NCBI RefSeq assembly: GCF_021389935.1
Contig: NZ_CP089979.1
Location: 3,205,001 to 3,269,000, forward strand
Direction: 5' to 3'
Length of the DNA: 64,000 nt
Source: Fulvivirga ligni
GTDB lineage: Bacteria; Bacteroidota; Bacteroidia; Cytophagales; Cyclobacteriaceae
The translations under genes and the position numbers were made by a program. The notes under the pieces are model-generated. The model ran no database searches, had not been told where the DNA came from, and worked only from the letters and a program-made list of their open reading frames with translations. Shown here one piece after another: positions 1 to 64,000 of this stretch. Every line of letters begins with the position of its first letter. Within the stretch, counting starts at the first letter, position 1.

Positions 1-287
1 CCTCTATTAACCTGGATGCCATCCACCTCTTTGTAAATGAAGATGAATGGTGGACTGAAAAATTGAATACCATTGACAAATTAAAATTTACGGCCTCTTG
101 TCAGCTTACACCAGGGTTTGAAATATATGCCGGTGGTTCCGTAAATCTCCAACTGTCAAAATTAAAAGATGCTGAAGGAAGGTTAGAGGGCAGTTCTTTG
201 GATATTCCAAAGCCCTTTTATGATGAAGTGCATCATAATACCCGCATCATGATTTATCCGGGCTTCCATGCCGGAGTAAGGTTTTAA
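1..287 (+). CDS. C-terminal fragment of a beta-rich protein, probably outer-membrane or secreted (5' end outside window)
   Basis: The reading frame is already open at the window edge (codons in phase from base 3) and ends at 287, so only about 94 residues are visible. The visible part is rich in alternating hydrophobic and polar residues and ends in ...GVRF; a C-terminal Phe preceded by beta-type sequence is common in outer-membrane barrel proteins. It lies 25 bp upstream of a TonB-dependent receptor on the same strand, so the two are probably cotranscribed. I cannot assign a family from the fragment; the barrel reading is inference only. Confidence 0.6.
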   Translation, partial: SINLDAIHLFVNEDEWWTEKLNTIDKLKFTASCQLTPGFEIYAGGSVNLQLSKLKDAEGRLEGSSLDIPKPFYDEVHHNTRIMIYPGFHAGVRF

Positions 288-312
288 CTCGATCAATTAA
301 CAATTCAACACA

Positions 313-2694
313 ATGCAAAATTTTAAGGTCAACAGCTATGGCTTACTGTCGAAAATAGTGGCTATATCAACACTCATTTTATTATTCAACACATCATTTG
401 CTCAGACTATTACCCAAACCATCAGAGGTAAAGTAACTGATCTGGATACGCGGGGAGCACTTCCCGGAGCCAATGTGGTTATACTCGGCACTAACCCTGT
501 TTTAGGTGGTGTCACCGACATGGAGGGGAACTTCAGAATTGATAAGGTGCCTGTCGGCCGTGTCTCATTGCAGATCACCTATATCGGTTATGAAGAACGT
601 CTGCTACCGAACCTGCTGGTAACATCAGCCAAAGAGCTAATTCTGGATGTGACCATGCAGGAATCTCTCACTGCCATGGATGAGGTGGTGATCACCGCAG
701 AAAGAGATAAAGCAGAGGTGGACAATGACATGGCGCTGATCAGTGCCAGAGGGTTTACCGTAGAGGAGACCAAGCGCTATGCGGGTTCATTTAACGACCC
801 GGCAAGAATGGTGTCTGGTTATGCAGGAGTTACCGGCGATGCATCGGGTAATAACTTTATCGTAGTGCGCGGTAATTCACCCAAAGGTATTCAATGGAGA
901 TTAGATGGTATTGAAATTCCTAACCCTAACCACTTCTCAGATGAAGGCGCTACAGGTGGCCCTATCAATGCTTTGAACAGTCAGATGTTGTCGAATTCTG
1001 AGTTTTATACAGGAGCTTTCTCGCCACAATATGGTAATGCTTTTTCAGGTGTGTTTGATATGAAATTGAGAAAAGGAAATAACGAAAAGCGCGAATATAG
1101 CCTGAGCATAGGCGCCCTGGGAACGGAAGCCACTGCAGAAGGACCATTCTCTAAAAACAGCAACGCATCTTATCTGATCAACTATCGCTACTCCACCCTG
1201 GCCATTTTGGACAACCTGGGTCTGGTAGATTTTGACGGAGTGCCTAAATATCAGGATATGTCGTTTAAGGTTTTCGTGCCAACGGCTTCCATGGGTACAT
1301 TTTCATTGTTTGGCCTGGGAGGCAAAAGTAAAATTTTGGAGAAGGTTTATGATGAGGAGGATGAAGATGATTTGTTAGAACAAGGTGATTATAAGGCGGA
1401 TATGGGTGTGATAGGATTAACGCATTACCTGACTTTAGGTAAAAATAGCTATCTGCAGAATATGGTTTCTGTATCTACTAATGGTAGCGCCTATAAGGGT
1501 TATAGACCCGATGAAAATGACAATCTTCAGCTTCATGATGATGGAACGCTAGACAAAAACACCTGGAGAGCGGGCTCTACGTTTAATCATAAGTTCAATG
1601 CTCATCATAACCTACAGGCCGGAGTCATTTACAGCCAATATTACTTTGACTTCACCAACACTTATTTTGATGAAGCTGAGAGTAGATTTATAACTGATCA
1701 AAATATGAATGGTGATGCAGGACATTATCAGGGTTTTGTAAGCTGGAAGTATCGTCCGGTAGAGAAACTGTCATTGGTAAGTGGTTTTCATATGCATGGC
1801 ACCACCCTTAATGATGAGATTTCCTTTGAGCCCCGTGCCAGTTTGAAATGGCAGTTCAACCCTACGCAGGCTTTTACTGCTGGCTTTGGTGTGCATGGCA
1901 AAATGGAATCTCTCACGAATTATTATAGCATCATTACCGATGAAAATGGCCAAGCTACTATGCCAAATATGAACCTTGGCTTTTCCAAGGCCAGGCATTA
2001 TGTGATAGGCTATGAAAATCGTTTGGGAGCCAACCTGTTCCTTAAATTAGAGGCCTACTATCAGCAGTTATACAATATTCCTGTGGAGGATGATGTGAAC
2101 AGCTCATATTCATTAATCAATCAGGTAGAGTGGTTTACAGACAGAAAGCTGGTGAACGAAGGAAAGGGAAAAAACCTGGGGCTGGAGCTTACGCTGGAAA
2201 GGTATTTTGCTGATAACTACTTCTTTATGGTCACGGCCTCCGCTTATGACTCTAAATATACGGCCTTGGATGGCGTGGAGCGAAACACCAGATTCAACGG
2301 GAATTTTGCCGGCAACTTTTTGCTGGGTAAGGAATTCTTGTTGAGTAGTAATAATAATAAGAGCAAAGTACTGGGCATCAATACCAAAATTTCTCTGCTA
2401 GGAGCCAAGCGATACACACCGATCAATGTTGATGCTTCCATGGAGCAGAAAGAGGCGGTACTGTATGAATCAGAGGCCTTTTCTTTAAAGGAAGATAATG
2501 TGTTCATTGCTAACCTGGCCATCACCTACAGAATAGATCGAAAGAAGACCAGTCAGGAATTAAAGCTTGACCTTCAGAACGTTACCAATAATGCCGCCCG
2601 ACTAGACAGTTATTACAATAACGTGTCTAACAAAGTAGAATACACTGAGCAGCTGCCTTTGCTGCCTGTAATTATGTATACGATTCATTTTTAA
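313..2694 (+). CDS. TonB-dependent receptor with carboxypeptidase-regulatory-like N-terminal domain
   Basis: The 793-residue protein starts with a signal peptide (cleavage probably after SFA near residue 31). Residues about 35-120 form a CarboxypepD_reg-like beta-sandwich (IRGKVTDLDTRGALPGANV), followed by a TonB-box-like MDEVVITAE, a plug domain (RGNSPKGIQWRLDGIEIPNPNH) and a long beta-barrel ending in a terminal Phe (YTIHF). It should sit in the outer membrane and import an unknown ligand using TonB energy. It is not a SusC because it lacks the SusC signature length and has no SusD neighbour. It resembles the receptor at 56981-59248 throughout the plug, so the two are paralogues. The gene is 25 bp behind the upstream fragment and ends in a shared terminator. 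Confidence 0.9.
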   Translation: MQNFKVNSYGLLSKIVAISTLILLFNTSFAQTITQTIRGKVTDLDTRGALPGANVVILGTNPVLGGVTDMEGNFRIDKVPVGRVSLQITYIGYEERLLPNLLVTSAKELILDVTMQESLTAMDEVVITAERDKAEVDNDMALISARGFTVEETKRYAGSFNDPARMVSGYAGVTGDASGNNFIVVRGNSPKGIQWRLDGIEIPNPNHFSDEGATGGPINALNSQMLSNSEFYTGAFSPQYGNAFSGVFDMKLRKGNNEKREYSLSIGALGTEATAEGPFSKNSNASYLINYRYSTLAILDNLGLVDFDGVPKYQDMSFKVFVPTASMGTFSLFGLGGKSKILEKVYDEEDEDDLLEQGDYKADMGVIGLTHYLTLGKNSYLQNMVSVSTNGSAYKGYRPDENDNLQLHDDGTLDKNTWRAGSTFNHKFNAHHNLQAGVIYSQYYFDFTNTYFDEAESRFITDQNMNGDAGHYQGFVSWKYRPVEKLSLVSGFHMHGTTLNDEISFEPRASLKWQFNPTQAFTAGFGVHGKMESLTNYYSIITDENGQATMPNMNLGFSKARHYVIGYENRLGANLFLKLEAYYQQLYNIPVEDDVNSSYSLINQVEWFTDRKLVNEGKGKNLGLELTLERYFADNYFFMVTASAYDSKYTALDGVERNTRFNGNFAGNFLLGKEFLLSSNNNKSKVLGINTKISLLGAKRYTPINVDASMEQKEAVLYESEAFSLKEDNVFIANLAITYRIDRKKTSQELKLDLQNVTNNAARLDSYYNNVSNKVEYTEQLPLLPVIMYTIHF

Positions 2695-2701
2695 GGGGTG
2701 G

Positions 2702-2734
2702 GGGCTGTCTCTTGATAGTAGATATAGACAGCCC
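2702..2734. terminator. Hairpin between convergent genes, probable bidirectional terminator
   Basis: Perfect inverted repeat GGGCTGTCT (2702-2710) and AGACAGCCC (2726-2734) with a 15-nt loop between the stop codons of the convergent receptor and hydrolase genes. The flanking T tract is weak. Confidence 0.6.
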
Positions 2735-2742
2735 TAATCATT

Positions 2743-4143
2743 TTACCTCAATTCCACCCCAACATCATCAATCATATAATCTGATGCTTCTTTACCGTTC
2801 ATAAATGTTTTCACAGCTTGACCAAAACCATCAGGAGCAAAGAGAGCAATAAAGTGAGGAGCATCTTTAATCTTCACATACGAGATATTGGAGCTAAACT
2901 TGGAGAGTTCAAGTACATGCCTATCTGCGCCATTCAGACTGGTTTTAGGGTCGAGTGTACCGTGAAGAATTAGGGTAGGAGGCAGGTTGAGAGGTGTACC
3001 CGCGAAGTATTCATCTCTCTCGTAGCTAGGCATAGAGTTCTCAGCGATCAGTTGAGCTAGGGGGCTGGTGAATAGTAAGTTACCATCTTCCTGGGCCAGC
3101 TCAGTTTTTTTAATCTCGGGGCGTAAGTTATTTTCTGAAGATGAAATGACCTGCGCTAATGGGATGGAGCTGGCGAAGGTTTGATAGTCTGAAGCATAAG
3201 TGACGTGAAAAGACATAATATCTCTTACAGCCTGGTTAAGTGCTGAGGTATCACCTTCGTAAAGCGTGTTAATGATACTCGGTATGTTGTTTCTTACTTT
3301 CGGTATATTGAGCATCATGCCAAAAAGGTGTGAAAGCTTCTGTTGGGGTAATTTGTTTTTAAAGCTTTGGTCTTCTTTTTCTTTCCGAAGTATTTCAGTG
3401 AGTTTTATTGTTAAACTTTTTTCAGACTGGCTGATAGAATCATAGTAGTTCAGTACTTCATTACCTACAGCGTTTGTAACAAAAGATCTATGGCTCAGAT
3501 CGTTATCCTCATCATTTTGCAAAGGCACTAAAGAGTCTAAGATTAGCCCGTCAAGTTGTGGAGATCCCAGCTGCTGCATGCGTAGCGCCAATTGCGTACC
3601 ATATGAAACGGCATAAACATATTTGGGCCCTTTGGTACTGATCTTTTGGATAAGATAATTAAGGTCCTTGGCTGCATTGGTGATGGAAAAGGATTTCACA
3701 TAGTCCTGATGAGTGTACATATAGTTGAAGCAGCTGCCCCATTCATTATTGGCTAGTCCTATGCCGTTAGGAGAATCTATGTTTTCTTCATTGGGACAGA
3801 TTTTGGCAGACAATCCCGTGCCTCTATGGTCTGGTATGATAATATCCAGGTTAGGGAAAATACTGGCGAATTGATCTACCAATGGGTATAGAGATGCTCC
3901 GGATTCTCCAGGTCCGCCGGAGATCAGCCATATTGAACCTTCGCTGGTTTTCCTGGCTGGAAATTTTCTTACAAATAGACTGATGGAATCTGAGCTATTA
4001 GCCTGGTAGTTCAATGGGACTTTAATATAAGCTGTTTGTGAACCTTCCAACTGAGTATTTATATGGTTGGTTGAAGGAGTAAACTGTGCAGAACATACTA
4101 AAAAAGAGAAAAATAAAACTGAGAGTGATAAGAAAGACTTCAT
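2743..4143 (-). CDS. Secreted alpha/beta hydrolase (peptidase S33 / TAP-like family)
   Basis: The 466-residue protein has an N-terminal signal peptide (MKSFLSLSVLFFSFLVCSAQ). An oxyanion-region motif SGGPGESG is near residue 75, the nucleophile Ser is residue 180 in VYAVSYGTQ, an acid LHGTLDP lies in the C-terminal third and a His in KDAPHF near residue 430. This order and the length fit tripeptidyl-aminopeptidase-like alpha/beta hydrolases acting in the periplasm. The nucleophile elbow has Ala where GxSxG expects the first Gly, which is tolerated in this group. Substrate is unknown; an exopeptidase or ester hydrolase is likely. Transcribed alone and convergent with the receptor gene. Confidence 0.8.
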   Translation of the reverse strand: MKSFLSLSVLFFSFLVCSAQFTPSTNHINTQLEGSQTAYIKVPLNYQANSSDSISLFVRKFPARKTSEGSIWLISGGPGESGASLYPLVDQFASIFPNLDIIIPDHRGTGLSAKICPNEENIDSPNGIGLANNEWGSCFNYMYTHQDYVKSFSITNAAKDLNYLIQKISTKGPKYVYAVSYGTQLALRMQQLGSPQLDGLILDSLVPLQNDEDNDLSHRSFVTNAVGNEVLNYYDSISQSEKSLTIKLTEILRKEKEDQSFKNKLPQQKLSHLFGMMLNIPKVRNNIPSIINTLYEGDTSALNQAVRDIMSFHVTYASDYQTFASSIPLAQVISSSENNLRPEIKKTELAQEDGNLLFTSPLAQLIAENSMPSYERDEYFAGTPLNLPPTLILHGTLDPKTSLNGADRHVLELSKFSSNISYVKIKDAPHFIALFAPDGFGQAVKTFMNGKEASDYMIDDVGVELR

Positions 4144-4315
4144 TATTAAGGTTTAGTTGTAAGATTGATTCGAGTAATGGACTGTGAACATTTTGAAATG
4201 GTTGCATGGAGGCAGAAGAATTTATGCTGGAGCCAGTTATTAATATCTTATCTAAGTCAGATGTGGCTGGAAATGAGTAGATTGGTTATCCGAAAACGAG
4301 AATATTTAGACAGAA

Positions 4316-5050
4316 TTGAAGCCTCAGATACACATTGATAAAGACTTCGGCTGGTTTATAGGTCAGTTTGATAATAACCAGAAGCACAGGCATTATGCCC
4401 TTCAGTTGAGCATCCCGATTGATGGTAGCATCTGCATCAAATCTTCCGGGATCAGTCTTGAGACAGCATCTCCAGTACTTATTAAACCCAATGTAGTTCA
4501 TCAGATAACTTCAAATTCCTCGCATTTCCTGCTTTTGGTAAATCCTGCCTCTACAGTCGGGCACTTTTGGAACCAAATCTCCCTAAATGAAATGGAGGAA
4601 ATCCAAAATCCGGTATCTGAGCATTTAAAGGAGGTTTTAAGAGATAAAAAACCCTCTCTTGAGGATCATTTAAATAAAATCATCAATGAAAATGACTGTT
4701 GGTGCGATGCTGTAGTTCATAGAGGTGATGAAAGGATAAATAAAGCATTATCGTATCTTTCTCATCACTTCGATCGTGTAGTTTCTTTGGAAGAAATAGC
4801 CCACTATTGCCATCTTTCATCAGGTCGTTTTTTGCATCTTTTTAAGGAAGAAACAGGAATCACCTATAGACGATTACAGCTATGGAACAAACTGACGAAG
4901 GCGTTTCCTCAGCTCACCAAAAAATCCCTTACCGAAATAGCTCATCATAATGGCTTTGCTGACAGCGCTCACTTAAGTAGGGCATTTAAAGAGAACTTCG
5001 GTTTCACGCCAAGAGAGTTTATTAAGATTAGCCAGTTTATTCAAGTTTAA
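4316..5050 (+). CDS. AraC-family transcriptional regulator
   Basis: The C-terminal 100 residues (about 143-244) carry two helix-turn-helix units typical of AraC/XylS: VSLEEIAHYCHLSSGRFLHLF and SLTEIAHHNGFADSAHLSRAF followed by GFTPREF. The N-terminal 140 residues look like a small cupin-like sensing domain. The only plausible start near the in-frame stop at 4307-4309 is a TTG at 4316. The transglutaminase-like gene begins 38 bp downstream and is the obvious cotranscribed or regulated partner. The inducer cannot be told from sequence. Confidence 0.85.
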   Translation: MKPQIHIDKDFGWFIGQFDNNQKHRHYALQLSIPIDGSICIKSSGISLETASPVLIKPNVVHQITSNSSHFLLLVNPASTVGHFWNQISLNEMEEIQNPVSEHLKEVLRDKKPSLEDHLNKIINENDCWCDAVVHRGDERINKALSYLSHHFDRVVSLEEIAHYCHLSSGRFLHLFKEETGITYRRLQLWNKLTKAFPQLTKKSLTEIAHHNGFADSAHLSRAFKENFGFTPREFIKISQFIQV

Positions 5051-5088
5051 GATTCACTTACCAATGAAATTTGCTTCATAATCAAAAC

Positions 5089-5826
5089 ATGAATAATATG
5101 GAGCAATTACTTGAAAGCAGTGTTCAAAGCAATAATTATCTCATCAAAACCCGTATTCTGAATTATGATTCACCCATCATTCAAACCTTAATAAATGAAA
5201 AGGGGTGGAGAGAAATGTCAGCTGAGCAGAAGGTGTTACACATTTATAATTTCGTAAGAGATGAGATAAAATTTGGTTACAATCTTTCCGATAATATACC
5301 AGCTTCTCAAGTACTACAAGATGGTTATGGCCAGTGTAATACCAAAGCTAACCTTTTCATGGCCCTTTTAAGAGCTGTGAATATTCCTAACAGAATCCAT
5401 GGATTTACAATTGATAAAGCGCTGCAGAAAGGTGCCATTACAGGGATATGGTATAAACTTTCACCTCAAAATATTCTACATAGTTGGGTAGAGGTTTGGT
5501 TGGATAATGAATGGTATAATTTGGAAGGTTTGATCCTTGATAAATCATACTTACAAGCCTTGCAACAGAAGTTTGCTGACTGTAAAACCACCTTCTGCGG
5601 CTATGGTGCGTACACCGATAATTTCCAAGAACCTCCAATAGATTGGAATTTCAACAACACCTACATTCAAAACAAAGGCATTAATCAGGACTTTGGACTA
5701 TTTGATACACCCGATGATTTTTACCAAAAACATCAACAAAAATTAGGTACTCTAAAGAAATGGATTTTTGAAAATTGGGTAAGGCATTTAATGAATAGAA
5801 ATGTAAATAGGGTGAGGGGGAATTAG
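5089..5826 (+). CDS. Transglutaminase-like (cysteine protease fold) protein
   Basis: A 245-residue protein with the three transglutaminase-core motifs in order: Cys in YGQCNTKA, His in LHSWVEVW and Asp in LILDKSY, so a functional catalytic triad is present. The frame extends to a TTG at 5071, but ATG 5089 is the better start. There is no signal peptide, so the protein is probably cytoplasmic. Such proteins act as peptidases or amidases more often than as crosslinkers. It follows the AraC gene closely and may be under its control. Confidence 0.75.
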   Translation: MNNMEQLLESSVQSNNYLIKTRILNYDSPIIQTLINEKGWREMSAEQKVLHIYNFVRDEIKFGYNLSDNIPASQVLQDGYGQCNTKANLFMALLRAVNIPNRIHGFTIDKALQKGAITGIWYKLSPQNILHSWVEVWLDNEWYNLEGLILDKSYLQALQQKFADCKTTFCGYGAYTDNFQEPPIDWNFNNTYIQNKGINQDFGLFDTPDDFYQKHQQKLGTLKKWIFENWVRHLMNRNVNRVRGN

Positions 5827-5867
5827 AGCACGCTTATTGCTGTAATCAGTTCCAATCACAGTATTCT

Positions 5868-6239
5868 ATGATCAGAGCGTATTTATTATTGATTTGTATT
5901 TTAACAACTTTTCAGCAAAATGATATTTCTGGCACCTATTCAAGCCAAGGTAAATTGAACACAATAGGTGGAATAATGAGAAGCAGAAATACCTTACATC
6001 TAAAACCTGATAGCACCTTTCAATACCAAATTAATCTATTCACCAGAAGCACGGTAGAAGTAGATAAAACAATATACTCTGGCATGTGGAGCGTTAATAC
6101 AGATACACTAAAATTGAAATTTACAACAGTTAATCAAACAGCTTACGATGGTGAAATGAATCTACTTTTATTGAATAGGAGTAGGTTAGAGGTTATAGGA
6201 AGTGATGAAAAGTTGGTGTTGAGGAGAGTAATAAATTAA
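5868..6239 (+). CDS. Small secreted lipocalin-like protein, function unknown
   Basis: A 123-residue protein beginning with a hydrophobic signal sequence (MIRAYLLLICILTTF). The rest reads as antiparallel beta strands with ISGTYSS near the start, LKPDSTFQYQ and a YSGMWSVNTDTLKLKF segment, a pattern seen in lipocalin-like or copper-resistance NlpE-like small barrels of Bacteroidota. I do not recognise a specific family. It lies 41 bp after the transglutaminase-like gene and converges with a lipoprotein gene. Confidence 0.6.
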   Translation: MIRAYLLLICILTTFQQNDISGTYSSQGKLNTIGGIMRSRNTLHLKPDSTFQYQINLFTRSTVEVDKTIYSGMWSVNTDTLKLKFTTVNQTAYDGEMNLLLLNRSRLEVIGSDEKLVLRRVIN

Positions 6240-6262
6240 ATGGACTAATTAAATAATTCCTA

Positions 6263-6700
6263 TTACCCTCCAATCACCTCTGCAGCCTCATAGTCAAGGT
6301 CTGATAAAATGAACTGTCTTAGGGTATTCTGATCATCTTTTATAATGAGCTCATAATTTTCTTCATACAGGATGTTTCTTTCTGAATAAGTGCCTATGAA
6401 AGTAAGTACCTTCTCATTATTAAATTCTACTCGAATAGAGTCTCCTTCTAGAAAGTAATCAGGATATATCAGACCACCTTCCGGCTCTGAGCTTGTAAAT
6501 TTTTCAGACTCCCAGCTATGACTGGGATGAATGATGATGGTTTTTTCCTCACCACTACTTTCCCTTGAAAATGATCTCAATACAACTGTGTATCCGGAAT
6601 TATTTACTATCTCATACCTGGAGTAAGTCTTTTTGCCCATGTCGCATGACATTAAGGTGGCGGTTAAAATAATTAGCAGATGGAAATGAGTTGCTTTCAT
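6263..6700 (-). CDS. Small lipoprotein, function unknown
   Basis: Starting at the ATG at 6700 gives a 145-residue protein with a clean lipoprotein signal MKATHFHLLIILTATLMSC, Cys being the lipidated residue; a longer frame to 6736 would put 12 extra residues before the signal and is rejected. The mature part is a short beta-rich domain (RYEIVNNSGYTVVLRSF) with no catalytic motif. It is probably anchored on the periplasmic face of the outer membrane. No family recognised. Confidence 0.65.
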   Translation of the reverse strand: MKATHFHLLIILTATLMSCDMGKKTYSRYEIVNNSGYTVVLRSFSRESSGEEKTIIIHPSHSWESEKFTSSEPEGGLIYPDYFLEGDSIRVEFNNEKVLTFIGTYSERNILYEENYELIIKDDQNTLRQFILSDLDYEAAEVIGG

Positions 6701-6913
6701 TATTAACGAAGAGAGTTGAATACTGTAATAACTCAAAAAAAGACAAGAATAGCAATGTGGTAGGAATAATCAGAGCATGGGATAATGACAGACTTCTCTC
6801 AGAACCACTAATTCCCGACTTTCCCCCCCCACAAGTACCAAATTATAATTTGGAGCAACTAGCAAGGCCTCTTCTTCTATTTTTGAGCAATTTTAAATAT
6901 TGTTATAAATCAT

Positions 6914-7912
6914 ATGAGGCATTCAATTAAGATTATTCTTGCTCTATTTATTACGTTTACATCTTGTTCTGATGATGAAAATTTGGATATTGATAAAGGT
7001 TTTCAGGCCTATGTTCTTGGTCGGTATACAGATGATGATGATATAGATCATGCGGCGTTATTTAAAAATGGTGTACTCATGGATCTTTCCAAAAGTGGTA
7101 TTTCAGGGCCTAGCAAAGGAACTGATGTGTTCGTAAGTAATGGAGATGTATATGTCTCTGTTATGGAGGTCGATACCAAGGAGGCTCATTTATTGAAAAA
7201 TGGAAAAAAACTCTATAGCACTGATCCTTCGCAAAATGCGCGTTTCAACGGCATTTACATCGATGGTGACAATGTCTATGCTTGTGGATATATAATCGAA
7301 AATAATACCGGGGTAGCGGCTGTATGGAAAAATGGAGAGCTGACCAAGCTTAGTAAAGCCGATGGCACTATTAACTGTAGCGCCGGTGCAGTTTATGCTG
7401 ATGGGAATGAGGTATATGTAGCAGGCACCTATTACGAATTGCCTAATAACTCAGCAAGTAAAGCCATCTATTGGGTAAATGGTCAGCAGTTTCTAATAAA
7501 TCCAACTGGATATAGCAACAGAGGGGTAGATATTTTAGCGGTCAATGATGATGTATATGTTTTGGGGCAAGATAGGTATTGGAAAAATAATGAAGAAATA
7601 GGTTTATCGGATGGTGCCGATGCCAGTCATATCTTTAGTTATGACGGTGATCTCTACATAACAGGTGATCTAAAAAATGATGCCACTCTGTGGAAAAACG
7701 ATTCTATTTCTTATCTCCCCACTGTGAATGAAAAAGCTGACACCAGATTCGTTACCAAAGATCAAGACGATGTTTATGTAATGGGAGCAACAATACCTTT
7801 TGATGGTACCAGCTTGGATAGACAAGTATCAATTTGGAAGAATGGAGAAGAGGTAGTAACCATGACTCTGGAGAATGTGGCCTGGTTTGAGGCGATGTAT
7901 TTGGTGCCTTAG
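6914..7912 (+). CDS. Lipoprotein with beta-propeller-like repeats
   Basis: The 332-residue product has a lipoprotein signal (LFITFTSCSDDE). The mature protein repeats a unit built from DxVYVxG and, some 15-20 residues later, a WKNGE or FKNG motif; about six units are visible (for example NVYACGY..WKNGELT, EVYVAGT..WVNGQQ, DDVYVMG..WKNGEE). That spacing fits blades of a beta-propeller with bound sugar, protein or nothing. No catalytic site is visible. It is convergent with the SusD gene and separated from it by a terminator, so it is not part of the uptake operon. Role unknown. Confidence 0.7.
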   Translation: MRHSIKIILALFITFTSCSDDENLDIDKGFQAYVLGRYTDDDDIDHAALFKNGVLMDLSKSGISGPSKGTDVFVSNGDVYVSVMEVDTKEAHLLKNGKKLYSTDPSQNARFNGIYIDGDNVYACGYIIENNTGVAAVWKNGELTKLSKADGTINCSAGAVYADGNEVYVAGTYYELPNNSASKAIYWVNGQQFLINPTGYSNRGVDILAVNDDVYVLGQDRYWKNNEEIGLSDGADASHIFSYDGDLYITGDLKNDATLWKNDSISYLPTVNEKADTRFVTKDQDDVYVMGATIPFDGTSLDRQVSIWKNGEEVVTMTLENVAWFEAMYLVP

Positions 7913-7932
7913 ACCCAAGAAATAAGAGTTAT

Positions 7933-7960
7933 AAAAGCCCAGACTGTAATCTGGGCTTTT
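7933..7960. terminator. Bidirectional Rho-independent terminator
   Basis: AAAAGCCCAGA (7933-7943) and TCTGGGCTTTT (7950-7960) form an 11-bp stem with a 6-nt loop, with A tract before and T tract after, between the convergent lipoprotein and SusD genes. Confidence 0.85.
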
Positions 7961-7976
7961 ACTAAATGCACGCGAC

Positions 7977-9830
7977 TTACCAAAATGGATTCTGTACCAG
8001 GTTTGGATTTTTATCCATCTCAGATTGGGGCACTGGAAACCAATAGTTTTTCTTACTGAATATGCGCTGCTGATAAACACTTCTTACAAAGAATGCCTCC
8101 GGGTTGCTTTCGTCATCACTTACCTGGGTACCAGTAAATTTCATTCCCTTAAAACTTCTGTTGAGTACCTCTTCGCCAATTTTCCATCTGCGGATATCAT
8201 GGTAGCGAATACCCTCACAATTCAGTTCTACTCGTCGTTCTCTTCTTATTGCTTCACGCATTTCTTCTTGGCTCATACCGGTCGGTAGATCAGGGATGCC
8301 TGCACGCTCTCTGATCAGGTTCACATAGGTGAGGATATCCGGGTCACCAGGCGTTGCCTCATTTAGCGCTTCGGCATAGTTGAGGTATGCTTCGCCAAGT
8401 CTATATAATATTCCTGGTCTGTATGGATTTATTCCATTTCTTGGGTCATGATCCGGGTGCACTTTCTTTCTAACCAGATAGCCATTTTGTGGCGCATCAT
8501 GTGTTGGTCCACCATCCCATTCTTCCAGCATAAATCTAGTAGTTCGGTTTTCACGCCTGCACCATGCTCTGTTGTAGAGAATAGATATATAAAAACGCGG
8601 CTCTCGGTTGCAGTACATGTTGTAAGTCCCAGCCAGTGTCACTTTGCCTTCGTTACCTTCCTGATTGCCTTGCACTTCTATCCATTTTGTGTTTCTAAAC
8701 TCAGGGTCAGTAGAGAAACCTTCTTCTGTGTACCCAGAGCTTGGATCATCTATTGGCAACCCATTTTTCATGAAAAATGCATCTACCAGAGATTGAGTAA
8801 CACCCAGTCCACCATTACCACCGGTACCTCTCGGTTGAGCATGCTTGTCATACTCCCAGGTGTTACAGTCTGGTCTTGCAAAAAGGATCTCATTGTTGCC
8901 ATCCGAAGTTCTTTTGAACATCATATTTTGATAAGATAAGAAGGGATCTATAGATCCATCTTCATTGTATTCATAATAGAGCTGATGACCTTGCTGATGG
9001 GCAGCGTCAATCAGTTCTTGTGAAGCAAGTGCGGCTCTTTTCCATTTAGAGGCATCATAAGTAGAATTAAAAAGCTCTTCTCCTTTGTTATTCACGTGGC
9101 CAGCGTAGTCTGGATTACCGTTGGTTAATGGACTTGCGGCAAAGAGTAATATTCTCGCTCTTACAGCCAGGCACATAATGCCAGTAGCTCTGCCAAATTT
9201 TTGATTTTCAGAATAGGTGTTAGGCAGTACTGTTGATAAATTGTACAGTTCTGTATCTAACCAGTTAATAATCTGGTCAAAAGGGGTTTGGCCAAGGAAA
9301 AGCTCTTCTTCAGGGGCATCATTAGACGTTATACCTAGATTAAATGGAACAGCACCATAGGTTTGAACCAGTATAGAGTAGTAGTATGCAATGAGAAAAC
9401 GGGCCTCATTTTTCATGTTCTCAACCACTTCTGCAGTCACTTTCTGAGAGGCGTTTGGTCTTACATTCTCAATAAAAATATAAGCCGAACGAATGCGTTT
9501 TGGTAGTTCGCTCCAGTAGTTAGGGCTCCAGCCAGAGGCAGGGTTCCAGTTACCAGTTTGTTTAGAGATTACATCCCATCCAAACTGTTCCCATCCGGTA
9601 GATGGCGCCAGGTCATCTGATAGTGCGTCATAACCTATTTCTCTTGTATAGCCCCAGTAGGGATCAGGAATGTTGGAGTAGATGCCGGCAAGCCAATCTT
9701 CAGTTCTGGTTTTGTCATTAAATACCATCTCTAACGTCAACTGGTCGTCAGGCATTTTATCCAGATAATCTGAACATGCACCCAATGACACGAACACAGA
9801 GATTAATAGAATATATCTTAAGATCTTCAT
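7977..9830 (-). CDS. SusD/RagB family surface nutrient-binding lipoprotein
   Basis: A 617-residue protein with lipoprotein signal (LLISVFVSLGACSDYLDK) and the SusD/RagB layout: N-terminal SusD-like helical repeats (FLIAYYYSILVQTYGAVPFNLG) and a C-terminal RagB/SusD region with RLGEAYLNYAEALNEA, YVNLIRERAGIPDLP, RRERRVELNCEGIRYHDIRRW and the end motif YWFPVPQSEMDKNPNLVQNPFW. It caps the SusC channel and binds the ligand at the cell surface. It lies 28 bp downstream of the SusC gene and must be cotranscribed. No glycosidase is next to it, so the substrate is not predictable. Confidence 0.95.
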   Translation of the reverse strand: MKILRYILLISVFVSLGACSDYLDKMPDDQLTLEMVFNDKTRTEDWLAGIYSNIPDPYWGYTREIGYDALSDDLAPSTGWEQFGWDVISKQTGNWNPASGWSPNYWSELPKRIRSAYIFIENVRPNASQKVTAEVVENMKNEARFLIAYYYSILVQTYGAVPFNLGITSNDAPEEELFLGQTPFDQIINWLDTELYNLSTVLPNTYSENQKFGRATGIMCLAVRARILLFAASPLTNGNPDYAGHVNNKGEELFNSTYDASKWKRAALASQELIDAAHQQGHQLYYEYNEDGSIDPFLSYQNMMFKRTSDGNNEILFARPDCNTWEYDKHAQPRGTGGNGGLGVTQSLVDAFFMKNGLPIDDPSSGYTEEGFSTDPEFRNTKWIEVQGNQEGNEGKVTLAGTYNMYCNREPRFYISILYNRAWCRRENRTTRFMLEEWDGGPTHDAPQNGYLVRKKVHPDHDPRNGINPYRPGILYRLGEAYLNYAEALNEATPGDPDILTYVNLIRERAGIPDLPTGMSQEEMREAIRRERRVELNCEGIRYHDIRRWKIGEEVLNRSFKGMKFTGTQVSDDESNPEAFFVRSVYQQRIFSKKNYWFPVPQSEMDKNPNLVQNPFW

Positions 9831-9858
9831 GAGTTATGAATTTTTTCGTGCTAAATGA

Positions 9859-12800
9859 TTAAAAATTGAGGTCGAAACCAGCGGAGATAGATTTCATGAT
9901 GGGGTATCTGAAACCATTGGAGGTATTTAGCTCTGGGTCCCATAGATCGAATTTTGAAAACCTGACCAGGTTGTCACCCCTAACGAAGATTCTGCCGTTC
10001 TTCATTTTTGCTTTTGAGAGCATTTTCACAGGGAAATTATAACCCACCTCTATGTTTTTCATTCGAAGCATGCTCATGTCTCTAAGCCACCAGGTAGATG
10101 CCTGATTGTTATTAGCATTTTGGTAGTTGGAAAGTCTGGGCCAGAACACATCCTGACTAGGGTTCTCCAGGGTCCATCTATCATCAGCATTGTCATAGTA
10201 GTTGCCTAAAGCGCCATTACTGGATCCTGGAATGAATGAAGACCCGCCTATGATTCTGCTTGTAAGTGCGTTACCTTGAAAAAACACACCAAAGTCGAAG
10301 CTTTTATATCGCATGTTGATTCCAAATCCGTAAATAATCTGTGGGTCTACAGTGCCGCCTATGGCTGTTCTATCTAAATCATCTATTATACCATCATTGT
10401 TAATGTCCTTATACTTAATATCACCTGGACGTACAGGGCCAAATGTATGGTTAGGGATTGATTCAATGAGTTCACCGGTTTCTACGTTAGCGAAATCCGC
10501 CTCAGTAAATAGGCCATCATCTTCAAAGCCAAAAATCTGTCCTACCGGTTTTCCGGTGGTTGACCTGCTGGTGCCAATAACTGTGCTGGGCTCATCCTGC
10601 TCTATGATTTCATTGACAGCATAGGTAAATGTGCCCCACATAGATAGGTTGAAATCCTGGGATATGTTGGAATTTACATTAAGAGAAAGGTCAACTCCGC
10701 GATTGTTAACTTTACCATAGTTGGCCCAGGGTGTGTTCACAAAACCACTAGAGCCTGGTATAGACCTTCGCTGCATGAAGATGTCTTTGCGCTCTTCTAT
10801 GAAATAGTCTGCTTGTAGTTTAATGCTATTAAAAAGGCCTAACTCCAAGCCAAGATTAGTCTTGGTTACGGTCTCCCATGTGAGGTCAGCTACCCCATAG
10901 TCGCCTTCCGTACGACCTGCCCTTTGGTAGTCATTATTAACGCCCCATCGGTACCCACCGGTATTACCGATAGTCGTAATATATGCAAACCGCCTTCCAT
11001 CTATGCGGTCGTTTCCTACAAGTCCATAAGATGCTCTAAACTTGATCTTGTCAAAGACATCCTTATATGGTTTCATAAATGCTTCTTCACTGAGCAGATA
11101 ACCTACGGCTACGGATGGGAAAAAACCATATCGCTTACCTTTGGCGAAATTCTCCGATCCGTTGTACCCAAAGTTAAATTCGGTCACATATCTGTGGTCA
11201 AAAGCATAAGATAATCTACCAGCAATACCCTGGTTTCTGAAAGGCAATGCGGAACCATCGTCATAATTTCGCTGATTGTACAGGAATAGCATATCTATGT
11301 AATGCTTACCAAAGTTTTTAGTGTAGGTTAAATCCCACTGCGCGTAGATGTTTTTGTTTCCCCACTCGGTAGTAGACTCATAGCCTAAGAAATCCTGACC
11401 ATAATTGGCAATTACAAGATCCAGCGTACCATCATCATTTCTACCAACGGCCGGGTTATAGTAGTCAGGGCTCTTACTTCTCTTCACCCCATTGCTTGAA
11501 TAACGGTCGAAAGCAAACATTAACTTGGTATTTAGGCCGGGTAGGATAGACCCCAGATCTTGATTTAGGGAGAATAAAGACTCGAGCTTGCTCCCACTTC
11601 TTCGCTCATATCCCGTTTGAGTGGCCAGGGCATACGGATTATCTCTCTCAGTTACTTTAGGTATTTCACCAGAAGAGTAGATAGTTGGGTGTACATATGG
11701 CGGCGTTTCGAAGGCACGAGCGAATAAATTGTCAATGGACTGTGGAGGTCTGTTATCATCTAATATATAGCCACCAATATTGATGCGAAGAAGTGTGCTG
11801 GATGTCACGTTCACATCTACGTTTGACCTCATATTATAGCGTTTGAGTTTAATAGATGAGTCCCAGGATTGTGCATTGTCTCTGGCGATTATTCCATTTT
11901 CACCATAATAAGAGGTCACTAAAGAATACCTTAGAATGTCACTTCCGCCGCTTACGGTTAGATTAAGTCTGCTGTTTGAAGCATGATCATTGGTGATTTC
12001 ATCCAGCCAGTTTACATCCGGATATAGGTCCGGATCCTCTCCAGAACGGGTTTTTTCTATTCTTTCATCTGAGTAGGGTGCTGCCTGACCAGACTCTATG
12101 GCTATTTCGTTAAGTAGCTGAAGGTAATCTGCTGCTCCTAAAAACTGCGGAAGTTGTACGGGTTGGGTATATCCTTGCTCGTAGCGAATATTTATCGATG
12201 GCTTACCTACGTTACCTCTTTTGGTGTTGATTAAGATGACACCGTTAGCACCTCTTACCCCATACACGGCACTGGCCGCAGCATCTTTAAGTACTGAAAA
12301 AGAAGCTATTTCTGCAGGATCAATATTGTCGAGAGATCGCTCTACACCATCTATCAAAACCAATGGATTGCTTGATCCTGCAAAGGTAGAGATACCCCTG
12401 ATCCAGAAATTTGAATTATCATAACCAGGCTCTCCAGAGCGCTGGACAGCAATTATTCCTGATATCCGACCTCCCAAGTTGTTACTCAAAGATCTTTTAG
12501 TGCTAGTCTGCAGTTGCTCAGGCTGAACAGTGGAAACTGATCCAACAATCGAATATTCCTTTTGAGTGCCAAAGGCCACGACCACTACTTCCTCAAGGTT
12601 GGTCATATCCTCCACCAGGCTTATAGATAGATTGGTCTGACCGGAAAGCTTAATCTCCTGCTGAGCATAACCAAGAAAAGCAACCACCAGTGTTGAACCC
12701 TCCGGGACTGATAATTTAAATGATCCATATTCATCAGTAATGGTACCATTTGATGTTCCTTTTTCTATGATAGTTGCTCCTGGAAGAGGATCGCCATTTT

Positions 12801-13239
12801 CATCGGTCACCGTACCAATGATCTCTACATCAGCTTGTATCACCTCAACCACAGCTTCGCTTCTGTCTTTGTCTTTTCTATAGATATAGATGTTGCTATT
12901 GATCCTCTTAAAAGACAACTCTGTTTGCTGGGAAATTTTCACTAACAGATCTCCGAGGGTCATTCTTTCAGAAATAGCATGTAAACGGTATGAAGGGGCT
13001 TTTACCTCATTGTCTCTAAATGAAAAGTGGAATTCAGTCTTTTTCTCTATAGACTCCAGTACTTTATCAAGTTTTGCAGGTGCCTTTAGATTCAGGTCGA
13101 TCTCAATTTCATTAACGCTTTTTGTTTGCGCCTTGCTGTCCATAGCAAATGTCAGTGAATATACAGAGAGCTGTATAACAATAGCGTATATGCACAATTT
13201 GGACATATTAATAAATATTTTATGTAATTTTGATTGCAT
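9859..13239 (-). CDS. SusC/RagA family TonB-dependent transporter with STN signalling domain
   Basis: Starting at ATG 13239 the protein has 1126 residues, with a signal peptide, an STN (secretin/TonB short N-terminal) domain about residues 35-110 that contacts FecR, a CarboxypepD_reg-like domain (VTDENGDPLPGATI) around 140-215, the TonB box region LEEVVVVAFGTQK, a plug with SFSVLKDAAASAVYGVRGANGVILI, and a C-terminal barrel ending FDLNF. The upstream extension to 13287 adds 16 residues before the signal peptide and is unlikely. With the sigma/FecR pair upstream it forms a cell-surface signalling importer: ligand binding should switch on its own operon. Confidence 0.95.
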   Translation of the reverse strand: MQSKLHKIFINMSKLCIYAIVIQLSVYSLTFAMDSKAQTKSVNEIEIDLNLKAPAKLDKVLESIEKKTEFHFSFRDNEVKAPSYRLHAISERMTLGDLLVKISQQTELSFKRINSNIYIYRKDKDRSEAVVEVIQADVEIIGTVTDENGDPLPGATIIEKGTSNGTITDEYGSFKLSVPEGSTLVVAFLGYAQQEIKLSGQTNLSISLVEDMTNLEEVVVVAFGTQKEYSIVGSVSTVQPEQLQTSTKRSLSNNLGGRISGIIAVQRSGEPGYDNSNFWIRGISTFAGSSNPLVLIDGVERSLDNIDPAEIASFSVLKDAAASAVYGVRGANGVILINTKRGNVGKPSINIRYEQGYTQPVQLPQFLGAADYLQLLNEIAIESGQAAPYSDERIEKTRSGEDPDLYPDVNWLDEITNDHASNSRLNLTVSGGSDILRYSLVTSYYGENGIIARDNAQSWDSSIKLKRYNMRSNVDVNVTSSTLLRINIGGYILDDNRPPQSIDNLFARAFETPPYVHPTIYSSGEIPKVTERDNPYALATQTGYERRSGSKLESLFSLNQDLGSILPGLNTKLMFAFDRYSSNGVKRSKSPDYYNPAVGRNDDGTLDLVIANYGQDFLGYESTTEWGNKNIYAQWDLTYTKNFGKHYIDMLFLYNQRNYDDGSALPFRNQGIAGRLSYAFDHRYVTEFNFGYNGSENFAKGKRYGFFPSVAVGYLLSEEAFMKPYKDVFDKIKFRASYGLVGNDRIDGRRFAYITTIGNTGGYRWGVNNDYQRAGRTEGDYGVADLTWETVTKTNLGLELGLFNSIKLQADYFIEERKDIFMQRRSIPGSSGFVNTPWANYGKVNNRGVDLSLNVNSNISQDFNLSMWGTFTYAVNEIIEQDEPSTVIGTSRSTTGKPVGQIFGFEDDGLFTEADFANVETGELIESIPNHTFGPVRPGDIKYKDINNDGIIDDLDRTAIGGTVDPQIIYGFGINMRYKSFDFGVFFQGNALTSRIIGGSSFIPGSSNGALGNYYDNADDRWTLENPSQDVFWPRLSNYQNANNNQASTWWLRDMSMLRMKNIEVGYNFPVKMLSKAKMKNGRIFVRGDNLVRFSKFDLWDPELNTSNGFRYPIMKSISAGFDLNF

Positions 13240-13403
13240 AAAAATTAGGTTTTTGGTAGTAGTTTTATCAAAAGCTTGAGCCCACATTTCCTGAAAAGTT
13301 TCGCAGACAGGCCAGGACTTGTGGGTTTTTTTATTCGTTAGAGTAGCTAAAATTTTGTGTTCGTCATTTCATGTGGGTAAGGGGTTTTTGGTTATAGATT
13401 TAG

Positions 13404-14387
13404 TTATTGATTCGTAATCTTATTCAGTGTGACTTTCTTATCGTCTATTGCAAATTCAAAATGATAAATGTGAGATAATCCCATTAGGACTTGAGAAAGG
13501 GGCTCGTTTCTAAACTCACCGGAGAAAGGGCCAAGTGGTTCAAAATTTCCATTGATTTCAAATTCTACTCCATACCACCGTTCCAGCTCTTTAATCACAT
13601 TATTAAATGGCGCATGATTGAAATAGAGTATCTTTTTTGTCCAGCCAAACGCTTCCAACTCATCCACTTCTTTTTTTAATAATTCTGAAGAACTAAGGTT
13701 ATGCACGCCCATTTCCAAGGGTGTAAGAATTAATTGATCATTAGAGGTTTTAAAGGATACTTTACCTGTTGCTACTGACACAGAAGATGTGCCCTCATTC
13801 TGATAAGTTCTTATATTAAAAGAGGTGCCTAAAACTTTGACTTCACTATTTGCAAAGGCAACATAAAATGGTTTTTGTGGTTGATGTGTCACCTCAAAGA
13901 AGGCTTCACCAGTAAGTTGAACTCTTCTGCTTTCGTTAGAAAACACCTCAGGATAGCTGATTTTGGAGCCAGCATTGAGTGTTACTACAGTCCCATCTGG
14001 CAACTTAGTGGTCACCTTGGTTCCTAACGGAGCTTCTTTAACCAATAGAGCGACCTCTTTTACATAAGTTACAGGTTCTTTTCTAGATGCCTGGTAAGCA
14101 ATTATGCCTATAACGCCAATGATCAATAAAGCCGCGGCTACTCTGGCATACCTCCATAAAGAAACAGCCGGCTTTAATGGCCTATCTTGAATATTTGTCA
14201 AAGCGCTCAGCTCATGCCACACCACCTGCTCCAGTTCATCTGCCTCCTGATCAATGTTTGAGGTAAAGGACTTTAGATTATTAAGTGTAGTCTTATTCAG
14301 ATCACTCTTTTCCAGCCACTGGCGCAACTCTTCCCATTCTTCATGAGAAAGCTCGTTATTTAGGTATTTGGTGATTAGGTGCTCCAT
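13404..14387 (-). CDS. FecR-family anti-sigma factor with DUF4974
   Basis: A 327-residue single-pass inner-membrane protein from ATG 14387 (a GTG four codons upstream is possible). The N-terminal cytoplasmic part binds the sigma factor, a membrane helix lies near residues 82-102 (VAAALLIIGVIGIIAYQA), the FecR domain follows (APLGTKVTTKLPDGTVVTLNAGSKI, VQLTGEAFFEVTHQPQKPF), and the C-terminus is the DUF4974 domain (FNHAPFNNVIKELERWYGVEFEI). It should relay the signal from the STN domain of the SusC protein to the sigma factor encoded upstream. Confidence 0.93.
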   Translation of the reverse strand: MEHLITKYLNNELSHEEWEELRQWLEKSDLNKTTLNNLKSFTSNIDQEADELEQVVWHELSALTNIQDRPLKPAVSLWRYARVAAALLIIGVIGIIAYQASRKEPVTYVKEVALLVKEAPLGTKVTTKLPDGTVVTLNAGSKISYPEVFSNESRRVQLTGEAFFEVTHQPQKPFYVAFANSEVKVLGTSFNIRTYQNEGTSSVSVATGKVSFKTSNDQLILTPLEMGVHNLSSSELLKKEVDELEAFGWTKKILYFNHAPFNNVIKELERWYGVEFEINGNFEPLGPFSGEFRNEPLSQVLMGLSHIYHFEFAIDDKKVTLNKITNQ

Positions 14388-14528
14388 ATAATAGGTCACG
14401 CATTTTCTGCGCTCGTATTAAGGAGTATCAATGCTTTGAAAAGGCGCTCAAAATGTTAAAAAATTACATTCTGTTTAATGAAACACTGGATTAGTTGTGA
14501 AATTAAATAAGAAAAGGCCTTTTTCAGG

Positions 14529-15167
14529 TTAAAATTCGCAATGAATATATCCTAGCACTAAGAGATATTGGCTAATCATTCTGATATCAGGCAGGTTGGA
14601 GTCATCATGATCATGATAGTACTTGATTATGCCTGCTTTGATTTTGACCTGAGCTTTTCTTTTTTGACTTTTTACGGTCACTACAGAAATGCCCAACTCC
14701 TGTGCAATTTCCGCATTTTTAAGTCCACGTTCAGTAGCCATTTCAAAAATCAGCTTACATTGATCAGGCAATTCAGAGGTGATTTTTTTGAGCAGGTTCA
14801 GAAGTTCCTTTTCTAGAAGGAGTTCCTCCGGGTTAATATAGTCTATAGATTCCAATTTAACTTCCAGTGCTTCTCTGGAAGAGAATAATTTAGCTTGCTT
14901 TTGAAGTGCTTGAACGGCCTGATTTCTAACAGACACAAATAGATAAACTTCCAGATCGTTCACGTGAAGTAGACTATTTCTGTTTTTCCATAATGCCAAA
15001 AAGAAGTCAGAGACCACATCTTTCGCCAAACTCTGAGAATCTACTATCACTCGTACATAGGCATACAATCTTTTGAAATACTCTTTGTAAATCCCTTCAA
15101 AATAAGCCTCCCATTCTTTATCAGAACGGTTTGCTACATTTGATAATTTGTGAATTTTCCGAGTCAT
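14529..15167 (-). CDS. ECF RNA polymerase sigma factor (FecI/sigma-70 family)
   Basis: A 212-residue protein with sigma-70 region 2 at about residues 25-95 (YFKRLYAYVRVIVDSQSLAKDVVSDFFLALWK) and region 4 at about 130-190 (LPDQCKLIFEMATERGLKNAEIAQELGISVVTVKSQKRKA, the last part being the -35 recognition helix). The FecR gene follows after 141 bp and the SusC/SusD genes after that, so the natural target is that operon. Confidence 0.92.
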   Translation of the reverse strand: MTRKIHKLSNVANRSDKEWEAYFEGIYKEYFKRLYAYVRVIVDSQSLAKDVVSDFFLALWKNRNSLLHVNDLEVYLFVSVRNQAVQALQKQAKLFSSREALEVKLESIDYINPEELLLEKELLNLLKKITSELPDQCKLIFEMATERGLKNAEIAQELGISVVTVKSQKRKAQVKIKAGIIKYYHDHDDSNLPDIRMISQYLLVLGYIHCEF

Positions 15168-15392
15168 TTAATTCAAAAGGATAAGATTATATCGTAGAAT
15201 AAACCACAATTTAGAAAAAGTGGGATAGATATAAAGCTTATTTCTACAAACTTATTTAGTCTCAGAGACATATGCCCTCTATGGGCTGAATAGTGAGAAG
15301 TTTGTGATAAATTTAGAAGAATCTGAAAAAGGATGCGTTATTATGGTAGATAATGGGATTTATAGGTTTTCGGATTTGAGCTTTTCCCGGAA

Positions 15393-16526
15393 TCAAGTAT
15401 TCACATAGCTGGATCTCCGCATTAAGTTGTCACGCTTGATATTATCCAGTCTTACACCATAAATACTGTTAAGTTCTTTGGTGAACTCATCCATTTTTTT
15501 GGATACCAGTTTAATATGTTGTGCATATGCACGCAATTGCTTTTTAGTAAATGATTTTTCCGTTCCAATTAAGTTGGCCAGCCCTAGTAGGTTGACCACC
15601 GGGCCCCTTATAAGATGAGATATATCAAAAGTTATTTGTTCTAATGCTTCTTCATAATTGATGTAGTTGGTAATCTCCTGAAATAATCCATACCAAATGG
15701 TTACTCCTGCTTTTTTTCTCTCAGTCATCGCTTTTACCATATACCACCTGGTTTCTTCGTTAATGATTACTCGGAATTCTGCAAACCATTTCTTTCCGGT
15801 GAGCCGGGCATCTCTTAATGCATGAATCACCAGGCTTCTGTCTTCAGGGTGTACCAACCTAAGCCCCTCCAAAGGTTTTGATTTTATTTCGGAGTCAAGG
15901 TTAATTATGCCATCTCCTGAACTTAGAAAATCATAGCCATAGCTACCATTTTTATTTCTTTTCAATTGAAAAATCACTGAGGGGATATTATTGGTGAGCT
16001 TAATCAGTGTTTTGCTAATTTCAGTCACTTCAAGTTGTGACTCCAGGAGCTGTTTTTTAGTATTCAAATAGTCCATCACCTTTCGCGCCAATATTTGCAG
16101 CCCTTCTTTTTGCTCGCTGGTAATTTCTTTGGGTTTATAATCAATGACACATAAAGTACCAATAGCTTTACCTGAAGGTGTTATCAATGGTGCACCAGCA
16201 TAAAATCTAATGAAGGGGTGATGGGTTACGAAAGGATTGTCTTGAACTTTTGAGTCCAGGGAGGCATCATTGATAACCATAACATTTTCTGGACATTCTA
16301 TGGCGAATTGGCAGAAAGAATCTTTTCGCTTGGTCCTATGTATGCTTATACCTCTTTTTGCTTTAAACCATTGATATTCTTTACCAACAAGGGTTATTAA
16401 TGACACCGGAGAATCACACATTAATGCAGCTATTTGCGCAATTTCTGTTAATTCATTTTCTGAATCGGTATTTAGAACCTTGTAAGTTTTAACTTCCTCA
16501 ATCCTTTGTTTCTCACTATTATCCAT
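15393..16526 (-). CDS. GAF-PAS sensor protein ending in a HisKA-like dimerisation helix, no ATPase domain
   Basis: A 377-residue cytoplasmic protein. Residues about 20-155 are a GAF domain (SPVSLITLVGKEYQWFKAKRGI, the cyanobacterial-type GAF also seen in bacterial kinases), about 175-285 a PAS_3-like fold (LVHPEDRSLVIHALRDA, WYMVKAMTERK), then ITFDISHLIRGPVVNLLGL with His304 in the position of the phosphorylated His of HisKA. The chain stops about 70 residues later without any N, G1 or G2 box. No frame continues the missing ATPase domain downstream. It may be a partner phosphorylated by another kinase, or a signalling protein that lost catalysis. Divergent from the Crp/Fnr gene. Confidence 0.8.
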   Translation of the reverse strand: MDNSEKQRIEEVKTYKVLNTDSENELTEIAQIAALMCDSPVSLITLVGKEYQWFKAKRGISIHRTKRKDSFCQFAIECPENVMVINDASLDSKVQDNPFVTHHPFIRFYAGAPLITPSGKAIGTLCVIDYKPKEITSEQKEGLQILARKVMDYLNTKKQLLESQLEVTEISKTLIKLTNNIPSVIFQLKRNKNGSYGYDFLSSGDGIINLDSEIKSKPLEGLRLVHPEDRSLVIHALRDARLTGKKWFAEFRVIINEETRWYMVKAMTERKKAGVTIWYGLFQEITNYINYEEALEQITFDISHLIRGPVVNLLGLANLIGTEKSFTKKQLRAYAQHIKLVSKKMDEFTKELNSIYGVRLDNIKRDNLMRRSSYVNT

Positions 16527-16667
16527 AAAAGGGTACTATTGGGGTTGAAAAGTACTTGGCATTGAACTGCATATTCAATTTATATCTATTAAGGCTTAAC
16601 ACAATTTTAAAATTCCATCTTTAGTACATGTGTAATGTAAAACATTTGCAGTAGTGACCTGCTGTTT

Positions 16668-16683
16668 TTTACCATATGGTAAA
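16668..16683. promoter_or_regulatory. 16-bp palindrome, probable Crp/Fnr operator
   Basis: TTTACCATATGGTAAA is a perfect palindrome 33 bp upstream of the Crp/Fnr-like regulator start. The same sequence with one central change recurs at 17291-17306 in front of the SDR gene. It overlaps the place expected for the -33 element of the promoter whose -7 box is at 16695. Confidence 0.75.
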
Positions 16684-16694
16684 TTCATAGCTAA

Positions 16695-16702
16695 TATCTT
16701 TG
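16695..16702 (+). promoter_or_regulatory. Bacteroidota -7 box
   Basis: TATCTTTG matches the Bacteroidota -7 consensus TAnnTTTG exactly, 14 bp before the regulator ATG at 16717. Confidence 0.6.
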
Positions 16703-16716
16703 CTTAACTTAAATCC

Positions 16717-17283
16717 ATGAATGAGCTGATCGATTATATTCTGAAATTTGGACATTTAAATAGTCAACAAATTGAGCTGGTAAAGTTTCAGGTGAAAGAA
16801 ATGACACTCGCTAAAGATGACTATTTTTCGGAGGCTCAAAAGATACCCAAACAGGTGGGCTTCGTAGTGGAGGGTGTGATAAGAGGCTGTTATTATAATA
16901 ATAAAGGCGAGGAAATTACCAAGTGCTTCATTAGTGAAAATAGTCTGGTGGTAGATTATGTTAACTTTGAGGCTCATGTGGCCTCTTCTGAATATCTTCA
17001 GGCATGTACCGAGTGCAGATTAGTGGTTTTCTCTAAGCAGGCCTGGGAAGAATTGTCTAACACCATAGTAGGGTGGGATAATATTAAAAATAAAATGGTG
17101 CACATGTGCATGTTTCATAAATCGCGTAGTGCCCCGGTGATCTCGCAAGACGCTACCACCCGATATTTAGAATTTATGGAAACACATCCTACGCTTATCA
17201 ATAGAGTGCCTTTGACTTACATAGCATCATACTTGGGCGTAACTCAGCAATCACTCAGCCGAATAAGAAAAAACATACAGTAA
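16717..17283 (+). CDS. Crp/Fnr-family transcriptional regulator
   Basis: A 188-residue protein with a cyclic-nucleotide-binding-like beta-barrel at residues about 20-115 (VGFVVEGVIRGCYYNNKGEEIT) and a C-terminal winged helix (VPLTYIASYLGVTQQSLSRIRKNI). The phosphate-binding cassette residues for cAMP are not conserved, so it probably senses something other than cAMP. Two copies of the palindrome TTTACCA-N2-TGGTAAA flank the gene, one in front of it and one in front of the downstream SDR, which suggests autoregulation and control of the SDR. Confidence 0.88.
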   Translation: MNELIDYILKFGHLNSQQIELVKFQVKEMTLAKDDYFSEAQKIPKQVGFVVEGVIRGCYYNNKGEEITKCFISENSLVVDYVNFEAHVASSEYLQACTECRLVVFSKQAWEELSNTIVGWDNIKNKMVHMCMFHKSRSAPVISQDATTRYLEFMETHPTLINRVPLTYIASYLGVTQQSLSRIRKNIQ

Positions 17284-17290
17284 ATCCGTT

Positions 17291-17306
17291 TTTACCAAAT
17301 GGTAAA
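17291..17306. promoter_or_regulatory. Second copy of the Crp/Fnr palindrome, upstream of SDR gene
   Basis: TTTACCAAATGGTAAA differs from the copy at 16668 by one central base and lies 46 bp before the SDR ATG at 17353. Two conserved dyads around one regulator are unlikely by chance. Confidence 0.75.
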
Positions 17307-17352
17307 CTACTTCATGCTTTGATCTGGCAGCTTTGTACTGTTAATCAAAAGA

Positions 17353-18144
17353 ATGAATAAAATGGATTCGAAAACACAGCAAAACCCAGATTTAAATAAG
17401 AATTTACCCAAGACAGCTTTAATAACAGGAGCCAATAAAGGAATTGGTTTTGAAACCGCCAGGCAGCTATTACAGCAAGGCTTCTTTGTATATCTGGGAA
17501 GTAGAGATATAGAAAGGGGCGCCCGGGCTATTCAGCAATTACAAGCCATAGGGCTGATTAATGTGAAAGCAATAGCCATTGATGTGACCAAGTTAGAAAC
17601 TGTAGCGAAAGCCAGAGAGATCATAGAGCAGGAGAGAGGTCGATTGGATGTTCTCATCAATAATGCTGGAATAAGTGGCGTGGTACCTCAAAGTGCTTTA
17701 GAAACACCGGCGGATAATTATAGAGAGGTGCTTGAAGTAAACCTCTATGGAGTAGTGAATGTCACTCAGGCATTTATACCGCTGCTTAAGCAATCATTTA
17801 GCCCTAGAATTGTGAATGTTAGTACCAGCGTTGGTTCGCTTACCTTACAGAGTGATCCGCAATGGCCAGCCTATGATTACGCAAAATATGCAGTTTATGC
17901 GGCTTCAAAATCGGCAATGAATATGTATACCGTTCACCTGGCTTATGAACTGAGAGATACGGCAATAAAAGTAAATGCGATATGCCCAGGATACACCAAA
18001 ACAGATTTTACTGGCCACATCGGTGGAGAGGTGGAAAATGCTGGAAAGAGAATTGTAAAGTATGCACTCATTGATGAAAATGGCCCTTCGGGTAAATTTT
18101 TTGCTGAAGAAACTAACCCTGATAGCGGAGAGGTGCCATGGTGA
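17353..18144 (+). CDS. Short-chain dehydrogenase/reductase (SDR)
   Basis: A 263-residue classical SDR: cofactor motif TGANKGIG near residue 28, NNAG in LINNAGISG, catalytic Ser in VNVSTSVGS and YxxxK as YAASK, all in the expected order. It reduces or oxidises a carbonyl or alcohol with NAD(P)(H). Close relatives are often annotated carbonyl reductase-like; the substrate is unknown. It is probably under the Crp/Fnr-like regulator encoded upstream through the palindrome at 17291. Confidence 0.88.
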   Translation: MNKMDSKTQQNPDLNKNLPKTALITGANKGIGFETARQLLQQGFFVYLGSRDIERGARAIQQLQAIGLINVKAIAIDVTKLETVAKAREIIEQERGRLDVLINNAGISGVVPQSALETPADNYREVLEVNLYGVVNVTQAFIPLLKQSFSPRIVNVSTSVGSLTLQSDPQWPAYDYAKYAVYAASKSAMNMYTVHLAYELRDTAIKVNAICPGYTKTDFTGHIGGEVENAGKRIVKYALIDENGPSGKFFAEETNPDSGEVPW

Positions 18145-18158
18145 TATAGGTATTTAAA

Positions 18159-18191
18159 AGAGTTGCAAGTCGATTTTGCAACTCTACCTTT
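18159..18191 (+). terminator. Rho-independent terminator after SDR gene
   Basis: AGAGTTGCA (18159-18167) pairs with TGCAACTCT (18177-18185) around a 9-nt loop, followed by ACCTTTTATTT. Confidence 0.75.
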
Positions 18192-18310
18192 TATTTAGCA
18201 CTGCTATGAATTTGGGAGTCAATTATTAAGAAGCTCAGCTTCAGTTTAAATAATATTGAATTTTTTCATTTTTCAAATCAACAATGCAAATTATGCTTAT
18301 TCAATTTTAC

Positions 18311-18330
18311 ATATCGAGATTTATCGATAT
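18311..18330. promoter_or_regulatory. 20-bp dyad, probable ArsR operator
   Basis: ATATCGA-N6-TCGATAT, a perfect inverted repeat ending 9 bp before the ArsR-family ATG. A related 20-mer (ATATC-N9-CGATAT) is at 18659-18678 between this gene and the proline dehydrogenase-like gene. Confidence 0.75.
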
Positions 18331-18339
18331 ATTAGTTGA

Positions 18340-18642
18340 ATGAATATTGTTGAGATCTGTAAAGTATTAAGCAATCAGGGTAGGGTGGAGATACTTGGCT
18401 GGCTAAAGGAGCCGGAAGAGCACTTTCCGCCACAGGTCAATGTGCCAAATTTTGATCAAGGTGTATGTGTTTGCCATATACAGGATAAGATAGGACTGTC
18501 TCAATCAGCCACTTCACATTATTTAAATATGATGGAAAAGGCTGGTTTATTGCTATCCACCAGAATTGGTAAATGGACATATTACAGAAGAAATGAAGCT
18601 ACCATAGATACTTTCATATCTAACCTAAAAACAGGATTGTAA
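18340..18642 (+). CDS. ArsR/SmtB-family regulator with CVC motif
   Basis: A 100-residue winged-helix protein. The recognition region GVCVCHIQDKIGLSQSATSHYL is the ArsR helix alpha3-turn-alphaR segment and Cys43 and Cys45 (CVCH) match the ELCVCDL metal- or thiol-sensing site of ArsR/CadC/SmtB. It is therefore likely to be a repressor released by a soft metal, metalloid or thiol-reactive compound. Dyads at 18311 and 18659 suggest it represses itself and the following gene. Confidence 0.88.
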   Translation: MNIVEICKVLSNQGRVEILGWLKEPEEHFPPQVNVPNFDQGVCVCHIQDKIGLSQSATSHYLNMMEKAGLLLSTRIGKWTYYRRNEATIDTFISNLKTGL

Positions 18643-18658
18643 AAAAATTTGATAAAAC

Positions 18659-18678
18659 ATATCTATAATTCTCGATAT
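18659..18678. promoter_or_regulatory. Second ArsR-type dyad, in front of the proline dehydrogenase-like gene
   Basis: ATATCTATAATTCTCGATAT keeps the outer bases of the dyad at 18311 (ATATC...CGATAT, same 20-bp length) and sits within the larger inverted repeat AACATATC-N10-GATATGTT (18656-18681), 45 bp before ATG 18723. Confidence 0.7.
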
Positions 18679-18722
18679 GTTATTTTGTAAATTCTTCAAT
18701 TACTTTTTCTAAACTAACATTT

Positions 18723-19664
18723 ATGATGAATCAAGACCTTCTCACCCTTGGATCTCAGGCCTTAAAGAAGATGGCACTTAGTCAGGAGGCTAAGTCCTAT
18801 ATAATTGCCAACCCTCAAATATATAACGTATTAAAAAAAGCTACTGATAGATACATTGGTGGTGATAATTTAGAGCAAACTGTTGCCAAAGTGGTGGATG
18901 CTAATCATTTAGGATATAAAGCCTCAATTGAATATATGGGGGAAAACGCGGCCGACGAGCGTCATGCAAACGAGGCTACCGATGAATTTTTAAGGATATT
19001 GAAGCAGATAGATGAGCAAAATCTGAATGCCACGGTATCACTGGATTTATCTCATATAGGCCTTAATTTATCTACTGACCTGGCCGAGGCCAATTTGGGT
19101 AGGATTTTAGATAATGCAGGTAAAACTGAGGTGATCATTAGCGCCGAGGGTGTAGAACAGACCGATCATGTCTTAAATACATATCTCCAATTTTCACCCG
19201 ATTTCAGCAATTTGTCTATAACCATGCAGGCCTATTTGTATAGGTCTAAAGATGATTTTATCGAGTTAAAGAAACAATCCGGACGAATAAGGCTGGTGAA
19301 GGGTGCTTTTGATATACCAGCCCAACTGGGAATGGCTAGAGGAGAACAACTGGATGAGGTTTATTTAGATTATCTGGATCAGCTATTGGCCTCTCATCAC
19401 ATGTGCTCTATAGCCACCCATCATGATATTATTCAGCAGCAAGCCATTAAGCTGATTGAAAAGTATAACGCCCCGCCCAGCACTTATGAATTTGAATCAT
19501 TATACGGTATTTGTAACGAGCAGCTTGCCCAGCTGAAGGATCAAGGCTATCCCACTAAATTATACTATGTGTATGGAGAAGAATGGTATCTATACTTGTG
19601 TAACAGGTTGGCCGAATACCCTTTAAATCTTTTCAGAGCGCTGAATGATATTATTTCAGAGTGA
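18723..19664 (+). CDS. Proline dehydrogenase-like FAD enzyme
   Basis: A 313-residue TIM-barrel protein with the PRODH family motifs RLVKGAF (Lys193), SIATHHD, YEFESLYGI and, at the C-terminus, LYLCNRLAEYPLNL. In known proline dehydrogenases that last motif has two Arg that bind the proline carboxylate; here the first is Asn294 and the second Arg295, and the RLVKGAY tyrosine is Phe. The enzyme may thus oxidise proline or a related imino acid or amine with FAD and pass electrons to the quinone pool. It is 80 bp behind the ArsR gene and has its own dyad, an unusual regulatory pairing. Confidence 0.8.
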   Translation: MMNQDLLTLGSQALKKMALSQEAKSYIIANPQIYNVLKKATDRYIGGDNLEQTVAKVVDANHLGYKASIEYMGENAADERHANEATDEFLRILKQIDEQNLNATVSLDLSHIGLNLSTDLAEANLGRILDNAGKTEVIISAEGVEQTDHVLNTYLQFSPDFSNLSITMQAYLYRSKDDFIELKKQSGRIRLVKGAFDIPAQLGMARGEQLDEVYLDYLDQLLASHHMCSIATHHDIIQQQAIKLIEKYNAPPSTYEFESLYGICNEQLAQLKDQGYPTKLYYVYGEEWYLYLCNRLAEYPLNLFRALNDIISE

Positions 19665-19680
19665 CTAGTGATTATAAATA

Positions 19681-19694
19681 TTGTCATAAGACAA
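19681..19694. promoter_or_regulatory. Repeated dyad TTGTCATAAGACAA, copy 1
   Basis: TTGTC-N4-GACAA lies 55 bp before the second Crp/Fnr-like gene. The identical 14-mer (16 bp if flanks are counted) recurs at 20379-20392 in front of the YdhR-like gene, which makes it a probable binding site of this regulator. Confidence 0.75.
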
Positions 19695-19749
19695 CAATCT
19701 TGTATTCATACCTTTCTAAATTGCTAGTTGCTATTTATAGAATCAGATT

Positions 19750-20328
19750 ATGTTCAAAGCTCTTGAAAATTTCATTTTAGGTCATGGAGACATTGGAGAG
19801 AAAGAATTAGACAAGATCCTCCAATGTTTCCATCTAAAGCAAACCGTTAGAAATGAGATGTTGTGTAATATAGGTCAGGTGTGCAAACACTTTTATTTCA
19901 TAAACTCAGGCTGCCTGCGGCTCTATGAAATCGATGATAAGGGTAATGATATCACAGGCTTTTTTGCCCTTGAAGATTCTATAATTTCAGCCAACACCAG
20001 CTTTATTTTACAAAAGCCTTCAAGAGACTGCCTGGTTTCTATAGAGCCATCAGAGTTGCTTATGATTCACAGAGAAGATTTTTATGCGCTTGTAAATTCT
20101 GTGCCGCAGTTTGCCAATGTCTACCATCGTTTTATGGAGTTTGCGTTTATCCATTCTCAAATGAGGATTTATAGTTTTCTAGGCATGGAAGGTATTGATA
20201 AGCTTAAATGGGTTATGGAGCACGAACCTAAACTATTAACAAGAGTTTCCAGCAAGGCTGTAGCTTCATACCTGGGAATGACCAATTCAACTTTAAGTAA
20301 GCTAAGGGCCAAACTACTCAATTCTTAA
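19750..20328 (+). CDS. Crp/Fnr-family transcriptional regulator
   Basis: A 192-residue protein with a cNMP-binding-fold barrel (CKHFYFINSGCLRLYEIDDKGND) and a C-terminal winged helix (KAVASYLGMTNSTLSKLRAKLL). It resembles the other Crp/Fnr-like protein at 16717 in layout but is distant in sequence. The exact repeat TTGTCATAAGACAA at 19681 and 20379 predicts self-control and control of the downstream YdhR-like gene. Confidence 0.88.
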   Translation: MFKALENFILGHGDIGEKELDKILQCFHLKQTVRNEMLCNIGQVCKHFYFINSGCLRLYEIDDKGNDITGFFALEDSIISANTSFILQKPSRDCLVSIEPSELLMIHREDFYALVNSVPQFANVYHRFMEFAFIHSQMRIYSFLGMEGIDKLKWVMEHEPKLLTRVSSKAVASYLGMTNSTLSKLRAKLLNS

Positions 20329-20378
20329 TTCATCCAGCTCAATTCATAGTTCTGGCAATATTAACGACCACAAAAGCA

Positions 20379-20392
20379 TTGTCATAAGACAA
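20379..20392. promoter_or_regulatory. Repeated dyad TTGTCATAAGACAA, copy 2
   Basis: Identical to copy 1 at 19681 and 72 bp before the YdhR-like ATG at 20465. A possible -7 box CAACTTTG follows at 20415-20422. Confidence 0.75.
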
Positions 20393-20464
20393 CTTTTTAG
20401 TTTTTCTTACTCATCAACTTTGTCCTGTATTCGCAAGTCAGCGAAGCAATAAAAGTTAAATATT

Positions 20465-20788
20465 ATGAGTAAATCAATGAAGAAAGCATTCGTCTACACA
20501 GAATTACAATTTTCAATTCCTTTTGACAATGTACCTTGGGAAGAGATAAATCCCAATCTCCTTAAAGTGAAAGGGTTAGTAAGAAAAACCTGGCTAAGTG
20601 GTGTAAGCTCTAATTCAGTAGGAGGATTCTACGAGTTTGATAGCATAGAAAATGCGCAAGATTTTGCCTGGAACGTTTTCCCGCAGGAGGCCCGAAATTT
20701 CGGAGTGAGTTTTATGACCAAAATTTTTGATGGAGCCATTACCGAAACTGCCAGTAAAGGCATGAATTCACCCTATTATAACGATTAA
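20465..20788 (+). CDS. YdhR-like putative mono-oxygenase (Dabb fold)
   Basis: A 107-residue protein whose pattern (FVYTELQFSIPFDNVPW..., LVRKTWLSGVSSNSVGGFYEFDSIENAQDFA) matches the small YdhR-type ferredoxin-like dimeric proteins, thought to act as cofactor-free mono-oxygenases on quinone-like aromatics. Function in the family is still putative. It follows the Crp/Fnr-like gene and its duplicated operator and precedes a DJ-1-family gene, a context suggesting response to reactive or electrophilic compounds. Confidence 0.75.
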   Translation: MSKSMKKAFVYTELQFSIPFDNVPWEEINPNLLKVKGLVRKTWLSGVSSNSVGGFYEFDSIENAQDFAWNVFPQEARNFGVSFMTKIFDGAITETASKGMNSPYYND

Positions 20789-20799
20789 GTAATCTCTAA

Positions 20800-20833
20800 A
20801 ACTGCAAGAGCTGAGGCATAGGCTCTTGCAGTT
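20800..20833 (+). terminator. Strong hairpin between YdhR-like and DJ-1-family genes
   Basis: Perfect 12-bp arms AACTGCAAGAGC (20800-20811) and GCTCTTGCAGTT (20822-20833) with a 10-nt loop. The T tail is short, so it could be a terminator, an attenuator or an mRNA-stabilising hairpin between two otherwise cotranscribed genes. Confidence 0.6.
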
Positions 20834-20851
20834 ATCTAATTAAAAACATTT

Positions 20852-21580
20852 ATGAAACACGTATTATTTATAGTTACGAGCACCAGCATCACAGGCAGTG
20901 GTAGACACATGGCCGGATATGAATTTTCAGAAATTGCGGATCCTTATTTTGAATTTATAGCCAATGGAATAGCCGTAGATTTTGCCAGCATTCTTGGAGG
21001 GACACCTCCCTATGTAGGTTATAACCCGGAACACAATAACAGTAGACATTTTAAAGAGAGTGCCGGATTTAAAAGACTAAACTTCAGTCATAAACTCAGC
21101 AATATCGACATAGCGGCCTATGATGGTGTGTTTTTTCCTGGTGGCTTGGGGCTGATGACTGATATGGTCAATGATCTTACGGTGAAAGAAGTGGTGAGAA
21201 ATACTTACGAAACAGGGAAGGTAATAGGCGCCGTCTGCCACGGCCCCACAGCATTACTCAACTGTATATTAAGTAATGGGAAAAATTTACTTCACGGTAA
21301 AACAATCAATGCCTTCACAAGTGAAGAGGAAAAACTTGATAATCACTTGCTTGATGAGGTCATCCCCTTTATGTTAGAAGATGAGCTGAAGCGGCAAGGA
21401 GCTGTGTTTGAACATACTTCACCCTTTGCTCCATATGTGGTCAATGATGGAATGATAGTCACCGGTCAAAATCCGGCATCGGCTGTGGGTGTTGCTTCCA
21501 GAATGATAGAGTTGTTATATGTGATGGACGAGCTACTTCCCCATAATCACCTTCCTGTGTTCAGCGCCCCATTCCGCTAA
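20852..21580 (+). CDS. DJ-1/PfpI-family protein (type 1 glutamine amidotransferase-like, Hsp31-type)
   Basis: A 242-residue DJ-1/PfpI fold with the reactive Cys129 in the nucleophile elbow GAVCHGPTAL and the FFPGGLG motif before it. Length and the insert near residues 60-80 fit the Hsp31/YhbO-like class (glyoxalase III, deglycase or chaperone activities have been reported for such proteins). Its role here is probably protection from reactive carbonyls. Its 3' end overlaps the HxlR gene of the opposite strand by 48 bp. Confidence 0.82.
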   Translation: MKHVLFIVTSTSITGSGRHMAGYEFSEIADPYFEFIANGIAVDFASILGGTPPYVGYNPEHNNSRHFKESAGFKRLNFSHKLSNIDIAAYDGVFFPGGLGLMTDMVNDLTVKEVVRNTYETGKVIGAVCHGPTALLNCILSNGKNLLHGKTINAFTSEEEKLDNHLLDEVIPFMLEDELKRQGAVFEHTSPFAPYVVNDGMIVTGQNPASAVGVASRMIELLYVMDELLPHNHLPVFSAPFR

Positions 21581-21889
21581 ATGGTCTATGATGGATCGTA
21601 GACTTAATCCGTACTCGGTAAGCTGATATTGCACGGTCACTGGTTGGGTATCGAGTACTATTCTTTTAACTAACTTATTCATTTCCAGCTCTTTCAGTTC
21701 TTTGCTAAGCATTTTGTTAGAGATGCCTTCTACATCATTCAGAATGTCAGAGAAACGCCGCTTATTATAGTAGCACACTGAAGAAATAATAGATATTTTC
21801 CACTTTCCATTCAGCACATACATAGCGTCATGCACGGCTCTGATTTGCTTCTTATTGCTGTCATTTTCAGCACACTTGATTTCCTTCAT
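21533..21889 (-). CDS. HxlR-family transcriptional regulator
   Basis: A 118-residue MarR-like winged-helix protein with the HxlR core (YVLNGKWKISIISSVCYYNKRRFSDIL, ISNKMLSKELKELEMNKLVKR, YQLTEYGLSLRSIIDHLAEWG). HxlR proteins often sense aldehydes, quinones or thiol stress. One Cys lies before the helix-turn-helix (SVCYY). The gene is divergent from the SDR at 21996 and the 106-bp region between them has a cluster of GTTAC repeats, so it should regulate both. Confidence 0.88.
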   Translation of the reverse strand: MKEIKCAENDSNKKQIRAVHDAMYVLNGKWKISIISSVCYYNKRRFSDILNDVEGISNKMLSKELKELEMNKLVKRIVLDTQPVTVQYQLTEYGLSLRSIIDHLAEWGAEHRKVIMGK

Positions 21890-21891
21890 TT

Positions 21892-21939
21892 GTTACTTGG
21901 TTACCCAAAAGTTACTGTTACTTTTGGTTACAAAGTAAC
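21892..21939. promoter_or_regulatory. GTTAC repeat cluster, probable HxlR operators
   Basis: GTTAC occurs at 21892, 21900, 21911, 21917 and 21927 and its complement GTAAC at 21935, all within 48 bp between the divergent HxlR and SDR starts. Two A/T-flanked pairs make dyads such as AAAGTTACTGTTACTTT. The block overlaps the -33 region of the SDR promoter. Confidence 0.75.
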
Positions 21940-21958
21940 GAAAATAAATCTCGAAGTC

Positions 21959-21966
21959 TAACTTTG
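21959..21966 (+). promoter_or_regulatory. Bacteroidota -7 box of SDR gene
   Basis: TAACTTTG matches TAnnTTTG exactly, 30 bp before ATG 21996 and directly after the GTTAC cluster. Confidence 0.6.
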
Positions 21967-21995
21967 TGTCATTAATCATTTAAAACATTTCAAAA

Positions 21996-22742
21996 ATGGA
22001 TTTCAAGAATAAGAATGTAGTAATCACAGGCGGTAGCACAGGCATTGGCTTTGCTACAGCTAAAGCATATATTGAAGCAGGTGCCACGGTTTGGATTACC
22101 AGCAGAAGCGAGGAGAATTTGCGTAAGGCAGCTGAGAAGATCAATAGCCCGCAGCTGAAGACCGTAGTTTCTGATACCTCAAATTTAGAAGGAATAGGTA
22201 AGCTGGAACGTGCCATTGCGGATAGTGGAAGCAAATTGGATGTACTATTTTTAAATGCTGGAATAGCCACATTTGCACCTATTGCTGAGGCTACTGAAGA
22301 GCAGTTTGATGCCCAATTCAACACTAATGTAAAAGGTTATTTCTTTACTCTTCAAAAATTACTTCCTTACCTTGTTGAAGGTGCCTCTGTTTTGTTTACG
22401 TCTTCCACAGTGGCCACTGCTTCTCAGATGTACGGTAGCATTTATTCGGCAACTAAAGGAGCGGTAAATAAAATTGCTCAAGTAGCAGCTAATGAGTTGG
22501 CAGATAGAAAGATAAGAGTAAACATAGTAAGCCCTGGCCCAACCCAAACGGAAGGGTTTGATAAGGCTGTGCCTAATTCTGAAGTTAAAGATCAGTTTGC
22601 TGCTACCACGGCTCTCCAAAGAATGGGACAACCAGAGGAAATAGCAAAGACAGTTTTATTCTTAACTTCTGATAATGCCAGTTTCATTACCGGAACGGAG
22701 TTATTGGTAGATGGTGGATACATTGGCTATGCCTTGAAATAG
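21996..22742 (+). CDS. Short-chain dehydrogenase/reductase (SDR)
   Basis: A 248-residue classical SDR: TGGSTGIG near residue 12, LNAG in place of the common NNAG, catalytic Ser in LFTSSTVA, YSATK as YxxxK, and FLTSDNASFITGTELLVDGG at the end, a hallmark of the FabG-like group. It oxidises or reduces a carbonyl or alcohol with NAD(P). Divergent HxlR regulator and clustered operators suggest induction by an electrophile, which such enzymes often detoxify. Confidence 0.88.
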   Translation: MDFKNKNVVITGGSTGIGFATAKAYIEAGATVWITSRSEENLRKAAEKINSPQLKTVVSDTSNLEGIGKLERAIADSGSKLDVLFLNAGIATFAPIAEATEEQFDAQFNTNVKGYFFTLQKLLPYLVEGASVLFTSSTVATASQMYGSIYSATKGAVNKIAQVAANELADRKIRVNIVSPGPTQTEGFDKAVPNSEVKDQFAATTALQRMGQPEEIAKTVLFLTSDNASFITGTELLVDGGYIGYALK

Positions 22743-22764
22743 AAATTAGGTCTGTTCAAATAAG

Positions 22765-22797
22765 AAAAGCCCATAGGTGTCAACCTATGGGCTTTTT
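22765..22797 (+). terminator. Rho-independent terminator after SDR gene
   Basis: AAAAGCCCATAGGT (22765-22778) pairs with ACCTATGGGCTTTT (22783-22796): a 14-bp stem, 4-nt loop and T tract. Confidence 0.9.
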
Positions 22798-22836
22798 GCT
22801 TTAATTGTGTTAGTTTAACAGTCTAAATGACACCTG

Positions 22837-23310
22837 ATGTTGATACCATCAAGATTTTTAATTGCATTGGTTCTATTGTGTTCATGCTCACTTTCTGATT
22901 CGGAGTTGATAGAGCGTGTAAACAATGCCAATCGCATAGAAATCGTAGAGACTTACCATGGCGGAATAGGAGGGGAAGGTCATAATAGCTACGTGTTACA
23001 ACGGAATGAGCATTTTCCTAAAAATGAAGATTGGATTCTTATTAGAGATGAGAATACACAATTTCAAACTTATGTAGTATTAGATTCTGCTCAGCACGCA
23101 AATTTTCTATTTTTTCTCCAACGCGCGTTACAAACACATGATGTCACCAGAGAATATGATAATTCTTGCACCACTTTTGGGCCGAATCCAAATGAATATG
23201 ACATTCATGTCGATTTATATAGCAAACACCTGCAACCAGATGAAAAAACGGATAGCTTGTTTTCTACTTTAGCTACAGCCTTTTGTCCTATAAAGCATGT
23301 TTATAAATAA
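22837..23310 (+). CDS. Small lipoprotein, function unknown
   Basis: A 157-residue protein with a lipoprotein signal ending CSCSLSD, lipidated probably at the Cys near residue 18. The mature part contains the strand-rich segments RIEIVETYHGGIGG and FQTYVVLDSAQ and a late Cys pair; no catalytic motif or family is recognised. It stands alone after the SDR terminator and before an AraC gene. Confidence 0.65.
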   Translation: MLIPSRFLIALVLLCSCSLSDSELIERVNNANRIEIVETYHGGIGGEGHNSYVLQRNEHFPKNEDWILIRDENTQFQTYVVLDSAQHANFLFFLQRALQTHDVTREYDNSCTTFGPNPNEYDIHVDLYSKHLQPDEKTDSLFSTLATAFCPIKHVYK

Positions 23311-23395
23311 GAAGATCTTTGAGCGTAGTTAAAATCAAATAAATTGAAAGCTATTGCCATTTTCTCGAATTTCATGCTTTAATTTATTCGTTACA

Positions 23396-24265
23396 ATGGC
23401 ATCTAAACATCAATACCCCGGTCCTGAATTAACTTCAGCTTTAAAGCTGCGGGGCTTTAAGGTGAGCAGAAATACTTTGTCTAAAAGTAAGATCTCGGCC
23501 TTTGGGCGAAGGTACTTTTATTTAATTCTATTAAGTAAAGGAAACAGTAAGCTGCATTTTGATGATCATGTAGTGCATATGAATGGAGTCTATTTAGTCC
23601 TTATCAATCCCAAGGTGCCATATGCTACTGAAATATTAGAAGATAATCACCAGGGATATTCTTGCGTATTTACAGACGTGTTTATGAAGCCGATGGAAAG
23701 AATGCAGAGTTTAAGAAGTTCTCCACTCTTTCAGGTAGCGTCACCCCCGGCCTATAAACTAAACGCCCATCAAGAAGCGGCCATCACAGACATTTTTGAA
23801 AGTATGCTTCGGCATGAAAATACCGATTATCTGTATAAAGATGACCTCATGAGAAATTATATTCAAATGATAGTTCACGAGGCGCTACACATTAACCCCA
23901 CCGATAATTTCAGGAAATATAGTACGTCAGCTTTAAGAATTACCACTCAGTTTACAGATTTGCTAGAAAGCCAGTTTCCAATAGAAGATCTGCATATGTC
24001 TGTGCGCCTGAAGTCAGCTCAGGATTATGCTGATATCTTGTCTATTCATGTTAATTATCTAAATAGAACGGTGAAGGAAATAACCGGTAAGTCTACTACT
24101 CAATTGATTTCCGAAAGGTTAATAGCCGAGGCTATTACCCTGCTTAGACATACAGACTGGTCGGTAGCGAATATAGCCTATGCACTGGGTTATGAATATC
24201 CGAATTACTTCAGTAACTTTTTCAAAAAGATGACTGGATCCACTCCAAAGCAATTTAGATTATAA
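23396..24265 (+). CDS. AraC-family transcriptional regulator
   Basis: From ATG 23396 the protein has 289 residues (a TTG at 23354 is less likely). The N-terminal half is a cupin-like sensing domain (NSKLHFDDHVVHMNGVYLVLINPKVPY) and the C-terminal about 100 residues have two AraC helix-turn-helix units (DYADILSIHVNYLNRTVKE, SVANIAYALGYEYPNYFSNFF, then GSTPKQFR). It is followed by the CocE-type hydrolase gene, whose upstream region has a GATTCA dyad, so the hydrolase is the probable target. Confidence 0.88.
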   Translation: MASKHQYPGPELTSALKLRGFKVSRNTLSKSKISAFGRRYFYLILLSKGNSKLHFDDHVVHMNGVYLVLINPKVPYATEILEDNHQGYSCVFTDVFMKPMERMQSLRSSPLFQVASPPAYKLNAHQEAAITDIFESMLRHENTDYLYKDDLMRNYIQMIVHEALHINPTDNFRKYSTSALRITTQFTDLLESQFPIEDLHMSVRLKSAQDYADILSIHVNYLNRTVKEITGKSTTQLISERLIAEAITLLRHTDWSVANIAYALGYEYPNYFSNFFKKMTGSTPKQFRL

Positions 24266-24294
24266 GTATGGTTTGAAATTTATACTTTTTGACT

Positions 24295-24318
24295 TGATTC
24301 ATTTCATATTTTGAATCA
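24295..24318. promoter_or_regulatory. Dyad upstream of CocE-type hydrolase gene
   Basis: TGATTCA (24295-24301) and TGAATCA (24312-24318) form a 7-bp inverted repeat around 10 bp, 85 bp before ATG 24403. A possible -7 box TAATTTTG is at 24328-24335. A candidate AraC-type site; only one copy is seen. Confidence 0.5.
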
Positions 24319-24402
24319 TGCTACTGCTAATTTTGTAAAAGCTTCGAAGGAAAAAAGATTGCAATCTTAATTTTTTAGGTATTACAAAAAGTGAATTCGG
24401 AT

Positions 24403-26160
24403 ATGAAAGATTTAGCAGTAAACAACAATAAGGATCAAAGAATTTTTAAAGAAGCCTATTCTTATGACGATGGAGGTATCCATGGCATATGGAGCAAGTT
24501 TGATCCTCGCACCGAGATTTTACCCAAAGGTTTTCAACTAGATCAAAAGTTTAAGCCTCTCTCTTCAGATATTGTATTTGAAAAGGATGTGCCAGTGAAA
24601 ATGCGTGACGGCATCACCATCTACACAGATCTATACAGACCAAAAGGTGAAGAGAATGTGCCGGTAATCATAGCGTGGAGTCCTTACGGAAAAAGCGGTG
24701 GATCTGCACCCAGAACCACAGCCCTTTATAACATGCTGGGGATTGATAATGGTATCCTTTCTGGTCTGGCTAAGTTTGAAGGACCAGATCCCGCCTACTG
24801 GTGCAGCCAGGGGTATGCTATCTGTAATCCTGACCCTCGCGGAGTGGCCTATTCAGAAGGGGATATATCCATGTTTGGTACTCAAGAAGGTAGAGATTGC
24901 CATGATTTGATAGAGTGGCTTGCAGAACAAGAGTGGTGTAATGGTAAAGTGGGCATGAGTGGAACCTCCTATCTGGCTATTTCACAGTGGTTTACAGCAG
25001 CGGAGCGTCCACCGCATTTAGCAGCTATTAACCCATGCGAAGGTTTAAGTGATGTATATCGTGACTTAACCAGAAAAGGCGGAATGGCCGACCTGCATTT
25101 TACCAAGAGGCTACAGGTAAACCACGTCGGTAATGGCTTACGTGAAGATGTATTTGAGGAGGCACAAACTTATCCGTTTGCAGATCATAGCGTATGGCAG
25201 GATAAAATAGTGAATCTAAGCAATATCAATGTGCCGGCGTATGTGGTGGCTAGCTATTCTAATACGCTTCACACCATGGGCACATTCAGAGCATGGTGTA
25301 AAATAGCATCTGAAGAGAAATGGCTACGAATTCATAACACACAAGAGTGGCCAGATTACTATGATGAAGACAATACTGAAGATTTAAGAAAGTTCTTTGA
25401 TTATTATTTGAAAGGTGAAAGTAATGACTGGCAAGAAACGCCACGCGTGCGTTATGCTGTTCACGACTTCAATGGAAACGACAGAGTTAACACTCCTGCA
25501 ACCAGTTTCCCTCCGGTAGATGTACATAATGAACAGTTCTTTTTAGATGGTAAGACACGAGAATTAAAGCCGGGAAATGCTAGTGAACATATACCTGTAA
25601 TTTATGATACACAGGCAGGCCCTGGAATGGTCTCTTTTATCCATAGGTTTGAAGAAGAAACAGTCTTAGTAGGTTATCCAAAAGCTCACCTTTGGGTTTC
25701 TGCCGAAGATGCTGATGATATGGATCTGTTTTTCTATCTGCAAAAGCTGGATAAGTATGGTAATCACCTACAGCAGTTTGTAATTCCTAATCAAGGAGCG
25801 CTAATGCATGACCTTACGGAAGATGGTGGATCAGTATTAAGATATAAAGGATCTAATGGTAGACTCAAGGTATCTGCCAGAAATCTGTCTTCAACATCTG
25901 GAGATCAGGTTCCTGAGCATAGCTTTGATAGAACAGAAAAATTAGCTCAAGGTGAAATAGTAGCGATAGAAGTGGATCTTATGCCCATAGGCATGGTGCT
26001 TTACCCAGGCGAGCAATTGAGGTTTGTGATTACAGGGAAGAACTTTTTAGGGGCCATTATGCCTGGTACCCCGAGTTATGAGCCAGAGAATGCAGGTAAG
26101 CATATTGTGCATACCGGAGGGCAATATAAATCCTTTCTGCAATTACCTGTGATGCAGTAA
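24403..26160 (+). CDS. CocE/NonD-family hydrolase (peptidase S15-like)
   Basis: A 585-residue protein. Residues about 60-330 are an alpha/beta-hydrolase domain with DGITIYTDLYRP, the elbow GMSGTSYLAISQW (nucleophile Ser189), and the C-terminal 200 residues are the jelly-roll domain of the S15/CocE family (GEIVAIEVDLMPIGMVLYPGEQLRFVI). In relatives the acidic residue sits in a SWSD-like motif; here the aligned segment reads ASYSN (Asn287), so triad completeness is uncertain. No signal peptide. Substrate unknown: esters or amides such as acyl-amino acids. Confidence 0.85.
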   Translation: MKDLAVNNNKDQRIFKEAYSYDDGGIHGIWSKFDPRTEILPKGFQLDQKFKPLSSDIVFEKDVPVKMRDGITIYTDLYRPKGEENVPVIIAWSPYGKSGGSAPRTTALYNMLGIDNGILSGLAKFEGPDPAYWCSQGYAICNPDPRGVAYSEGDISMFGTQEGRDCHDLIEWLAEQEWCNGKVGMSGTSYLAISQWFTAAERPPHLAAINPCEGLSDVYRDLTRKGGMADLHFTKRLQVNHVGNGLREDVFEEAQTYPFADHSVWQDKIVNLSNINVPAYVVASYSNTLHTMGTFRAWCKIASEEKWLRIHNTQEWPDYYDEDNTEDLRKFFDYYLKGESNDWQETPRVRYAVHDFNGNDRVNTPATSFPPVDVHNEQFFLDGKTRELKPGNASEHIPVIYDTQAGPGMVSFIHRFEEETVLVGYPKAHLWVSAEDADDMDLFFYLQKLDKYGNHLQQFVIPNQGALMHDLTEDGGSVLRYKGSNGRLKVSARNLSSTSGDQVPEHSFDRTEKLAQGEIVAIEVDLMPIGMVLYPGEQLRFVITGKNFLGAIMPGTPSYEPENAGKHIVHTGGQYKSFLQLPVMQ

Positions 26161-26171
26161 TTTTATTACAA

Positions 26172-26200
26172 AAAAATCCCACTCATCCGGTGGGATTTTT
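26172..26200. terminator. Rho-independent terminator
   Basis: AAAAATCCCAC (26172-26182) pairs with GTGGGATTTTT (26190-26200), a stem of 11 bp with a 7-nt loop and T tract after the hydrolase stop. Confidence 0.9.
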
Positions 26201-26300
26201 CATTTTTATAAGCCGGTCTTAAGATGAAATTGGTGACCTTTACTTTTTAAACATTGAAGCAGTTTTAGTCTTCATTTTTCTATATCAGAGATTCATTCTT

Positions 26301-26699
26301 ATGCACCAATCCATCATCCATATAGCCTTAGTAGTAAAAGATTATGACGAGGCGATTGAATTTTATACACAAAAGCTACATTTCAAGCTGGTAGAAGATA
26401 CTTACATGCCAGAGCAAGATAAAAGGTGGGTATTAATAGCGCCACCTAACTCTAAAGGCACTAATATCCTGTTGGCTAAGGCATCTGGCCCTGAGCAAGA
26501 GGCGGCCATCGGTAATCAAACAGGAGGGAGGGTATTTCTTTTCTTAAGTACAGACGATTTTTGGAGAGATTATAATGATATGGTGGACAATGGGATCGAG
26601 TTCATGAGAGTACCTAACGAAGCGGAATATGGCACCGTTGCGGTGTTCAAAGATCTATATGGAAACCTGTGGGATCTAATAGAGATGAAGGCAAAATAG
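26301..26699 (+). CDS. VOC-family (glyoxalase/dioxygenase fold) protein
   Basis: A 132-residue vicinal-oxygen-chelate protein with two beta-alpha-beta-beta-beta modules: IIHIALVVKDYDEAIEFYTQKLHFKLVED and the second half with VFLFLSTDDFWRDYNDMVDNGIEF and VAVFKDLYGNLWDLIE. Candidate metal ligands are the His of IIHIA, and the final Glu of DLIE. The family covers glyoxalase I, dioxygenases and resistance proteins; no specific activity can be assigned. Confidence 0.82.
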   Translation: MHQSIIHIALVVKDYDEAIEFYTQKLHFKLVEDTYMPEQDKRWVLIAPPNSKGTNILLAKASGPEQEAAIGNQTGGRVFLFLSTDDFWRDYNDMVDNGIEFMRVPNEAEYGTVAVFKDLYGNLWDLIEMKAK

Positions 26700-26772
26700 T
26701 CCAAAGAAGATTAATTTAGCGGTGAAACCTCTCCATTGAAATGTCGTTGTTAGATTTTTATTCTGTTGACTT

Positions 26773-27309
26773 ATGAAGATATTGATCATTGGTGCATCAG
26801 GAAATGGAACTACCACCCTGGCGGGTGAAATTGCCAAAAATTCAGCATTCACCCATTTAGATGCGGATAATTATTACTGGAAGAAAACAGAAGTGCCTTT
26901 TACAGAAAAGGAATCTTTACAGGATAGAAATGATCATCTAAAAAGTGATTTATCAAAAGTAGAGAATGCAGTGGTCAGTGGTTCGCTCATTAGCTGGGGC
27001 CATGAATGGAAGTCTTATTTCGATCTGGTTGTGTTTATATACCTGCCCAATGCTATACGCATGCAGCGCCTTCGACAACGAGAGCAGCAACGCTACGGTG
27101 AAAAGCTAATCACCGATGATCTCACCCGAAGAAACTCAGAGGCATTCCTCACCTGGGCCGAACAATACGATGACCCTGATTTTACAGGCAGATCCTTTAA
27201 AATTCAGGAGCAATGGCTCAGGGAGGTCTCGGGTACAGTCATTTGGCTGGAAGGAGAGTTGGAGCTGGAGGAGAAGGTGGAAGAGGTTTTCAATCACATA
27301 AATCAATGA
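26773..27309 (+). CDS. P-loop NTPase, adenylate-kinase-like
   Basis: A 178-residue protein beginning with a P-loop (IIGASGNGTTTLAGEIA, Walker A as GASGNGTT). DADNYYWKKTEVPF, VVSGSLISWG and VVFIYLPNAIRMQRLRQRE (lid-like Arg-rich helix) fit small AAA/adenylate-kinase-like nucleoside or shikimate kinase-type folds. The phosphate acceptor is unknown. Transcribed alone or with the following secreted protein gene (35 bp gap). Confidence 0.75.
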   Translation: MKILIIGASGNGTTTLAGEIAKNSAFTHLDADNYYWKKTEVPFTEKESLQDRNDHLKSDLSKVENAVVSGSLISWGHEWKSYFDLVVFIYLPNAIRMQRLRQREQQRYGEKLITDDLTRRNSEAFLTWAEQYDDPDFTGRSFKIQEQWLREVSGTVIWLEGELELEEKVEEVFNHINQ

Positions 27310-27344
27310 TTGTATAAAAAAAGCTTTATAATTAAAAAAAACTC

Positions 27345-28070
27345 ATGAAATCGGTCATTCTCATCATTTTGGCAATATTCTCCAGTTGTTTCGTGAAAGC
27401 GGACGTTGGCGCGTGCCGATTTTATGAAGTTAAAGTACAGTTAAAAGACAATTCTGTATTAAGTGGGTATTTACAACTGGCTTCAAGAAATATCCTTCCG
27501 AAAAACAATGATCAGTTGCTGTCTTATTTAAAAAGTGAGAGAGAACAAAAAAACGGAAAGATCAGACTATTTGTATCCATTCAAACTATTAATTTTCCCA
27601 AGCCTGAAGAGCCTGTTAAAATTAAATACTCAGCGGCTTCACTAGAAGATATGCAAGTCTTAAGCTTAGAAAATATTAAGAAGATTGATATTGTTGAAAT
27701 GAAGTCCTGTGAGTGTAAGTTACAGAGAACGGAATGTGAGTATTCAGATTCAGACTTTCAAATTGCCTACTATCATAAGTTGATTATATTGGCTCAAAAG
27801 GAGATAGATCAACTAAATTCTGCCCCACCTATATTCTCTAATACAGTTCAAGTGGACCAAACCGATATAGATGTTTTCGCCGTTCTTAGCTATAATCAAG
27901 AATTAGATCAATCAGCGTTCAACGACCTTTCGAATAAATTGAAATTCCCCAAGCAAGACGATCAAACATGGGACGATTATGCCATTAAACGCCAAAAGCA
28001 CATAAATCAGGTCAGAGAATCATTAAGAGAAAAAGGAATAATTATCATTGAACTGTTTAGTTATACCTGA
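27345..28070 (+). CDS. Secreted protein, function unknown
   Basis: A 241-residue protein with an N-terminal signal peptide (MKSVILIILAIFSSCFVKAD). A short beta-rich part (YEVKVQLKDNSVLSGYLQL) precedes a mainly helical remainder; a Cys-rich segment EMKSCECKLQRTECEY lies near residue 125. No family or catalytic motif is recognised. It ends just upstream of the tandem repeat at 28072. Confidence 0.6.
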   Translation: MKSVILIILAIFSSCFVKADVGACRFYEVKVQLKDNSVLSGYLQLASRNILPKNNDQLLSYLKSEREQKNGKIRLFVSIQTINFPKPEEPVKIKYSAASLEDMQVLSLENIKKIDIVEMKSCECKLQRTECEYSDSDFQIAYYHKLIILAQKEIDQLNSAPPIFSNTVQVDQTDIDVFAVLSYNQELDQSAFNDLSNKLKFPKQDDQTWDDYAIKRQKHINQVRESLREKGIIIIELFSYT

Positions 28071-28071
28071 T

Positions 28072-28120
28072 TTGAGCTCGATCGCAATTTTGAGCTCGAT
28101 CGCAATTATATTGCGATCGA
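28072..28120. repeat. 18-bp tandem repeat followed by an inverted copy
   Basis: TTGAGCTCGATCGCAATT occurs twice head to tail (28072-28089 and 28090-28107) without mismatch, and TTGCGATCGA (28111-28120) is the inverse complement of TCGATCGCAA inside the second copy (28096-28105), so a hairpin with a 5-nt loop is possible. It lies 2 bp after the stop of the secreted protein gene. Confidence 0.8.
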
Positions 28121-28128
28121 AACATTCC

Positions 28129-28147
28129 CGGGCATTTGTAATGCCCG
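28129..28147. terminator. Hairpin between convergent genes
   Basis: CGGGCAT (28129-28135) and ATGCCCG (28141-28147) form a 7-bp stem with a 5-nt loop between the secreted protein gene and the Pmp3-like gene. No strong T tract. Confidence 0.5.
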
Positions 28148-28160
28148 AGTTCTATGCTCA

Positions 28161-28319
28161 TCACCCCTTACTATTCACCCATAAAGCATGAATAGCCCCT
28201 GGTACCCAGAAGATGATGGTAAGGATAAGGTTAACCAAAAAGGTGGTGCCCAGTCCATGTTTTAGGAATACGGCCAATGGTGGAATTAGTATGCTTAATA
28301 TAATGGTGAGTAATGACAT
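28161..28319 (-). CDS. Pmp3/YqaE-family small membrane protein
   Basis: From ATG 28319 a 52-residue protein with two membrane helices (MSLLTIILSILIPPLAVFLKHG and FLVNLILTIIFWVPGAIHALWV), the classical UPF0057/Pmp3 pattern: the PPLAVF motif and ending in HALWV. Members modulate membrane potential and are salt- or cold-stress linked. An upstream in-frame extension to 28352 is not needed. Confidence 0.88.
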   Translation of the reverse strand: MSLLTIILSILIPPLAVFLKHGLGTTFLVNLILTIIFWVPGAIHALWVNSKG

Positions 28320-28427
28320 AGTTTTTTTAGTTATAGTTATTGATTTCATCAACAGCCGCTCACTTACAATTGTTTAAGCCACTCTCATTCGCCGCACCTT
28401 CTGAGTAATGAAATGACCAAAATGCCT

Positions 28428-28435
28428 TAGCTTTG
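28428..28435 (+). promoter_or_regulatory. -7 box directly before a start codon (possible leaderless transcript)
   Basis: TAGCTTTG matches TAnnTTTG exactly and ends 4 bp before the ATG at 28440, so a start of transcription at the usual spacing would fall on or very near the start codon. No clear TTTG -33 element is visible. Confidence 0.45.
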
Positions 28436-28439
28436 TAAT

Positions 28440-29216
28440 ATGAATGCGCAGATTGAAAAGATTGAGGAGGCCATAGCGCCGTTAAGAAAGCAACTTACTG
28501 ATCACCACCTTTATCAGAAATTATCTTCTCTGGAAGACATAAAAATATTTATGGAGCAGCATGTATATGCCGTGTGGGATTTTATGTCTTTGCTCAAAGC
28601 TTTACAGCAAAAACTCACCTGTACTAACGTGCCTTGGGTGCCTGCTTCAGACCCGAATGTGGCCCGTTTTATAAATGAAATAGTGCTGGGTGAGGAAAGT
28701 GATGTGAACGAAGCTGGTGATGTAATGAGTCACTATGAAATGTACTTAGCTGCCATGGAGCAAGTGGGGGCTGACACCGCTGAGATCAATCGCTTTCTAG
28801 AAAGTATTGCTAATAATGGCCTGGATAAGTCTATTGAAGCCATTGAAATACCGGCCGTTAAGAAATTTGTGCAGTTCACTTTTGATACCATTAAAACCGG
28901 TAAGCCACACCTTATTGCCTCTGCCTTTACCTTTGGCCGCGAGGATCTGATACCAGATATGTTCATCGAGATCATCAAGCGCTCAGAGCAAGAGGATAAT
29001 ACCAGTTATAATCAGCTTACTTATTATCTGAATCGCCATATAGAATTAGATGGTGACGAGCATGGACCGCTATCTTTGAAAATGATAGAAGGCCTGTGTG
29101 GAGATGATGAGAACAAATGGGAGGAAAGCCTCAAGGTGGCGAAAGAAGCTCTAGAAGTACGTATCAATCTTTGGGATAGTGTGGCTGAGCATATCGGCCA
29201 GAAAGTGATTCATTAA
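28440..29216 (+). CDS. DUF3050 family protein (haem-oxygenase-like helical fold)
   Basis: A 258-residue cytoplasmic, mostly helical protein with the DUF3050 pattern: [33 protein letters not shown] near residue 25, [17 protein letters not shown]-like segment around 95 and [20 protein letters not shown] near residue 200. The His and Glu positions resemble haem-oxygenase-fold di-metal enzymes, which include TenA- and PqqC-like proteins. Activity unknown. Overlaps the convergent gene by 4 bp. Confidence 0.82.
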
Positions 29217-29716
29217 GGTACACTAGCTTCTATTTCTCCTTCAAAATAGAAAAGTATTGGTTCATTATTATCTCTTCCGGTTGCTGTAAGATCGGCAGAG
29301 ATAGACCACCTGTCATTGTTTAGCTTAGAAATGGTCAGCGTTCCGCTCGTAACTGGGTTGAAACCTCTGTTAAAGCATCTACATCCGCTTATTTCTATAA
29401 AGGCCTTATAATTTTCCCAGTCGTCTATACCAAGGTCTTTGTTGGAAGGCATGGAAATGACCAAAGTCTTGTCCATTCCGGCATCTATTCTTTTATCACC
29501 AGGGCCGATAACGGTGAGGGATAAAATGGTTTGTTCACCTTCAGTAAAAGCTAACGTATTATCAGTGACGGTGAAATCACTTTGGCTATGAAGAGTTAGC
29601 GTGGCCTTAGGCTGAGAAGTAGAAGATTGGGCATAGCTGATATGCGTTAGTAATACCAGCCATGCACCTAATATAATCTTAGTTTTCGCTAATTGTAATT
29701 TTTTCAATCTTATCAC
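29213..29716 (-). CDS. Secreted beta-rich protein, function unknown
   Basis: A 167-residue protein with signal peptide ([17 protein letters not shown]) and a beta-rich mature domain containing [11 protein letters not shown], a Cys pair possibly disulfide-bonded in the periplasm. Its start lies inside the end of the upstream cyclophilin gene (38-bp overlap in another frame), suggesting translational coupling. Not recognised. Confidence 0.6.
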
Positions 29717-30116
29717 CTTGTCTGATGTTGTCTATAACGTCTACACCATCAACTACTTTGCCAAAACAAGTGTGATTTCTGTCCAGGTGAGCAGTATTAT
29801 CTCTGCTATGGCAGATGAAGAACTGGCTTCCGCCTGTGTTTCTTCCGGCATGAGCCATAGAAAGAACACCTCTGTCATGATATTGATTGTCACCATCTAG
29901 CTCGCAATCAATTTTGTAGCCAGGTCCGCCAGCACCAGTGCCATCAGGACAGCCACCTTGAATTACGAAATTAGGGATTACTCTGTGGAAGGTTAGTCCA
30001 TCATAAAACCCCTTTTTAGAAAGGTCTATAAAGTTTTGTACTGTTTTAGGAGCATCTTTTTCATAAAACTCCACCTTCATGGTTCCTTTTTCAGTTTTTA
30101 TCTCTGCAGTTTTCAT
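29679..30116 (-). CDS. Cyclophilin-type peptidyl-prolyl cis-trans isomerase
   Basis: A 145-residue single-domain cyclophilin with the signature FHRVIPNFVIQGGCPDGTGAGGPGY (active Arg in FHRV), LSMAHAGRNTGGSQFFICH and HLDRNHTCFGKVVDGVDV. No signal peptide, so the enzyme is cytoplasmic. A -7 box TACTTTTG on the minus strand (30144-30151) precedes the gene. Confidence 0.93.
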   Translation of the reverse strand: MKTAEIKTEKGTMKVEFYEKDAPKTVQNFIDLSKKGFYDGLTFHRVIPNFVIQGGCPDGTGAGGPGYKIDCELDGDNQYHDRGVLSMAHAGRNTGGSQFFICHSRDNTAHLDRNHTCFGKVVDGVDVIDNIRQGDKIEKITISEN

Positions 30117-30185
30117 ATTATCTATTAAGGTTAAATGCTTTTACAAAAGTATCAAATTCTGGTTTATTAGCCCTATATTTCACCC

Positions 30186-30662
30186 ATGCTGAGTGATAGA
30201 AGAAAGATGAAATTGATTAATTGGTGGCCTCCCATGCTCGGAACAGGCATCAGTTTGAAGAAAGTAGCCCCTGATATGTCGCGTTTTGAGGTGATCATGA
30301 AGATGAGGTGGTATAACAAAAATCTGGTAGGCATTCACTACGGCGGGTCTTTATATTCTATGTGCGATCCCTGGTACATGTTCATTCTTATAGCTCAGCT
30401 AGGCAAAGGTTATGTAGTTATGGACAAAGGAGCCGCCATTAGATACAAAAAGCCAGGGAAGGGCACCTTAAACTGTGTTTTTGAAGTGAAGAAGGACCAG
30501 GTGGAGAAGATAATAGCAGAGCTGGATCAGGTAGGAAAGAAGGACTACACTTTTCTTTGTGAAGTAAAAAATGAAGAAGGCGAAGTGGTGACAGAGGTAG
30601 ATAAAATAGTCTACGTCCGTAAAAAAGGCTTTGACTTTGACAGCCTCACAGAATCAAAATAA
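30186..30662 (+). CDS. DUF4442 hotdog-fold protein (acyl-CoA thioesterase-like)
   Basis: A 158-residue protein of the DUF4442 hotdog group: NWWPPMLGTGISLKKVAPDMSRFEVIMKMRWYNKNLVGIHYGGSLYSMCDP. In the family the short Asn/His-Gly-rich segment forms the CoA-proximal site. A second start at ATG 30207 (MKLINWW) is possible. Probably hydrolyses or binds acyl thioesters; exact role unknown. Divergent from the cyclophilin gene. Confidence 0.82.
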   Translation: MLSDRRKMKLINWWPPMLGTGISLKKVAPDMSRFEVIMKMRWYNKNLVGIHYGGSLYSMCDPWYMFILIAQLGKGYVVMDKGAAIRYKKPGKGTLNCVFEVKKDQVEKIIAELDQVGKKDYTFLCEVKNEEGEVVTEVDKIVYVRKKGFDFDSLTESK

Positions 30663-30738
30663 TTTGATAAAATAGGCATTTGTGTTTTTAAAAAGTAGTG
30701 GCTTAAATTAGTGCATCTTATAGCATTAAAATATCCTC

Positions 30739-31596
30739 ATGATCACTACTCTAAAAACATTCTTTATATCATTACTCATTACTCTTCCCGCCTTTTGCTT
30801 TGCCCAGGATCAGCTGGATCTAAAGGTGATGACCTCTAACATCAGGCTGGCCGCAGAAAGTGATGGTATCAACTACTGGGATAATCGCCGAGACTGGTTT
30901 GGAGATTTTGTGAGGTTTGAAGATGTAGATATTTTCGGCGCTCAGGAAGTGCTTTATTCTCAGCTAACAGATATTAAAGACAGACTTCCTGCCTATGAGC
31001 ACATTGGTGTGGGCCGTGAAGGAGAAAACAAAGGAGAGTTTTCACCCATATTTTACAAAAAAGATAAATTTGAGGTGTTAGAATCTGAAACTTTCTGGCT
31101 TTCGCCAACGCCGCAAAAGGTGGCTTCTAAAGGTTGGGATGCCGCATTACCACGCATCGTTACCTGGGCTAAATTTAAAGATAAGGCCACTGGCAAAGAG
31201 TTTTACTTTTTCAATACACACTTCGATCATATAGGCAAAGAAGCACGTAAGCAAAGTGCAGAAATCATAAAAAACAAAGTGGCTAAAGTAGCTGGTAATC
31301 AACCAGTAATCGTTACGGGAGACTTCAATGTGCCTCCGGCTAATGCACCTTATCAGGTACTAACCTCCGGAAGCGATAAGCTGGAAGATACCTTTAAGCA
31401 AGCAGAAAGGAAATATGGCCCTTTTTACACATTTAATGGATTCCAACTAGAGCCTGATATGAAAAGAGATAGAATTGATTATATCTTTTACAAAGGCGAT
31501 GTTTCTATCGTCACTTATCAGGTGGTAGATGGCCAGAGGGGAAAAACCTATATTTCAGACCATTTTCCAATAATCGTTGAGGCGAAAGTTAACTAG
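30739..31596 (+). CDS. Secreted endonuclease/exonuclease/phosphatase-family protein
   Basis: A 285-residue protein with signal peptide (LLITLPAFCFAQ) and the full EEP metal site: N34-type LKVMTSNIR, FGAQEV (Glu), FFNTHFDH (His), VTGDFNVPP (Asp/Asn), and the final ISDHFPI (Asp-His). Family members include DNase I-like enzymes, sphingomyelinase-like and inositol-phosphatase-like proteins. Secretion fits phosphodiester or phosphoester cleavage in the periplasm. Ends in a 4-bp overlap with dinB. Confidence 0.85.
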   Translation: MITTLKTFFISLLITLPAFCFAQDQLDLKVMTSNIRLAAESDGINYWDNRRDWFGDFVRFEDVDIFGAQEVLYSQLTDIKDRLPAYEHIGVGREGENKGEFSPIFYKKDKFEVLESETFWLSPTPQKVASKGWDAALPRIVTWAKFKDKATGKEFYFFNTHFDHIGKEARKQSAEIIKNKVAKVAGNQPVIVTGDFNVPPANAPYQVLTSGSDKLEDTFKQAERKYGPFYTFNGFQLEPDMKRDRIDYIFYKGDVSIVTYQVVDGQRGKTYISDHFPIIVEAKVN

Positions 31597-32660
31597 AACT
31601 TTAATGTGAGCTGTCCGGAGGGTTCTTCTTTCAGCTCATGATTAAGGTTGGAAATGGAGAGCCCTAGGAGCCTTACTTTCATAGATTCGTTGTCAAAAGT
31701 GCCTAAAAGCTCTTCGTAGAGCTGCTTTATCTGGGCCTCATCTTCGATCCATTGAGTGATGGTCTTACTTCTGGTAATCTGCTGAAAATCATGGAATTTC
31801 ACTTTCAAAGTAAGGGTTTTGCCTTTGGTGTTGGACCTTTCCATGCGTCCGGTAAGCACCTGGGTGATCTTCTCCAGCTCTGTTTTTAGTTCGGCTGTGG
31901 TAGTCCTATCGTCTTCAAAGGTGTTTTCAGCACCAAGAGATTTCCTGATTCTGTTAGGCGTTACCTCCCTTTCGTCCAGACCCCTAGCAATTCTATAGTA
32001 ATACCGGCCTGACTTCCCAAAACGAGATGCCAGGTCCGCTTCACTATACTTTTTGAGATCAGCGCCATTCAAAATGCCCATCTTCCTCATTTTTTCTGCC
32101 GTTACTTTACCTATGCCGAAAAAACGCTCAATGGGTAAAGTCTCCACAAAACGCTCAGCTTCATCTGGCGGAATGAGGAAAAAGCCATTGGGCTTATTAA
32201 CATCAGAGGCAGTTTTAGCCAGAAACTTATTGATAGATATACCAGCAGAAGCGGTAAGCTGAGTTTCTTCTAGTATGCGCTTTCTTATCTCCTGAGCAAT
32301 GAGCGTAGCAGATGGCATATCCTTTTTGTTAACCGTCACATCAAGATAAGCCTCATCTAAAGACAAGGGCTCCACCAAATCAGTATACTCGTAAAAGATA
32401 TTCCGAATTTGGTTAGAAACACCTTTATAGGCATCGAACCTGGGCTTCACAAAAATCAGATCAGGACATTTTATGGCTGCAATTTTAGAAGGCATAGCAG
32501 AGCGCACACCGAATTTGCGGGCCTCATAGCTGGCGGCGGCTACTACACCACGGCGGGAGCTTCCCCCCACAGCCACAGGCTTCCCTTTGAGCTCAGGGTT
32601 GTCACGCTGCTCTACGGAGGCATAAAAGGCGTCCATGTCTATATGTATGATTTTTCGCAT
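31593..32660 (-). CDS. dinB: DNA polymerase IV (Y-family, DinB)
   Basis: A 355-residue DinB with catalytic acids in IHIDMDAFYASVEQRDNP and SLDEAYLDVT, the YEARKFGVRSAMPS nucleotide-binding region, fingers and thumb with TASAGISINKFLAKTASDVNKPNG, a little finger domain, and a C-terminal QLTLKF that resembles a beta-clamp-binding motif. Translesion polymerase, mutagenic under DNA damage. No LexA site was sought successfully in the upstream region. Confidence 0.95.
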   Translation of the reverse strand: MRKIIHIDMDAFYASVEQRDNPELKGKPVAVGGSSRRGVVAAASYEARKFGVRSAMPSKIAAIKCPDLIFVKPRFDAYKGVSNQIRNIFYEYTDLVEPLSLDEAYLDVTVNKKDMPSATLIAQEIRKRILEETQLTASAGISINKFLAKTASDVNKPNGFFLIPPDEAERFVETLPIERFFGIGKVTAEKMRKMGILNGADLKKYSEADLASRFGKSGRYYYRIARGLDEREVTPNRIRKSLGAENTFEDDRTTTAELKTELEKITQVLTGRMERSNTKGKTLTLKVKFHDFQQITRSKTITQWIEDEAQIKQLYEELLGTFDNESMKVRLLGLSISNLNHELKEEPSGQLTLKF

Positions 32661-32794
32661 TAACCTTTACAACAGGTGTATTTTACCGCTTAAATAATTG
32701 CTATGTGATTTTAACTCTTTAGTTTACATATTACGCTACAAGCTTAAACAACGTTTGGCTTAAATCATTAAATCAACCAAAAAAAGGAGGAAAC

Positions 32795-34435
32795 TTGAAA
32801 CGAAGAGACTTTATGCAACTGGCCGGTTTTGGTGCCGGAGCCATGATGATCCCCGCTTCTGTAATGGGGAACGCCATTCCGGTAGAGGCACTTTTAGATC
32901 CAGGGCTGGATGTAGCTAGCAAGAAAAAGCTGGCCGACGTGGCCTTAAACAGTGCCAGATCACTAGGAGCATCTTATGCCGACGCCAGAATAGGTCGCTA
33001 CTTAAATCAGTATGTTTTTACCCGTGAAGATAAAGTGCAGAATGTGGTGAACACCGAATCATTCGGTATGGGCATCAGGGTAATAGCCAATGGTACCTGG
33101 GGCTTTGCTTCAACTAATGATGTTTCGCCGGAAGGCATAAAAAAAGCCACTGAACAAGCCGTGGCTATAGCTAAGGCCAACTCCAAAATACAAAAGGAAC
33201 CAGTAATACTTGCTCCGGTACAAGGTTACGGAGAGGTAAGCTGGAAAACCCCCATCAAAAAAGACTTTAAAGAAGTGCCGGTTTCAGAAAAGGTAGATCT
33301 ACTACTGAATGCTAATGCCGCAGCCATGGATAATGGAGCCAGTTTTGTTAATTCGGCTTTATTCATGGTCAATGAACAAAAATACTTTGCCTCTACAGAG
33401 GGCTCTTACATAGACCAGGATATCCATAGAATATGGCCTACGTTTGGTGTAACGGCTATTGATAAGGAGAAAGGCAAGTTCAAATCTCGTCAGGCGCTTA
33501 GTGCTCCTATGGGCATGGGCTATGAATATATGGATGGCTTGGCCTCAGAGAAAATTGCCGGCCCTGGCGATCTGATGTTCTACCGCAATAGCTATGATAT
33601 AGTAGAGGATGCCACTGCGGCTGCCAAGCAAGCCAAAGAGATGCTTACAGCCAAGTCGGTTGATCCTGGAAAATATTCTGTAGTGTTAGATCCTAACCAC
33701 CTGGGGCTGACTATCCATGAGTCGGTAGGTCACCCGCTAGAGTTGGATAGGGTACTGGGCTATGAAGCTAACTACGCAGGTACCAGCTTCGCTACTTTGG
33801 ATAAATGGAAAACCAAGGATTTCCAATATGGTAGTGACATTGTGAATATTGTAGCTGATAAAACGCAGCCGCATTCACTTGGCGCTGTTGGTTATGATGA
33901 TGAAGGGGTGAAGACCAAGAAATGGGACTTAATAAGAAATGGAATTTTAGTGAACTATGAAGCCATCAGAGATCAAGTGCATATGCTGGATCAGAAGGAA
34001 TCTCATGGTTGCTGCTATTCTCAGAGCTGGAATGATGTTCAGTTCCAAAGAATGCCAAACGTTTCTTTAGAGCCTGGAAAAGAAAAATACTCTGTTTCTG
34101 ATATGATCAAAGATGTAGAGAAAGGTGTGTATATCGCCGGTAGAGGTTCATACTCTATTGACCAACAGCGATATAACTTTCAGTTTGGAGGCACCGTGTT
34201 CTACGAGATCAAAGACGGTGAAATCGGCGGAATGCTGAATGATGTGGCTTACCAGTCAAACACCCAGGAATTCTGGAATTCATGCAGTAAGATTTGTGAT
34301 AAGGACGACTACCGCATGTTCGGCTCTTTCTTTGATGGTAAGGGACAGCCTTCACAGGTGAGTGCTGTATCTCACGGGTGTTCTACCACACGTTTCGATA
34401 ACGTGAATGTGATCAACACCGGCCGTAGTATTTAA
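32795..34435 (+). CDS. tldD: TldD-family metalloprotease with Tat signal peptide
   Basis: A 546-residue TldD-type protein. Residues 1-25 are a Tat signal (KRRDFMQLAGFGAGAMMIP). The metalloprotease motif HEXXXH is HESVGH at residues 308-313. The start is TTG at 32795, preceded by a perfect AAAAGGAGG Shine-Dalgarno, which is rare in Bacteroidota. The partner TldE-like gene follows 31 bp downstream. TldD/TldE complexes cleave unfolded or modified peptides; the Tat signal puts this copy in the periplasm. Confidence 0.9.
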   Translation: MKRRDFMQLAGFGAGAMMIPASVMGNAIPVEALLDPGLDVASKKKLADVALNSARSLGASYADARIGRYLNQYVFTREDKVQNVVNTESFGMGIRVIANGTWGFASTNDVSPEGIKKATEQAVAIAKANSKIQKEPVILAPVQGYGEVSWKTPIKKDFKEVPVSEKVDLLLNANAAAMDNGASFVNSALFMVNEQKYFASTEGSYIDQDIHRIWPTFGVTAIDKEKGKFKSRQALSAPMGMGYEYMDGLASEKIAGPGDLMFYRNSYDIVEDATAAAKQAKEMLTAKSVDPGKYSVVLDPNHLGLTIHESVGHPLELDRVLGYEANYAGTSFATLDKWKTKDFQYGSDIVNIVADKTQPHSLGAVGYDDEGVKTKKWDLIRNGILVNYEAIRDQVHMLDQKESHGCCYSQSWNDVQFQRMPNVSLEPGKEKYSVSDMIKDVEKGVYIAGRGSYSIDQQRYNFQFGGTVFYEIKDGEIGGMLNDVAYQSNTQEFWNSCSKICDKDDYRMFGSFFDGKGQPSQVSAVSHGCSTTRFDNVNVINTGRSI

Positions 34436-34465
34436 ACAGTTGTATTACTAAAGATTAAAATTAAA

Positions 34466-35782
34466 ATGGCAATATTTTCAAAAGAAGAAGCTAAGCAAAT
34501 TATGGAAAAGGCCCTGAGCTTTTCCTCTGCTGATAGCTGCGAAATAAATATGAGCGGTAGTGAGAGTGGTAACATCCGTTATGCTAGAAATACCGTTTCT
34601 ACGGCTGGGCACCGTTCTAACCAAACCTTAGTGGTGCAAGCTAGTTTCGGTAAAAAATCAGGAACAGCCACTATAGATGAATTTACTGATGCCGCCTTGG
34701 AAAGAGTGGTGAAAAGAGCGGAGGAGCTGGCTCGTTTAGCGCCGGAAAACCCTGAGTTCATGGGGCCATTGGATCCACAGCAGTATGATGATTCTATCAC
34801 TTTTAAGCAATCTACGGCAGATATCACTCCGGAGTACAGAGCTGAAGTAGCCCGTAAAAGTATAGAGCCGGCAGCCAAGAAAGATGTTACAGCGGCTGGG
34901 TTTTTAAATGATAGTTCAAGCTTCAATGCTTTATTAAATAACAAAGGCCTTTTCGCTTACAACCAGGCCACTGGTCTTGATTTTACTGTTACCATGAGAA
35001 CTAATGATGGCACAGGATCAGGCTGGGTAACTAGAGATTTTAATGATGTGAATAAATTCGATGCTGCCGAGGCTTCTCAGGTGGCTATCGATAAGGCGAT
35101 CATGTCTCAGAATGCTAAGGCCATTGAGCCAGGTAAATACACCGTGATTTTAGAGCCAGCTGCTTCAGTAGATCTTTTACAGAACATGTTCTATTCTTTA
35201 AATGCCAGAACTGCAGATGAGGGTAGAAGTTTTATGTCAAAAGAAGGTGGAGGCACCAAGCTGGGCCAGCAGATAGTGGATGAAAGAGTGAATATTTACT
35301 CTGATCCATTAAACCCATTAGTGCCAGGCTCTACCTGGACGGGTGACGGTCTGCCAAGAAAGAAAACCAAATGGATTGAGAACGGTGTGGCTAAGAATCT
35401 GGCTTATGACAGATATTGGGCTCAGCAGCAAGGTGTTGAACCAGTGCCATTCCCGAGTAACGCCATCATGGAAGGGGGTAGTGCTTCCCTGGAAGATATG
35501 ATTAAGGATACCAAAAAAGGTGTGCTGGTAACGCGTTTGTGGTACATCCGTACGGTAGATCCTCAAACATTATTGTACACTGGGCTTACCAGAGATGGTA
35601 CTTTCTATATTGAAAATGGCAGAATAAAGCATCCTGTAAAGAACTTCAGGTTTAACGAAAGCCCTATCATCATGCTAAACAACCTGGAAACTCTAGGTCA
35701 GCAAGTAAGGGTAGATGGCAACCTGATTCCGTACATGAAAGTGCGTGACTTTACATTCACCAGCTTATCAGATGCTGTATAA
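34466..35782 (+). CDS. TldE/PmbA-family partner subunit
   Basis: A 438-residue TldD/PmbA homologue without an obvious signal peptide and without the HEXXXH motif, as in TldE/PmbA subunits. Conserved TldE features include GNIRYARNTVSTAG near residue 30, the long central beta-rich domain and the C-terminal NFRFNESPIIMLNNLE. It should form a heterodimer with the upstream TldD. One oddity is that the partner has a Tat signal and this one does not; it could be exported by piggyback. Confidence 0.88.
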   Translation: MAIFSKEEAKQIMEKALSFSSADSCEINMSGSESGNIRYARNTVSTAGHRSNQTLVVQASFGKKSGTATIDEFTDAALERVVKRAEELARLAPENPEFMGPLDPQQYDDSITFKQSTADITPEYRAEVARKSIEPAAKKDVTAAGFLNDSSSFNALLNNKGLFAYNQATGLDFTVTMRTNDGTGSGWVTRDFNDVNKFDAAEASQVAIDKAIMSQNAKAIEPGKYTVILEPAASVDLLQNMFYSLNARTADEGRSFMSKEGGGTKLGQQIVDERVNIYSDPLNPLVPGSTWTGDGLPRKKTKWIENGVAKNLAYDRYWAQQQGVEPVPFPSNAIMEGGSASLEDMIKDTKKGVLVTRLWYIRTVDPQTLLYTGLTRDGTFYIENGRIKHPVKNFRFNESPIIMLNNLETLGQQVRVDGNLIPYMKVRDFTFTSLSDAV

Positions 35783-35973
35783 CTTTAAATAGAAACAGGT
35801 TAAAGGTGCTGGCTCAAAAGTTATGACCAGATCAGTAATGTCACATGGAGGCATGCGAAATGAATTACCTATTCAAGATAATTAGGATTTCAATGATCTC
35901 CATCAGACATAAAGTTACTTTGACCAACATAATTTAACATCAAGGTCTGTGTCTCAACGGACCAAAAACAATA

Positions 35974-36021
35974 AGCCAGGGTGAGAAAGCCCTGGCTATA
36001 CTTAAAATAATATTTCCAGGG
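35974..36021 (+). promoter_or_regulatory. Mutually exclusive hairpins in the leader of the DUF4159-MoxR operon
   Basis: AGCCAGGG (35974-35981) can pair with CCCTGGCT (35990-35997); alternatively CCCTGG (35990-35995) can pair with CCAGGG at 36016-36021, which ends 2 bases before the GGAG Shine-Dalgarno (36024-36027) of the DUF4159 gene. On the minus strand the first hairpin is followed by a T tract. The two alternatives could switch translation. Confidence 0.45.
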
Positions 36022-36033
36022 TAGGAGTAGATT

Positions 36034-36660
36034 ATGAATGATAATAATGCATTCTTTTTTACAAGGTTGCAGTACGAGTCAGGAGATTGGGATGTTGACC
36101 AAAGAATGCCATCTAATGTGATGAATTCGCTGGTCGAGTATACCACCTTGAAAGTGGATACCCGTGAAAATATTGTTCCTTTGGCTAGCGAAGAGATCTT
36201 CAAATGCCCTTTTTGTTACCTTTCTGGCCATAAGCTGGTACAGTTTACAAAAGAAGAGAAAGCCAACTTTGAAAGGTATGTCAAAAATGGTGGCTTCATC
36301 TTCGTAGATGATTGTAATCATGATATTGACGGCTTGTTTGCCAAGTCTTTTGAAAGACAAATGGCTGATATTTTTGGAGACATGGCCCTTAAAAAAATAC
36401 CCTCAAACCACGCTATTTACCACTCATTTTTTGATTTTGAAGACGGTCCGCCTACTACATCCCAGGAGCTAAATGGCTGGGGCGATGATCTGGTGCATGA
36501 CTATTTGAAAGCGATAGAAGTCAACGGCCGCATTGGTGTGCTATACAGCAATAAGGATTATGGCTGTGAGTGGGATTACGATTTTAGAAATAAGCGCTGG
36601 TATAAAATTGACAATACCCGGTTTAGTGTGAACATTGTGATGTACGCGCTAACCTCTTAA
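36034..36660 (+). CDS. DUF4159 domain protein
   Basis: A 208-residue protein of the DUF4159 family: FFFTRLQYESGDWDVDQRMPSNVMNSLVEYTTL at the start, KNGGFIFVDDCNHDI (Rossmann-like turn) and late HSFFDFEDGPP. The family is seen next to MoxR, DUF58 and BatA genes in Bacteroidota. It has no signal sequence or membrane segment. It is the first gene of the overlapping operon running to 44006. Confidence 0.85.
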   Translation: MNDNNAFFFTRLQYESGDWDVDQRMPSNVMNSLVEYTTLKVDTRENIVPLASEEIFKCPFCYLSGHKLVQFTKEEKANFERYVKNGGFIFVDDCNHDIDGLFAKSFERQMADIFGDMALKKIPSNHAIYHSFFDFEDGPPTTSQELNGWGDDLVHDYLKAIEVNGRIGVLYSNKDYGCEWDYDFRNKRWYKIDNTRFSVNIVMYALTS

Positions 36661-36670
36661 TGACAAAAGT

Positions 36671-37669
36671 ATGAATGAAGAACTTGTGCAAATAGAACAG
36701 GAAGTAGCTGCACTTACAGGTAAGCTAAAAGCCTTGAAGCAAGAGATAGGAAAAGTGATTATCGGGCAGGAAGAAACTATTGATCAGCTGCTTATTGGTT
36801 TCCTGGCTGGTGGCCATGCACTTTTGGAAGGAGTGCCGGGACTTGCCAAAACCCTAATGATTAGGACTTTAGCCCAAGCTATAGATTTGAAGTTTAGGAG
36901 AATCCAATTTACACCTGACCTTATGCCTTCAGATATCATTGGTACCGAAATACTGGAAGAGGATCATACCACAGGTAGGAAGTTCTTTGAGTTCAACAAA
37001 GGTCCCATATTCGCTAATATCGTATTGGCAGATGAGATCAACCGAACACCACCGAAGACCCAATCGGCACTGCTGGAGGCTATGCAGGAATTCGAAGTCA
37101 CTTATTCAGGCAAAACGTATGCTTTAGACAGACCTTTCTTCATTTTAGCCACTCAAAACCCTATTGAGCAATCAGGTACTTTCCCATTACCAGAAGCACA
37201 GCAAGACAGGTTTTTACTTTACATAAAAATTGGCTATCCCACTGATGCTGAGGAGGAAGCGATATTAAAAGCTACTACCGGAGGTGTAAAGAAAGAAGTA
37301 AAGAGCGTAATCACAGGTGAGGATATCATCAGATTGCAGCAATTGGTAAGGGAGGTGCCGATCAGCGATCAATTAGTGAAATATGTAAGTCAGATAGTAA
37401 GAGCTACCAGGCCGGAAACCAGTACTTTCGAATACATATCAGAAAACGTAGGTTGGGGTGCCGGACCAAGGGCAGGCCAGGCCATGATTCTTACAGCTAA
37501 AGCCAGAGCCCTGCAGCAAGGCCGTTGGTCAGTAACTCCAGATGATATTAAAGATGTGGCTTTTCCTGTTTTAAGACATCGGGTGATTCCCAACTTTAAA
37601 GCGGAGGCAGAAGGAATTACATCAGATGATTTCACGGCCTTTTTGTTGAAGAGCATTAAAATAGCATGA
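36671..37669 (+). CDS. MoxR-family AAA+ ATPase
   Basis: A 332-residue MoxR ATPase with Walker A GVPGLAKTLMIR, Walker B IVLADEINRTPPKTQSALLEAMQE, sensor-like ATQNPIEQSGTFPLPEAQQDRFL and the C-terminal lid. MoxR proteins chaperone vWA-domain partners; here the adjacent DUF58 and BatA-like genes supply them. Gap 10 bp behind DUF4159. Confidence 0.93.
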   Translation: MNEELVQIEQEVAALTGKLKALKQEIGKVIIGQEETIDQLLIGFLAGGHALLEGVPGLAKTLMIRTLAQAIDLKFRRIQFTPDLMPSDIIGTEILEEDHTTGRKFFEFNKGPIFANIVLADEINRTPPKTQSALLEAMQEFEVTYSGKTYALDRPFFILATQNPIEQSGTFPLPEAQQDRFLLYIKIGYPTDAEEEAILKATTGGVKKEVKSVITGEDIIRLQQLVREVPISDQLVKYVSQIVRATRPETSTFEYISENVGWGAGPRAGQAMILTAKARALQQGRWSVTPDDIKDVAFPVLRHRVIPNFKAEAEGITSDDFTAFLLKSIKIA

Positions 37670-37676
37670 CAAATTA

Positions 37677-38579
37677 ATGGCCGCTACCAAAGACTATATT
37701 GACCTGCTCCAACCTGATATCATAGGCACCATCCGTGGCTTGTCTTTGATATCCAAGGTGGTGGTAGATAAGTACTTATCTGGTCTCAATGTGAGCCGGA
37801 GAAAGGGTAGTGGCATGGAATTTAGTCAATATCGCGGTTATGAACCTGGCGATGATTTGAGACTTCTAGATTGGAAAATGCTGGCGCGCTCCGGTAAGTA
37901 CTTTATCAAACAGTCCGAAGTAGATACGCACACCACTATCAAGTTTATCATTGATGCATCGGCTTCGATGATGCACACTGAGGCAGCACTTTCTAAGCTG
38001 TCATACGTGCAGGTTTTGGTGGCATCTTTAGCCTATTTAGCTAAAAGTCAGGGGGATGCCATTGGCCTTTATGCCATGAATGAGAGTAAAACATTTCATC
38101 TGTCCCCGTCCTCACAATCGCAGCAGTTTAATCGTTTCCTACAGCAGCTTATATCAGTAAATGCCGAAGGTAAGTGGCCCGTAAGATCAGCTGCAGCATC
38201 AGCCATTCATAGCCGAAAAGAAAGAGAAATGATCGTGGTCTTTACTGATTTGTATGAGACCAAAGATGAATTAAGTAGTTATATCGCAAGCTTGAAAACT
38301 CCTAGGAATGAGGTAATTGTGATTCATGTATTAGGTGAACAGGAATTTAAGTTCAACTATAAAGGAACGTTGGTCTTCGAAGATTTAGAAAGTGGAGAAC
38401 AAGTAAAAGTGGCTTCGGGCAAAGCCAAAGAACTTTATTTACAAGCTCTGGATGAAAAAGTGAAGAAACATCAACAGCACTTTCTCACTCAGGCAGTGAG
38501 CTATGAGCAATTTATGATGGGGCAGCCGATAGAAAATGTTTTAAGTGCTTATCTGAAAAGGAGGCTTAAGTTTGCTTAA
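37677..38579 (+). CDS. DUF58 domain protein with vWA-like MIDAS
   Basis: A 300-residue DUF58 protein: GMEFSQYRGYEPGDDLRLLDWKMLARSGK is the DUF58 signature, followed by a vWA domain with MIDAS motif IIDASASM. In MoxR operons this class is the probable client of the ATPase. Starts 7 bp after the MoxR gene and overlaps the next gene by 8 bp. Confidence 0.9.
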   Translation: MAATKDYIDLLQPDIIGTIRGLSLISKVVVDKYLSGLNVSRRKGSGMEFSQYRGYEPGDDLRLLDWKMLARSGKYFIKQSEVDTHTTIKFIIDASASMMHTEAALSKLSYVQVLVASLAYLAKSQGDAIGLYAMNESKTFHLSPSSQSQQFNRFLQQLISVNAEGKWPVRSAAASAIHSRKEREMIVVFTDLYETKDELSSYIASLKTPRNEVIVIHVLGEQEFKFNYKGTLVFEDLESGEQVKVASGKAKELYLQALDEKVKKHQQHFLTQAVSYEQFMMGQPIENVLSAYLKRRLKFA

Positions 38580-39843
38580 TTTTTCATTGGCATATCCGGG
38601 ATATCTTTGGGGGTTTCTGGCCTTGTTAGTGCCTCTGGCCATCCATTTGTTGAGCAAGCAGCAAGGCAAAATTATTAAAATTGGCAGCATAGAACTTTTA
38701 CAAGAAGTTGATAGCAAGCAAACCAGAACCATTCGTTTGAATGAACTCTTACTACTAATTCTCCGATGTATTTTAATAAGTATTATAGTCCTATTTTTAG
38801 CTGGTTTACAATTAAGAAAGGAATCGAGCCCTACATCCAGTAAGGCTTATCTCATAGAACCGGAATTATTCAGTGATGAGAATGTCAAAGACTTGGCTGA
38901 TAGTCTCATAATGACTCAGGAAGTAAGGCTTTTTTCTGATCAATTTGAAGTTTATGATCCTCAGAAAAATTATACAGATTTACCCACGCCAGATTATTGG
39001 AACTTAGTAAATCATCTCAACGAAATTGAACCCGATAGCCTGATAATCTTCACAGCTTCCAGGTATAACGGAGTCACAGGAAAACGACCGACTACAAACA
39101 AGAATATTCACTGGATTGAATGGAATAAAAATGATAGTATAAAAGCAATTGTAGCTGCATATCAGGTAGATAGCACAAATGTGGCCATAGTTCTAACATC
39201 CGATTCCGCTAAGCTGAATTATAAACAATATCAATGGACCGGTGAAAATAGCCCGCAAGGAATACAACAACAAGATGACGAAGTAAGAGTGTCATCAGAT
39301 CAGCCATGGATTCCGATGAAAGAAATGGAGCCAGTACGAGTAAGCATACAGGCAGATGAAGTTCATACACAGCAAGCTATGCTTGTCAGAGCAGCTTTAT
39401 TGTCTATCAAAAAAGAGGTGCCGTTGAATATTAAGATTTCTGATCAAGAGCCAGATGTTGCCTTTTGGCTATCTGAAAAGCCGTATAGCATGGAGACCGA
39501 AAAGGTATTCCTGCTAAGACCAGATTCCTTGGCCACTGAACTCATTAGTTCGGACAGTAAAGCCGGTGAATATATTATTACTCAAAATCTCAACCTTCAA
39601 AAGGTGTTAAGGTACAGGCTGGCTGAGACCATAGCCAACCTCATTTCACCCATTAAATATCATTCCGCAAAGTATGATATGAGGACTATTCCATTATCGG
39701 AGTGGACACCTTCAAAAACGGCTGCGGAAAAAGGAAAAGCTACTGATAAGGCAAGCTTCCAGTCATTAGAAGAGTGGTTGGCCTTATTATTTATCATTAT
39801 TCTTATCATAGAAAGATCCTTCTCTTGGGCAAGAAAACAATGA
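38572..39843 (+). CDS. BatA-like aerotolerance membrane protein without clear vWA domain
   Basis: A 423-residue protein starting with a TTG codon. The N-terminal region has the BatA-type two-helix hairpin (YLWGFLALLVPLAIHLLSKQQ and LLLLILRCILISIIVLFLAGL) and the C-terminus a further helix (WLALLFIIILIIERSF). The soluble domain between them lacks a recognisable DxSxS MIDAS. Its stop overlaps the start of the DUF4175 gene in ATGA. Confidence 0.8.
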   Translation: MLNFSLAYPGYLWGFLALLVPLAIHLLSKQQGKIIKIGSIELLQEVDSKQTRTIRLNELLLLILRCILISIIVLFLAGLQLRKESSPTSSKAYLIEPELFSDENVKDLADSLIMTQEVRLFSDQFEVYDPQKNYTDLPTPDYWNLVNHLNEIEPDSLIIFTASRYNGVTGKRPTTNKNIHWIEWNKNDSIKAIVAAYQVDSTNVAIVLTSDSAKLNYKQYQWTGENSPQGIQQQDDEVRVSSDQPWIPMKEMEPVRVSIQADEVHTQQAMLVRAALLSIKKEVPLNIKISDQEPDVAFWLSEKPYSMETEKVFLLRPDSLATELISSDSKAGEYIITQNLNLQKVLRYRLAETIANLISPIKYHSAKYDMRTIPLSEWTPSKTAAEKGKATDKASFQSLEEWLALLFIIILIIERSFSWARKQ

Positions 39844-42086
39844 AAGGACCTTCTAACATATTGACCCGATTCATACTAAAATGGAAATTACTTTCCTGGT
39901 TGGAAGTATTACTGATCACTGGGGCAGTAGCTGGTGCTGGGCATATTTTGCTAAATGAACCGGTGTGGGTGATCGGCATGGCTGCATTTACATGCATAAT
40001 TGCCATCTTTTTGATCAAGCCGTGGCAGGTGTCATATAAGCATGCTGTAGCCATACTGGATTCCAAGTACCATTCTGCAGAGTACAGTTCAGGGTTATTG
40101 CTTGAGCCAATAAGTGAGCTATCCACCATTGCTAAGCTACAGCGGAACAAGATAGAACAAGATCTGAGTCAAAAAAGACTTGTTCCATCGCACAGGTTGT
40201 GGGCCTTTTTTATGGCAACTGTATTACTCATAGGAGGAAGCTGGCTTGTCGACCACTTGATTTTGGAAGAATACTCCAAAAATATGGGTAAAGAAAAGGT
40301 GAATAAGCAAATTGGACTTGAGTTTCATGCTAATGATTCCTTGACGAGCAAACCTGTTAAGCCTGTAAATCTGACTAGTAGTGAGGTCTTTATCAACTAC
40401 CCTGCATACACCAACTTGCCTACCTCTTCTCAAACTGAGATGAAGATTGAAGCGCTCGAAGGCAGTAAGCTCACCTGGAAATTAGAGTTTGATCAAGAGC
40501 CCAAGGATGTGATGATGGAGCAGGGGAGCCAGTCTTACAAAATGGTGCATAAGGATGGAGCCTATTATCGTTCAATTACCCTCGCTAAAAGTGGGATTTA
40601 TAATTTCAAGTATCAGGATTTGAATGGAAATACCTTCATATCAGATCTTTATAGTATTGATTTAATCCATGATAATGAGCCGGCCATTGAGGTTCGAGGG
40701 CTGGATCAATACACTTCATTTAATTATGATGATAGTAAGAATGTGTCATTCTCTACCACAATAACTGATGATTATGGCCTTACTGAGGTTTATATTATTG
40801 CCACAGTGAGTCAGGGCAGTGGTGAATCAGTAAAATTCAGAGAGGAAAGGCTGGAATTTCAACCTGGGTTGAAAGCTAATGCTAAAGTGGCTGACCTCAG
40901 CAAAAGAATAAGTCTGGATAACATGAAAATGAGCCTCGGGGACGAACTCTATTTTTACATTGAAGCTAGAGATAATAAAAGACCACAGTCTCAGTCAGCC
41001 AGAAGTGAGACCTTCTTTGTGGCTATAAAGGATACTGCCAGTTATGAGTTTTATGTAGAAGGATCACTGGGGGTAGATGTAATGCCTGAATATTTCCGAA
41101 GTCAGCGGCAGATTATTATAGACACAGAGAAGCTGTTGAAGGAGAAAACGTCCATTAGCAAAGAGGAATTTAATAAAAGAAGTAACGAATTGGCGTTTGA
41201 TCAAAAGGCTTTAAGGCTCAAGTATGGCCAATTTTTAGGCGAAGAAGCAGAATCTGGTATTGCAGTATCACCGGAAGAGCAGGTAGAGGCCATGCAAAAT
41301 GAAGAAGGTAAACCACTTGCTGGTTATATGCATGATCACGACGGAGGTGCTGAGCATGAAGCTGGAGATCATCTGCAGGAAGAAAGCCATCATGAAGAGG
41401 GTGAAGACCACGAACATTCGGAAAATAACCTCGAAGCCTACACGCATGACCATGACAATGCCGAAGAAGCCACTTTCTTCACCGTTTCTATCAAAAGTAA
41501 GCTAAGGCAAGCACTCACCGAAATGTGGAACTCAGAGCTTTACTTAAGACTCTTCGAACCTGAAAAATCTCTGCCGTATCAGCACAGAGCATTAACCTTA
41601 ATCAAAGAGATAAAGAACGATGCCCGTATCTATGTGCATCGCATTGGCTTTGAGCCGCCCCCCATCAAAGAGAAAACCCGACTTTCAGGAGATATAAAAG
41701 AGGTGATTAACCACAGAGAGGAATCTAGCTTGGAAGCTGAGGACAAGTACCTGCCACTGAGAGAAGCTCTCACTCGAGCCAGACAGCTAGTGGATAGGAA
41801 AGCTCAACCAGATACGAAAGATAAGCAGCTATTTAAATCAGCAGGGAACGCATTAGCAGAGTTGGCTATCGATCAGCCTGGACGGTATTTATATGCCCTG
41901 CAGAACCTGAAGAAGCTGACTGAAGATGCCAGCAAATCGGATGTTCATAAGGCTTTGAGGCAGCTGATAAGTGACCTTCAAAAGATAATTCCTTCAGATA
42001 AAAGGCCTTCAGCATCAAGTGCCGCGGCTTATAGTGACCTGAGTAAGCAAATGATTGAGGAGCTAAAACAACTAGAAAATGATTGA
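39840..42086 (+). CDS. DUF4175 family membrane protein with His-rich insert
   Basis: From ATG 39840 (in ATGA with the upstream stop) the protein has 748 residues. Two N-terminal membrane helices lie near residues 15-60 and a third near 115-130; DUF4175-like regions follow, and residues about 497-539 are an insert rich in His, Asp and Glu (10 His in about 43 residues, such as HDHDGG, SHHEEGEDHEH, THDHD). The C-terminal part is a helical, charged domain. Function unknown, but it sits in the MoxR operon. The insert looks like a metal-binding or chaperone-type linker. Confidence 0.82.
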   Translation: MKGPSNILTRFILKWKLLSWLEVLLITGAVAGAGHILLNEPVWVIGMAAFTCIIAIFLIKPWQVSYKHAVAILDSKYHSAEYSSGLLLEPISELSTIAKLQRNKIEQDLSQKRLVPSHRLWAFFMATVLLIGGSWLVDHLILEEYSKNMGKEKVNKQIGLEFHANDSLTSKPVKPVNLTSSEVFINYPAYTNLPTSSQTEMKIEALEGSKLTWKLEFDQEPKDVMMEQGSQSYKMVHKDGAYYRSITLAKSGIYNFKYQDLNGNTFISDLYSIDLIHDNEPAIEVRGLDQYTSFNYDDSKNVSFSTTITDDYGLTEVYIIATVSQGSGESVKFREERLEFQPGLKANAKVADLSKRISLDNMKMSLGDELYFYIEARDNKRPQSQSARSETFFVAIKDTASYEFYVEGSLGVDVMPEYFRSQRQIIIDTEKLLKEKTSISKEEFNKRSNELAFDQKALRLKYGQFLGEEAESGIAVSPEEQVEAMQNEEGKPLAGYMHDHDGGAEHEAGDHLQEESHHEEGEDHEHSENNLEAYTHDHDNAEEATFFTVSIKSKLRQALTEMWNSELYLRLFEPEKSLPYQHRALTLIKEIKNDARIYVHRIGFEPPPIKEKTRLSGDIKEVINHREESSLEAEDKYLPLREALTRARQLVDRKAQPDTKDKQLFKSAGNALAELAIDQPGRYLYALQNLKKLTEDASKSDVHKALRQLISDLQKIIPSDKRPSASSAAAYSDLSKQMIEELKQLEND

Positions 42087-43809
42087 CGGCCTGCGAATCA
42101 TAAATAGTGACTGGTTGTGGCCCGTAGTTATTCTATCTGGGTTGCTGATGGCCCTTCTATTGATTAAAGAGATCAGAAGAAAGGATAAAAAACAGTTATT
42201 CATACGAATAATGCTCAGCTTTTTAAGTGTCATTCTGGTTGCCCTCATGTTTTTGAAGTTGGAAACAAAGCAAACCGTGAAGGGCGAGTTTCTGGCATTA
42301 CTTACAGAAGATTTTAGACAGGATCAGTTGGATAGTTTAAGGCGGCTATACCCACATTTAGAAGAGGCAAACTATGCATCCGGTTTTGAAAGAGATAAGA
42401 GGTTTCATACCGTATTCGTGCTTGGAAATGGCATTCCTTCCTATGACCTTCACAGATATGACTCATCGTCAATGCTTTATCTGGGTGCTAAGTCCTTAGA
42501 AGGAATTATAGATTTAAAATATACTTATGTGGTGAAGCAGGGAGATGAACTAGTTATTGATGGAAAATACAGGCACAATCATTCGGTTTCCTTACTATTG
42601 AAGGAGGAGGATAAAGTGCTTGACTCTACATTTCTGAAATCTGATAAAGATGACTTCTATTTTGCCATTGATACAAAAGCATTCGGGAACAGACTTTACA
42701 TCATACAAGAAATAGATAGCACAGGGAAGGTAACTAATTCAGAACCGCTCCCTGTTACAGTAGAGCCACGGGAAAAACTGAATATTTTAATGATTAATCA
42801 GTTCCCAACGTTCGAATCTAAATATTTAAAGAACTTTCTAGGGGAGGAGGGGCATCATATTGCAATCAGAAATGAGCTTACCACTGATAAATTCAAATAC
42901 GAATATATTAACCAAGACCCTGTTAATTTTAGGTATGTGGTTCCTAATGTACTGCAGGCTGTAGATCTAATTATTTTAGATGCAGCTTCTCTGAATAAGC
43001 TATCAAATAATGAGTTGATCTCCTTAAGCAAAGCCATTTCGGAGCAAGGTTTAAATTTATTGATTCAACCCGATGATGAATATCTCAATAGTAGGAGAAA
43101 TAGGACCTGGGATCCTTTCAAGTTTTTGAAAAATAATAAAACTTCTGTTTCTATTAACGAGCAGGCATACAGCTGTTTTTCATATAGCATAAAGCCTGAT
43201 TTATTTACTATTCCACTTCTCTCTGATGATAATAAGGATTTACTAACTGCTTATGGTCTGCATGGCTCAGGAAAAATAGCCACCTCATTATTGAAGAATA
43301 CTTATGAGTTATGGTTGGCTGGAAAGCAAAATGAATATAAGAAATTATGGAGACGTATAATTTCAGGAATTTCTGAATCAAATTCTTATAAATATTTTGA
43401 GAAAAGTGATAACATGCCTGTAAGTTATTTGCATGAATCTACACTTTTTAGATTATCGTCATTGGATTTCCCAATGATCAAGGGCAGTGGTGAAAGTACG
43501 TATGGTTTAGAGAAGAACCTGTTAAAAAACGAATGGAATTTTAAGATTTGGAACAGTAAAGTAGGGTGGTCACATTTATACCTAGAAAATGACTCTTCCT
43601 CTCATGTAAGTTATTACGTTGCTGGCGATGAGGAATGGAAGGCTCTGAAAACGAACCAATTAAGAGAAGCGAACGCTCGCTATTTTTCAGTAAAGAACGA
43701 TCAGGATGAAGCTTTCAGCGTAGCGCAATGGAAGCCAATGAATTATTGGTGGCTTTTTTGTCTGTTTGTGATCTGTGCTGGATATTTGTGGCTTGAACCG
43801 AAGTTATAA
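42079..43809 (+). CDS. Membrane protein with glutamine-amidotransferase-like domain, MoxR-operon associated
   Basis: A 576-residue protein with two membrane helices at residues 12-55, a soluble part and a C-terminal helix (WWLFCLFVICAGYLWL). The middle third (LNILMINQFPTFESKYLKNFL, DLIILDAASLNKLS) resembles the Rossmann-like fold of class I glutamine amidotransferase-like domains found next to BatA proteins, but there is no catalytic Cys elbow. Overlaps the previous gene by 8 bp. Confidence 0.75.
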   Translation: MIDGLRIINSDWLWPVVILSGLLMALLLIKEIRRKDKKQLFIRIMLSFLSVILVALMFLKLETKQTVKGEFLALLTEDFRQDQLDSLRRLYPHLEEANYASGFERDKRFHTVFVLGNGIPSYDLHRYDSSSMLYLGAKSLEGIIDLKYTYVVKQGDELVIDGKYRHNHSVSLLLKEEDKVLDSTFLKSDKDDFYFAIDTKAFGNRLYIIQEIDSTGKVTNSEPLPVTVEPREKLNILMINQFPTFESKYLKNFLGEEGHHIAIRNELTTDKFKYEYINQDPVNFRYVVPNVLQAVDLIILDAASLNKLSNNELISLSKAISEQGLNLLIQPDDEYLNSRRNRTWDPFKFLKNNKTSVSINEQAYSCFSYSIKPDLFTIPLLSDDNKDLLTAYGLHGSGKIATSLLKNTYELWLAGKQNEYKKLWRRIISGISESNSYKYFEKSDNMPVSYLHESTLFRLSSLDFPMIKGSGESTYGLEKNLLKNEWNFKIWNSKVGWSHLYLENDSSSHVSYYVAGDEEWKALKTNQLREANARYFSVKNDQDEAFSVAQWKPMNYWWLFCLFVICAGYLWLEPKL

Positions 43810-44006
43810 TGAGCAAGTCGAAAAAGGTATTTTTAATAGTAGCAATCGTGTTTTTTGTGGTTATTGTCTATCTGGGATATGATATATCCTCCAGAACCAC
43901 ATTTCCTGGATCAAAGCCACAATTGAAAGAGAGGCTGATGAATAGTGGCAGTGATGAATCTAACTCTGACAGCACTAAGTTCATAACTCCTCAAGACTCC
44001 ATTTAA
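43809..44006 (+). CDS. Small single-pass membrane protein, operon end
   Basis: A 65-residue protein with one N-terminal helix (VFLIVAIVFFVVIVYLGYDI) and a Ser/Asn/Asp-rich tail. Its ATG overlaps the upstream stop by one base (TAATG), a typical coupled start, so it is real despite its size. Function unknown; probably an accessory subunit of the MoxR-DUF58 system. Confidence 0.7.
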   Translation: MSKSKKVFLIVAIVFFVVIVYLGYDISSRTTFPGSKPQLKERLMNSGSDESNSDSTKFITPQDSI

Positions 44007-44108
44007 TCTCAACCATTCGTCTCCCAAAACAGCGGCTTGTCGATCATCGATTGTCATTGGTCGACGGTAGATTGTGGTTCAGATTCTTTGCTATTACCTT
44101 AGTATCAA
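44007..44108. other. Intergenic stretch, first 102 bp of the 406-bp gap
   Basis: No gene. Two imperfect copies of GTCGA..ATTGT (near 44040-44075) are present and the -33-like ATTG (44071-44074) and -7-like TACCTTAG (44095-44102) of the small RNA candidate are at the right end. Confidence 0.5.
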
Positions 44109-44171
44109 TTAAAGCCAACTATAGACAACAATTATCCCTTGGAGCTAGGTCTTCAAGGGATTTTTGTTTTT
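44109..44171 (+). ncRNA. Candidate small RNA / structured element, copy 1
   Basis: Starts with TTAAAGCCAACTATAGACAA, 6 bp after the box TACCTTAG (44095-44102). A hairpin follows: ATCCCTTG (44134-44141) pairs with CAAGGGAT (44154-44161), and a U-rich run (TTTTTGTTTTT) closes it, as in a Rho-independent terminator. Total about 60 nt. The same 20-nt start, hairpin length and tail recur at 44285 with compensated stem changes. No protein is encoded. Confidence 0.7.
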
Positions 44172-44284
44172 ATACAGTTCTTGATTTGTTATTAATTATA
44201 TATAATAGATGACAATATAACCTTGTAAGGTATTGACCCATTTTAAATTTATTTTATCAAATAGTAGCCTTATCTTAGCAATAG

Positions 44285-44348
44285 TTAAAGCCAACTATAG
44301 ACAACGAAATATCCTCTCGAGGCCAGGCCTTGGAGGATATTTTGTTTT
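44285..44348 (+). ncRNA. Candidate small RNA / structured element, copy 2
   Basis: Same TTAAAGCCAACTATAGACAA start, 6 bp after TATCTTAG (44271-44278), with TTTA (44248-44251) 19 bp upstream of that box as a -33. Hairpin ATATCCTC (44309-44316) with GAGGATAT (44333-44340), then TTTGTTTT. Compared with copy 1 the two inner stem pairs C-G, T-A become T-A, C-G, so pairing is kept while sequence changes. The next gene starts at 44413. Confidence 0.7.
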
Positions 44349-44412
44349 AAATCCATTCCATACATATTTTCCGTATACTTTATATCTTTAGTTTTTTAAA
44401 CTCACGCGGAAT

Positions 44413-45222
44413 ATGTCAGGTAATAAAATTTTCACTTCATTATTAATTCTTCTTCTTATTTTTCAATTAACAGGTTGCAAGGTTAGCGGAGACCCTGAGC
44501 CTCAGATAGATTGCAGTCAATCTGGGCTAAAAGTAGAACTGCTAGAACTTGCGAATGTATCTGGTTGTGATAAGGAGGATGGGAGCATTACAGTGCAGGG
44601 ATCAGGAGGAGAAGGTCAGCTCACATTTAATATTAATGGCGGTAGTTTTCAGGGCGATCCTAGTTTCGATAATCTAAAAGCAGCCACTTACTCTATTATA
44701 GTTCAGGATGAAAATGGATGTACGGCTTCATCATTCTTCACGGTAAAGACGGATGGTGCCAGCGTGGCCATTTCCGAGGTGCAGGTAGCAGAGGCTGGCT
44801 GTGGTTCTGCTGAAGGTAATTTGAGCATAATAGCTACAGGAAACGGAGAGGTAATGTATAAACTAGGTAACGGAGCCTTTCAAGCATCTCCGGATTTTAC
44901 GGGCTTAACTAGTGGTAACTATGAAGTAACTGTGAAGGATGAGACCGGGTGTACTACCAGCCAGCAAGCATACGTTAATAGTGGAATCTCTTATGATGAT
45001 GAGGTGAAGGCCATTATTACGGCCAACTGTTTTGGTAGTGGCTGTCATGATGGGGGCACAGGTTCATCTACAAATTGGACTAACTTTCAAAATGTGCAAA
45101 ACCACGCTGCTCAGATCAAGTCTCGTACCCAGAGTGGATCAATGCCACCTAATGGATCACTGTCTCAGGATGAGAAAGATAAAATTGCCTGTTGGGTAAA
45201 TGATGGAGCTTTGGATAATTGA
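44413..45222 (+). CDS. Lipoprotein with SprB-like repeats and a C-terminal CX4CH haem-like motif
   Basis: A 269-residue lipoprotein (signal ending LTGCKVSG). Residues about 35-105 and 110-180 are two SprB-type repeats (GSITVQGSGGEGQLTFNINGG, NLSIIATGNGEVMYKLGNG, each followed by GxYxVxVxDxxGC). The last 70 residues hold CFGSGCH (CX4CH) and, later, SMPPNG with a Met, an arrangement of many cytochrome c-like domains. Whether haem is attached is not shown. It lies beside the small RNA candidates and upstream of the sugar-oxidation locus with cytochromes. Confidence 0.75.
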   Translation: MSGNKIFTSLLILLLIFQLTGCKVSGDPEPQIDCSQSGLKVELLELANVSGCDKEDGSITVQGSGGEGQLTFNINGGSFQGDPSFDNLKAATYSIIVQDENGCTASSFFTVKTDGASVAISEVQVAEAGCGSAEGNLSIIATGNGEVMYKLGNGAFQASPDFTGLTSGNYEVTVKDETGCTTSQQAYVNSGISYDDEVKAIITANCFGSGCHDGGTGSSTNWTNFQNVQNHAAQIKSRTQSGSMPPNGSLSQDEKDKIACWVNDGALDN

Positions 45223-45240
45223 TCCAAAGCCCCAAATATT

Positions 45241-46470
45241 TTAAACCTCTTTATTTTTTACTTTATCTGTAAAGGTCAAGCCAAAGAAGGCCATAATGGC
45301 TACTGCAAATACTGCAGGAATAATCCAGAAGTTCTTCCATTGTTCAGGAGTTAGTGCATCAGCAGTACCCAGGAAGCTGTTATATAAAATTCCTGCTATC
45401 TGAGCGCCTATTAGCATTCCTGCTCCATAGGTTACTAATACCAGAAAACCTTGAGCCTGCCCTCTGATGGCTGCGTTAGATTTTTTATCTACATAAATCT
45501 GCCCTGTTACGAAGAAGAAATCATAGCATAATCCGTGTAGTAGTACGCCAACAACTATCATCCAGAATGCTCCCGCTGGAGCAGCAAATGCGAAGAATAA
45601 ATACCTTAATATCCATGAACCCATACCAAAGATTAGCATTTTCTTTACGCCTAATCTGGCAAAGAAGAATGGTATCAGAATCATGAAGAACATTTCAGAG
45701 AACTGACCTAAAGACATGGTAGCCGCTGGTTTTTCGAAGCCAACATTAGTAATGAAGATAGGAGCAAAGTTATAGTATGCTGCCAATGGAATGCTTATCA
45801 AAAACGAGCTTATAATGAAGATTATGAATGATTTACTCTTCAATTGATTAAAAGCATCAATACCTAATATATTTCTTGCTGAAGTCTTTTCACCTGCTGC
45901 TGGCGGAGGCGTATGAGGCAATGTAAAGCTGTACGCTCCTAAAAGAATACTCGCGATGGCGGTAGTATACATAGGTAGAGGCGTAGCATCAGGTAGAGTA
46001 TCTGTAACGAAAGATACCAATACATAGCTTATAAATAAACCAGAAACAATCCAGCCGATAGTTCCAAATACACGGATTACTGGAAATTGCTTTTCCTGAT
46101 CCTGAATATTATGAAATGCCAGGGTATTACTTAAGCTTAAAGTAGGCATATAACACATATTATAAGCCAATAACAAAACTATAAATAGGGTAGGGTTATC
46201 TGTAGTTTGAGGAACAAAAAACATGATTACACCACCTAGTAAATGTAGTATGCCTAATACTTTTTCAGTAGCAAAATATCTGTCAGCTATCATTCCTATA
46301 AAGAAAGGAGCAATAATGGCAGCAATAGGATTTACCGTGTATGGCCAGTGTGTCAGATCAGCCATGTTGTTGGCTGTCATGTAGTTACCTATGGTCACGT
46401 ACCAGGTGCCCCAGATAAAAAACTGTAGAAACATCATGGCGCTCAGGCGCGGAATTAATGATTTGTTCAT
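45241..46470 (-). CDS. MFS transporter, nucleoside:H+ symporter-like family
   Basis: A 409-residue polytopic membrane protein with about 12 helices; the N-terminus MFLQFFIWGTWYVTIGNYM and APFFIGMIADRYFATEKVLG are features of the nucleoside-H+ symporter-like MFS branch. Bacteroidota members next to Gfo/Idh/MocA and TIM-barrel genes often carry sugars or derivatives rather than nucleosides. Divergent from the oxidoreductase gene at 46718, with two operator-like sites in the 247-bp gap. Confidence 0.85.
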   Translation of the reverse strand: MNKSLIPRLSAMMFLQFFIWGTWYVTIGNYMTANNMADLTHWPYTVNPIAAIIAPFFIGMIADRYFATEKVLGILHLLGGVIMFFVPQTTDNPTLFIVLLLAYNMCYMPTLSLSNTLAFHNIQDQEKQFPVIRVFGTIGWIVSGLFISYVLVSFVTDTLPDATPLPMYTTAIASILLGAYSFTLPHTPPPAAGEKTSARNILGIDAFNQLKSKSFIIFIISSFLISIPLAAYYNFAPIFITNVGFEKPAATMSLGQFSEMFFMILIPFFFARLGVKKMLIFGMGSWILRYLFFAFAAPAGAFWMIVVGVLLHGLCYDFFFVTGQIYVDKKSNAAIRGQAQGFLVLVTYGAGMLIGAQIAGILYNSFLGTADALTPEQWKNFWIIPAVFAVAIMAFFGLTFTDKVKNKEV

Positions 46471-46538
46471 ATGAGGTTCAGATTTTTAATGGCGGATATT
46501 AATTCATTATTTTAACTTCTGCAAATTTTCTTCTAACT

Positions 46539-46552
46539 CGCAATCGTTTGTA
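46539..46552. promoter_or_regulatory. LacI-family-like operator
   Basis: CGCAATCGTTTGTA matches 12 of 14 positions of the LacI/GalR-type palindrome TGCAAnCGnTTGCA. It lies between the divergent MFS and Gfo/Idh/MocA genes. No LacI gene is in the window, so the regulator would act in trans. Confidence 0.45.
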
Positions 46553-46621
46553 AAAATTGTGAATTTTATCTATTTTCCCACCACCTCGCATAATAATACT
46601 TAACTTAACCATGCTATTAAT

Positions 46622-46645
46622 GGAAATAAGCGCATGCCTATTTCC
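46622..46645. promoter_or_regulatory. 24-bp dyad upstream of Gfo/Idh/MocA gene
   Basis: GGAAATA (46622-46628) and TATTTCC (46639-46645) flank a GCGCATGC-containing centre, 72 bp before ATG 46718. The length and symmetry fit an operator. Confidence 0.5.
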
Positions 46646-46717
46646 GTTTATATAAAAATTATTAGCTAAACCGTTTTATATATTTAAATTCCAATAATTC
46701 TTATAAATTGAAATTCA

Positions 46718-47878
46718 ATGAATATTAACCAACGCAAGGTTAGAATGGGAATGGTGGGAGGTAGTAAAGACGCTTTCATCGGTGCCGTTCATAGAAATGC
46801 CGCTGCATTAGATCAAGAAATAGAACTGGTATGTGGAGCCTTTAGTAGCAATCCTGAAAAATCTAAGGAAACCGGCCAGTCATTATACTTACCAGAAGAA
46901 AGAATATACGCCACGTGGGAGGAGATGATAACTAAGGAAAGCAAACTTCCTGAAGGTGAAAGAATGGACTTCGTAGCCATAGTTACTCCTAATCATTTAC
47001 ATTTTGGTCCTGCCAAAAAAGCCCTGGAAAATGGCTTTCATGTAATGGTAGATAAGCCCCTTTGCTTTACCGTAGAAGAAGCTGAAGAGCTTAATGAACT
47101 GGTAGAAAAGACAGGATTGGTTTTCGGTCTTACTCATACCTATAGCGGTTATCCCATGATTAAAGAAGCTCGTGAATATGTGGCTTCTGGAAAACTCGGA
47201 AAAGTGAGAAAGATATATGTGGAATATCCACAAGGATGGCTTTCACAACCTTTAGAGGCATCTGATAATAAACAGGCATCATGGAGAACAGACCCGGGCA
47301 GATCAGGTAAAAGTGGATGTATTGGAGATATTGGTACGCATGCTGCTCATTTGGCAGAATACGTATCTGGTTTGCCTATCACCTCACTGAGTGCTCAGCT
47401 GAATATTGTGGTTCCTAACCGACGATTAGATGATGATGGTGCCATTTTATTGAAATTTGGTGGCGATGTTACGGGTGTGCTCATGGCTACCCAGATAGCA
47501 GCAGGAGAAGAGAATAACCTGAAAGTAAGAGTATATGGTGAGAAGGGTGGTGTAGAATGGAATCATGCTGATGCCAATACGCTGTGGGTCAAATGGTTGG
47601 ATAAGCCTGCCGAAAAATTGAGAACAGGAAATGATTACTTATCTAAAGCAGCCAAGGCCAATACCAGAGTGCCTGCAGGCCATCCGGAAGGCTATTTAGA
47701 AGCCTTTGCTAATATCTACAGAAACTTCGCCATGGCCGTTCGTGCCCAAGTTTCAGGAAACAGTTTCGACGATCATACGTATGATTTCCCAGGGGTTGAA
47801 GATGGTCTGATGGGGATGAAGTTCATTGACCGGGCTGTAGAATCTTCCAATGAAGGAGGAAAATGGCTTGAGGTCTAA
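46718..47878 (+). CDS. Gfo/Idh/MocA-family NAD(P)-dependent oxidoreductase
   Basis: A 386-residue oxidoreductase: Rossmann start MGMVGGSKDAFIGAVHR, VAIVTPNHLHFGPAKKALENGFHVMVDKPL (the DKP in place of EKP motif), GDIGTHAAHL (the catalytic His region) and a C-terminal alpha/beta domain. Acts on a sugar or inositol at C-3 or C-1 using NAD(P). Followed 29 bp later by a TIM-barrel isomerase, so the two are one operon. No signal peptide: cytoplasmic. Confidence 0.92.
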   Translation: MNINQRKVRMGMVGGSKDAFIGAVHRNAAALDQEIELVCGAFSSNPEKSKETGQSLYLPEERIYATWEEMITKESKLPEGERMDFVAIVTPNHLHFGPAKKALENGFHVMVDKPLCFTVEEAEELNELVEKTGLVFGLTHTYSGYPMIKEAREYVASGKLGKVRKIYVEYPQGWLSQPLEASDNKQASWRTDPGRSGKSGCIGDIGTHAAHLAEYVSGLPITSLSAQLNIVVPNRRLDDDGAILLKFGGDVTGVLMATQIAAGEENNLKVRVYGEKGGVEWNHADANTLWVKWLDKPAEKLRTGNDYLSKAAKANTRVPAGHPEGYLEAFANIYRNFAMAVRAQVSGNSFDDHTYDFPGVEDGLMGMKFIDRAVESSNEGGKWLEV

Positions 47879-47907
47879 TCTTTAAATTTTAAAAATCAAC
47901 TTAATCT

Positions 47908-48960
47908 ATGAAAACTATCAAAGGCCCAGCCTTATTTATAGCGCAGTTTTTAGATGATCAAGCGCCTTTTAATAACCTTAGAAATATAGCCGAATGGGCA
48001 GCAGGTTTGGGGTACAAAGCCATTCAGATTCCCACCTGGGATGCCCGCTGTTTTGATTTGGCCAAAGCCGCCGAAAGTAAAACCTACACAGATGAAGTTA
48101 AAGGTACCTTAAAGGAATTCGGCTTAGAAGTATCAGAGCTTTCCACTCATTTACAAGGTCAGCTAGTGGCTGTGCACCCGGCTTATGATACCATGTTCGA
48201 TGGCTTCGCACCCAAAGAGCTGCATGGAAAGCCCGCGGAGAGAACCGAATGGGCTGTAAACCAATTAAAAATGGCAGCCAAGGCCAGTGCTAATATGGGC
48301 TTAAATGCCATGGCATCATTTTCTGGTGCGTTATTATGGCACACGGTTTATCCATGGCCGCAGAGGCCAGCAGGTCTGGTAAATACCGGTTTCAGTGAAC
48401 TTGCCAAAAGATGGACCCCCATTCTGAATCACTTCGATGAGAATGGTGTAGACGTGTGCTACGAACTCCACCCAGGAGAGGATCTGCACGATGGTATCAC
48501 CTTCGAGCGATTTCTTGAGGCTACCAACAATCATTCAAGAGCTAAAATCTTATACGATCCAAGTCACTTCGTGCTTCAGCAACTAGACTATCTGGACTTT
48601 ATTGATATCTATCATGAGCACATAAAAATGTTCCATGTAAAAGATGCAGAATTTAATCCTTCAGGTAGGTCTGGAGTATATGGAGGTTATCAAGACTGGA
48701 TAGACAGGCCCGGTCGTTTCCGTTCTTTAGGAGATGGGCAGGTAGATTTTAAACAGATCTTTAGCAAGCTGACCAAATACAATTATGATAGCTGGGCCGT
48801 GTTGGAGTGGGAGTGTTGCATGAAACATCCTGAAGATGGTGCCCGAGAAGGAGCGCAGTTTATCAAAGAACATATTATAAGAGTAACAGAAAAAGCATTT
48901 GACGATTTTGCAGGAGGGGAAGCGGATGAGGCGTCAAACAAAAAAATACTAGGCATTTAA
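47908..48960 (+). CDS. Sugar phosphate isomerase/epimerase-family TIM-barrel protein
   Basis: A 350-residue xylose-isomerase-like TIM barrel. Probable metal ligands: Glu in VCYELHPGEDL, Asp in ILYDPSHF, His in MFHVKDAEF, and Glu in VLEWECC. No signal peptide. It probably isomerises, epimerises or eliminates from the keto-sugar produced by the upstream oxidoreductase; related TIM barrels act in the 3-keto-glycoside pathway. Confidence 0.88.
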   Translation: MKTIKGPALFIAQFLDDQAPFNNLRNIAEWAAGLGYKAIQIPTWDARCFDLAKAAESKTYTDEVKGTLKEFGLEVSELSTHLQGQLVAVHPAYDTMFDGFAPKELHGKPAERTEWAVNQLKMAAKASANMGLNAMASFSGALLWHTVYPWPQRPAGLVNTGFSELAKRWTPILNHFDENGVDVCYELHPGEDLHDGITFERFLEATNNHSRAKILYDPSHFVLQQLDYLDFIDIYHEHIKMFHVKDAEFNPSGRSGVYGGYQDWIDRPGRFRSLGDGQVDFKQIFSKLTKYNYDSWAVLEWECCMKHPEDGAREGAQFIKEHIIRVTEKAFDDFAGGEADEASNKKILGI

Positions 48961-49033
48961 AAGACAACCATTTAAAACTCGTAATTGAGCATGTAAAAAC
49001 CCATGCTAACCTATGAGAATAAACACTTTACAC

Positions 49034-52000
49034 ATGAATTACAAATCTAAACTATTTCTCCTCATTGCTCTTTGGCTGGTTATAGTCAGCTGTGAGCGTA
49101 TTGAAAAGGATACAGTGGCCACCCAAAGACCTCATGATCCGTGGGTATTCAGGTCAGTGCTTGATGAGCAACCAAGAATTGTTACTGTAGCACTCAATAA
49201 AAATATGTATGTGGCCTATGATGCTCGAGAAGGAGGAATCTACAAAGCCTGGAAAGGTGGAGTGAACTTTGACGGACCTGTTTATACAACCAAGCATGGA
49301 CCGCAGCCAACCAGCAAGGGATATGCTTACTACGAACATAAGCTTACAGAACCAAACTGGGTAATCATTAAAGATGGTGGTGCCACAGAAAAGCCAGAGT
49401 TTCAGTTTAGAGGACATGAGTTCAAGGATGATCGAGTTTACATTAAATATGAATTGAAAGATGCTAAGGGAAATGTAATTCAGATTACTGAAAGCCCTGA
49501 GTATGTTCAAGATGGCAAGAAAAATGGACTTGAAAGAGTTTTTACTACCGCTAACGTACCTGATGGTGAAAAGGTAGGCCTGAATCTTAGCCTTACCTCA
49601 TTAGAGAAAAAAGACGATTACAAAACTGATGGAAAGTTCACGGAAGGAAATCAGTCTACTCAAAACTATGAAAACGGTAGCACCATCACTATTGATGGTG
49701 TTTTGGAGTTAAAATCTAACGATAAAACAAGTCTTACCACATTCTATCATCCAGGTTTTGATGTTACTAATCCGGAAACAGCTGAAAAGCCAGAGAGTGA
49801 AGTAAGTGAATCTGTTTTAACCTTAGGCAAGCAGCTTATTGAAGGTAGCGACTGTAAAACATGTCATAACGAAACCAAGAAAACAATTGGTCCGGCCTAC
49901 CTATCAGTGGCTGAAAAATATGAAACCAGCAAAGGAACGATCAGTGAACTAGCGGATAAAGTTATTAAAGGCGGTAAAGGTGTTTGGGGCGAAGTGCTCA
50001 TGACTCCTCACCCTGACTTACAAAAGGCTGATGCGGAAAGAATGGTTACTTACATTCTTTCTTTAGATAACGAAGAGCCAGAAGAAGAGGCAGGCGAAGA
50101 AGACTTGATGTTGGGCGTTGGTTCTGTAGGACTAGCTTTAAGCGAAGAAAATACTGAATTAGACAGCAAAGACGCAGCAGTGCATGATGGTCTTGCTGCA
50201 TTAATGTATATCTGGCATGATCAAAGTCTTCCTTTTGATAATATTGAAGAAAATACCAGCCCTGTACTTTCAGGCGTGGCTCCTGTAGTTCATTTTACTG
50301 ATAAAACAGGCTTAGGAACTAGAAAAGACCGTGTTATGGTCGTTTTCCATGGTTATGTAGATATACCTGAAACTTCTAACTATGTTTTTAGATTAGTTTC
50401 AGATGATGGGTCTCAGCTATTTGTGAATGATAAGCATATCATAGACAATGGTGTAACACACGGTACCCAGGCCAGAGATGGTGAAGTTTACCTTCAAAAA
50501 GGACTTAACAAAATCAAAATACAGTTCGGACAAGGCGCAGGAGATGCTGCACTAAGCTTTCAGTGGGCTAAACATGGTGATGACAAGTTCTCAGTAGTGC
50601 CTGCTTCAGTGCTTAAGCATAAGAATGAAATGTTTAAGAAAGTGGTGCCTTATGTAGATCCAGGTAAACTAATGAAGAAAATACCAGGTGATCAGGCAGT
50701 ACTTACTGCTGTGCACCCGGCGTTTGACCTTTCTCAAGCCAGACCGGATGATTTCCAGCCGAGAGTAGGTGGTATGGACTTCCTTTCTGATGGTAGAATC
50801 GTGGTTTGTACCTGGGATTCTGTGGGACCTGTTTACATTATTGACAACGTAAACTCAGGTGACCCTTCTAAAATGACTGTAAAGAAAATCGCATCAGGCC
50901 TGGCAGAGCCATTAGGACTGAAAGTTGTAGATGACGAGATTTATGTGCTTCAAAAGCAGGAACTTACAAAATTAATAGATCATGACGGTGATGAGATCAT
51001 TGATGAGTATCAGACCGTAAGTGATGACTGGCGCGTTTCGGCTAACTTCCATGAGTTTGCCTTCGGACTGGTGTATAAAGATGGTTATTTCTACGCGGCA
51101 CTAGCCACAGCTATTATGCCTGGTGGTGCCAGTGCTAAACCACAGATTCCGGATAGAGGTAAAGTGGTGAAAATTAGTAAAGAAGATGGTTCTTTAGAGT
51201 TTATAGCCCATGGTTTAAGAACACCTAACGGAATTGGTATTGGTGCTGATGGTGAAATATTTGTGGCTGATAATCAAGGAGATTGGTTGCCTTCAAGTAA
51301 AATTCTTCACGTGCAAAAAGGTGCCTGGTTTGGTTCCAGATCAGTGGATTTTGAAGGTACGGCTGATTTAGAGGAAACACTTCCATTAGTATGGTTGCCT
51401 CAGGATGAAATCGGTAATTCTCCAAGTACACCATCTTCATTGAATGTTGGTCCCTATAAAAATCAAATGATCCATGGTGAAGTTACTCATGGTGGTGTGA
51501 AAAGGGTATTCCCAGAATTGGTAGACGGTAAATATCAGGGAGCCGTATTCAGATTTGTTCAAGGATTAGAAGCAGGTGTTAACCGTATGGTTTGGGGACC
51601 TGATGGAGACCTTTATATCGGTGGCATTGGTAACCCTGGTAACTGGCAGCAGAACGGTAAGTTCTGGTATGGTTTACAGAGATTACACTACAATGGAAAC
51701 TCTGTATTTGAGCCATTAGCGATAAGAGCAAAATCTAATGGTATAGAAGTAGAATTTACCGAGCCTTTAGCTGAGAATGCTGGCCGTGATGTAAATGACT
51801 ATGAAATAAAGCAGTGGTATTATAAGCCTACGCAAGATTACGGTGGGCCTAAGTTGGACTTAGAAGTACTTAAAGTGCAGTCTTTAAATATATCTGAAGA
51901 TCGTAAGAAAGTATTCTTTGAGTTGCCAGGCATGAAAGCCAATCACGTGGTACATTTCAGAATAGTGAAGCCATTCTTAAGTAGCAATAACCATTCATTA

Positions 52001-52717
52001 TGGACTACAGAAGGTTGGTATACTATGAACAACATTCCTCAGGACAAGCCAGGATTCAGCAACCCTGTAAAACCTGCGGCGAATAATCAACTTACCGAAA
52101 AGGAGAAAGAAGAAGGCTGGAAGCTATTATTTGATGGTAAAAGTACTGATGGCTGGAGAAAATTCAAGTCAGATAAAGTACCTGCATCATGGAAAGTGAA
52201 AAATGGAGCTCTGGTTCTTGAAAAATCTGGTGATGGCGGAGACATCATTACTAATGATGAATATCAGGATTTTGAATTAGAATTAGAATGGATGATTTCA
52301 GAGGGTGGTAATAGTGGTATCATTTACTATGTAAAAGAGGGTGATGATTATGGCTATGTATGGAACACCGGTCTTGAGATGCAAATCCTTGATAATATGA
52401 GGCACCCTGATGGAAGATTTGAGAAGCACAGAGCAGGTGATCTTTATGATTTAATAGAAACCAGCTTTGTTACAGTAAATCCTCCAATGGAGTGGAACAA
52501 AGTGAAAATCATATCTAAAGGCGGTCACGTAGAGCAATGGCAAAATGGCTATAAAGTGGTTGAGTTTGATATGAACAGCGCGGCCTATCAGGATCTTATC
52601 AAAAACAGTAAGTTTAAAGATATGAAAGGCTTTGGGCAGGCTAAAAAAGGACATATAGCCTTGCAGGATCATGGTGATAAAGTGTGGTTTAGAAATATTA
52701 AGATAAAAGAACTTTGA
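49034..52717 (+). CDS. Giant lipoprotein: cytochrome c - PA14 - beta-propeller - DUF1080 (3-keto-glycoside hydrolase)
   Basis: From ATG 49034 (21 bp into the open frame that starts at 49013, chosen for the signal) the protein has 1227 residues with lipoprotein signal LVIVSCE. Order: beta-rich N-terminal domain (about 35-240), cytochrome c with CKTCH at 274-278 and axial Met323 in VLMTPHP, PA14 at about 385-528, a propeller like PQQ/sorbosone dehydrogenases about 553-890, and DUF1080/3-keto-disaccharide hydrolase at about 1026-1227 (KLLFDGKSTDGWR). It overlaps the next gene (TTGA). It combines oxidative and non-hydrolytic steps on glycans in one chain. Confidence 0.88.
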   Translation: MNYKSKLFLLIALWLVIVSCERIEKDTVATQRPHDPWVFRSVLDEQPRIVTVALNKNMYVAYDAREGGIYKAWKGGVNFDGPVYTTKHGPQPTSKGYAYYEHKLTEPNWVIIKDGGATEKPEFQFRGHEFKDDRVYIKYELKDAKGNVIQITESPEYVQDGKKNGLERVFTTANVPDGEKVGLNLSLTSLEKKDDYKTDGKFTEGNQSTQNYENGSTITIDGVLELKSNDKTSLTTFYHPGFDVTNPETAEKPESEVSESVLTLGKQLIEGSDCKTCHNETKKTIGPAYLSVAEKYETSKGTISELADKVIKGGKGVWGEVLMTPHPDLQKADAERMVTYILSLDNEEPEEEAGEEDLMLGVGSVGLALSEENTELDSKDAAVHDGLAALMYIWHDQSLPFDNIEENTSPVLSGVAPVVHFTDKTGLGTRKDRVMVVFHGYVDIPETSNYVFRLVSDDGSQLFVNDKHIIDNGVTHGTQARDGEVYLQKGLNKIKIQFGQGAGDAALSFQWAKHGDDKFSVVPASVLKHKNEMFKKVVPYVDPGKLMKKIPGDQAVLTAVHPAFDLSQARPDDFQPRVGGMDFLSDGRIVVCTWDSVGPVYIIDNVNSGDPSKMTVKKIASGLAEPLGLKVVDDEIYVLQKQELTKLIDHDGDEIIDEYQTVSDDWRVSANFHEFAFGLVYKDGYFYAALATAIMPGGASAKPQIPDRGKVVKISKEDGSLEFIAHGLRTPNGIGIGADGEIFVADNQGDWLPSSKILHVQKGAWFGSRSVDFEGTADLEETLPLVWLPQDEIGNSPSTPSSLNVGPYKNQMIHGEVTHGGVKRVFPELVDGKYQGAVFRFVQGLEAGVNRMVWGPDGDLYIGGIGNPGNWQQNGKFWYGLQRLHYNGNSVFEPLAIRAKSNGIEVEFTEPLAENAGRDVNDYEIKQWYYKPTQDYGGPKLDLEVLKVQSLNISEDRKKVFFELPGMKANHVVHFRIVKPFLSSNNHSLWTTEGWYTMNNIPQDKPGFSNPVKPAANNQLTEKEKEEGWKLLFDGKSTDGWRKFKSDKVPASWKVKNGALVLEKSGDGGDIITNDEYQDFELELEWMISEGGNSGIIYYVKEGDDYGYVWNTGLEMQILDNMRHPDGRFEKHRAGDLYDLIETSFVTVNPPMEWNKVKIISKGGHVEQWQNGYKVVEFDMNSAAYQDLIKNSKFKDMKGFGQAKKGHIALQDHGDKVWFRNIKIKEL

Positions 52718-55700
52718 AAACAATAAGGTCAGGAAATTGGATCAATAACAGCATAATTATGCTGTTATTGATTTTTAGTGTGGGATGTCAGCAGGAACAG
52801 GCTAGGAAAAAGCCAGCCGTATTAATCTTTAGCAAAACAGAAGGATACAGACATCAATCTATACCTAAGGGTATTGAAACTATCGAGAAATTAGCTCAGT
52901 CAATGGGTTATGAAACGGTAGCCACTGAAGATGCCGGCCTTATTTTCGAAGATACTTTAAAGGAATTCAGTGCGGTTGTATTCCTAAGTACTTCAGGTGA
53001 TGTTTTAAATGATGTTCAGCAGGTTGATTTACAGAGGTTTATCCAGGCTGGGGGTGGCTTTCTGGGAGTACACGGAGCTTCTACCACTGAGTATAACTGG
53101 CCGTGGTACGAGCACCTGATAGGTGGATATTTTAAAGACCATCCGGAGGTGCAGAAAGCGACTGTCAAAAAGGTGTCAGGTCAGTCTATTCTTCCTGATT
53201 CAATTCCTGATCAATGGTCTGTTACTGACGAATGGTATAATTTCAAATCTCAGGACAGCACCATTAAAATTTTACTTACCCTGGATGAAAGCAGCTACAA
53301 AGGTGGATCGATGGGCAAAGACCATCCCATTACCTGGTATCATGAGTATGACGGCGGTAGAGCTTTTTACACAGCTTTAGGACATACTGACGAAGAGTTT
53401 AATAATAAAGAATTTAAAGCTATTCTAGCCGCAGGTTTAGAGTATGCTGTAGGAAATGAAAAGCTTGATTACAAGCAAGTGTCTTCTCCTCGTAAGCCTG
53501 AAGACAATCGATTTAGTAAACGCGTATTAGACTTTAATTTATACGAACCTACCGAGCTGGCAGTGCTGCCAGATAATCGCGTAATGTTTGTTCAAAGAAG
53601 AGGCGAAGTAAAACTATACAAGCCTGGCCATGACGGTACCAAGCAGATTGCCAAATTGGATGTATATCATGAAAATGAAGATGGTTTAATGGGGCTGGGA
53701 GTAGATCCAAATTTTGCCAAGAACCATTGGATTTATATGTATTATTCGCCTGCAGGCAGCGAGGCTGTAAACCGATTATCCAGGTTTACTATGAAAGGTG
53801 ATGAAATACTCTTTGACACAGAAAAGATCATGCTATCTATTCCTGTGCAGCGAGAGGAATGTTGTCACACCGGAGGCTCCATTGCTTTCGGACCTGATGG
53901 AAACCTTTTCCTTTCTACTGGAGATAACTCCAATCCATTTGATTCTGAGGGTTTTAACCCAATTGATGAGCGCGAGGGCAGAAGTGCCTGGGATGCTCAA
54001 AAGTCATCAGCTAATACTAATGATCTTCGTGGTAAGATCTTAAGAATTCACCCTGAAGATGATGGAACCTACACTATTCCCGAAGGTAATTTATTCCCGA
54101 AAGGTACCCCGAAGACCAGGCCTGAAATCTATGTGATGGGTAATCGTAATCCATACAGAATAGCGGTAGATCAAAAGAACGGAACACTTTATTGGGGTGA
54201 AGTAGGACCAGATGCTGGTGAAACTGACAGCCTACGCGGTCCTCGTGGTCATGATGAGATCAACAGAGCACCAAAGGCTGGTTTTTATGGTTGGCCATAC
54301 TTTGTGGGCGATAATAAACCTTATAGACATTATGATTTCACAACTCAGGAGCCCAATGCTTTCTTTGATGTGAATCATCCGGTAAATACATCGCCTAATA
54401 ATACCGGCTTGAAAGACCTTCCTCCAGCTCAGCCCGCGCTAATCTGGTATCCTTATGCCGCTTCTCCTGAATTTCCTATCGTAGGTTCAGGTGGTAGAAA
54501 TGCTATGGCAGGTACGGTTTATTACAGTGATCTGTACAAGGACAGTCCATATAAATTCCCAGATTATTATGATGATAAGTTGATTATCTATGACTGGATT
54601 CGTAACTGGGTTTTGGCGGTAACGCTAAATGAAAAAGGTGAAATAGTAAGCATAGAGCAGCTTCTCACCAACATGAAGTTCAGTAACATGATGGATATGG
54701 CCTTTTCTGATGATGGAGTAATGTACTGTCTTGAATATGGTAAGGGCTGGTTCCAGCAAAATATAGATGCCAGACTATGCAGAATTGATTATAATGCCGG
54801 AAACAGAAGGCCGATAATTGAAGTTTCGGAAGGTGCTTCTGTTGGTAGAGCGCCACTTACAGTTGATTTTTCAGCTAAAGAATCATATGATCCTGATCGA
54901 GATCCAATAAAATTCAAATGGTTGGTTAACAATCAGAAGAGAGCAGATGGACCAGACTTTAAATATACTTTCGAAGAACCAGGCGAATATTTCGTGAACC
55001 TTATTGTAACTGATGATAATGGAGGTTATTCTGAAGAGAAAAGGCTGGTAAGCGTTGGTAATGAGCCGCCAAAAGTAGAAATAGATATTGCTGGTAACAG
55101 CAGCTTTTTCTGGCCTGGAAGAAACGTAAAATACACCGTGAAGGTATCTGACTTTGAAGACGGAAGCACCGATAATACTATTGCTTCCAGTGAAGTACGT
55201 GTAAGAAGAAACTACCTGGAGAAAGGTCTTGATTTCACAGAAGTTAGCCAGGGGCATCAATTGCCTGCCACTGCTGATTTGGGTGAATCACTGATCTCTG
55301 ATAGTGACTGTAGCTCATGTCATAAAGTAGATGGAGAATCCATTGGTCCTTCATTTAAACGTGTGGCAGAGAAATACAAGGAAGATCCAGGAGCAACCAC
55401 CTATTTGGCCAACAAGATTATTAAAGGTGGTGGTGGTGTTTGGGGCGAGCAGGCTATGTCAGCCCACCCTTCGTTAGACCCTGATGATGTGGCTAAAATG
55501 GTTAAATACGTCATGTCGCTGTCTAGTTCTAAACCTAAGGAGCCAGGCTTGCCATTGGTGGGTACGTTTAAGACTTCAGATCCTAAACCCGATAATCATG
55601 AAGCCATGTATATCTTATCTGCCAGCTATGTAGATAAGGGCGCAGATGTAGGTCGTTTGCAAACAGTGGAGCAAGTGATATTACGAGATGTTCAGATGGA

Positions 55701-56079
55701 AGCAGGCCATTACAGTGAGGCTCATGAAGTATCAGAGTTTAGCCAGAGTAATGGAAACGTCATCATTAGCAATATTAAAAATGGCTCTTATCTTCGCTAT
55801 GATAATATTGATTTTACTGATGTTAATTCACTGTCACTCCACATGGACTTTAGAAACAGCAGCCTTGTTGGAGGTAATGTACAGGTGAGACTTGATGCAT
55901 TGGATGGTGAAGTAATAGGAGAGGGGCCTTTCCAGGGTGAAAACTGGGAGGTAATTAATGTTCCTTTGAATAAGTCTACAGGAAAGCATAACTTCTACCT
56001 GATATTCACTAACACCCAGGGAAATGACGAAATTTTAGGCTTCCTTGACTGGATTGAATTTAATATAGATAAAAACTAA
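52714..56079 (+). CDS. Giant lipoprotein: ThuA - sorbosone-dehydrogenase-like propeller - PKD - cytochrome c - CBM6-like
   Basis: A 1121-residue lipoprotein starting at TTG 52714, which overlaps the upstream TGA, with signal MLLLIFSVGC. ThuA-like domain about 30-245 (VLIFSKTEGYRHQSIPKGIE), glucose/sorbosone dehydrogenase-like propeller about 277-695 (GSIAFGPDGNLFLSTGDN, EVGPDAGETD), PKD about 700-790, cytochrome c with CSSCH at 866-870 and axial Met915 in QAMSAHP, CBM6-like domain about 975-1119. The cytochrome closely matches that of the upstream gene. Probably oxidises sugars at the cell surface or in the periplasm. Confidence 0.88.
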   Translation: MKTIRSGNWINNSIIMLLLIFSVGCQQEQARKKPAVLIFSKTEGYRHQSIPKGIETIEKLAQSMGYETVATEDAGLIFEDTLKEFSAVVFLSTSGDVLNDVQQVDLQRFIQAGGGFLGVHGASTTEYNWPWYEHLIGGYFKDHPEVQKATVKKVSGQSILPDSIPDQWSVTDEWYNFKSQDSTIKILLTLDESSYKGGSMGKDHPITWYHEYDGGRAFYTALGHTDEEFNNKEFKAILAAGLEYAVGNEKLDYKQVSSPRKPEDNRFSKRVLDFNLYEPTELAVLPDNRVMFVQRRGEVKLYKPGHDGTKQIAKLDVYHENEDGLMGLGVDPNFAKNHWIYMYYSPAGSEAVNRLSRFTMKGDEILFDTEKIMLSIPVQREECCHTGGSIAFGPDGNLFLSTGDNSNPFDSEGFNPIDEREGRSAWDAQKSSANTNDLRGKILRIHPEDDGTYTIPEGNLFPKGTPKTRPEIYVMGNRNPYRIAVDQKNGTLYWGEVGPDAGETDSLRGPRGHDEINRAPKAGFYGWPYFVGDNKPYRHYDFTTQEPNAFFDVNHPVNTSPNNTGLKDLPPAQPALIWYPYAASPEFPIVGSGGRNAMAGTVYYSDLYKDSPYKFPDYYDDKLIIYDWIRNWVLAVTLNEKGEIVSIEQLLTNMKFSNMMDMAFSDDGVMYCLEYGKGWFQQNIDARLCRIDYNAGNRRPIIEVSEGASVGRAPLTVDFSAKESYDPDRDPIKFKWLVNNQKRADGPDFKYTFEEPGEYFVNLIVTDDNGGYSEEKRLVSVGNEPPKVEIDIAGNSSFFWPGRNVKYTVKVSDFEDGSTDNTIASSEVRVRRNYLEKGLDFTEVSQGHQLPATADLGESLISDSDCSSCHKVDGESIGPSFKRVAEKYKEDPGATTYLANKIIKGGGGVWGEQAMSAHPSLDPDDVAKMVKYVMSLSSSKPKEPGLPLVGTFKTSDPKPDNHEAMYILSASYVDKGADVGRLQTVEQVILRDVQMEAGHYSEAHEVSEFSQSNGNVIISNIKNGSYLRYDNIDFTDVNSLSLHMDFRNSSLVGGNVQVRLDALDGEVIGEGPFQGENWEVINVPLNKSTGKHNFYLIFTNTQGNDEILGFLDWIEFNIDKN

Positions 56080-56092
56080 ACCTCATAAATAA

Positions 56093-56959
56093 ATGCATAA
56101 TCGCAGAACCTTTTTAAAATATAGTGCCGTAATAGGAGCAGGAGTATTGACGATGCCCTCTTGCATGGGATCAACTTCACAAGCCACTGGTATTCAGCTT
56201 TATACACTAAGAGATGAGATGGGCAGCGATCCCAAAGGTACCTTAAAGAAAATTGCTGATATTGGTTATAAGGAAGTAGAATCAGCAGGTTATGGTGGTC
56301 GTAAATACTATGGTTTTTCAGCTTCAGAGTTCAAAAAGATATTGGATGATACCGGACTGAACATGGTCAGCGGCCATTACATGACAGGCCGAATTAACGG
56401 GGACCAGCAAGGCAGCCTCAGCAATGGCTGGGAGCAGGCTGTCGAAGATGCAGCTACTGCAGGTCAAAAATATATGGTAGTAGCATATTTGGTTGATGAA
56501 GAAAGAAAGTCTTTAGATGATTATAAAAGCCTAACCGACCTACTTAATAAATGTGGTGAGACTTGTAAGAAAAGTGGCATTCAGCTGTGCTACCATAATC
56601 ATGATTTTGAATTCAAGAGCTTTGATGGTACCGAAGGGTATGATGTACTTTTGAATGATACTGACGAAGACCTCTTGAAAATGGAACTTGATCTTTTCTG
56701 GGCTACCAAGGCTGATAAAGATCCTGTGAAATTGTTTGAAGCTCACAAAGGTCGTTTCCCATTATGGCATGTAAAAGATATGGATGCTGACGGAAACTTT
56801 GCCGCAGTAGGCACCGGATCAATTGATTTTAAAAGGATCTTCGATGCCGCAGGTGCATCAGGTATGAAGCACTACTTTGTGGAGCAAGATGTGATAAAAG
56901 GAGATCATATTCAGACCATTACGACTAGCTATAAGAACGTACAGAAAATCATTTCATAA
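56093..56959 (+). CDS. Secreted xylose-isomerase-like TIM-barrel protein with Tat signal
   Basis: A 288-residue protein starting with a Tat signal (NRRTFLKYSAVIGAGVLTMP) whose lipobox-like PSCMG may also lipidate it. The barrel motifs KEVESAGYGG, LCYHNHDFEFK, MELDLFWATKA and LWHVKDMD match the sugar isomerase/epimerase group, with His-Asn-His and acidic metal ligands. It is separate from the cytoplasmic barrel at 47908 and should act in the periplasm on the oxidised sugars. Confidence 0.87.
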   Translation: MHNRRTFLKYSAVIGAGVLTMPSCMGSTSQATGIQLYTLRDEMGSDPKGTLKKIADIGYKEVESAGYGGRKYYGFSASEFKKILDDTGLNMVSGHYMTGRINGDQQGSLSNGWEQAVEDAATAGQKYMVVAYLVDEERKSLDDYKSLTDLLNKCGETCKKSGIQLCYHNHDFEFKSFDGTEGYDVLLNDTDEDLLKMELDLFWATKADKDPVKLFEAHKGRFPLWHVKDMDADGNFAAVGTGSIDFKRIFDAAGASGMKHYFVEQDVIKGDHIQTITTSYKNVQKIIS

Positions 56960-56980
56960 GACTCAAAAGATATTTTTTGA

Positions 56981-59248
56981 ATGAAGTATTTTTTACTGCT
57001 AACCATGCAGTTCACGTGCCTTTTAGGGTGGGCACAAAGGCCTGAGCAGTCAATCAGAGGCCATATATATGATGATGTCAGTGGAGCCCCAATAGAGGGT
57101 GTGGAGATAAGCTTGAAAGATACAGAGCCAGCTAAAGGCGCCGTTACAGATAGTAATGGCGCCTTTGAGTTGACTCAAGTATCTGTAGGGCGGTATATAG
57201 TGCAAATAAGCCATATCGGATATCAATCTCAGGCATTTGACTTGGTGCTGGATGCCGGCAGGCCATTCTCATTAGAAGTGAAATTGGAAACGTCTGTCAA
57301 CGAACTGGATGAGGTAGTGATCAAAGAAGAGCCTTATATCTCAAACCCTAATGAAATTGGCAATCGGTCTGTTACTATTGAGCAATCGAACCGATTTTCG
57401 GCCAACTATATGGATCCTGCCAGGGTAATGATGACTTTCCCTGGAGTAATGCCGCAAAATGATCAGAATAACAACCTGATTATCAATGGTAAATCACCCA
57501 ATAGTGTGCAATGGAGGCTTCAGGGAATGTATATTGTGAATCCCAATCACTTGGCCAATGCTGGAACCATCAGCGATCAACCAGCTTTGAATGGTGGTGG
57601 CGTTAATATGATCAGCACTCAGATGCTCAGCAGCACTGATTTTATGACGCCTGTATTTTCGGGGCCTTATGGTAGCGCCAGTTCAGCCATTGTGAATATG
57701 AACTTCAGACCGGGCGATAAGTATGAGAACCATTACACATTGCAAGCGAGCCTGATCGGAATTGATGTGGCCGCTGAAGGACCTATTAAAAAAGAGAAAT
57801 CATCTTTTCTTGCAAACTATAGATACTCAACCGTTGGTCTTCTAAGTAAGATGGGAGTTGATTTTGGTGGTGAAGAGATTGATTATCAGGACTTTTCTTT
57901 TAACTATGATGCTAATCAGAAAAAAGGAGGTAAACTCAATATCTTTGGTGCTATTGGTACTTCTAATAATGATTTTACACATTTAGAGTTTGAAGAATGG
58001 GAGTATGATAAGGACAGTACAGATGTGAAATACCATTCCACCGAAGGCGTGTTGGGAATTACTGAATTACTGCCATTGTCGTCTAACACCTCGCTCTTTT
58101 TAGGCACCACTTTTTCGGGTACTAAATCTAAAAGAGAAGGCTTTTCCGTAGGCCGTGACGGTGAGCGAGTGGATCAATATCAGTTATATGAAGGCCAGCA
58201 AACTCTATGGTCTAACCGATTAGAGTTATCTGCAAAATTCTCTAATAAAGTTTCCTTGCAAACGGGGGCTGTGGTTAACATAAGTGATTATGAAATCGAT
58301 AATGTTAACTCTTCTGAATTAATGTATCCTGAAAAAATAGTCGATAATTCTATCGTAATGGTTCGCCCATATGCTACTGTTAACTGGGCCGTATCGCAGC
58401 ATTCGAGGTTAAAAGGAGGCGTGCAATATTACCATACTGATGTGGCTAACGATAACGCTGTTTTACCTAGCGTATCGTATAATTATACTTTTACCAATGG
58501 TGATAATTTTGTTATACAATATGGTATTCAGGCTCAGCGTATGTTAGATGCTAACTACACCAACCATAATGAGCTAAAGGCTGCTAAGTTCCACCATGCC
58601 GGAATAGGATATAACATGCATTTTAAGAATCATGTATTGTTCAGTGAAGTCTTCTATGAGCATTTTTATGACGTACCAGTCACTTATTACAATTCTCCAT
58701 TCTCTGCACTTAATGTGTTTGGTGAGATAGTGAGTGATGGATTAGTTAATGATGGAGTAGGCAACTTTAAAGGGGTGAATATGAGCTTAGAAAGACCCAT
58801 GCAAGATGGGTATTACTATATCCTCAGTACTTCATTTTATGATGCTACCTACGAAGGTAAAGATGGTCTTGAGCGAGAAGCAAGGTTTAATGGGAAATAT
58901 ACCATCAGTCTTACAGGAGGTAAAGATATTTATAAGGAAAAGGATGGTGGTGTGCTCAGAACTATTGGCATCAACGGTAGAGCTTACTACGCTGGTGGGC
59001 ACCGAGACGTGTCCAGAGGTTTTTATTATAATGAAGATCGCAGGTTAGATGATTATAAACGATTGGACCTGCGCATTACCTTTAAAAAGGAAAAGCCAAA
59101 TTATACCCGAACTATCGGTCTTGATTTGCAAAACGTATTCTCATTTCAAAACGAATGGTATGAATACTATGATGCTCGCAAAGGAGAGGTGGTAACTAAA
59201 AATCAATTGGGCATTATTCCTGTAATTTTGTATAAAGTAGAATTTTAA
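56981..59248 (+). CDS. TonB-dependent receptor with carboxypeptidase-regulatory-like domain
   Basis: A 755-residue receptor with signal peptide (LTMQFTCLLGWAQ), CarboxypepD_reg-like domain (IRGHIYDDVSGAPIEGVEI), TonB-box region LDEVVIKEE, plug (NGKSPNSVQWRLQGMYIVNPNHL) and barrel ending YKVEF. It resembles the receptor at 313-2694; the plug loop reads RLQG instead of RLDG. It is the likely outer-membrane importer for the substrate of the sugar-oxidation genes around it. Confidence 0.9.
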   Translation: MKYFLLLTMQFTCLLGWAQRPEQSIRGHIYDDVSGAPIEGVEISLKDTEPAKGAVTDSNGAFELTQVSVGRYIVQISHIGYQSQAFDLVLDAGRPFSLEVKLETSVNELDEVVIKEEPYISNPNEIGNRSVTIEQSNRFSANYMDPARVMMTFPGVMPQNDQNNNLIINGKSPNSVQWRLQGMYIVNPNHLANAGTISDQPALNGGGVNMISTQMLSSTDFMTPVFSGPYGSASSAIVNMNFRPGDKYENHYTLQASLIGIDVAAEGPIKKEKSSFLANYRYSTVGLLSKMGVDFGGEEIDYQDFSFNYDANQKKGGKLNIFGAIGTSNNDFTHLEFEEWEYDKDSTDVKYHSTEGVLGITELLPLSSNTSLFLGTTFSGTKSKREGFSVGRDGERVDQYQLYEGQQTLWSNRLELSAKFSNKVSLQTGAVVNISDYEIDNVNSSELMYPEKIVDNSIVMVRPYATVNWAVSQHSRLKGGVQYYHTDVANDNAVLPSVSYNYTFTNGDNFVIQYGIQAQRMLDANYTNHNELKAAKFHHAGIGYNMHFKNHVLFSEVFYEHFYDVPVTYYNSPFSALNVFGEIVSDGLVNDGVGNFKGVNMSLERPMQDGYYYILSTSFYDATYEGKDGLEREARFNGKYTISLTGGKDIYKEKDGGVLRTIGINGRAYYAGGHRDVSRGFYYNEDRRLDDYKRLDLRITFKKEKPNYTRTIGLDLQNVFSFQNEWYEYYDARKGEVVTKNQLGIIPVILYKVEF

Positions 59249-59252
59249 ATGT

Positions 59253-59630
59253 ATGAGAATATTAAGTTTAGTATTTGCCTTGCTGTTTTTTGCTTTTGCA
59301 GCACTACAATGGAATGATCCTGATCCATTACTCTGGATACTCATTTATGGTTATGTAGCTGTGGTAGCTTTGCTGGATTTTCTAAATAAGACCATTAACC
59401 CTCTAATCATTCTTATTTCAGTTATAGCAGGGTTTCTATATAGCTTTTTCTATTTACCAGGATTGATAGATCTTTTAGATAGAGGAGGGTTCAACCAGCT
59501 GGCAGCGGAGATGCATGCATCTACCATGTACATAGAAGAGTCGCGCGAATTTCTAGGTTTACTTATTGCTTTAGGTGTACTTTTGTTCTATTATTTTAGA
59601 TACAAAAGGAAATACCATGCTACTAAATAA
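59253..59630 (+). CDS. Transmembrane family 220-like small membrane protein
   Basis: A 125-residue protein with about four membrane helices (LSLVFALLFFAFAALQWNDPDPLLWILIYGYVAVVAL, IILISVIAGFLYSFFYL, FLGLLIALGVLLFYYF). The QWNDPDPLLW motif is the TMEM220-type signature. Function unknown. Starts 4 bp after the receptor stop and its end overlaps the amylase gene by 14 bp. Confidence 0.82.
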   Translation: MRILSLVFALLFFAFAALQWNDPDPLLWILIYGYVAVVALLDFLNKTINPLIILISVIAGFLYSFFYLPGLIDLLDRGGFNQLAAEMHASTMYIEESREFLGLLIALGVLLFYYFRYKRKYHATK

Positions 59631-61215
59631 ACCAGGACTAATTTGCCTTGTTTTATTCTTTGTGTTTTTAACAGGATGCAAGGAAATGGAACAAGAAGAA
59701 AAAATGATTGATTCGTGGCCTAAAAATGGCCTTACATATGAGATTTTTGTGCAGTCATATTGTGACTCTAACGATGATGGTATAGGTGATATAAAAGGAA
59801 TGGAGTCTAAGCTGGACTATCTGCAGCATCTGGGTGTAGAGGCTGTATGGTTAATGCCTATTATGCCTTCTCCTTCCTATCATAAATATGATGTTACCGA
59901 TTATAAAGCCATTCATCCAGACTATGGTACCATAGATGATTTTAAGGCTTTTGTAGATTCTGCCCATCAGCACAATATAAAAGTGGTGATAGATCTGATT
60001 ATCAATCACACTTCTGATAAGCATCCATGGTTTTTGGAAGCTATCAAAGGTGAGGATAACCCGTACAGAGACTATTTTGTATGGGCCAATAAAGATTCCA
60101 TTGCAGAAGAGATATCAAAGAAGGAAACCACCTTCGATTCAGATAATATCCAGCAGTGGCACGCCGTAAATGGCGATGAAGAAGGCGAACATTACTATGG
60201 CTTTTTTACTGGTATGATGCCAGATCTTAACTACGACAACCCTAAGGTAAGAGAAGAAGTTTATGACATCGGTAAGTTCTGGCTTTCTGAAGTTGGCGTA
60301 GATGGTTTTAGACTAGATGCTGCCAAGCATATTTACCCTGATGACCGAGCTGAAGACAGTCATGCTTTTTGGGAAGAATTTCAGCAAAAGATGCAAGAAG
60401 TAAAGCCTGATGTGTATTTGGTAGGAGAGGTTTGGGCTAATACCGAAACACAAGCTCCATATGCCAAAGGTTTCTCGGCACTCTTTAATTTTGATCTGGC
60501 TTACAGTATTTTAAATACGGTGAATGAAGGCGCTGATCAGTCAGCATTTGTATCTGGGCATAGCTTGGAAATGAATAAGGAAAAGTCTTTGGTTCAAGGA
60601 TTTATGGATAATCAAAAGGCTTTCCAGAAGCTAAACAAAGATTTCATTCTGGCTACTTTTCTCAGTAATCATGATCAGAACAGAGTAATGAGTGTACTCG
60701 GAGATGACCCCGCTAAGGCCAAGGTAGCCGCATCTATTCTACTTACATTGCCAGGTGCACCTTATTTGTATTATGGTGAAGAAATAGGCATGAAGGGTAT
60801 GAAGCCTGACGAAAATATAAGAGAGCCCTTTTTATGGGATGTGGGTGAAGCCGATACTGGCCGAACCAGCTGGATGGAAGCGAAGTTCACTACAGAACAA
60901 ACGGTAGCACCACTAAGTGTGCAATCTAATGACCCTAACTCTGTTTATAATCATTACTTAAATATGATTCACCTGAGGAGAACAAGTGAGGCTTTGACCA
61001 ATGGATCTATTTCTATCATGGACTTTCAAAACCCGCAACTAGTGGCATTTGTAAGACAAGCTGAAGGGCAGACTCTGTATGTGGTACATAACATATCGGC
61101 TGACGCACAGGAGCTTAAGGATGAGTTGCTAGACGGGAAAGAAGTGCTGTATAAGTCATTTGAGAATGAGGATATCAAGGAATTGCCAGCTTATTCTACC
61201 ATTATTCTTAAATAA
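59617..61215 (+). CDS. GH13 alpha-amylase-family lipoprotein
   Basis: From ATG 59617 a 532-residue lipoprotein (LFFVFLTGCKE). GH13 regions: I DLIINHTS, II GFRLDAAKH with nucleophile Asp234, III VGEVW with acid/base Glu271, IV FLSNHDQNR with transition-state Asp353; the barrel and a C-terminal beta domain are complete. Closest by feel to alpha-glucosidase or trehalose-type members; the specific substrate is open. It supplies hydrolysis beside the oxidative enzymes and ends the operon-like run. Confidence 0.93.
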   Translation: MLLNKPGLICLVLFFVFLTGCKEMEQEEKMIDSWPKNGLTYEIFVQSYCDSNDDGIGDIKGMESKLDYLQHLGVEAVWLMPIMPSPSYHKYDVTDYKAIHPDYGTIDDFKAFVDSAHQHNIKVVIDLIINHTSDKHPWFLEAIKGEDNPYRDYFVWANKDSIAEEISKKETTFDSDNIQQWHAVNGDEEGEHYYGFFTGMMPDLNYDNPKVREEVYDIGKFWLSEVGVDGFRLDAAKHIYPDDRAEDSHAFWEEFQQKMQEVKPDVYLVGEVWANTETQAPYAKGFSALFNFDLAYSILNTVNEGADQSAFVSGHSLEMNKEKSLVQGFMDNQKAFQKLNKDFILATFLSNHDQNRVMSVLGDDPAKAKVAASILLTLPGAPYLYYGEEIGMKGMKPDENIREPFLWDVGEADTGRTSWMEAKFTTEQTVAPLSVQSNDPNSVYNHYLNMIHLRRTSEALTNGSISIMDFQNPQLVAFVRQAEGQTLYVVHNISADAQELKDELLDGKEVLYKSFENEDIKELPAYSTIILK

Positions 61216-61275
61216 TTTTTAATTGATCTAAAAAAAGATAAATACACCTTGCTCATGTAAGGTTTGAACTCTTTT

Positions 61276-61329
61276 AAAAAATCGCTAGTTTAGATGATAT
61301 ATATAAGATCGTCTTACCAGCGATTTTTT
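61276..61329. terminator. Long bidirectional hairpin terminator after GH13 gene
   Basis: AAAAAATCGCT (61276-61286) pairs with AGCGATTTTTT (61319-61329), and AGATGAT with ATCGTCT form an inner stem (one G-U). Flanked by A and T tracts. Confidence 0.8.
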
Positions 61330-61348
61330 TTATTTTGATCAGACCTAA

Positions 61349-61391
61349 GCCGTTACTCGAAACCACCAGGTTTTTACTTACTAACAACGGC
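61349..61391 (+). promoter_or_regulatory. Nested hairpin in the leader of the sensor gene
   Basis: GCCGTT (61349-61354) and AACGGC (61386-61391) enclose AAACC-N4-GGTTT (61360-61373) directly before ATG 61396. Could affect translation start. Confidence 0.4.
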
Positions 61392-61395
61392 AACC

Positions 61396-63414
61396 ATGAC
61401 ACGACTAATCCAATTTTTCAAAGGGAGAATTAGGCATAAGATTGTATTTTTTAATGCATTAATCCTCATCATAACCCTCTCCATTGTAGCATTTCTCGTT
61501 TATAACAGTCAGAAGAAAAGAATAGTATCTGAGACTCGAAATCAGATGACTATTCATTTACAGGATATGGTAGATCTGCTTGATTTGCAGATCAAAGAAA
61601 AGCAGCTCCAGGTAGATATTTCTTTAGAGATAGCTCGAGATCAGTTTAATAAAAATGGCCCTTTAACCCGTGATAGCATTACTGTAACCATGGAGGCGGT
61701 CAACCAGATTACTAAAGGATCTTCTGAAGTTACATTGCCAGTCTGGAAAGTGGGTAATAAGCAGATTCATAATAACAACGAAATAGTAGATGAAATTCAA
61801 AGGCTCACCGGTCAAACAGCTACCATTTTTCAGAAAATAAATGATGGCTATCTCAGAATCTCCACCAATGTACGTAAGCTTAACGGAGAGCGTGCTGTCG
61901 GTACCTATATACCGAACTCCTCAGAGGTAATCCAAACTATTGAGCGGGGAGAAACCTTTAGGGGCCGTGCCTTTGTGGTAAATGACTGGTATCTTACTGC
62001 CTATGAGCCTATTAGGTTAAATGGCAATATTGTAGGCATCTTGTATGTAGGTGTAAAAGAAAAGGATCTTTCTTTTCTTAAAGAGAAGTTTTATGCGAAA
62101 CACTATATCAAATCTGGATATCCATATTTGCTTACCAAGGAGGGAACGCTACTCATAGATCCTTTGCATGAGGGCGCCAGTGTACAGGATATGACCTGGT
62201 TTAGCCGAATGCGCAACGAGAAAGAAGGAGTGATCACCAACCAGTGGGGTGGTAAAGAAAATCAGACTATGATGCATTTCTTTACGCATTATAAGTTTTT
62301 TGATATGACCCTGGCCATTGCAGTTCCTAAAGCTGAGTTGCTGGATGATCCTCTAAATTCTCTCAGAGATATCATTTTCATCGGACTCAGTATCATTTTA
62401 GTGGGTTTTTTAGTGCTGGTTTCCATATTTGTGCGCCAACAGGTGGCCCCGCTACAAGTCATCAATGATCAGCTCAGAAAAGTGGCTGATAGAAAGAATG
62501 TAGAGCCTTTGACTATCGATAGAGAAGATGAAGTTGGAACCATCAACGAATCGTTGAATAAAGTAATTCGAGGCTTTGAAGGAACGACTGAGTTTGCCAA
62601 GGCCATTGGAGAAAGGAAGTTCGAAGTAGAATTTAAGGCCCTCAGCGATGAGGACGTGCTAGGTCAGGCTTTGATAAATATGAGAGATAGCTTGAAGCAA
62701 GCCGCCGATGATTACGATCAGCGAAACTGGATCAGCCAGGGGCATAATAAGCTAAATGCTATTATAAGGGTAAATCAGGACTCTATTCAGAATTTGTGTA
62801 AAGCATTATTGCCAGAGCTAGTGAGTTATGTAAATGCTTGCCAATGCGGTGTATTTGTGCAGGAGCAGGAAGGCGATAAAACATACCTGGAGCTTAAAGG
62901 AACCTACGCCTGGGGAAGGCACAGACACAATACGGGTAGAATTGAAGTAGATCCCGACATGGCACACAGCCTTATCGATCAGGTATTCCTTGAGAAGAAG
63001 TACATAGTCATGAATGACCTGCCTGATGGGTTTGTGAATATTACCTCTGGTCTTGGTGAGGCCAATCCTAATAATATCATCATTTTGCCATTGATCTATA
63101 ACGATGAGGTGATGGGAGTAATGGAAATAGCCACCTTTAATAAGATAGATCAGAAAATAGAAGAGTTTTTACAGCAGGTGGCAGAGAGCATGGCGTCTAC
63201 TATTGAATCATTGATTACCAATGCCCAGACTAAAAAGCTACTGGAAGAAACCCAAAAGAAAACCAGTGAAGTAACTTCTATGGAAGAGGAGGTGAGACAA
63301 AACCTTGAAGAAATGCAGGCTACAAATGAAGAAATGAATAGAAAAGAGAGGGAGTATCTTTCTAAAATAGCCGAGCTGGAAGCTAAGTTAAAGGAGAAAG
63401 AGGACGAAAAATAA
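61396..63414 (+). CDS. Membrane sensor: Cache-type ectodomain, HAMP, GAF, coiled coil, no output domain
   Basis: A 672-residue protein. Helix 1 about residues 18-38, periplasmic Cache-like sensor about 40-310 (ARVFVVNDWYLTAYEPI; YLLTKEGTLLIDPLHEG), helix 2 about 317-338 (IIFIGLSIILVGFLVLVSIFV), HAMP about 340-395, GAF about 480-610, then a coiled coil with EEVRQNLEEMQATNEEMNRKE. No histidine kinase, GGDEF or methyl-accepting hairpin is visible. Such proteins appear in Bacteroidota signalling with partners encoded elsewhere. Confidence 0.85.
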   Translation: MTRLIQFFKGRIRHKIVFFNALILIITLSIVAFLVYNSQKKRIVSETRNQMTIHLQDMVDLLDLQIKEKQLQVDISLEIARDQFNKNGPLTRDSITVTMEAVNQITKGSSEVTLPVWKVGNKQIHNNNEIVDEIQRLTGQTATIFQKINDGYLRISTNVRKLNGERAVGTYIPNSSEVIQTIERGETFRGRAFVVNDWYLTAYEPIRLNGNIVGILYVGVKEKDLSFLKEKFYAKHYIKSGYPYLLTKEGTLLIDPLHEGASVQDMTWFSRMRNEKEGVITNQWGGKENQTMMHFFTHYKFFDMTLAIAVPKAELLDDPLNSLRDIIFIGLSIILVGFLVLVSIFVRQQVAPLQVINDQLRKVADRKNVEPLTIDREDEVGTINESLNKVIRGFEGTTEFAKAIGERKFEVEFKALSDEDVLGQALINMRDSLKQAADDYDQRNWISQGHNKLNAIIRVNQDSIQNLCKALLPELVSYVNACQCGVFVQEQEGDKTYLELKGTYAWGRHRHNTGRIEVDPDMAHSLIDQVFLEKKYIVMNDLPDGFVNITSGLGEANPNNIIILPLIYNDEVMGVMEIATFNKIDQKIEEFLQQVAESMASTIESLITNAQTKKLLEETQKKTSEVTSMEEEVRQNLEEMQATNEEMNRKEREYLSKIAELEAKLKEKEDEK

Positions 63415-63421
63415 AAGAAGT

Positions 63422-63452
63422 CATTCTCAAGAGCCATCAGCTCTTGAGAATG
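63422..63452. terminator. Hairpin between convergent sensor and pgi genes
   Basis: Perfect 13-bp arms CATTCTCAAGAGC (63422-63434) and GCTCTTGAGAATG (63440-63452) with a 5-nt loop. Confidence 0.8.
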
Positions 63453-63460
63453 CTTATAAT

Positions 63461-64000
<540 letters not shown>

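Follow-up and report, generated by a model that had tools for sequence, protein, structure and literature searches.

What do the two copies of a 20-mer, TTAAAGCCAACTATAGACAA, encode in the genome of Fulvivirga ligni? The stretch of DNA that we analysed (the window, 64 kb in length) carries this sequence at 44109–44128 and 44285–44304 and nowhere else, and shuffling predicts 0.01 matches to it in the window when up to 3 mismatches are allowed. The first-pass annotation of the window, which had reported the 20-mer twice, read the locus as a tandem duplication of small RNA (sRNA) genes with promoter-like boxes and compensatory hairpin changes, or alternatively as leader elements. We find that the two copies form an ungapped repeat of 36 nt at 86% identity, with a second block of 27 nt at 74%. 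The boxes TACCTTAG and TATCTTAG each lie 6 bp before the 20-mer, at the spacing originally described, and a terminator-like hairpin with a T-rich tail is indeed present behind both 20-mers. Of the two −33 elements proposed, that of copy 1 stands, with TTG at this place, while that of copy 2 is weak, because the place reads TTT. The features of the locus are as follows.

43809–44006, forward strand: 65-aa ORF, small membrane-protein-like, directly preceding the sRNA copies in the window; no Pfam match.
44072–44074, forward strand: −33 element of copy 1, TTG, which matches the TT peak that 186 distinct cores show at −39/−38, counted from the first A of AAAGCC.
44095–44102, forward strand: −7 box of copy 1, TACCTTAG, of the TAnnTTTG type.
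44107–44129, forward strand: leader of sRNA copy 1, AATTAAAGCCAACTATAGACAAC, near-invariant in homologues; +1 predicted at 44107 from the position of the box.
44134–44171, forward strand: predicted intrinsic terminator hairpin of sRNA copy 1, with arms at 44134–44144 and 44151–44161; fold z of −5.6, and stem covariation.
44271–44278, forward strand: −7 box of copy 2, TATCTTAG, recognized from its sequence and the family alignment.
44283–44305, forward strand: leader of sRNA copy 2, AGTTAAAGCCAACTATAGACAAC; +1 predicted at 44283 from the sequence and the position of the box.
44303–44348, forward strand: predicted terminator hairpin of sRNA copy 2, with arms at 44303–44316 and 44333–44346 (inverted repeat); fold z of −7.0.
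44413–45222, forward strand: 269-aa ORF downstream of copy 2, lipoprotein-like and containing the motif CFGSGCHDGG; weak Ig-like Pfam matches only.

The terminator of copy 1 has the apical loop CTAGG and a T tract that ends at 44171, and the predicted RNA is ~65 nt long; copy 2 has the loop CCAGG and a T-rich tail, with a predicted RNA of ~66 nt. Both segments, of 75–76 nt, fold far better than their dinucleotide shuffles, with the z scores given above and 0 of 200 shuffles doing as well. The compensatory changes claimed for the stems are also real, i.e. ATCCCTT/AAGGGAT in one copy against ATCCTC/GAGGAT in the other, with paired differences. In an alignment of 54 homologous copies that was fitted to the structure, 17 of 18 stem pairs have changed on both sides, 88.3% of cells are paired (67.1% when shuffled and at most 61.9% in slid controls), and stem covariation reaches 0.554 (0.186 shuffled and at most 0.122 slid). 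The apical loop reads CYAGG in all seven F. ligni copies.

These seven are the only strong copies of the element in the F. ligni genome (6.52 Mb, one contig), and include the two in the window, two tandem pairs at ~4590138–4591562, and one copy at 1511442. Six matches to an 18-mer with 3 mismatches are also present in this genome at chance level; the reversed pattern gives 10, and the three of these sites that we inspected (L008, L012, and L013) were rejected as sRNA copies. Among 147 genomes of the taxonomic family, a covariance model built from the seven copies (R1) detects the sRNA in 28, distributed over 15 of 84 genera, and the covariance-model search for homologues in Bacteroidota that had been proposed at first pass thus returns conserved ones. 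At least two copies are found in 19 of the 28 R1-positive genomes, and most pairs start 164–190 nt apart. The maximum is 12 copies in a single genome (G107). Nine of these are on one contig, in two runs with a period of ~263 nt (L070:5860–9400), and the remaining three are split between two other contigs (two and one); the nine-copy array is likely a recent tandem expansion.

A second covariance model has matches in 23 of 390 genomes of the order and, phylum-wide, in 5 of 395 genomes, all of the same taxonomic family and one of them the doubtful G057; absences in the order and phylum searches are soft, because few candidates were scored per genome. Six order-level matches outside the taxonomic family (L082, L083, L085–L087, and L089) were rejected: they are terminators that lack AAAGCCAAC, and some of them resemble the leader in part. 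Also rejected was L084 inside the family, which has a leader-like stretch by eye but no T-tailed hairpin. Second-model matches inside the family are doubtful in G057, G301, and G493. Two weak matches, L453 and L088 (in G493 and G301), show AATTAAGCCAACTATTACC or ATAAAGCCAACTAAAAC before a terminator, and represent possible distant members of the sRNA family in another genus. An exact 19-mer scan of GTDB contigs recovers at least 118 stretches. Among the 80 matches listed, all are from Bacteroidota by name, including Fulvivirga, Chryseolinea, Pseudochryseolinea, Parachryseolinea, Chryseosolibacter, Ohtaekwangia, and many Cyclobacteriaceae or Flammeovirgaceae.

The comparison with Rfam, also proposed at first pass, assigns the copies to no known family. 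Specifically, no Rfam 15 family reaches its gathering score in the window, and at E ≤ 10 four loci return leader- or terminator-like and chance matches but no family. Among the literature matches listed, from a search that covers subscription papers thinly and lies outside bioRxiv preprints, we find neither this RNA described nor any study of sRNAs from Fulvivirga or Chryseolinea; where these matches do treat sRNAs of Bacteroidota, they deal with Bacteroides, Porphyromonas, and Flavobacterium. The sRNA family is apparently undescribed.

When 186 distinct cores are aligned on the leader, four conserved islands emerge and the remainder is little conserved. The islands are a TT at −39/−38, a TAnnTTTG-type box at ~−17 to −10, a near-invariant stretch at ~−3 to +16, and a C-rich/G-rich stem with a T tail. 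This profile was drawn from exact-19-mer sites, and leader conservation in it is inflated because the exact 19-mer was required; 3 of the 187 underlying sites later proved not to be sRNAs, and the copies found by covariance model are a less biased set for conservation. With the filters set in this analysis, a hairpin plus T run is present in 184 of the 187 sites and the box in 158 of these 184, i.e. the copies carry a promoter and a terminator of their own. The TAnnTTTG box of Flavobacterium is described as spanning −12 to −5 of the start site (PMC9723704, in the text available). Applied to the copies, this spacing puts the RNA start 4–5 nt before AAAGCC in 123 of the 158 boxed copies, so that the predicted +1 is where the conserved leader begins. 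Folding predictions leave most of this leader unpaired, with a mean probability of at least 0.88 over the first 15 of its 22 positions and of 0.3–0.8 at its 3′ end, and the unpaired average exceeds 0.8 in 65% of copies.

We infer transcription and its start sites from this anatomy. The small-RNA reading of the first-pass annotation gains from it in three ways, i.e. promoter, leader, and terminator are kept as a unit in many genomes, the leader lies at the predicted +1, and the hairpin covaries. That the two copies are small-RNA genes is well supported by the sequence comparisons. Each copy would be a free-standing gene, transcribed from a sigma-A-type promoter, for a regulatory RNA of ~65 nt that begins with a single-stranded seed of ~20 nt and ends in an intrinsic terminator.

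The surroundings of the copies are partly conserved. Of the 23 loci compared, 13 (window included) have ORFs of the same cluster as the 65-aa ORF (c2), and in many of the 23 the sRNA copies come immediately behind a membrane-protein-like ORF of 61–65 aa. Relatives of the 269-aa lipoprotein-like ORF, whose CFGSGCHDGG we take to be a haem-binding-like motif, come after the sRNA pair in some other genera, and several of the 23 loci have the copies before cytochrome-like lipoprotein, YceI, and DUF5777 genes. The sRNA also has a second conserved position, flanked by genes for a PfkB-family kinase and a CarboxypepD_reg protein (F. ligni 1511442 [L010]; L067; L068).

Given that copy 2 ends 64 nt before the lipoprotein-like ORF, and that the sRNA pair precedes a cytochrome-like gene in other genera, the copies might instead act in cis, as leaders or attenuators of the genes behind them, or be no more than terminators. 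However, the next predicted gene is convergent at five copies (F. ligni 1511442 and 4591355; L066, L067, and L068), so that copies can be free-standing genes and not leaders, and a terminator does not need the conserved leader. We regard such a cis-acting or terminator role as very improbable, and the leader-element alternative raised at first pass does not hold as a general role, several copies having no same-strand gene directly downstream. A dispersed repeat (REP or MITE-like) without host function would suit a multi-copy element with nine members on one G107 contig, but dispersal of this kind sits poorly with a syntenic position kept across genera, with the retention of promoter and terminator, and with a covarying stem, and we give it next to no credence.

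If the copies are free-standing sRNA genes, which messages might they act on? The exact complement of the seed 11-mer is not enriched genome-wide in 22 sRNA-bearing genomes, with 142 sites (55 of them self) versus 113 for the reversed control. We followed 80 of the 87 non-self sites, leaving out G115:C11, G054:C180, and five of G122, and at least three of the 80 are themselves sRNA copies (L244, L245, and L303). Among the 80, the 5′ regions yield one orthologous pair, located before the gene for a single-domain response regulator (PF00072) in G132 and G127; other conserved pairs fall inside coding regions. Regulator orthologues gathered by protein similarity, and not by complementarity, also carry the site. 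For example, 9 of the 10 closest orthologues have TGTCTA or a near form, a variable spacer, and then (A)GTTGGCTTTAA or a near form; the site follows a TAnnTTTG box in 8 of the 10 and is the 5′ arm of an inverted repeat in most of them. The usual block pattern is absent from G084, which has another duplex (−17.6), one seed pair is broken in G074, and divergent regulator orthologues keep shorter forms of the site.

The location of the site differs between genera, i.e. the mRNA 5′ end versus the start-codon region. In Chryseolinea-type genomes it starts 64–117 nt before the start codon, and the predicted pairing involves the predicted mRNA 5′ end and the 5′ arm of the hairpin there. Fulvivirga orthologues have ACTAGTTGGCT just before the ATG. 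Specifically, the F. ligni site (4243665–4243673, 9 bp) ends two bases before the ATG at 4243676 and thus spans −11 to −3, and complementarity of at least 9 nt is found in 3 of 871 F. ligni start regions, the regulator's included.

Outside the regulator, the two-block pattern gives 16 non-self matches in 26 genomes versus 16 for the control, and in F. ligni five versus 0. Two of these five F. ligni sites, complementary to the leader, remain candidate leads to further targets: L370:1195–1211 (F. ligni 906195), at the end of a nitrite-reductase-small-subunit-like gene and 80 nt before a sensor-kinase-like ORF (by eye), and L373 (F. ligni 5772831), just before an ORF that looks protease-like by eye. 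Other receiver genes in G104 and G033 (L390, L405, and L414) have no site. Separately, G137 has two similar stretches around AGTTGGCTTTAG (L285 and L287), perhaps a small repeat family.

The distribution of the site follows that of the sRNA. A regulator profile with a threshold of E ≤ 1e−32 finds an orthologue in 54 of the 147 genomes, among which we examined the 16 that are R1-positive, G075, and 13 of the other 37. The regulator 5′ region is complementary to the leader in all 18 sRNA-bearing genomes that have the regulator (−13.5 to −23.7 kcal/mol) and in none of the 13 examined genomes that have the regulator and no sRNA found. The 16 R1-positive genomes span this whole range, the weakest matches being those of G137, G076, and F. 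ligni (−13.5 to −14.1), whereas 12 sRNA-negative genomes lie between −3.9 and −9.0; another sRNA-negative genome, G120, which had no ATG in the first scoring, is at −8.0. In G075, a site at −18.4 is present though R1 has no match, and the second model with laxer filters recovers six tandem sRNA copies with diverged leaders there; this locus is a successful prediction from the target site. In the 13 sRNA-lacking genomes, the second model gives weak matches in 7 (E of 0.005–0.48), and the seed core is absent from all 10 loci examined.

Controls agree with this pattern. With 1000 shuffled leaders, P ≤ 0.011 in 17 of 17 sRNA-bearing genomes, G075 included, and P ≥ 0.15 in 13 of 13 lacking the sRNA; G008, which was found via its sugar transferase, has P = 0.014. 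The Mann–Whitney P-value is 2e−6, or 4e−6 without the two discovery genomes. Upstream control regions (n = 898) have a mean duplex energy of −8.7 (sd 2.5), with −18.4 for the best other gene, and four of the five strongest among them, still in the set, are the regulator itself with other start codons. The co-occurrence statistics are tempered by the relatedness of the genomes; on the regulator tree, the sRNA label needs four changes, of which well-supported branches force only one. What the comparisons establish at the level of sequence is an RNA family, its predicted structure, and a complementarity found only where the RNA exists. A conserved accessible seed is thus matched by a complementary conserved mRNA, which was not found in 11 of the 29 sRNA-bearing genomes, eight of these 11 being at least 96% complete, so the regulator cannot be the only target and others must exist. 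The sugar-transferase loci of sRNA-bearing genomes without a regulator match (14 loci examined out of 18 rows) have no site at or below −14 except in G008, which has the operon.

Pfam assigns the gene that follows the regulator to the PF02397 sugar transferases in both genomes scanned. By motif scan, 12 of 16 positive loci have a transferase close to the regulator, and in G017 and G137 one is also seen by eye, while G015 and G093 have no transferase after the regulator. In F. ligni, the start of the transferase gene overlaps the end of the regulator gene, and glycosyltransferase-like and methyltransferase-like ORFs follow (by eye). Enzymes of PF02397 typically start exopolysaccharide or capsule synthesis.

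We consider it likely that the copies are free-standing sibling sRNAs of ~65 nt whose seed pairs with the regulator/transferase mRNA, the likeliest outcome being repression of operon translation. The sibling copies would share the seed of ~20 nt, which would base-pair with the 5′ region of a message that encodes a CheY-like single-domain response regulator and usually a sugar transferase of the exopolysaccharide type. In Fulvivirga, pairing over −11 to −3 would block translation initiation. In Chryseolinea-type genomes, the seed would sit on the 5′ end of the mRNA, and the hairpin there would be opened or replaced; the effect could be repression at a distance or activation. Copy number would set the dose. 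We infer the actual pairing and the sign of regulation from these comparisons, and repression is favoured over activation.

Activation would come about if pairing with the 5′ arm opened the hairpin at the 5′ end of the regulator mRNA and so prevented early termination or exposed the message. This is unlikely, though it deserves to be taken seriously: the Chryseolinea-type site does overlap the 5′ arm of the inverted repeat GGCTTTAAAGATCC...GGTCTTTAAAGC, which in several genomes is followed by a T-rich stretch, but this A/T-rich hairpin would make a weak terminator, and in both Fulvivirga genomes, G008, and G076 a site is so near the start codon (within ~25 nt) that pairing would block initiation. 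Two further readings dispense with pairing as the function. In one, the leader is a protein-binding site and the RNA a decoy, as in 6S or CsrB; a leader conserved beyond the needs of a seed, the CYAGG loop common to the seven F. ligni copies, and the multiple copies, which suit titration, are all compatible with it. We nevertheless think it improbable, since it leaves unexplained why the reverse complement of the leader stands before one orthologous gene only where the RNA is found; decoy and pairing roles could coexist. In the other, a single transcription factor binds the motif as a DNA operator past the start site of the sRNA genes and, reversed, of the regulator gene. The motif does follow the promoter box closely, both in the sRNA genes and, in opposite orientation, in 8 of 10 regulator regions. 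Yet the two complementary blocks of the target are separated by a spacer of variable length, a recurrent GGC to GGT change keeps a G–U pair, an operator has no need of a conserved terminator ~20 nt downstream, and the Fulvivirga site abuts the start codon, all of which make an operator a shade less probable still than a decoy.

As putative sibling sRNAs with a predicted pairing seed, the copies probably fit the class of tandem sibling trans-acting sRNAs, in which one genome has at least two highly similar genes; F. ligni has seven. Their closest likeness in arrangement is to OmrA/OmrB of Escherichia coli, which are also tandem genes with a shared 5′ end (~21 nt) and pair with the 5′ regions of regulator mRNAs. 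The OmrA/B model is among the 4227 families of Rfam, and no Rfam 15 match places the copies in the OmrA/OmrB family. Targets of OmrA/OmrB are described as including csgD (biofilm matrix), with a site within a stem-loop away from the start codon (PMC4211561 and PMC3634460, in the text available), and csgD as being repressed at a distance (PMC3634460, likewise). By contrast, the present family belongs to another phylum and has another promoter type and seed, its divergent part is the terminator itself, it reaches 12 copies, its candidate target encodes a CheY-like regulator and, in most cases, a sugar transferase, and it has no known inducer or chaperone. The best reading is that these putative sibling sRNAs are analogous but unrelated to OmrA/OmrB.

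PrrF1/PrrF2 and AbcR1/AbcR2 are similar in being duplicated, highly similar sRNA genes, and the PrrF genes are reported as tandem in P. aeruginosa (PMC4211561, in the text available). In other Pseudomonas, they lie apart. Our family differs from PrrF and AbcR in lineage and targets and shows no evidence of iron control, their sequences having been compared via Rfam only. Flavo-1 and other Rfam motifs from this phylum are likewise Bacteroidota non-coding elements. Rfam holds flavo-1, and no Rfam covariance model, flavo-1 included, reaches its gathering score in the window. A conserved sRNA of the same phylum, Rfp18 of Flavobacterium psychrophilum, is comparable by description, with knock-out evidence reported for effects on its predicted targets (PMC9723704, in the text available). 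Unlike the family studied here, Rfp18 is reported to pair via a third stem-loop and to act on metalloproteases.

The candidate target was recovered by genome comparison alone, and the target site pointed to an sRNA locus that R1 had missed and the second model recovered. With the family, its seed, the candidate target gene, and the site specified, this putative sRNA circuit of environmental Bacteroidota becomes directly testable. More tentatively, the data may reflect a Cytophagales sRNA family that has co-evolved with one main message, the regulator/transferase operon, through 5′-end-to-5′-end pairing, in which 1–12 copies would serve as a copy-number dial on surface polysaccharide; in Fulvivirga, the site would have left the mRNA 5′ end for the start codon with the partner gene unchanged. 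Because the candidate target is linked to polysaccharide synthesis, the sRNAs may act on slime, capsule, or biofilm, and it is slime or capsule production that they probably control.
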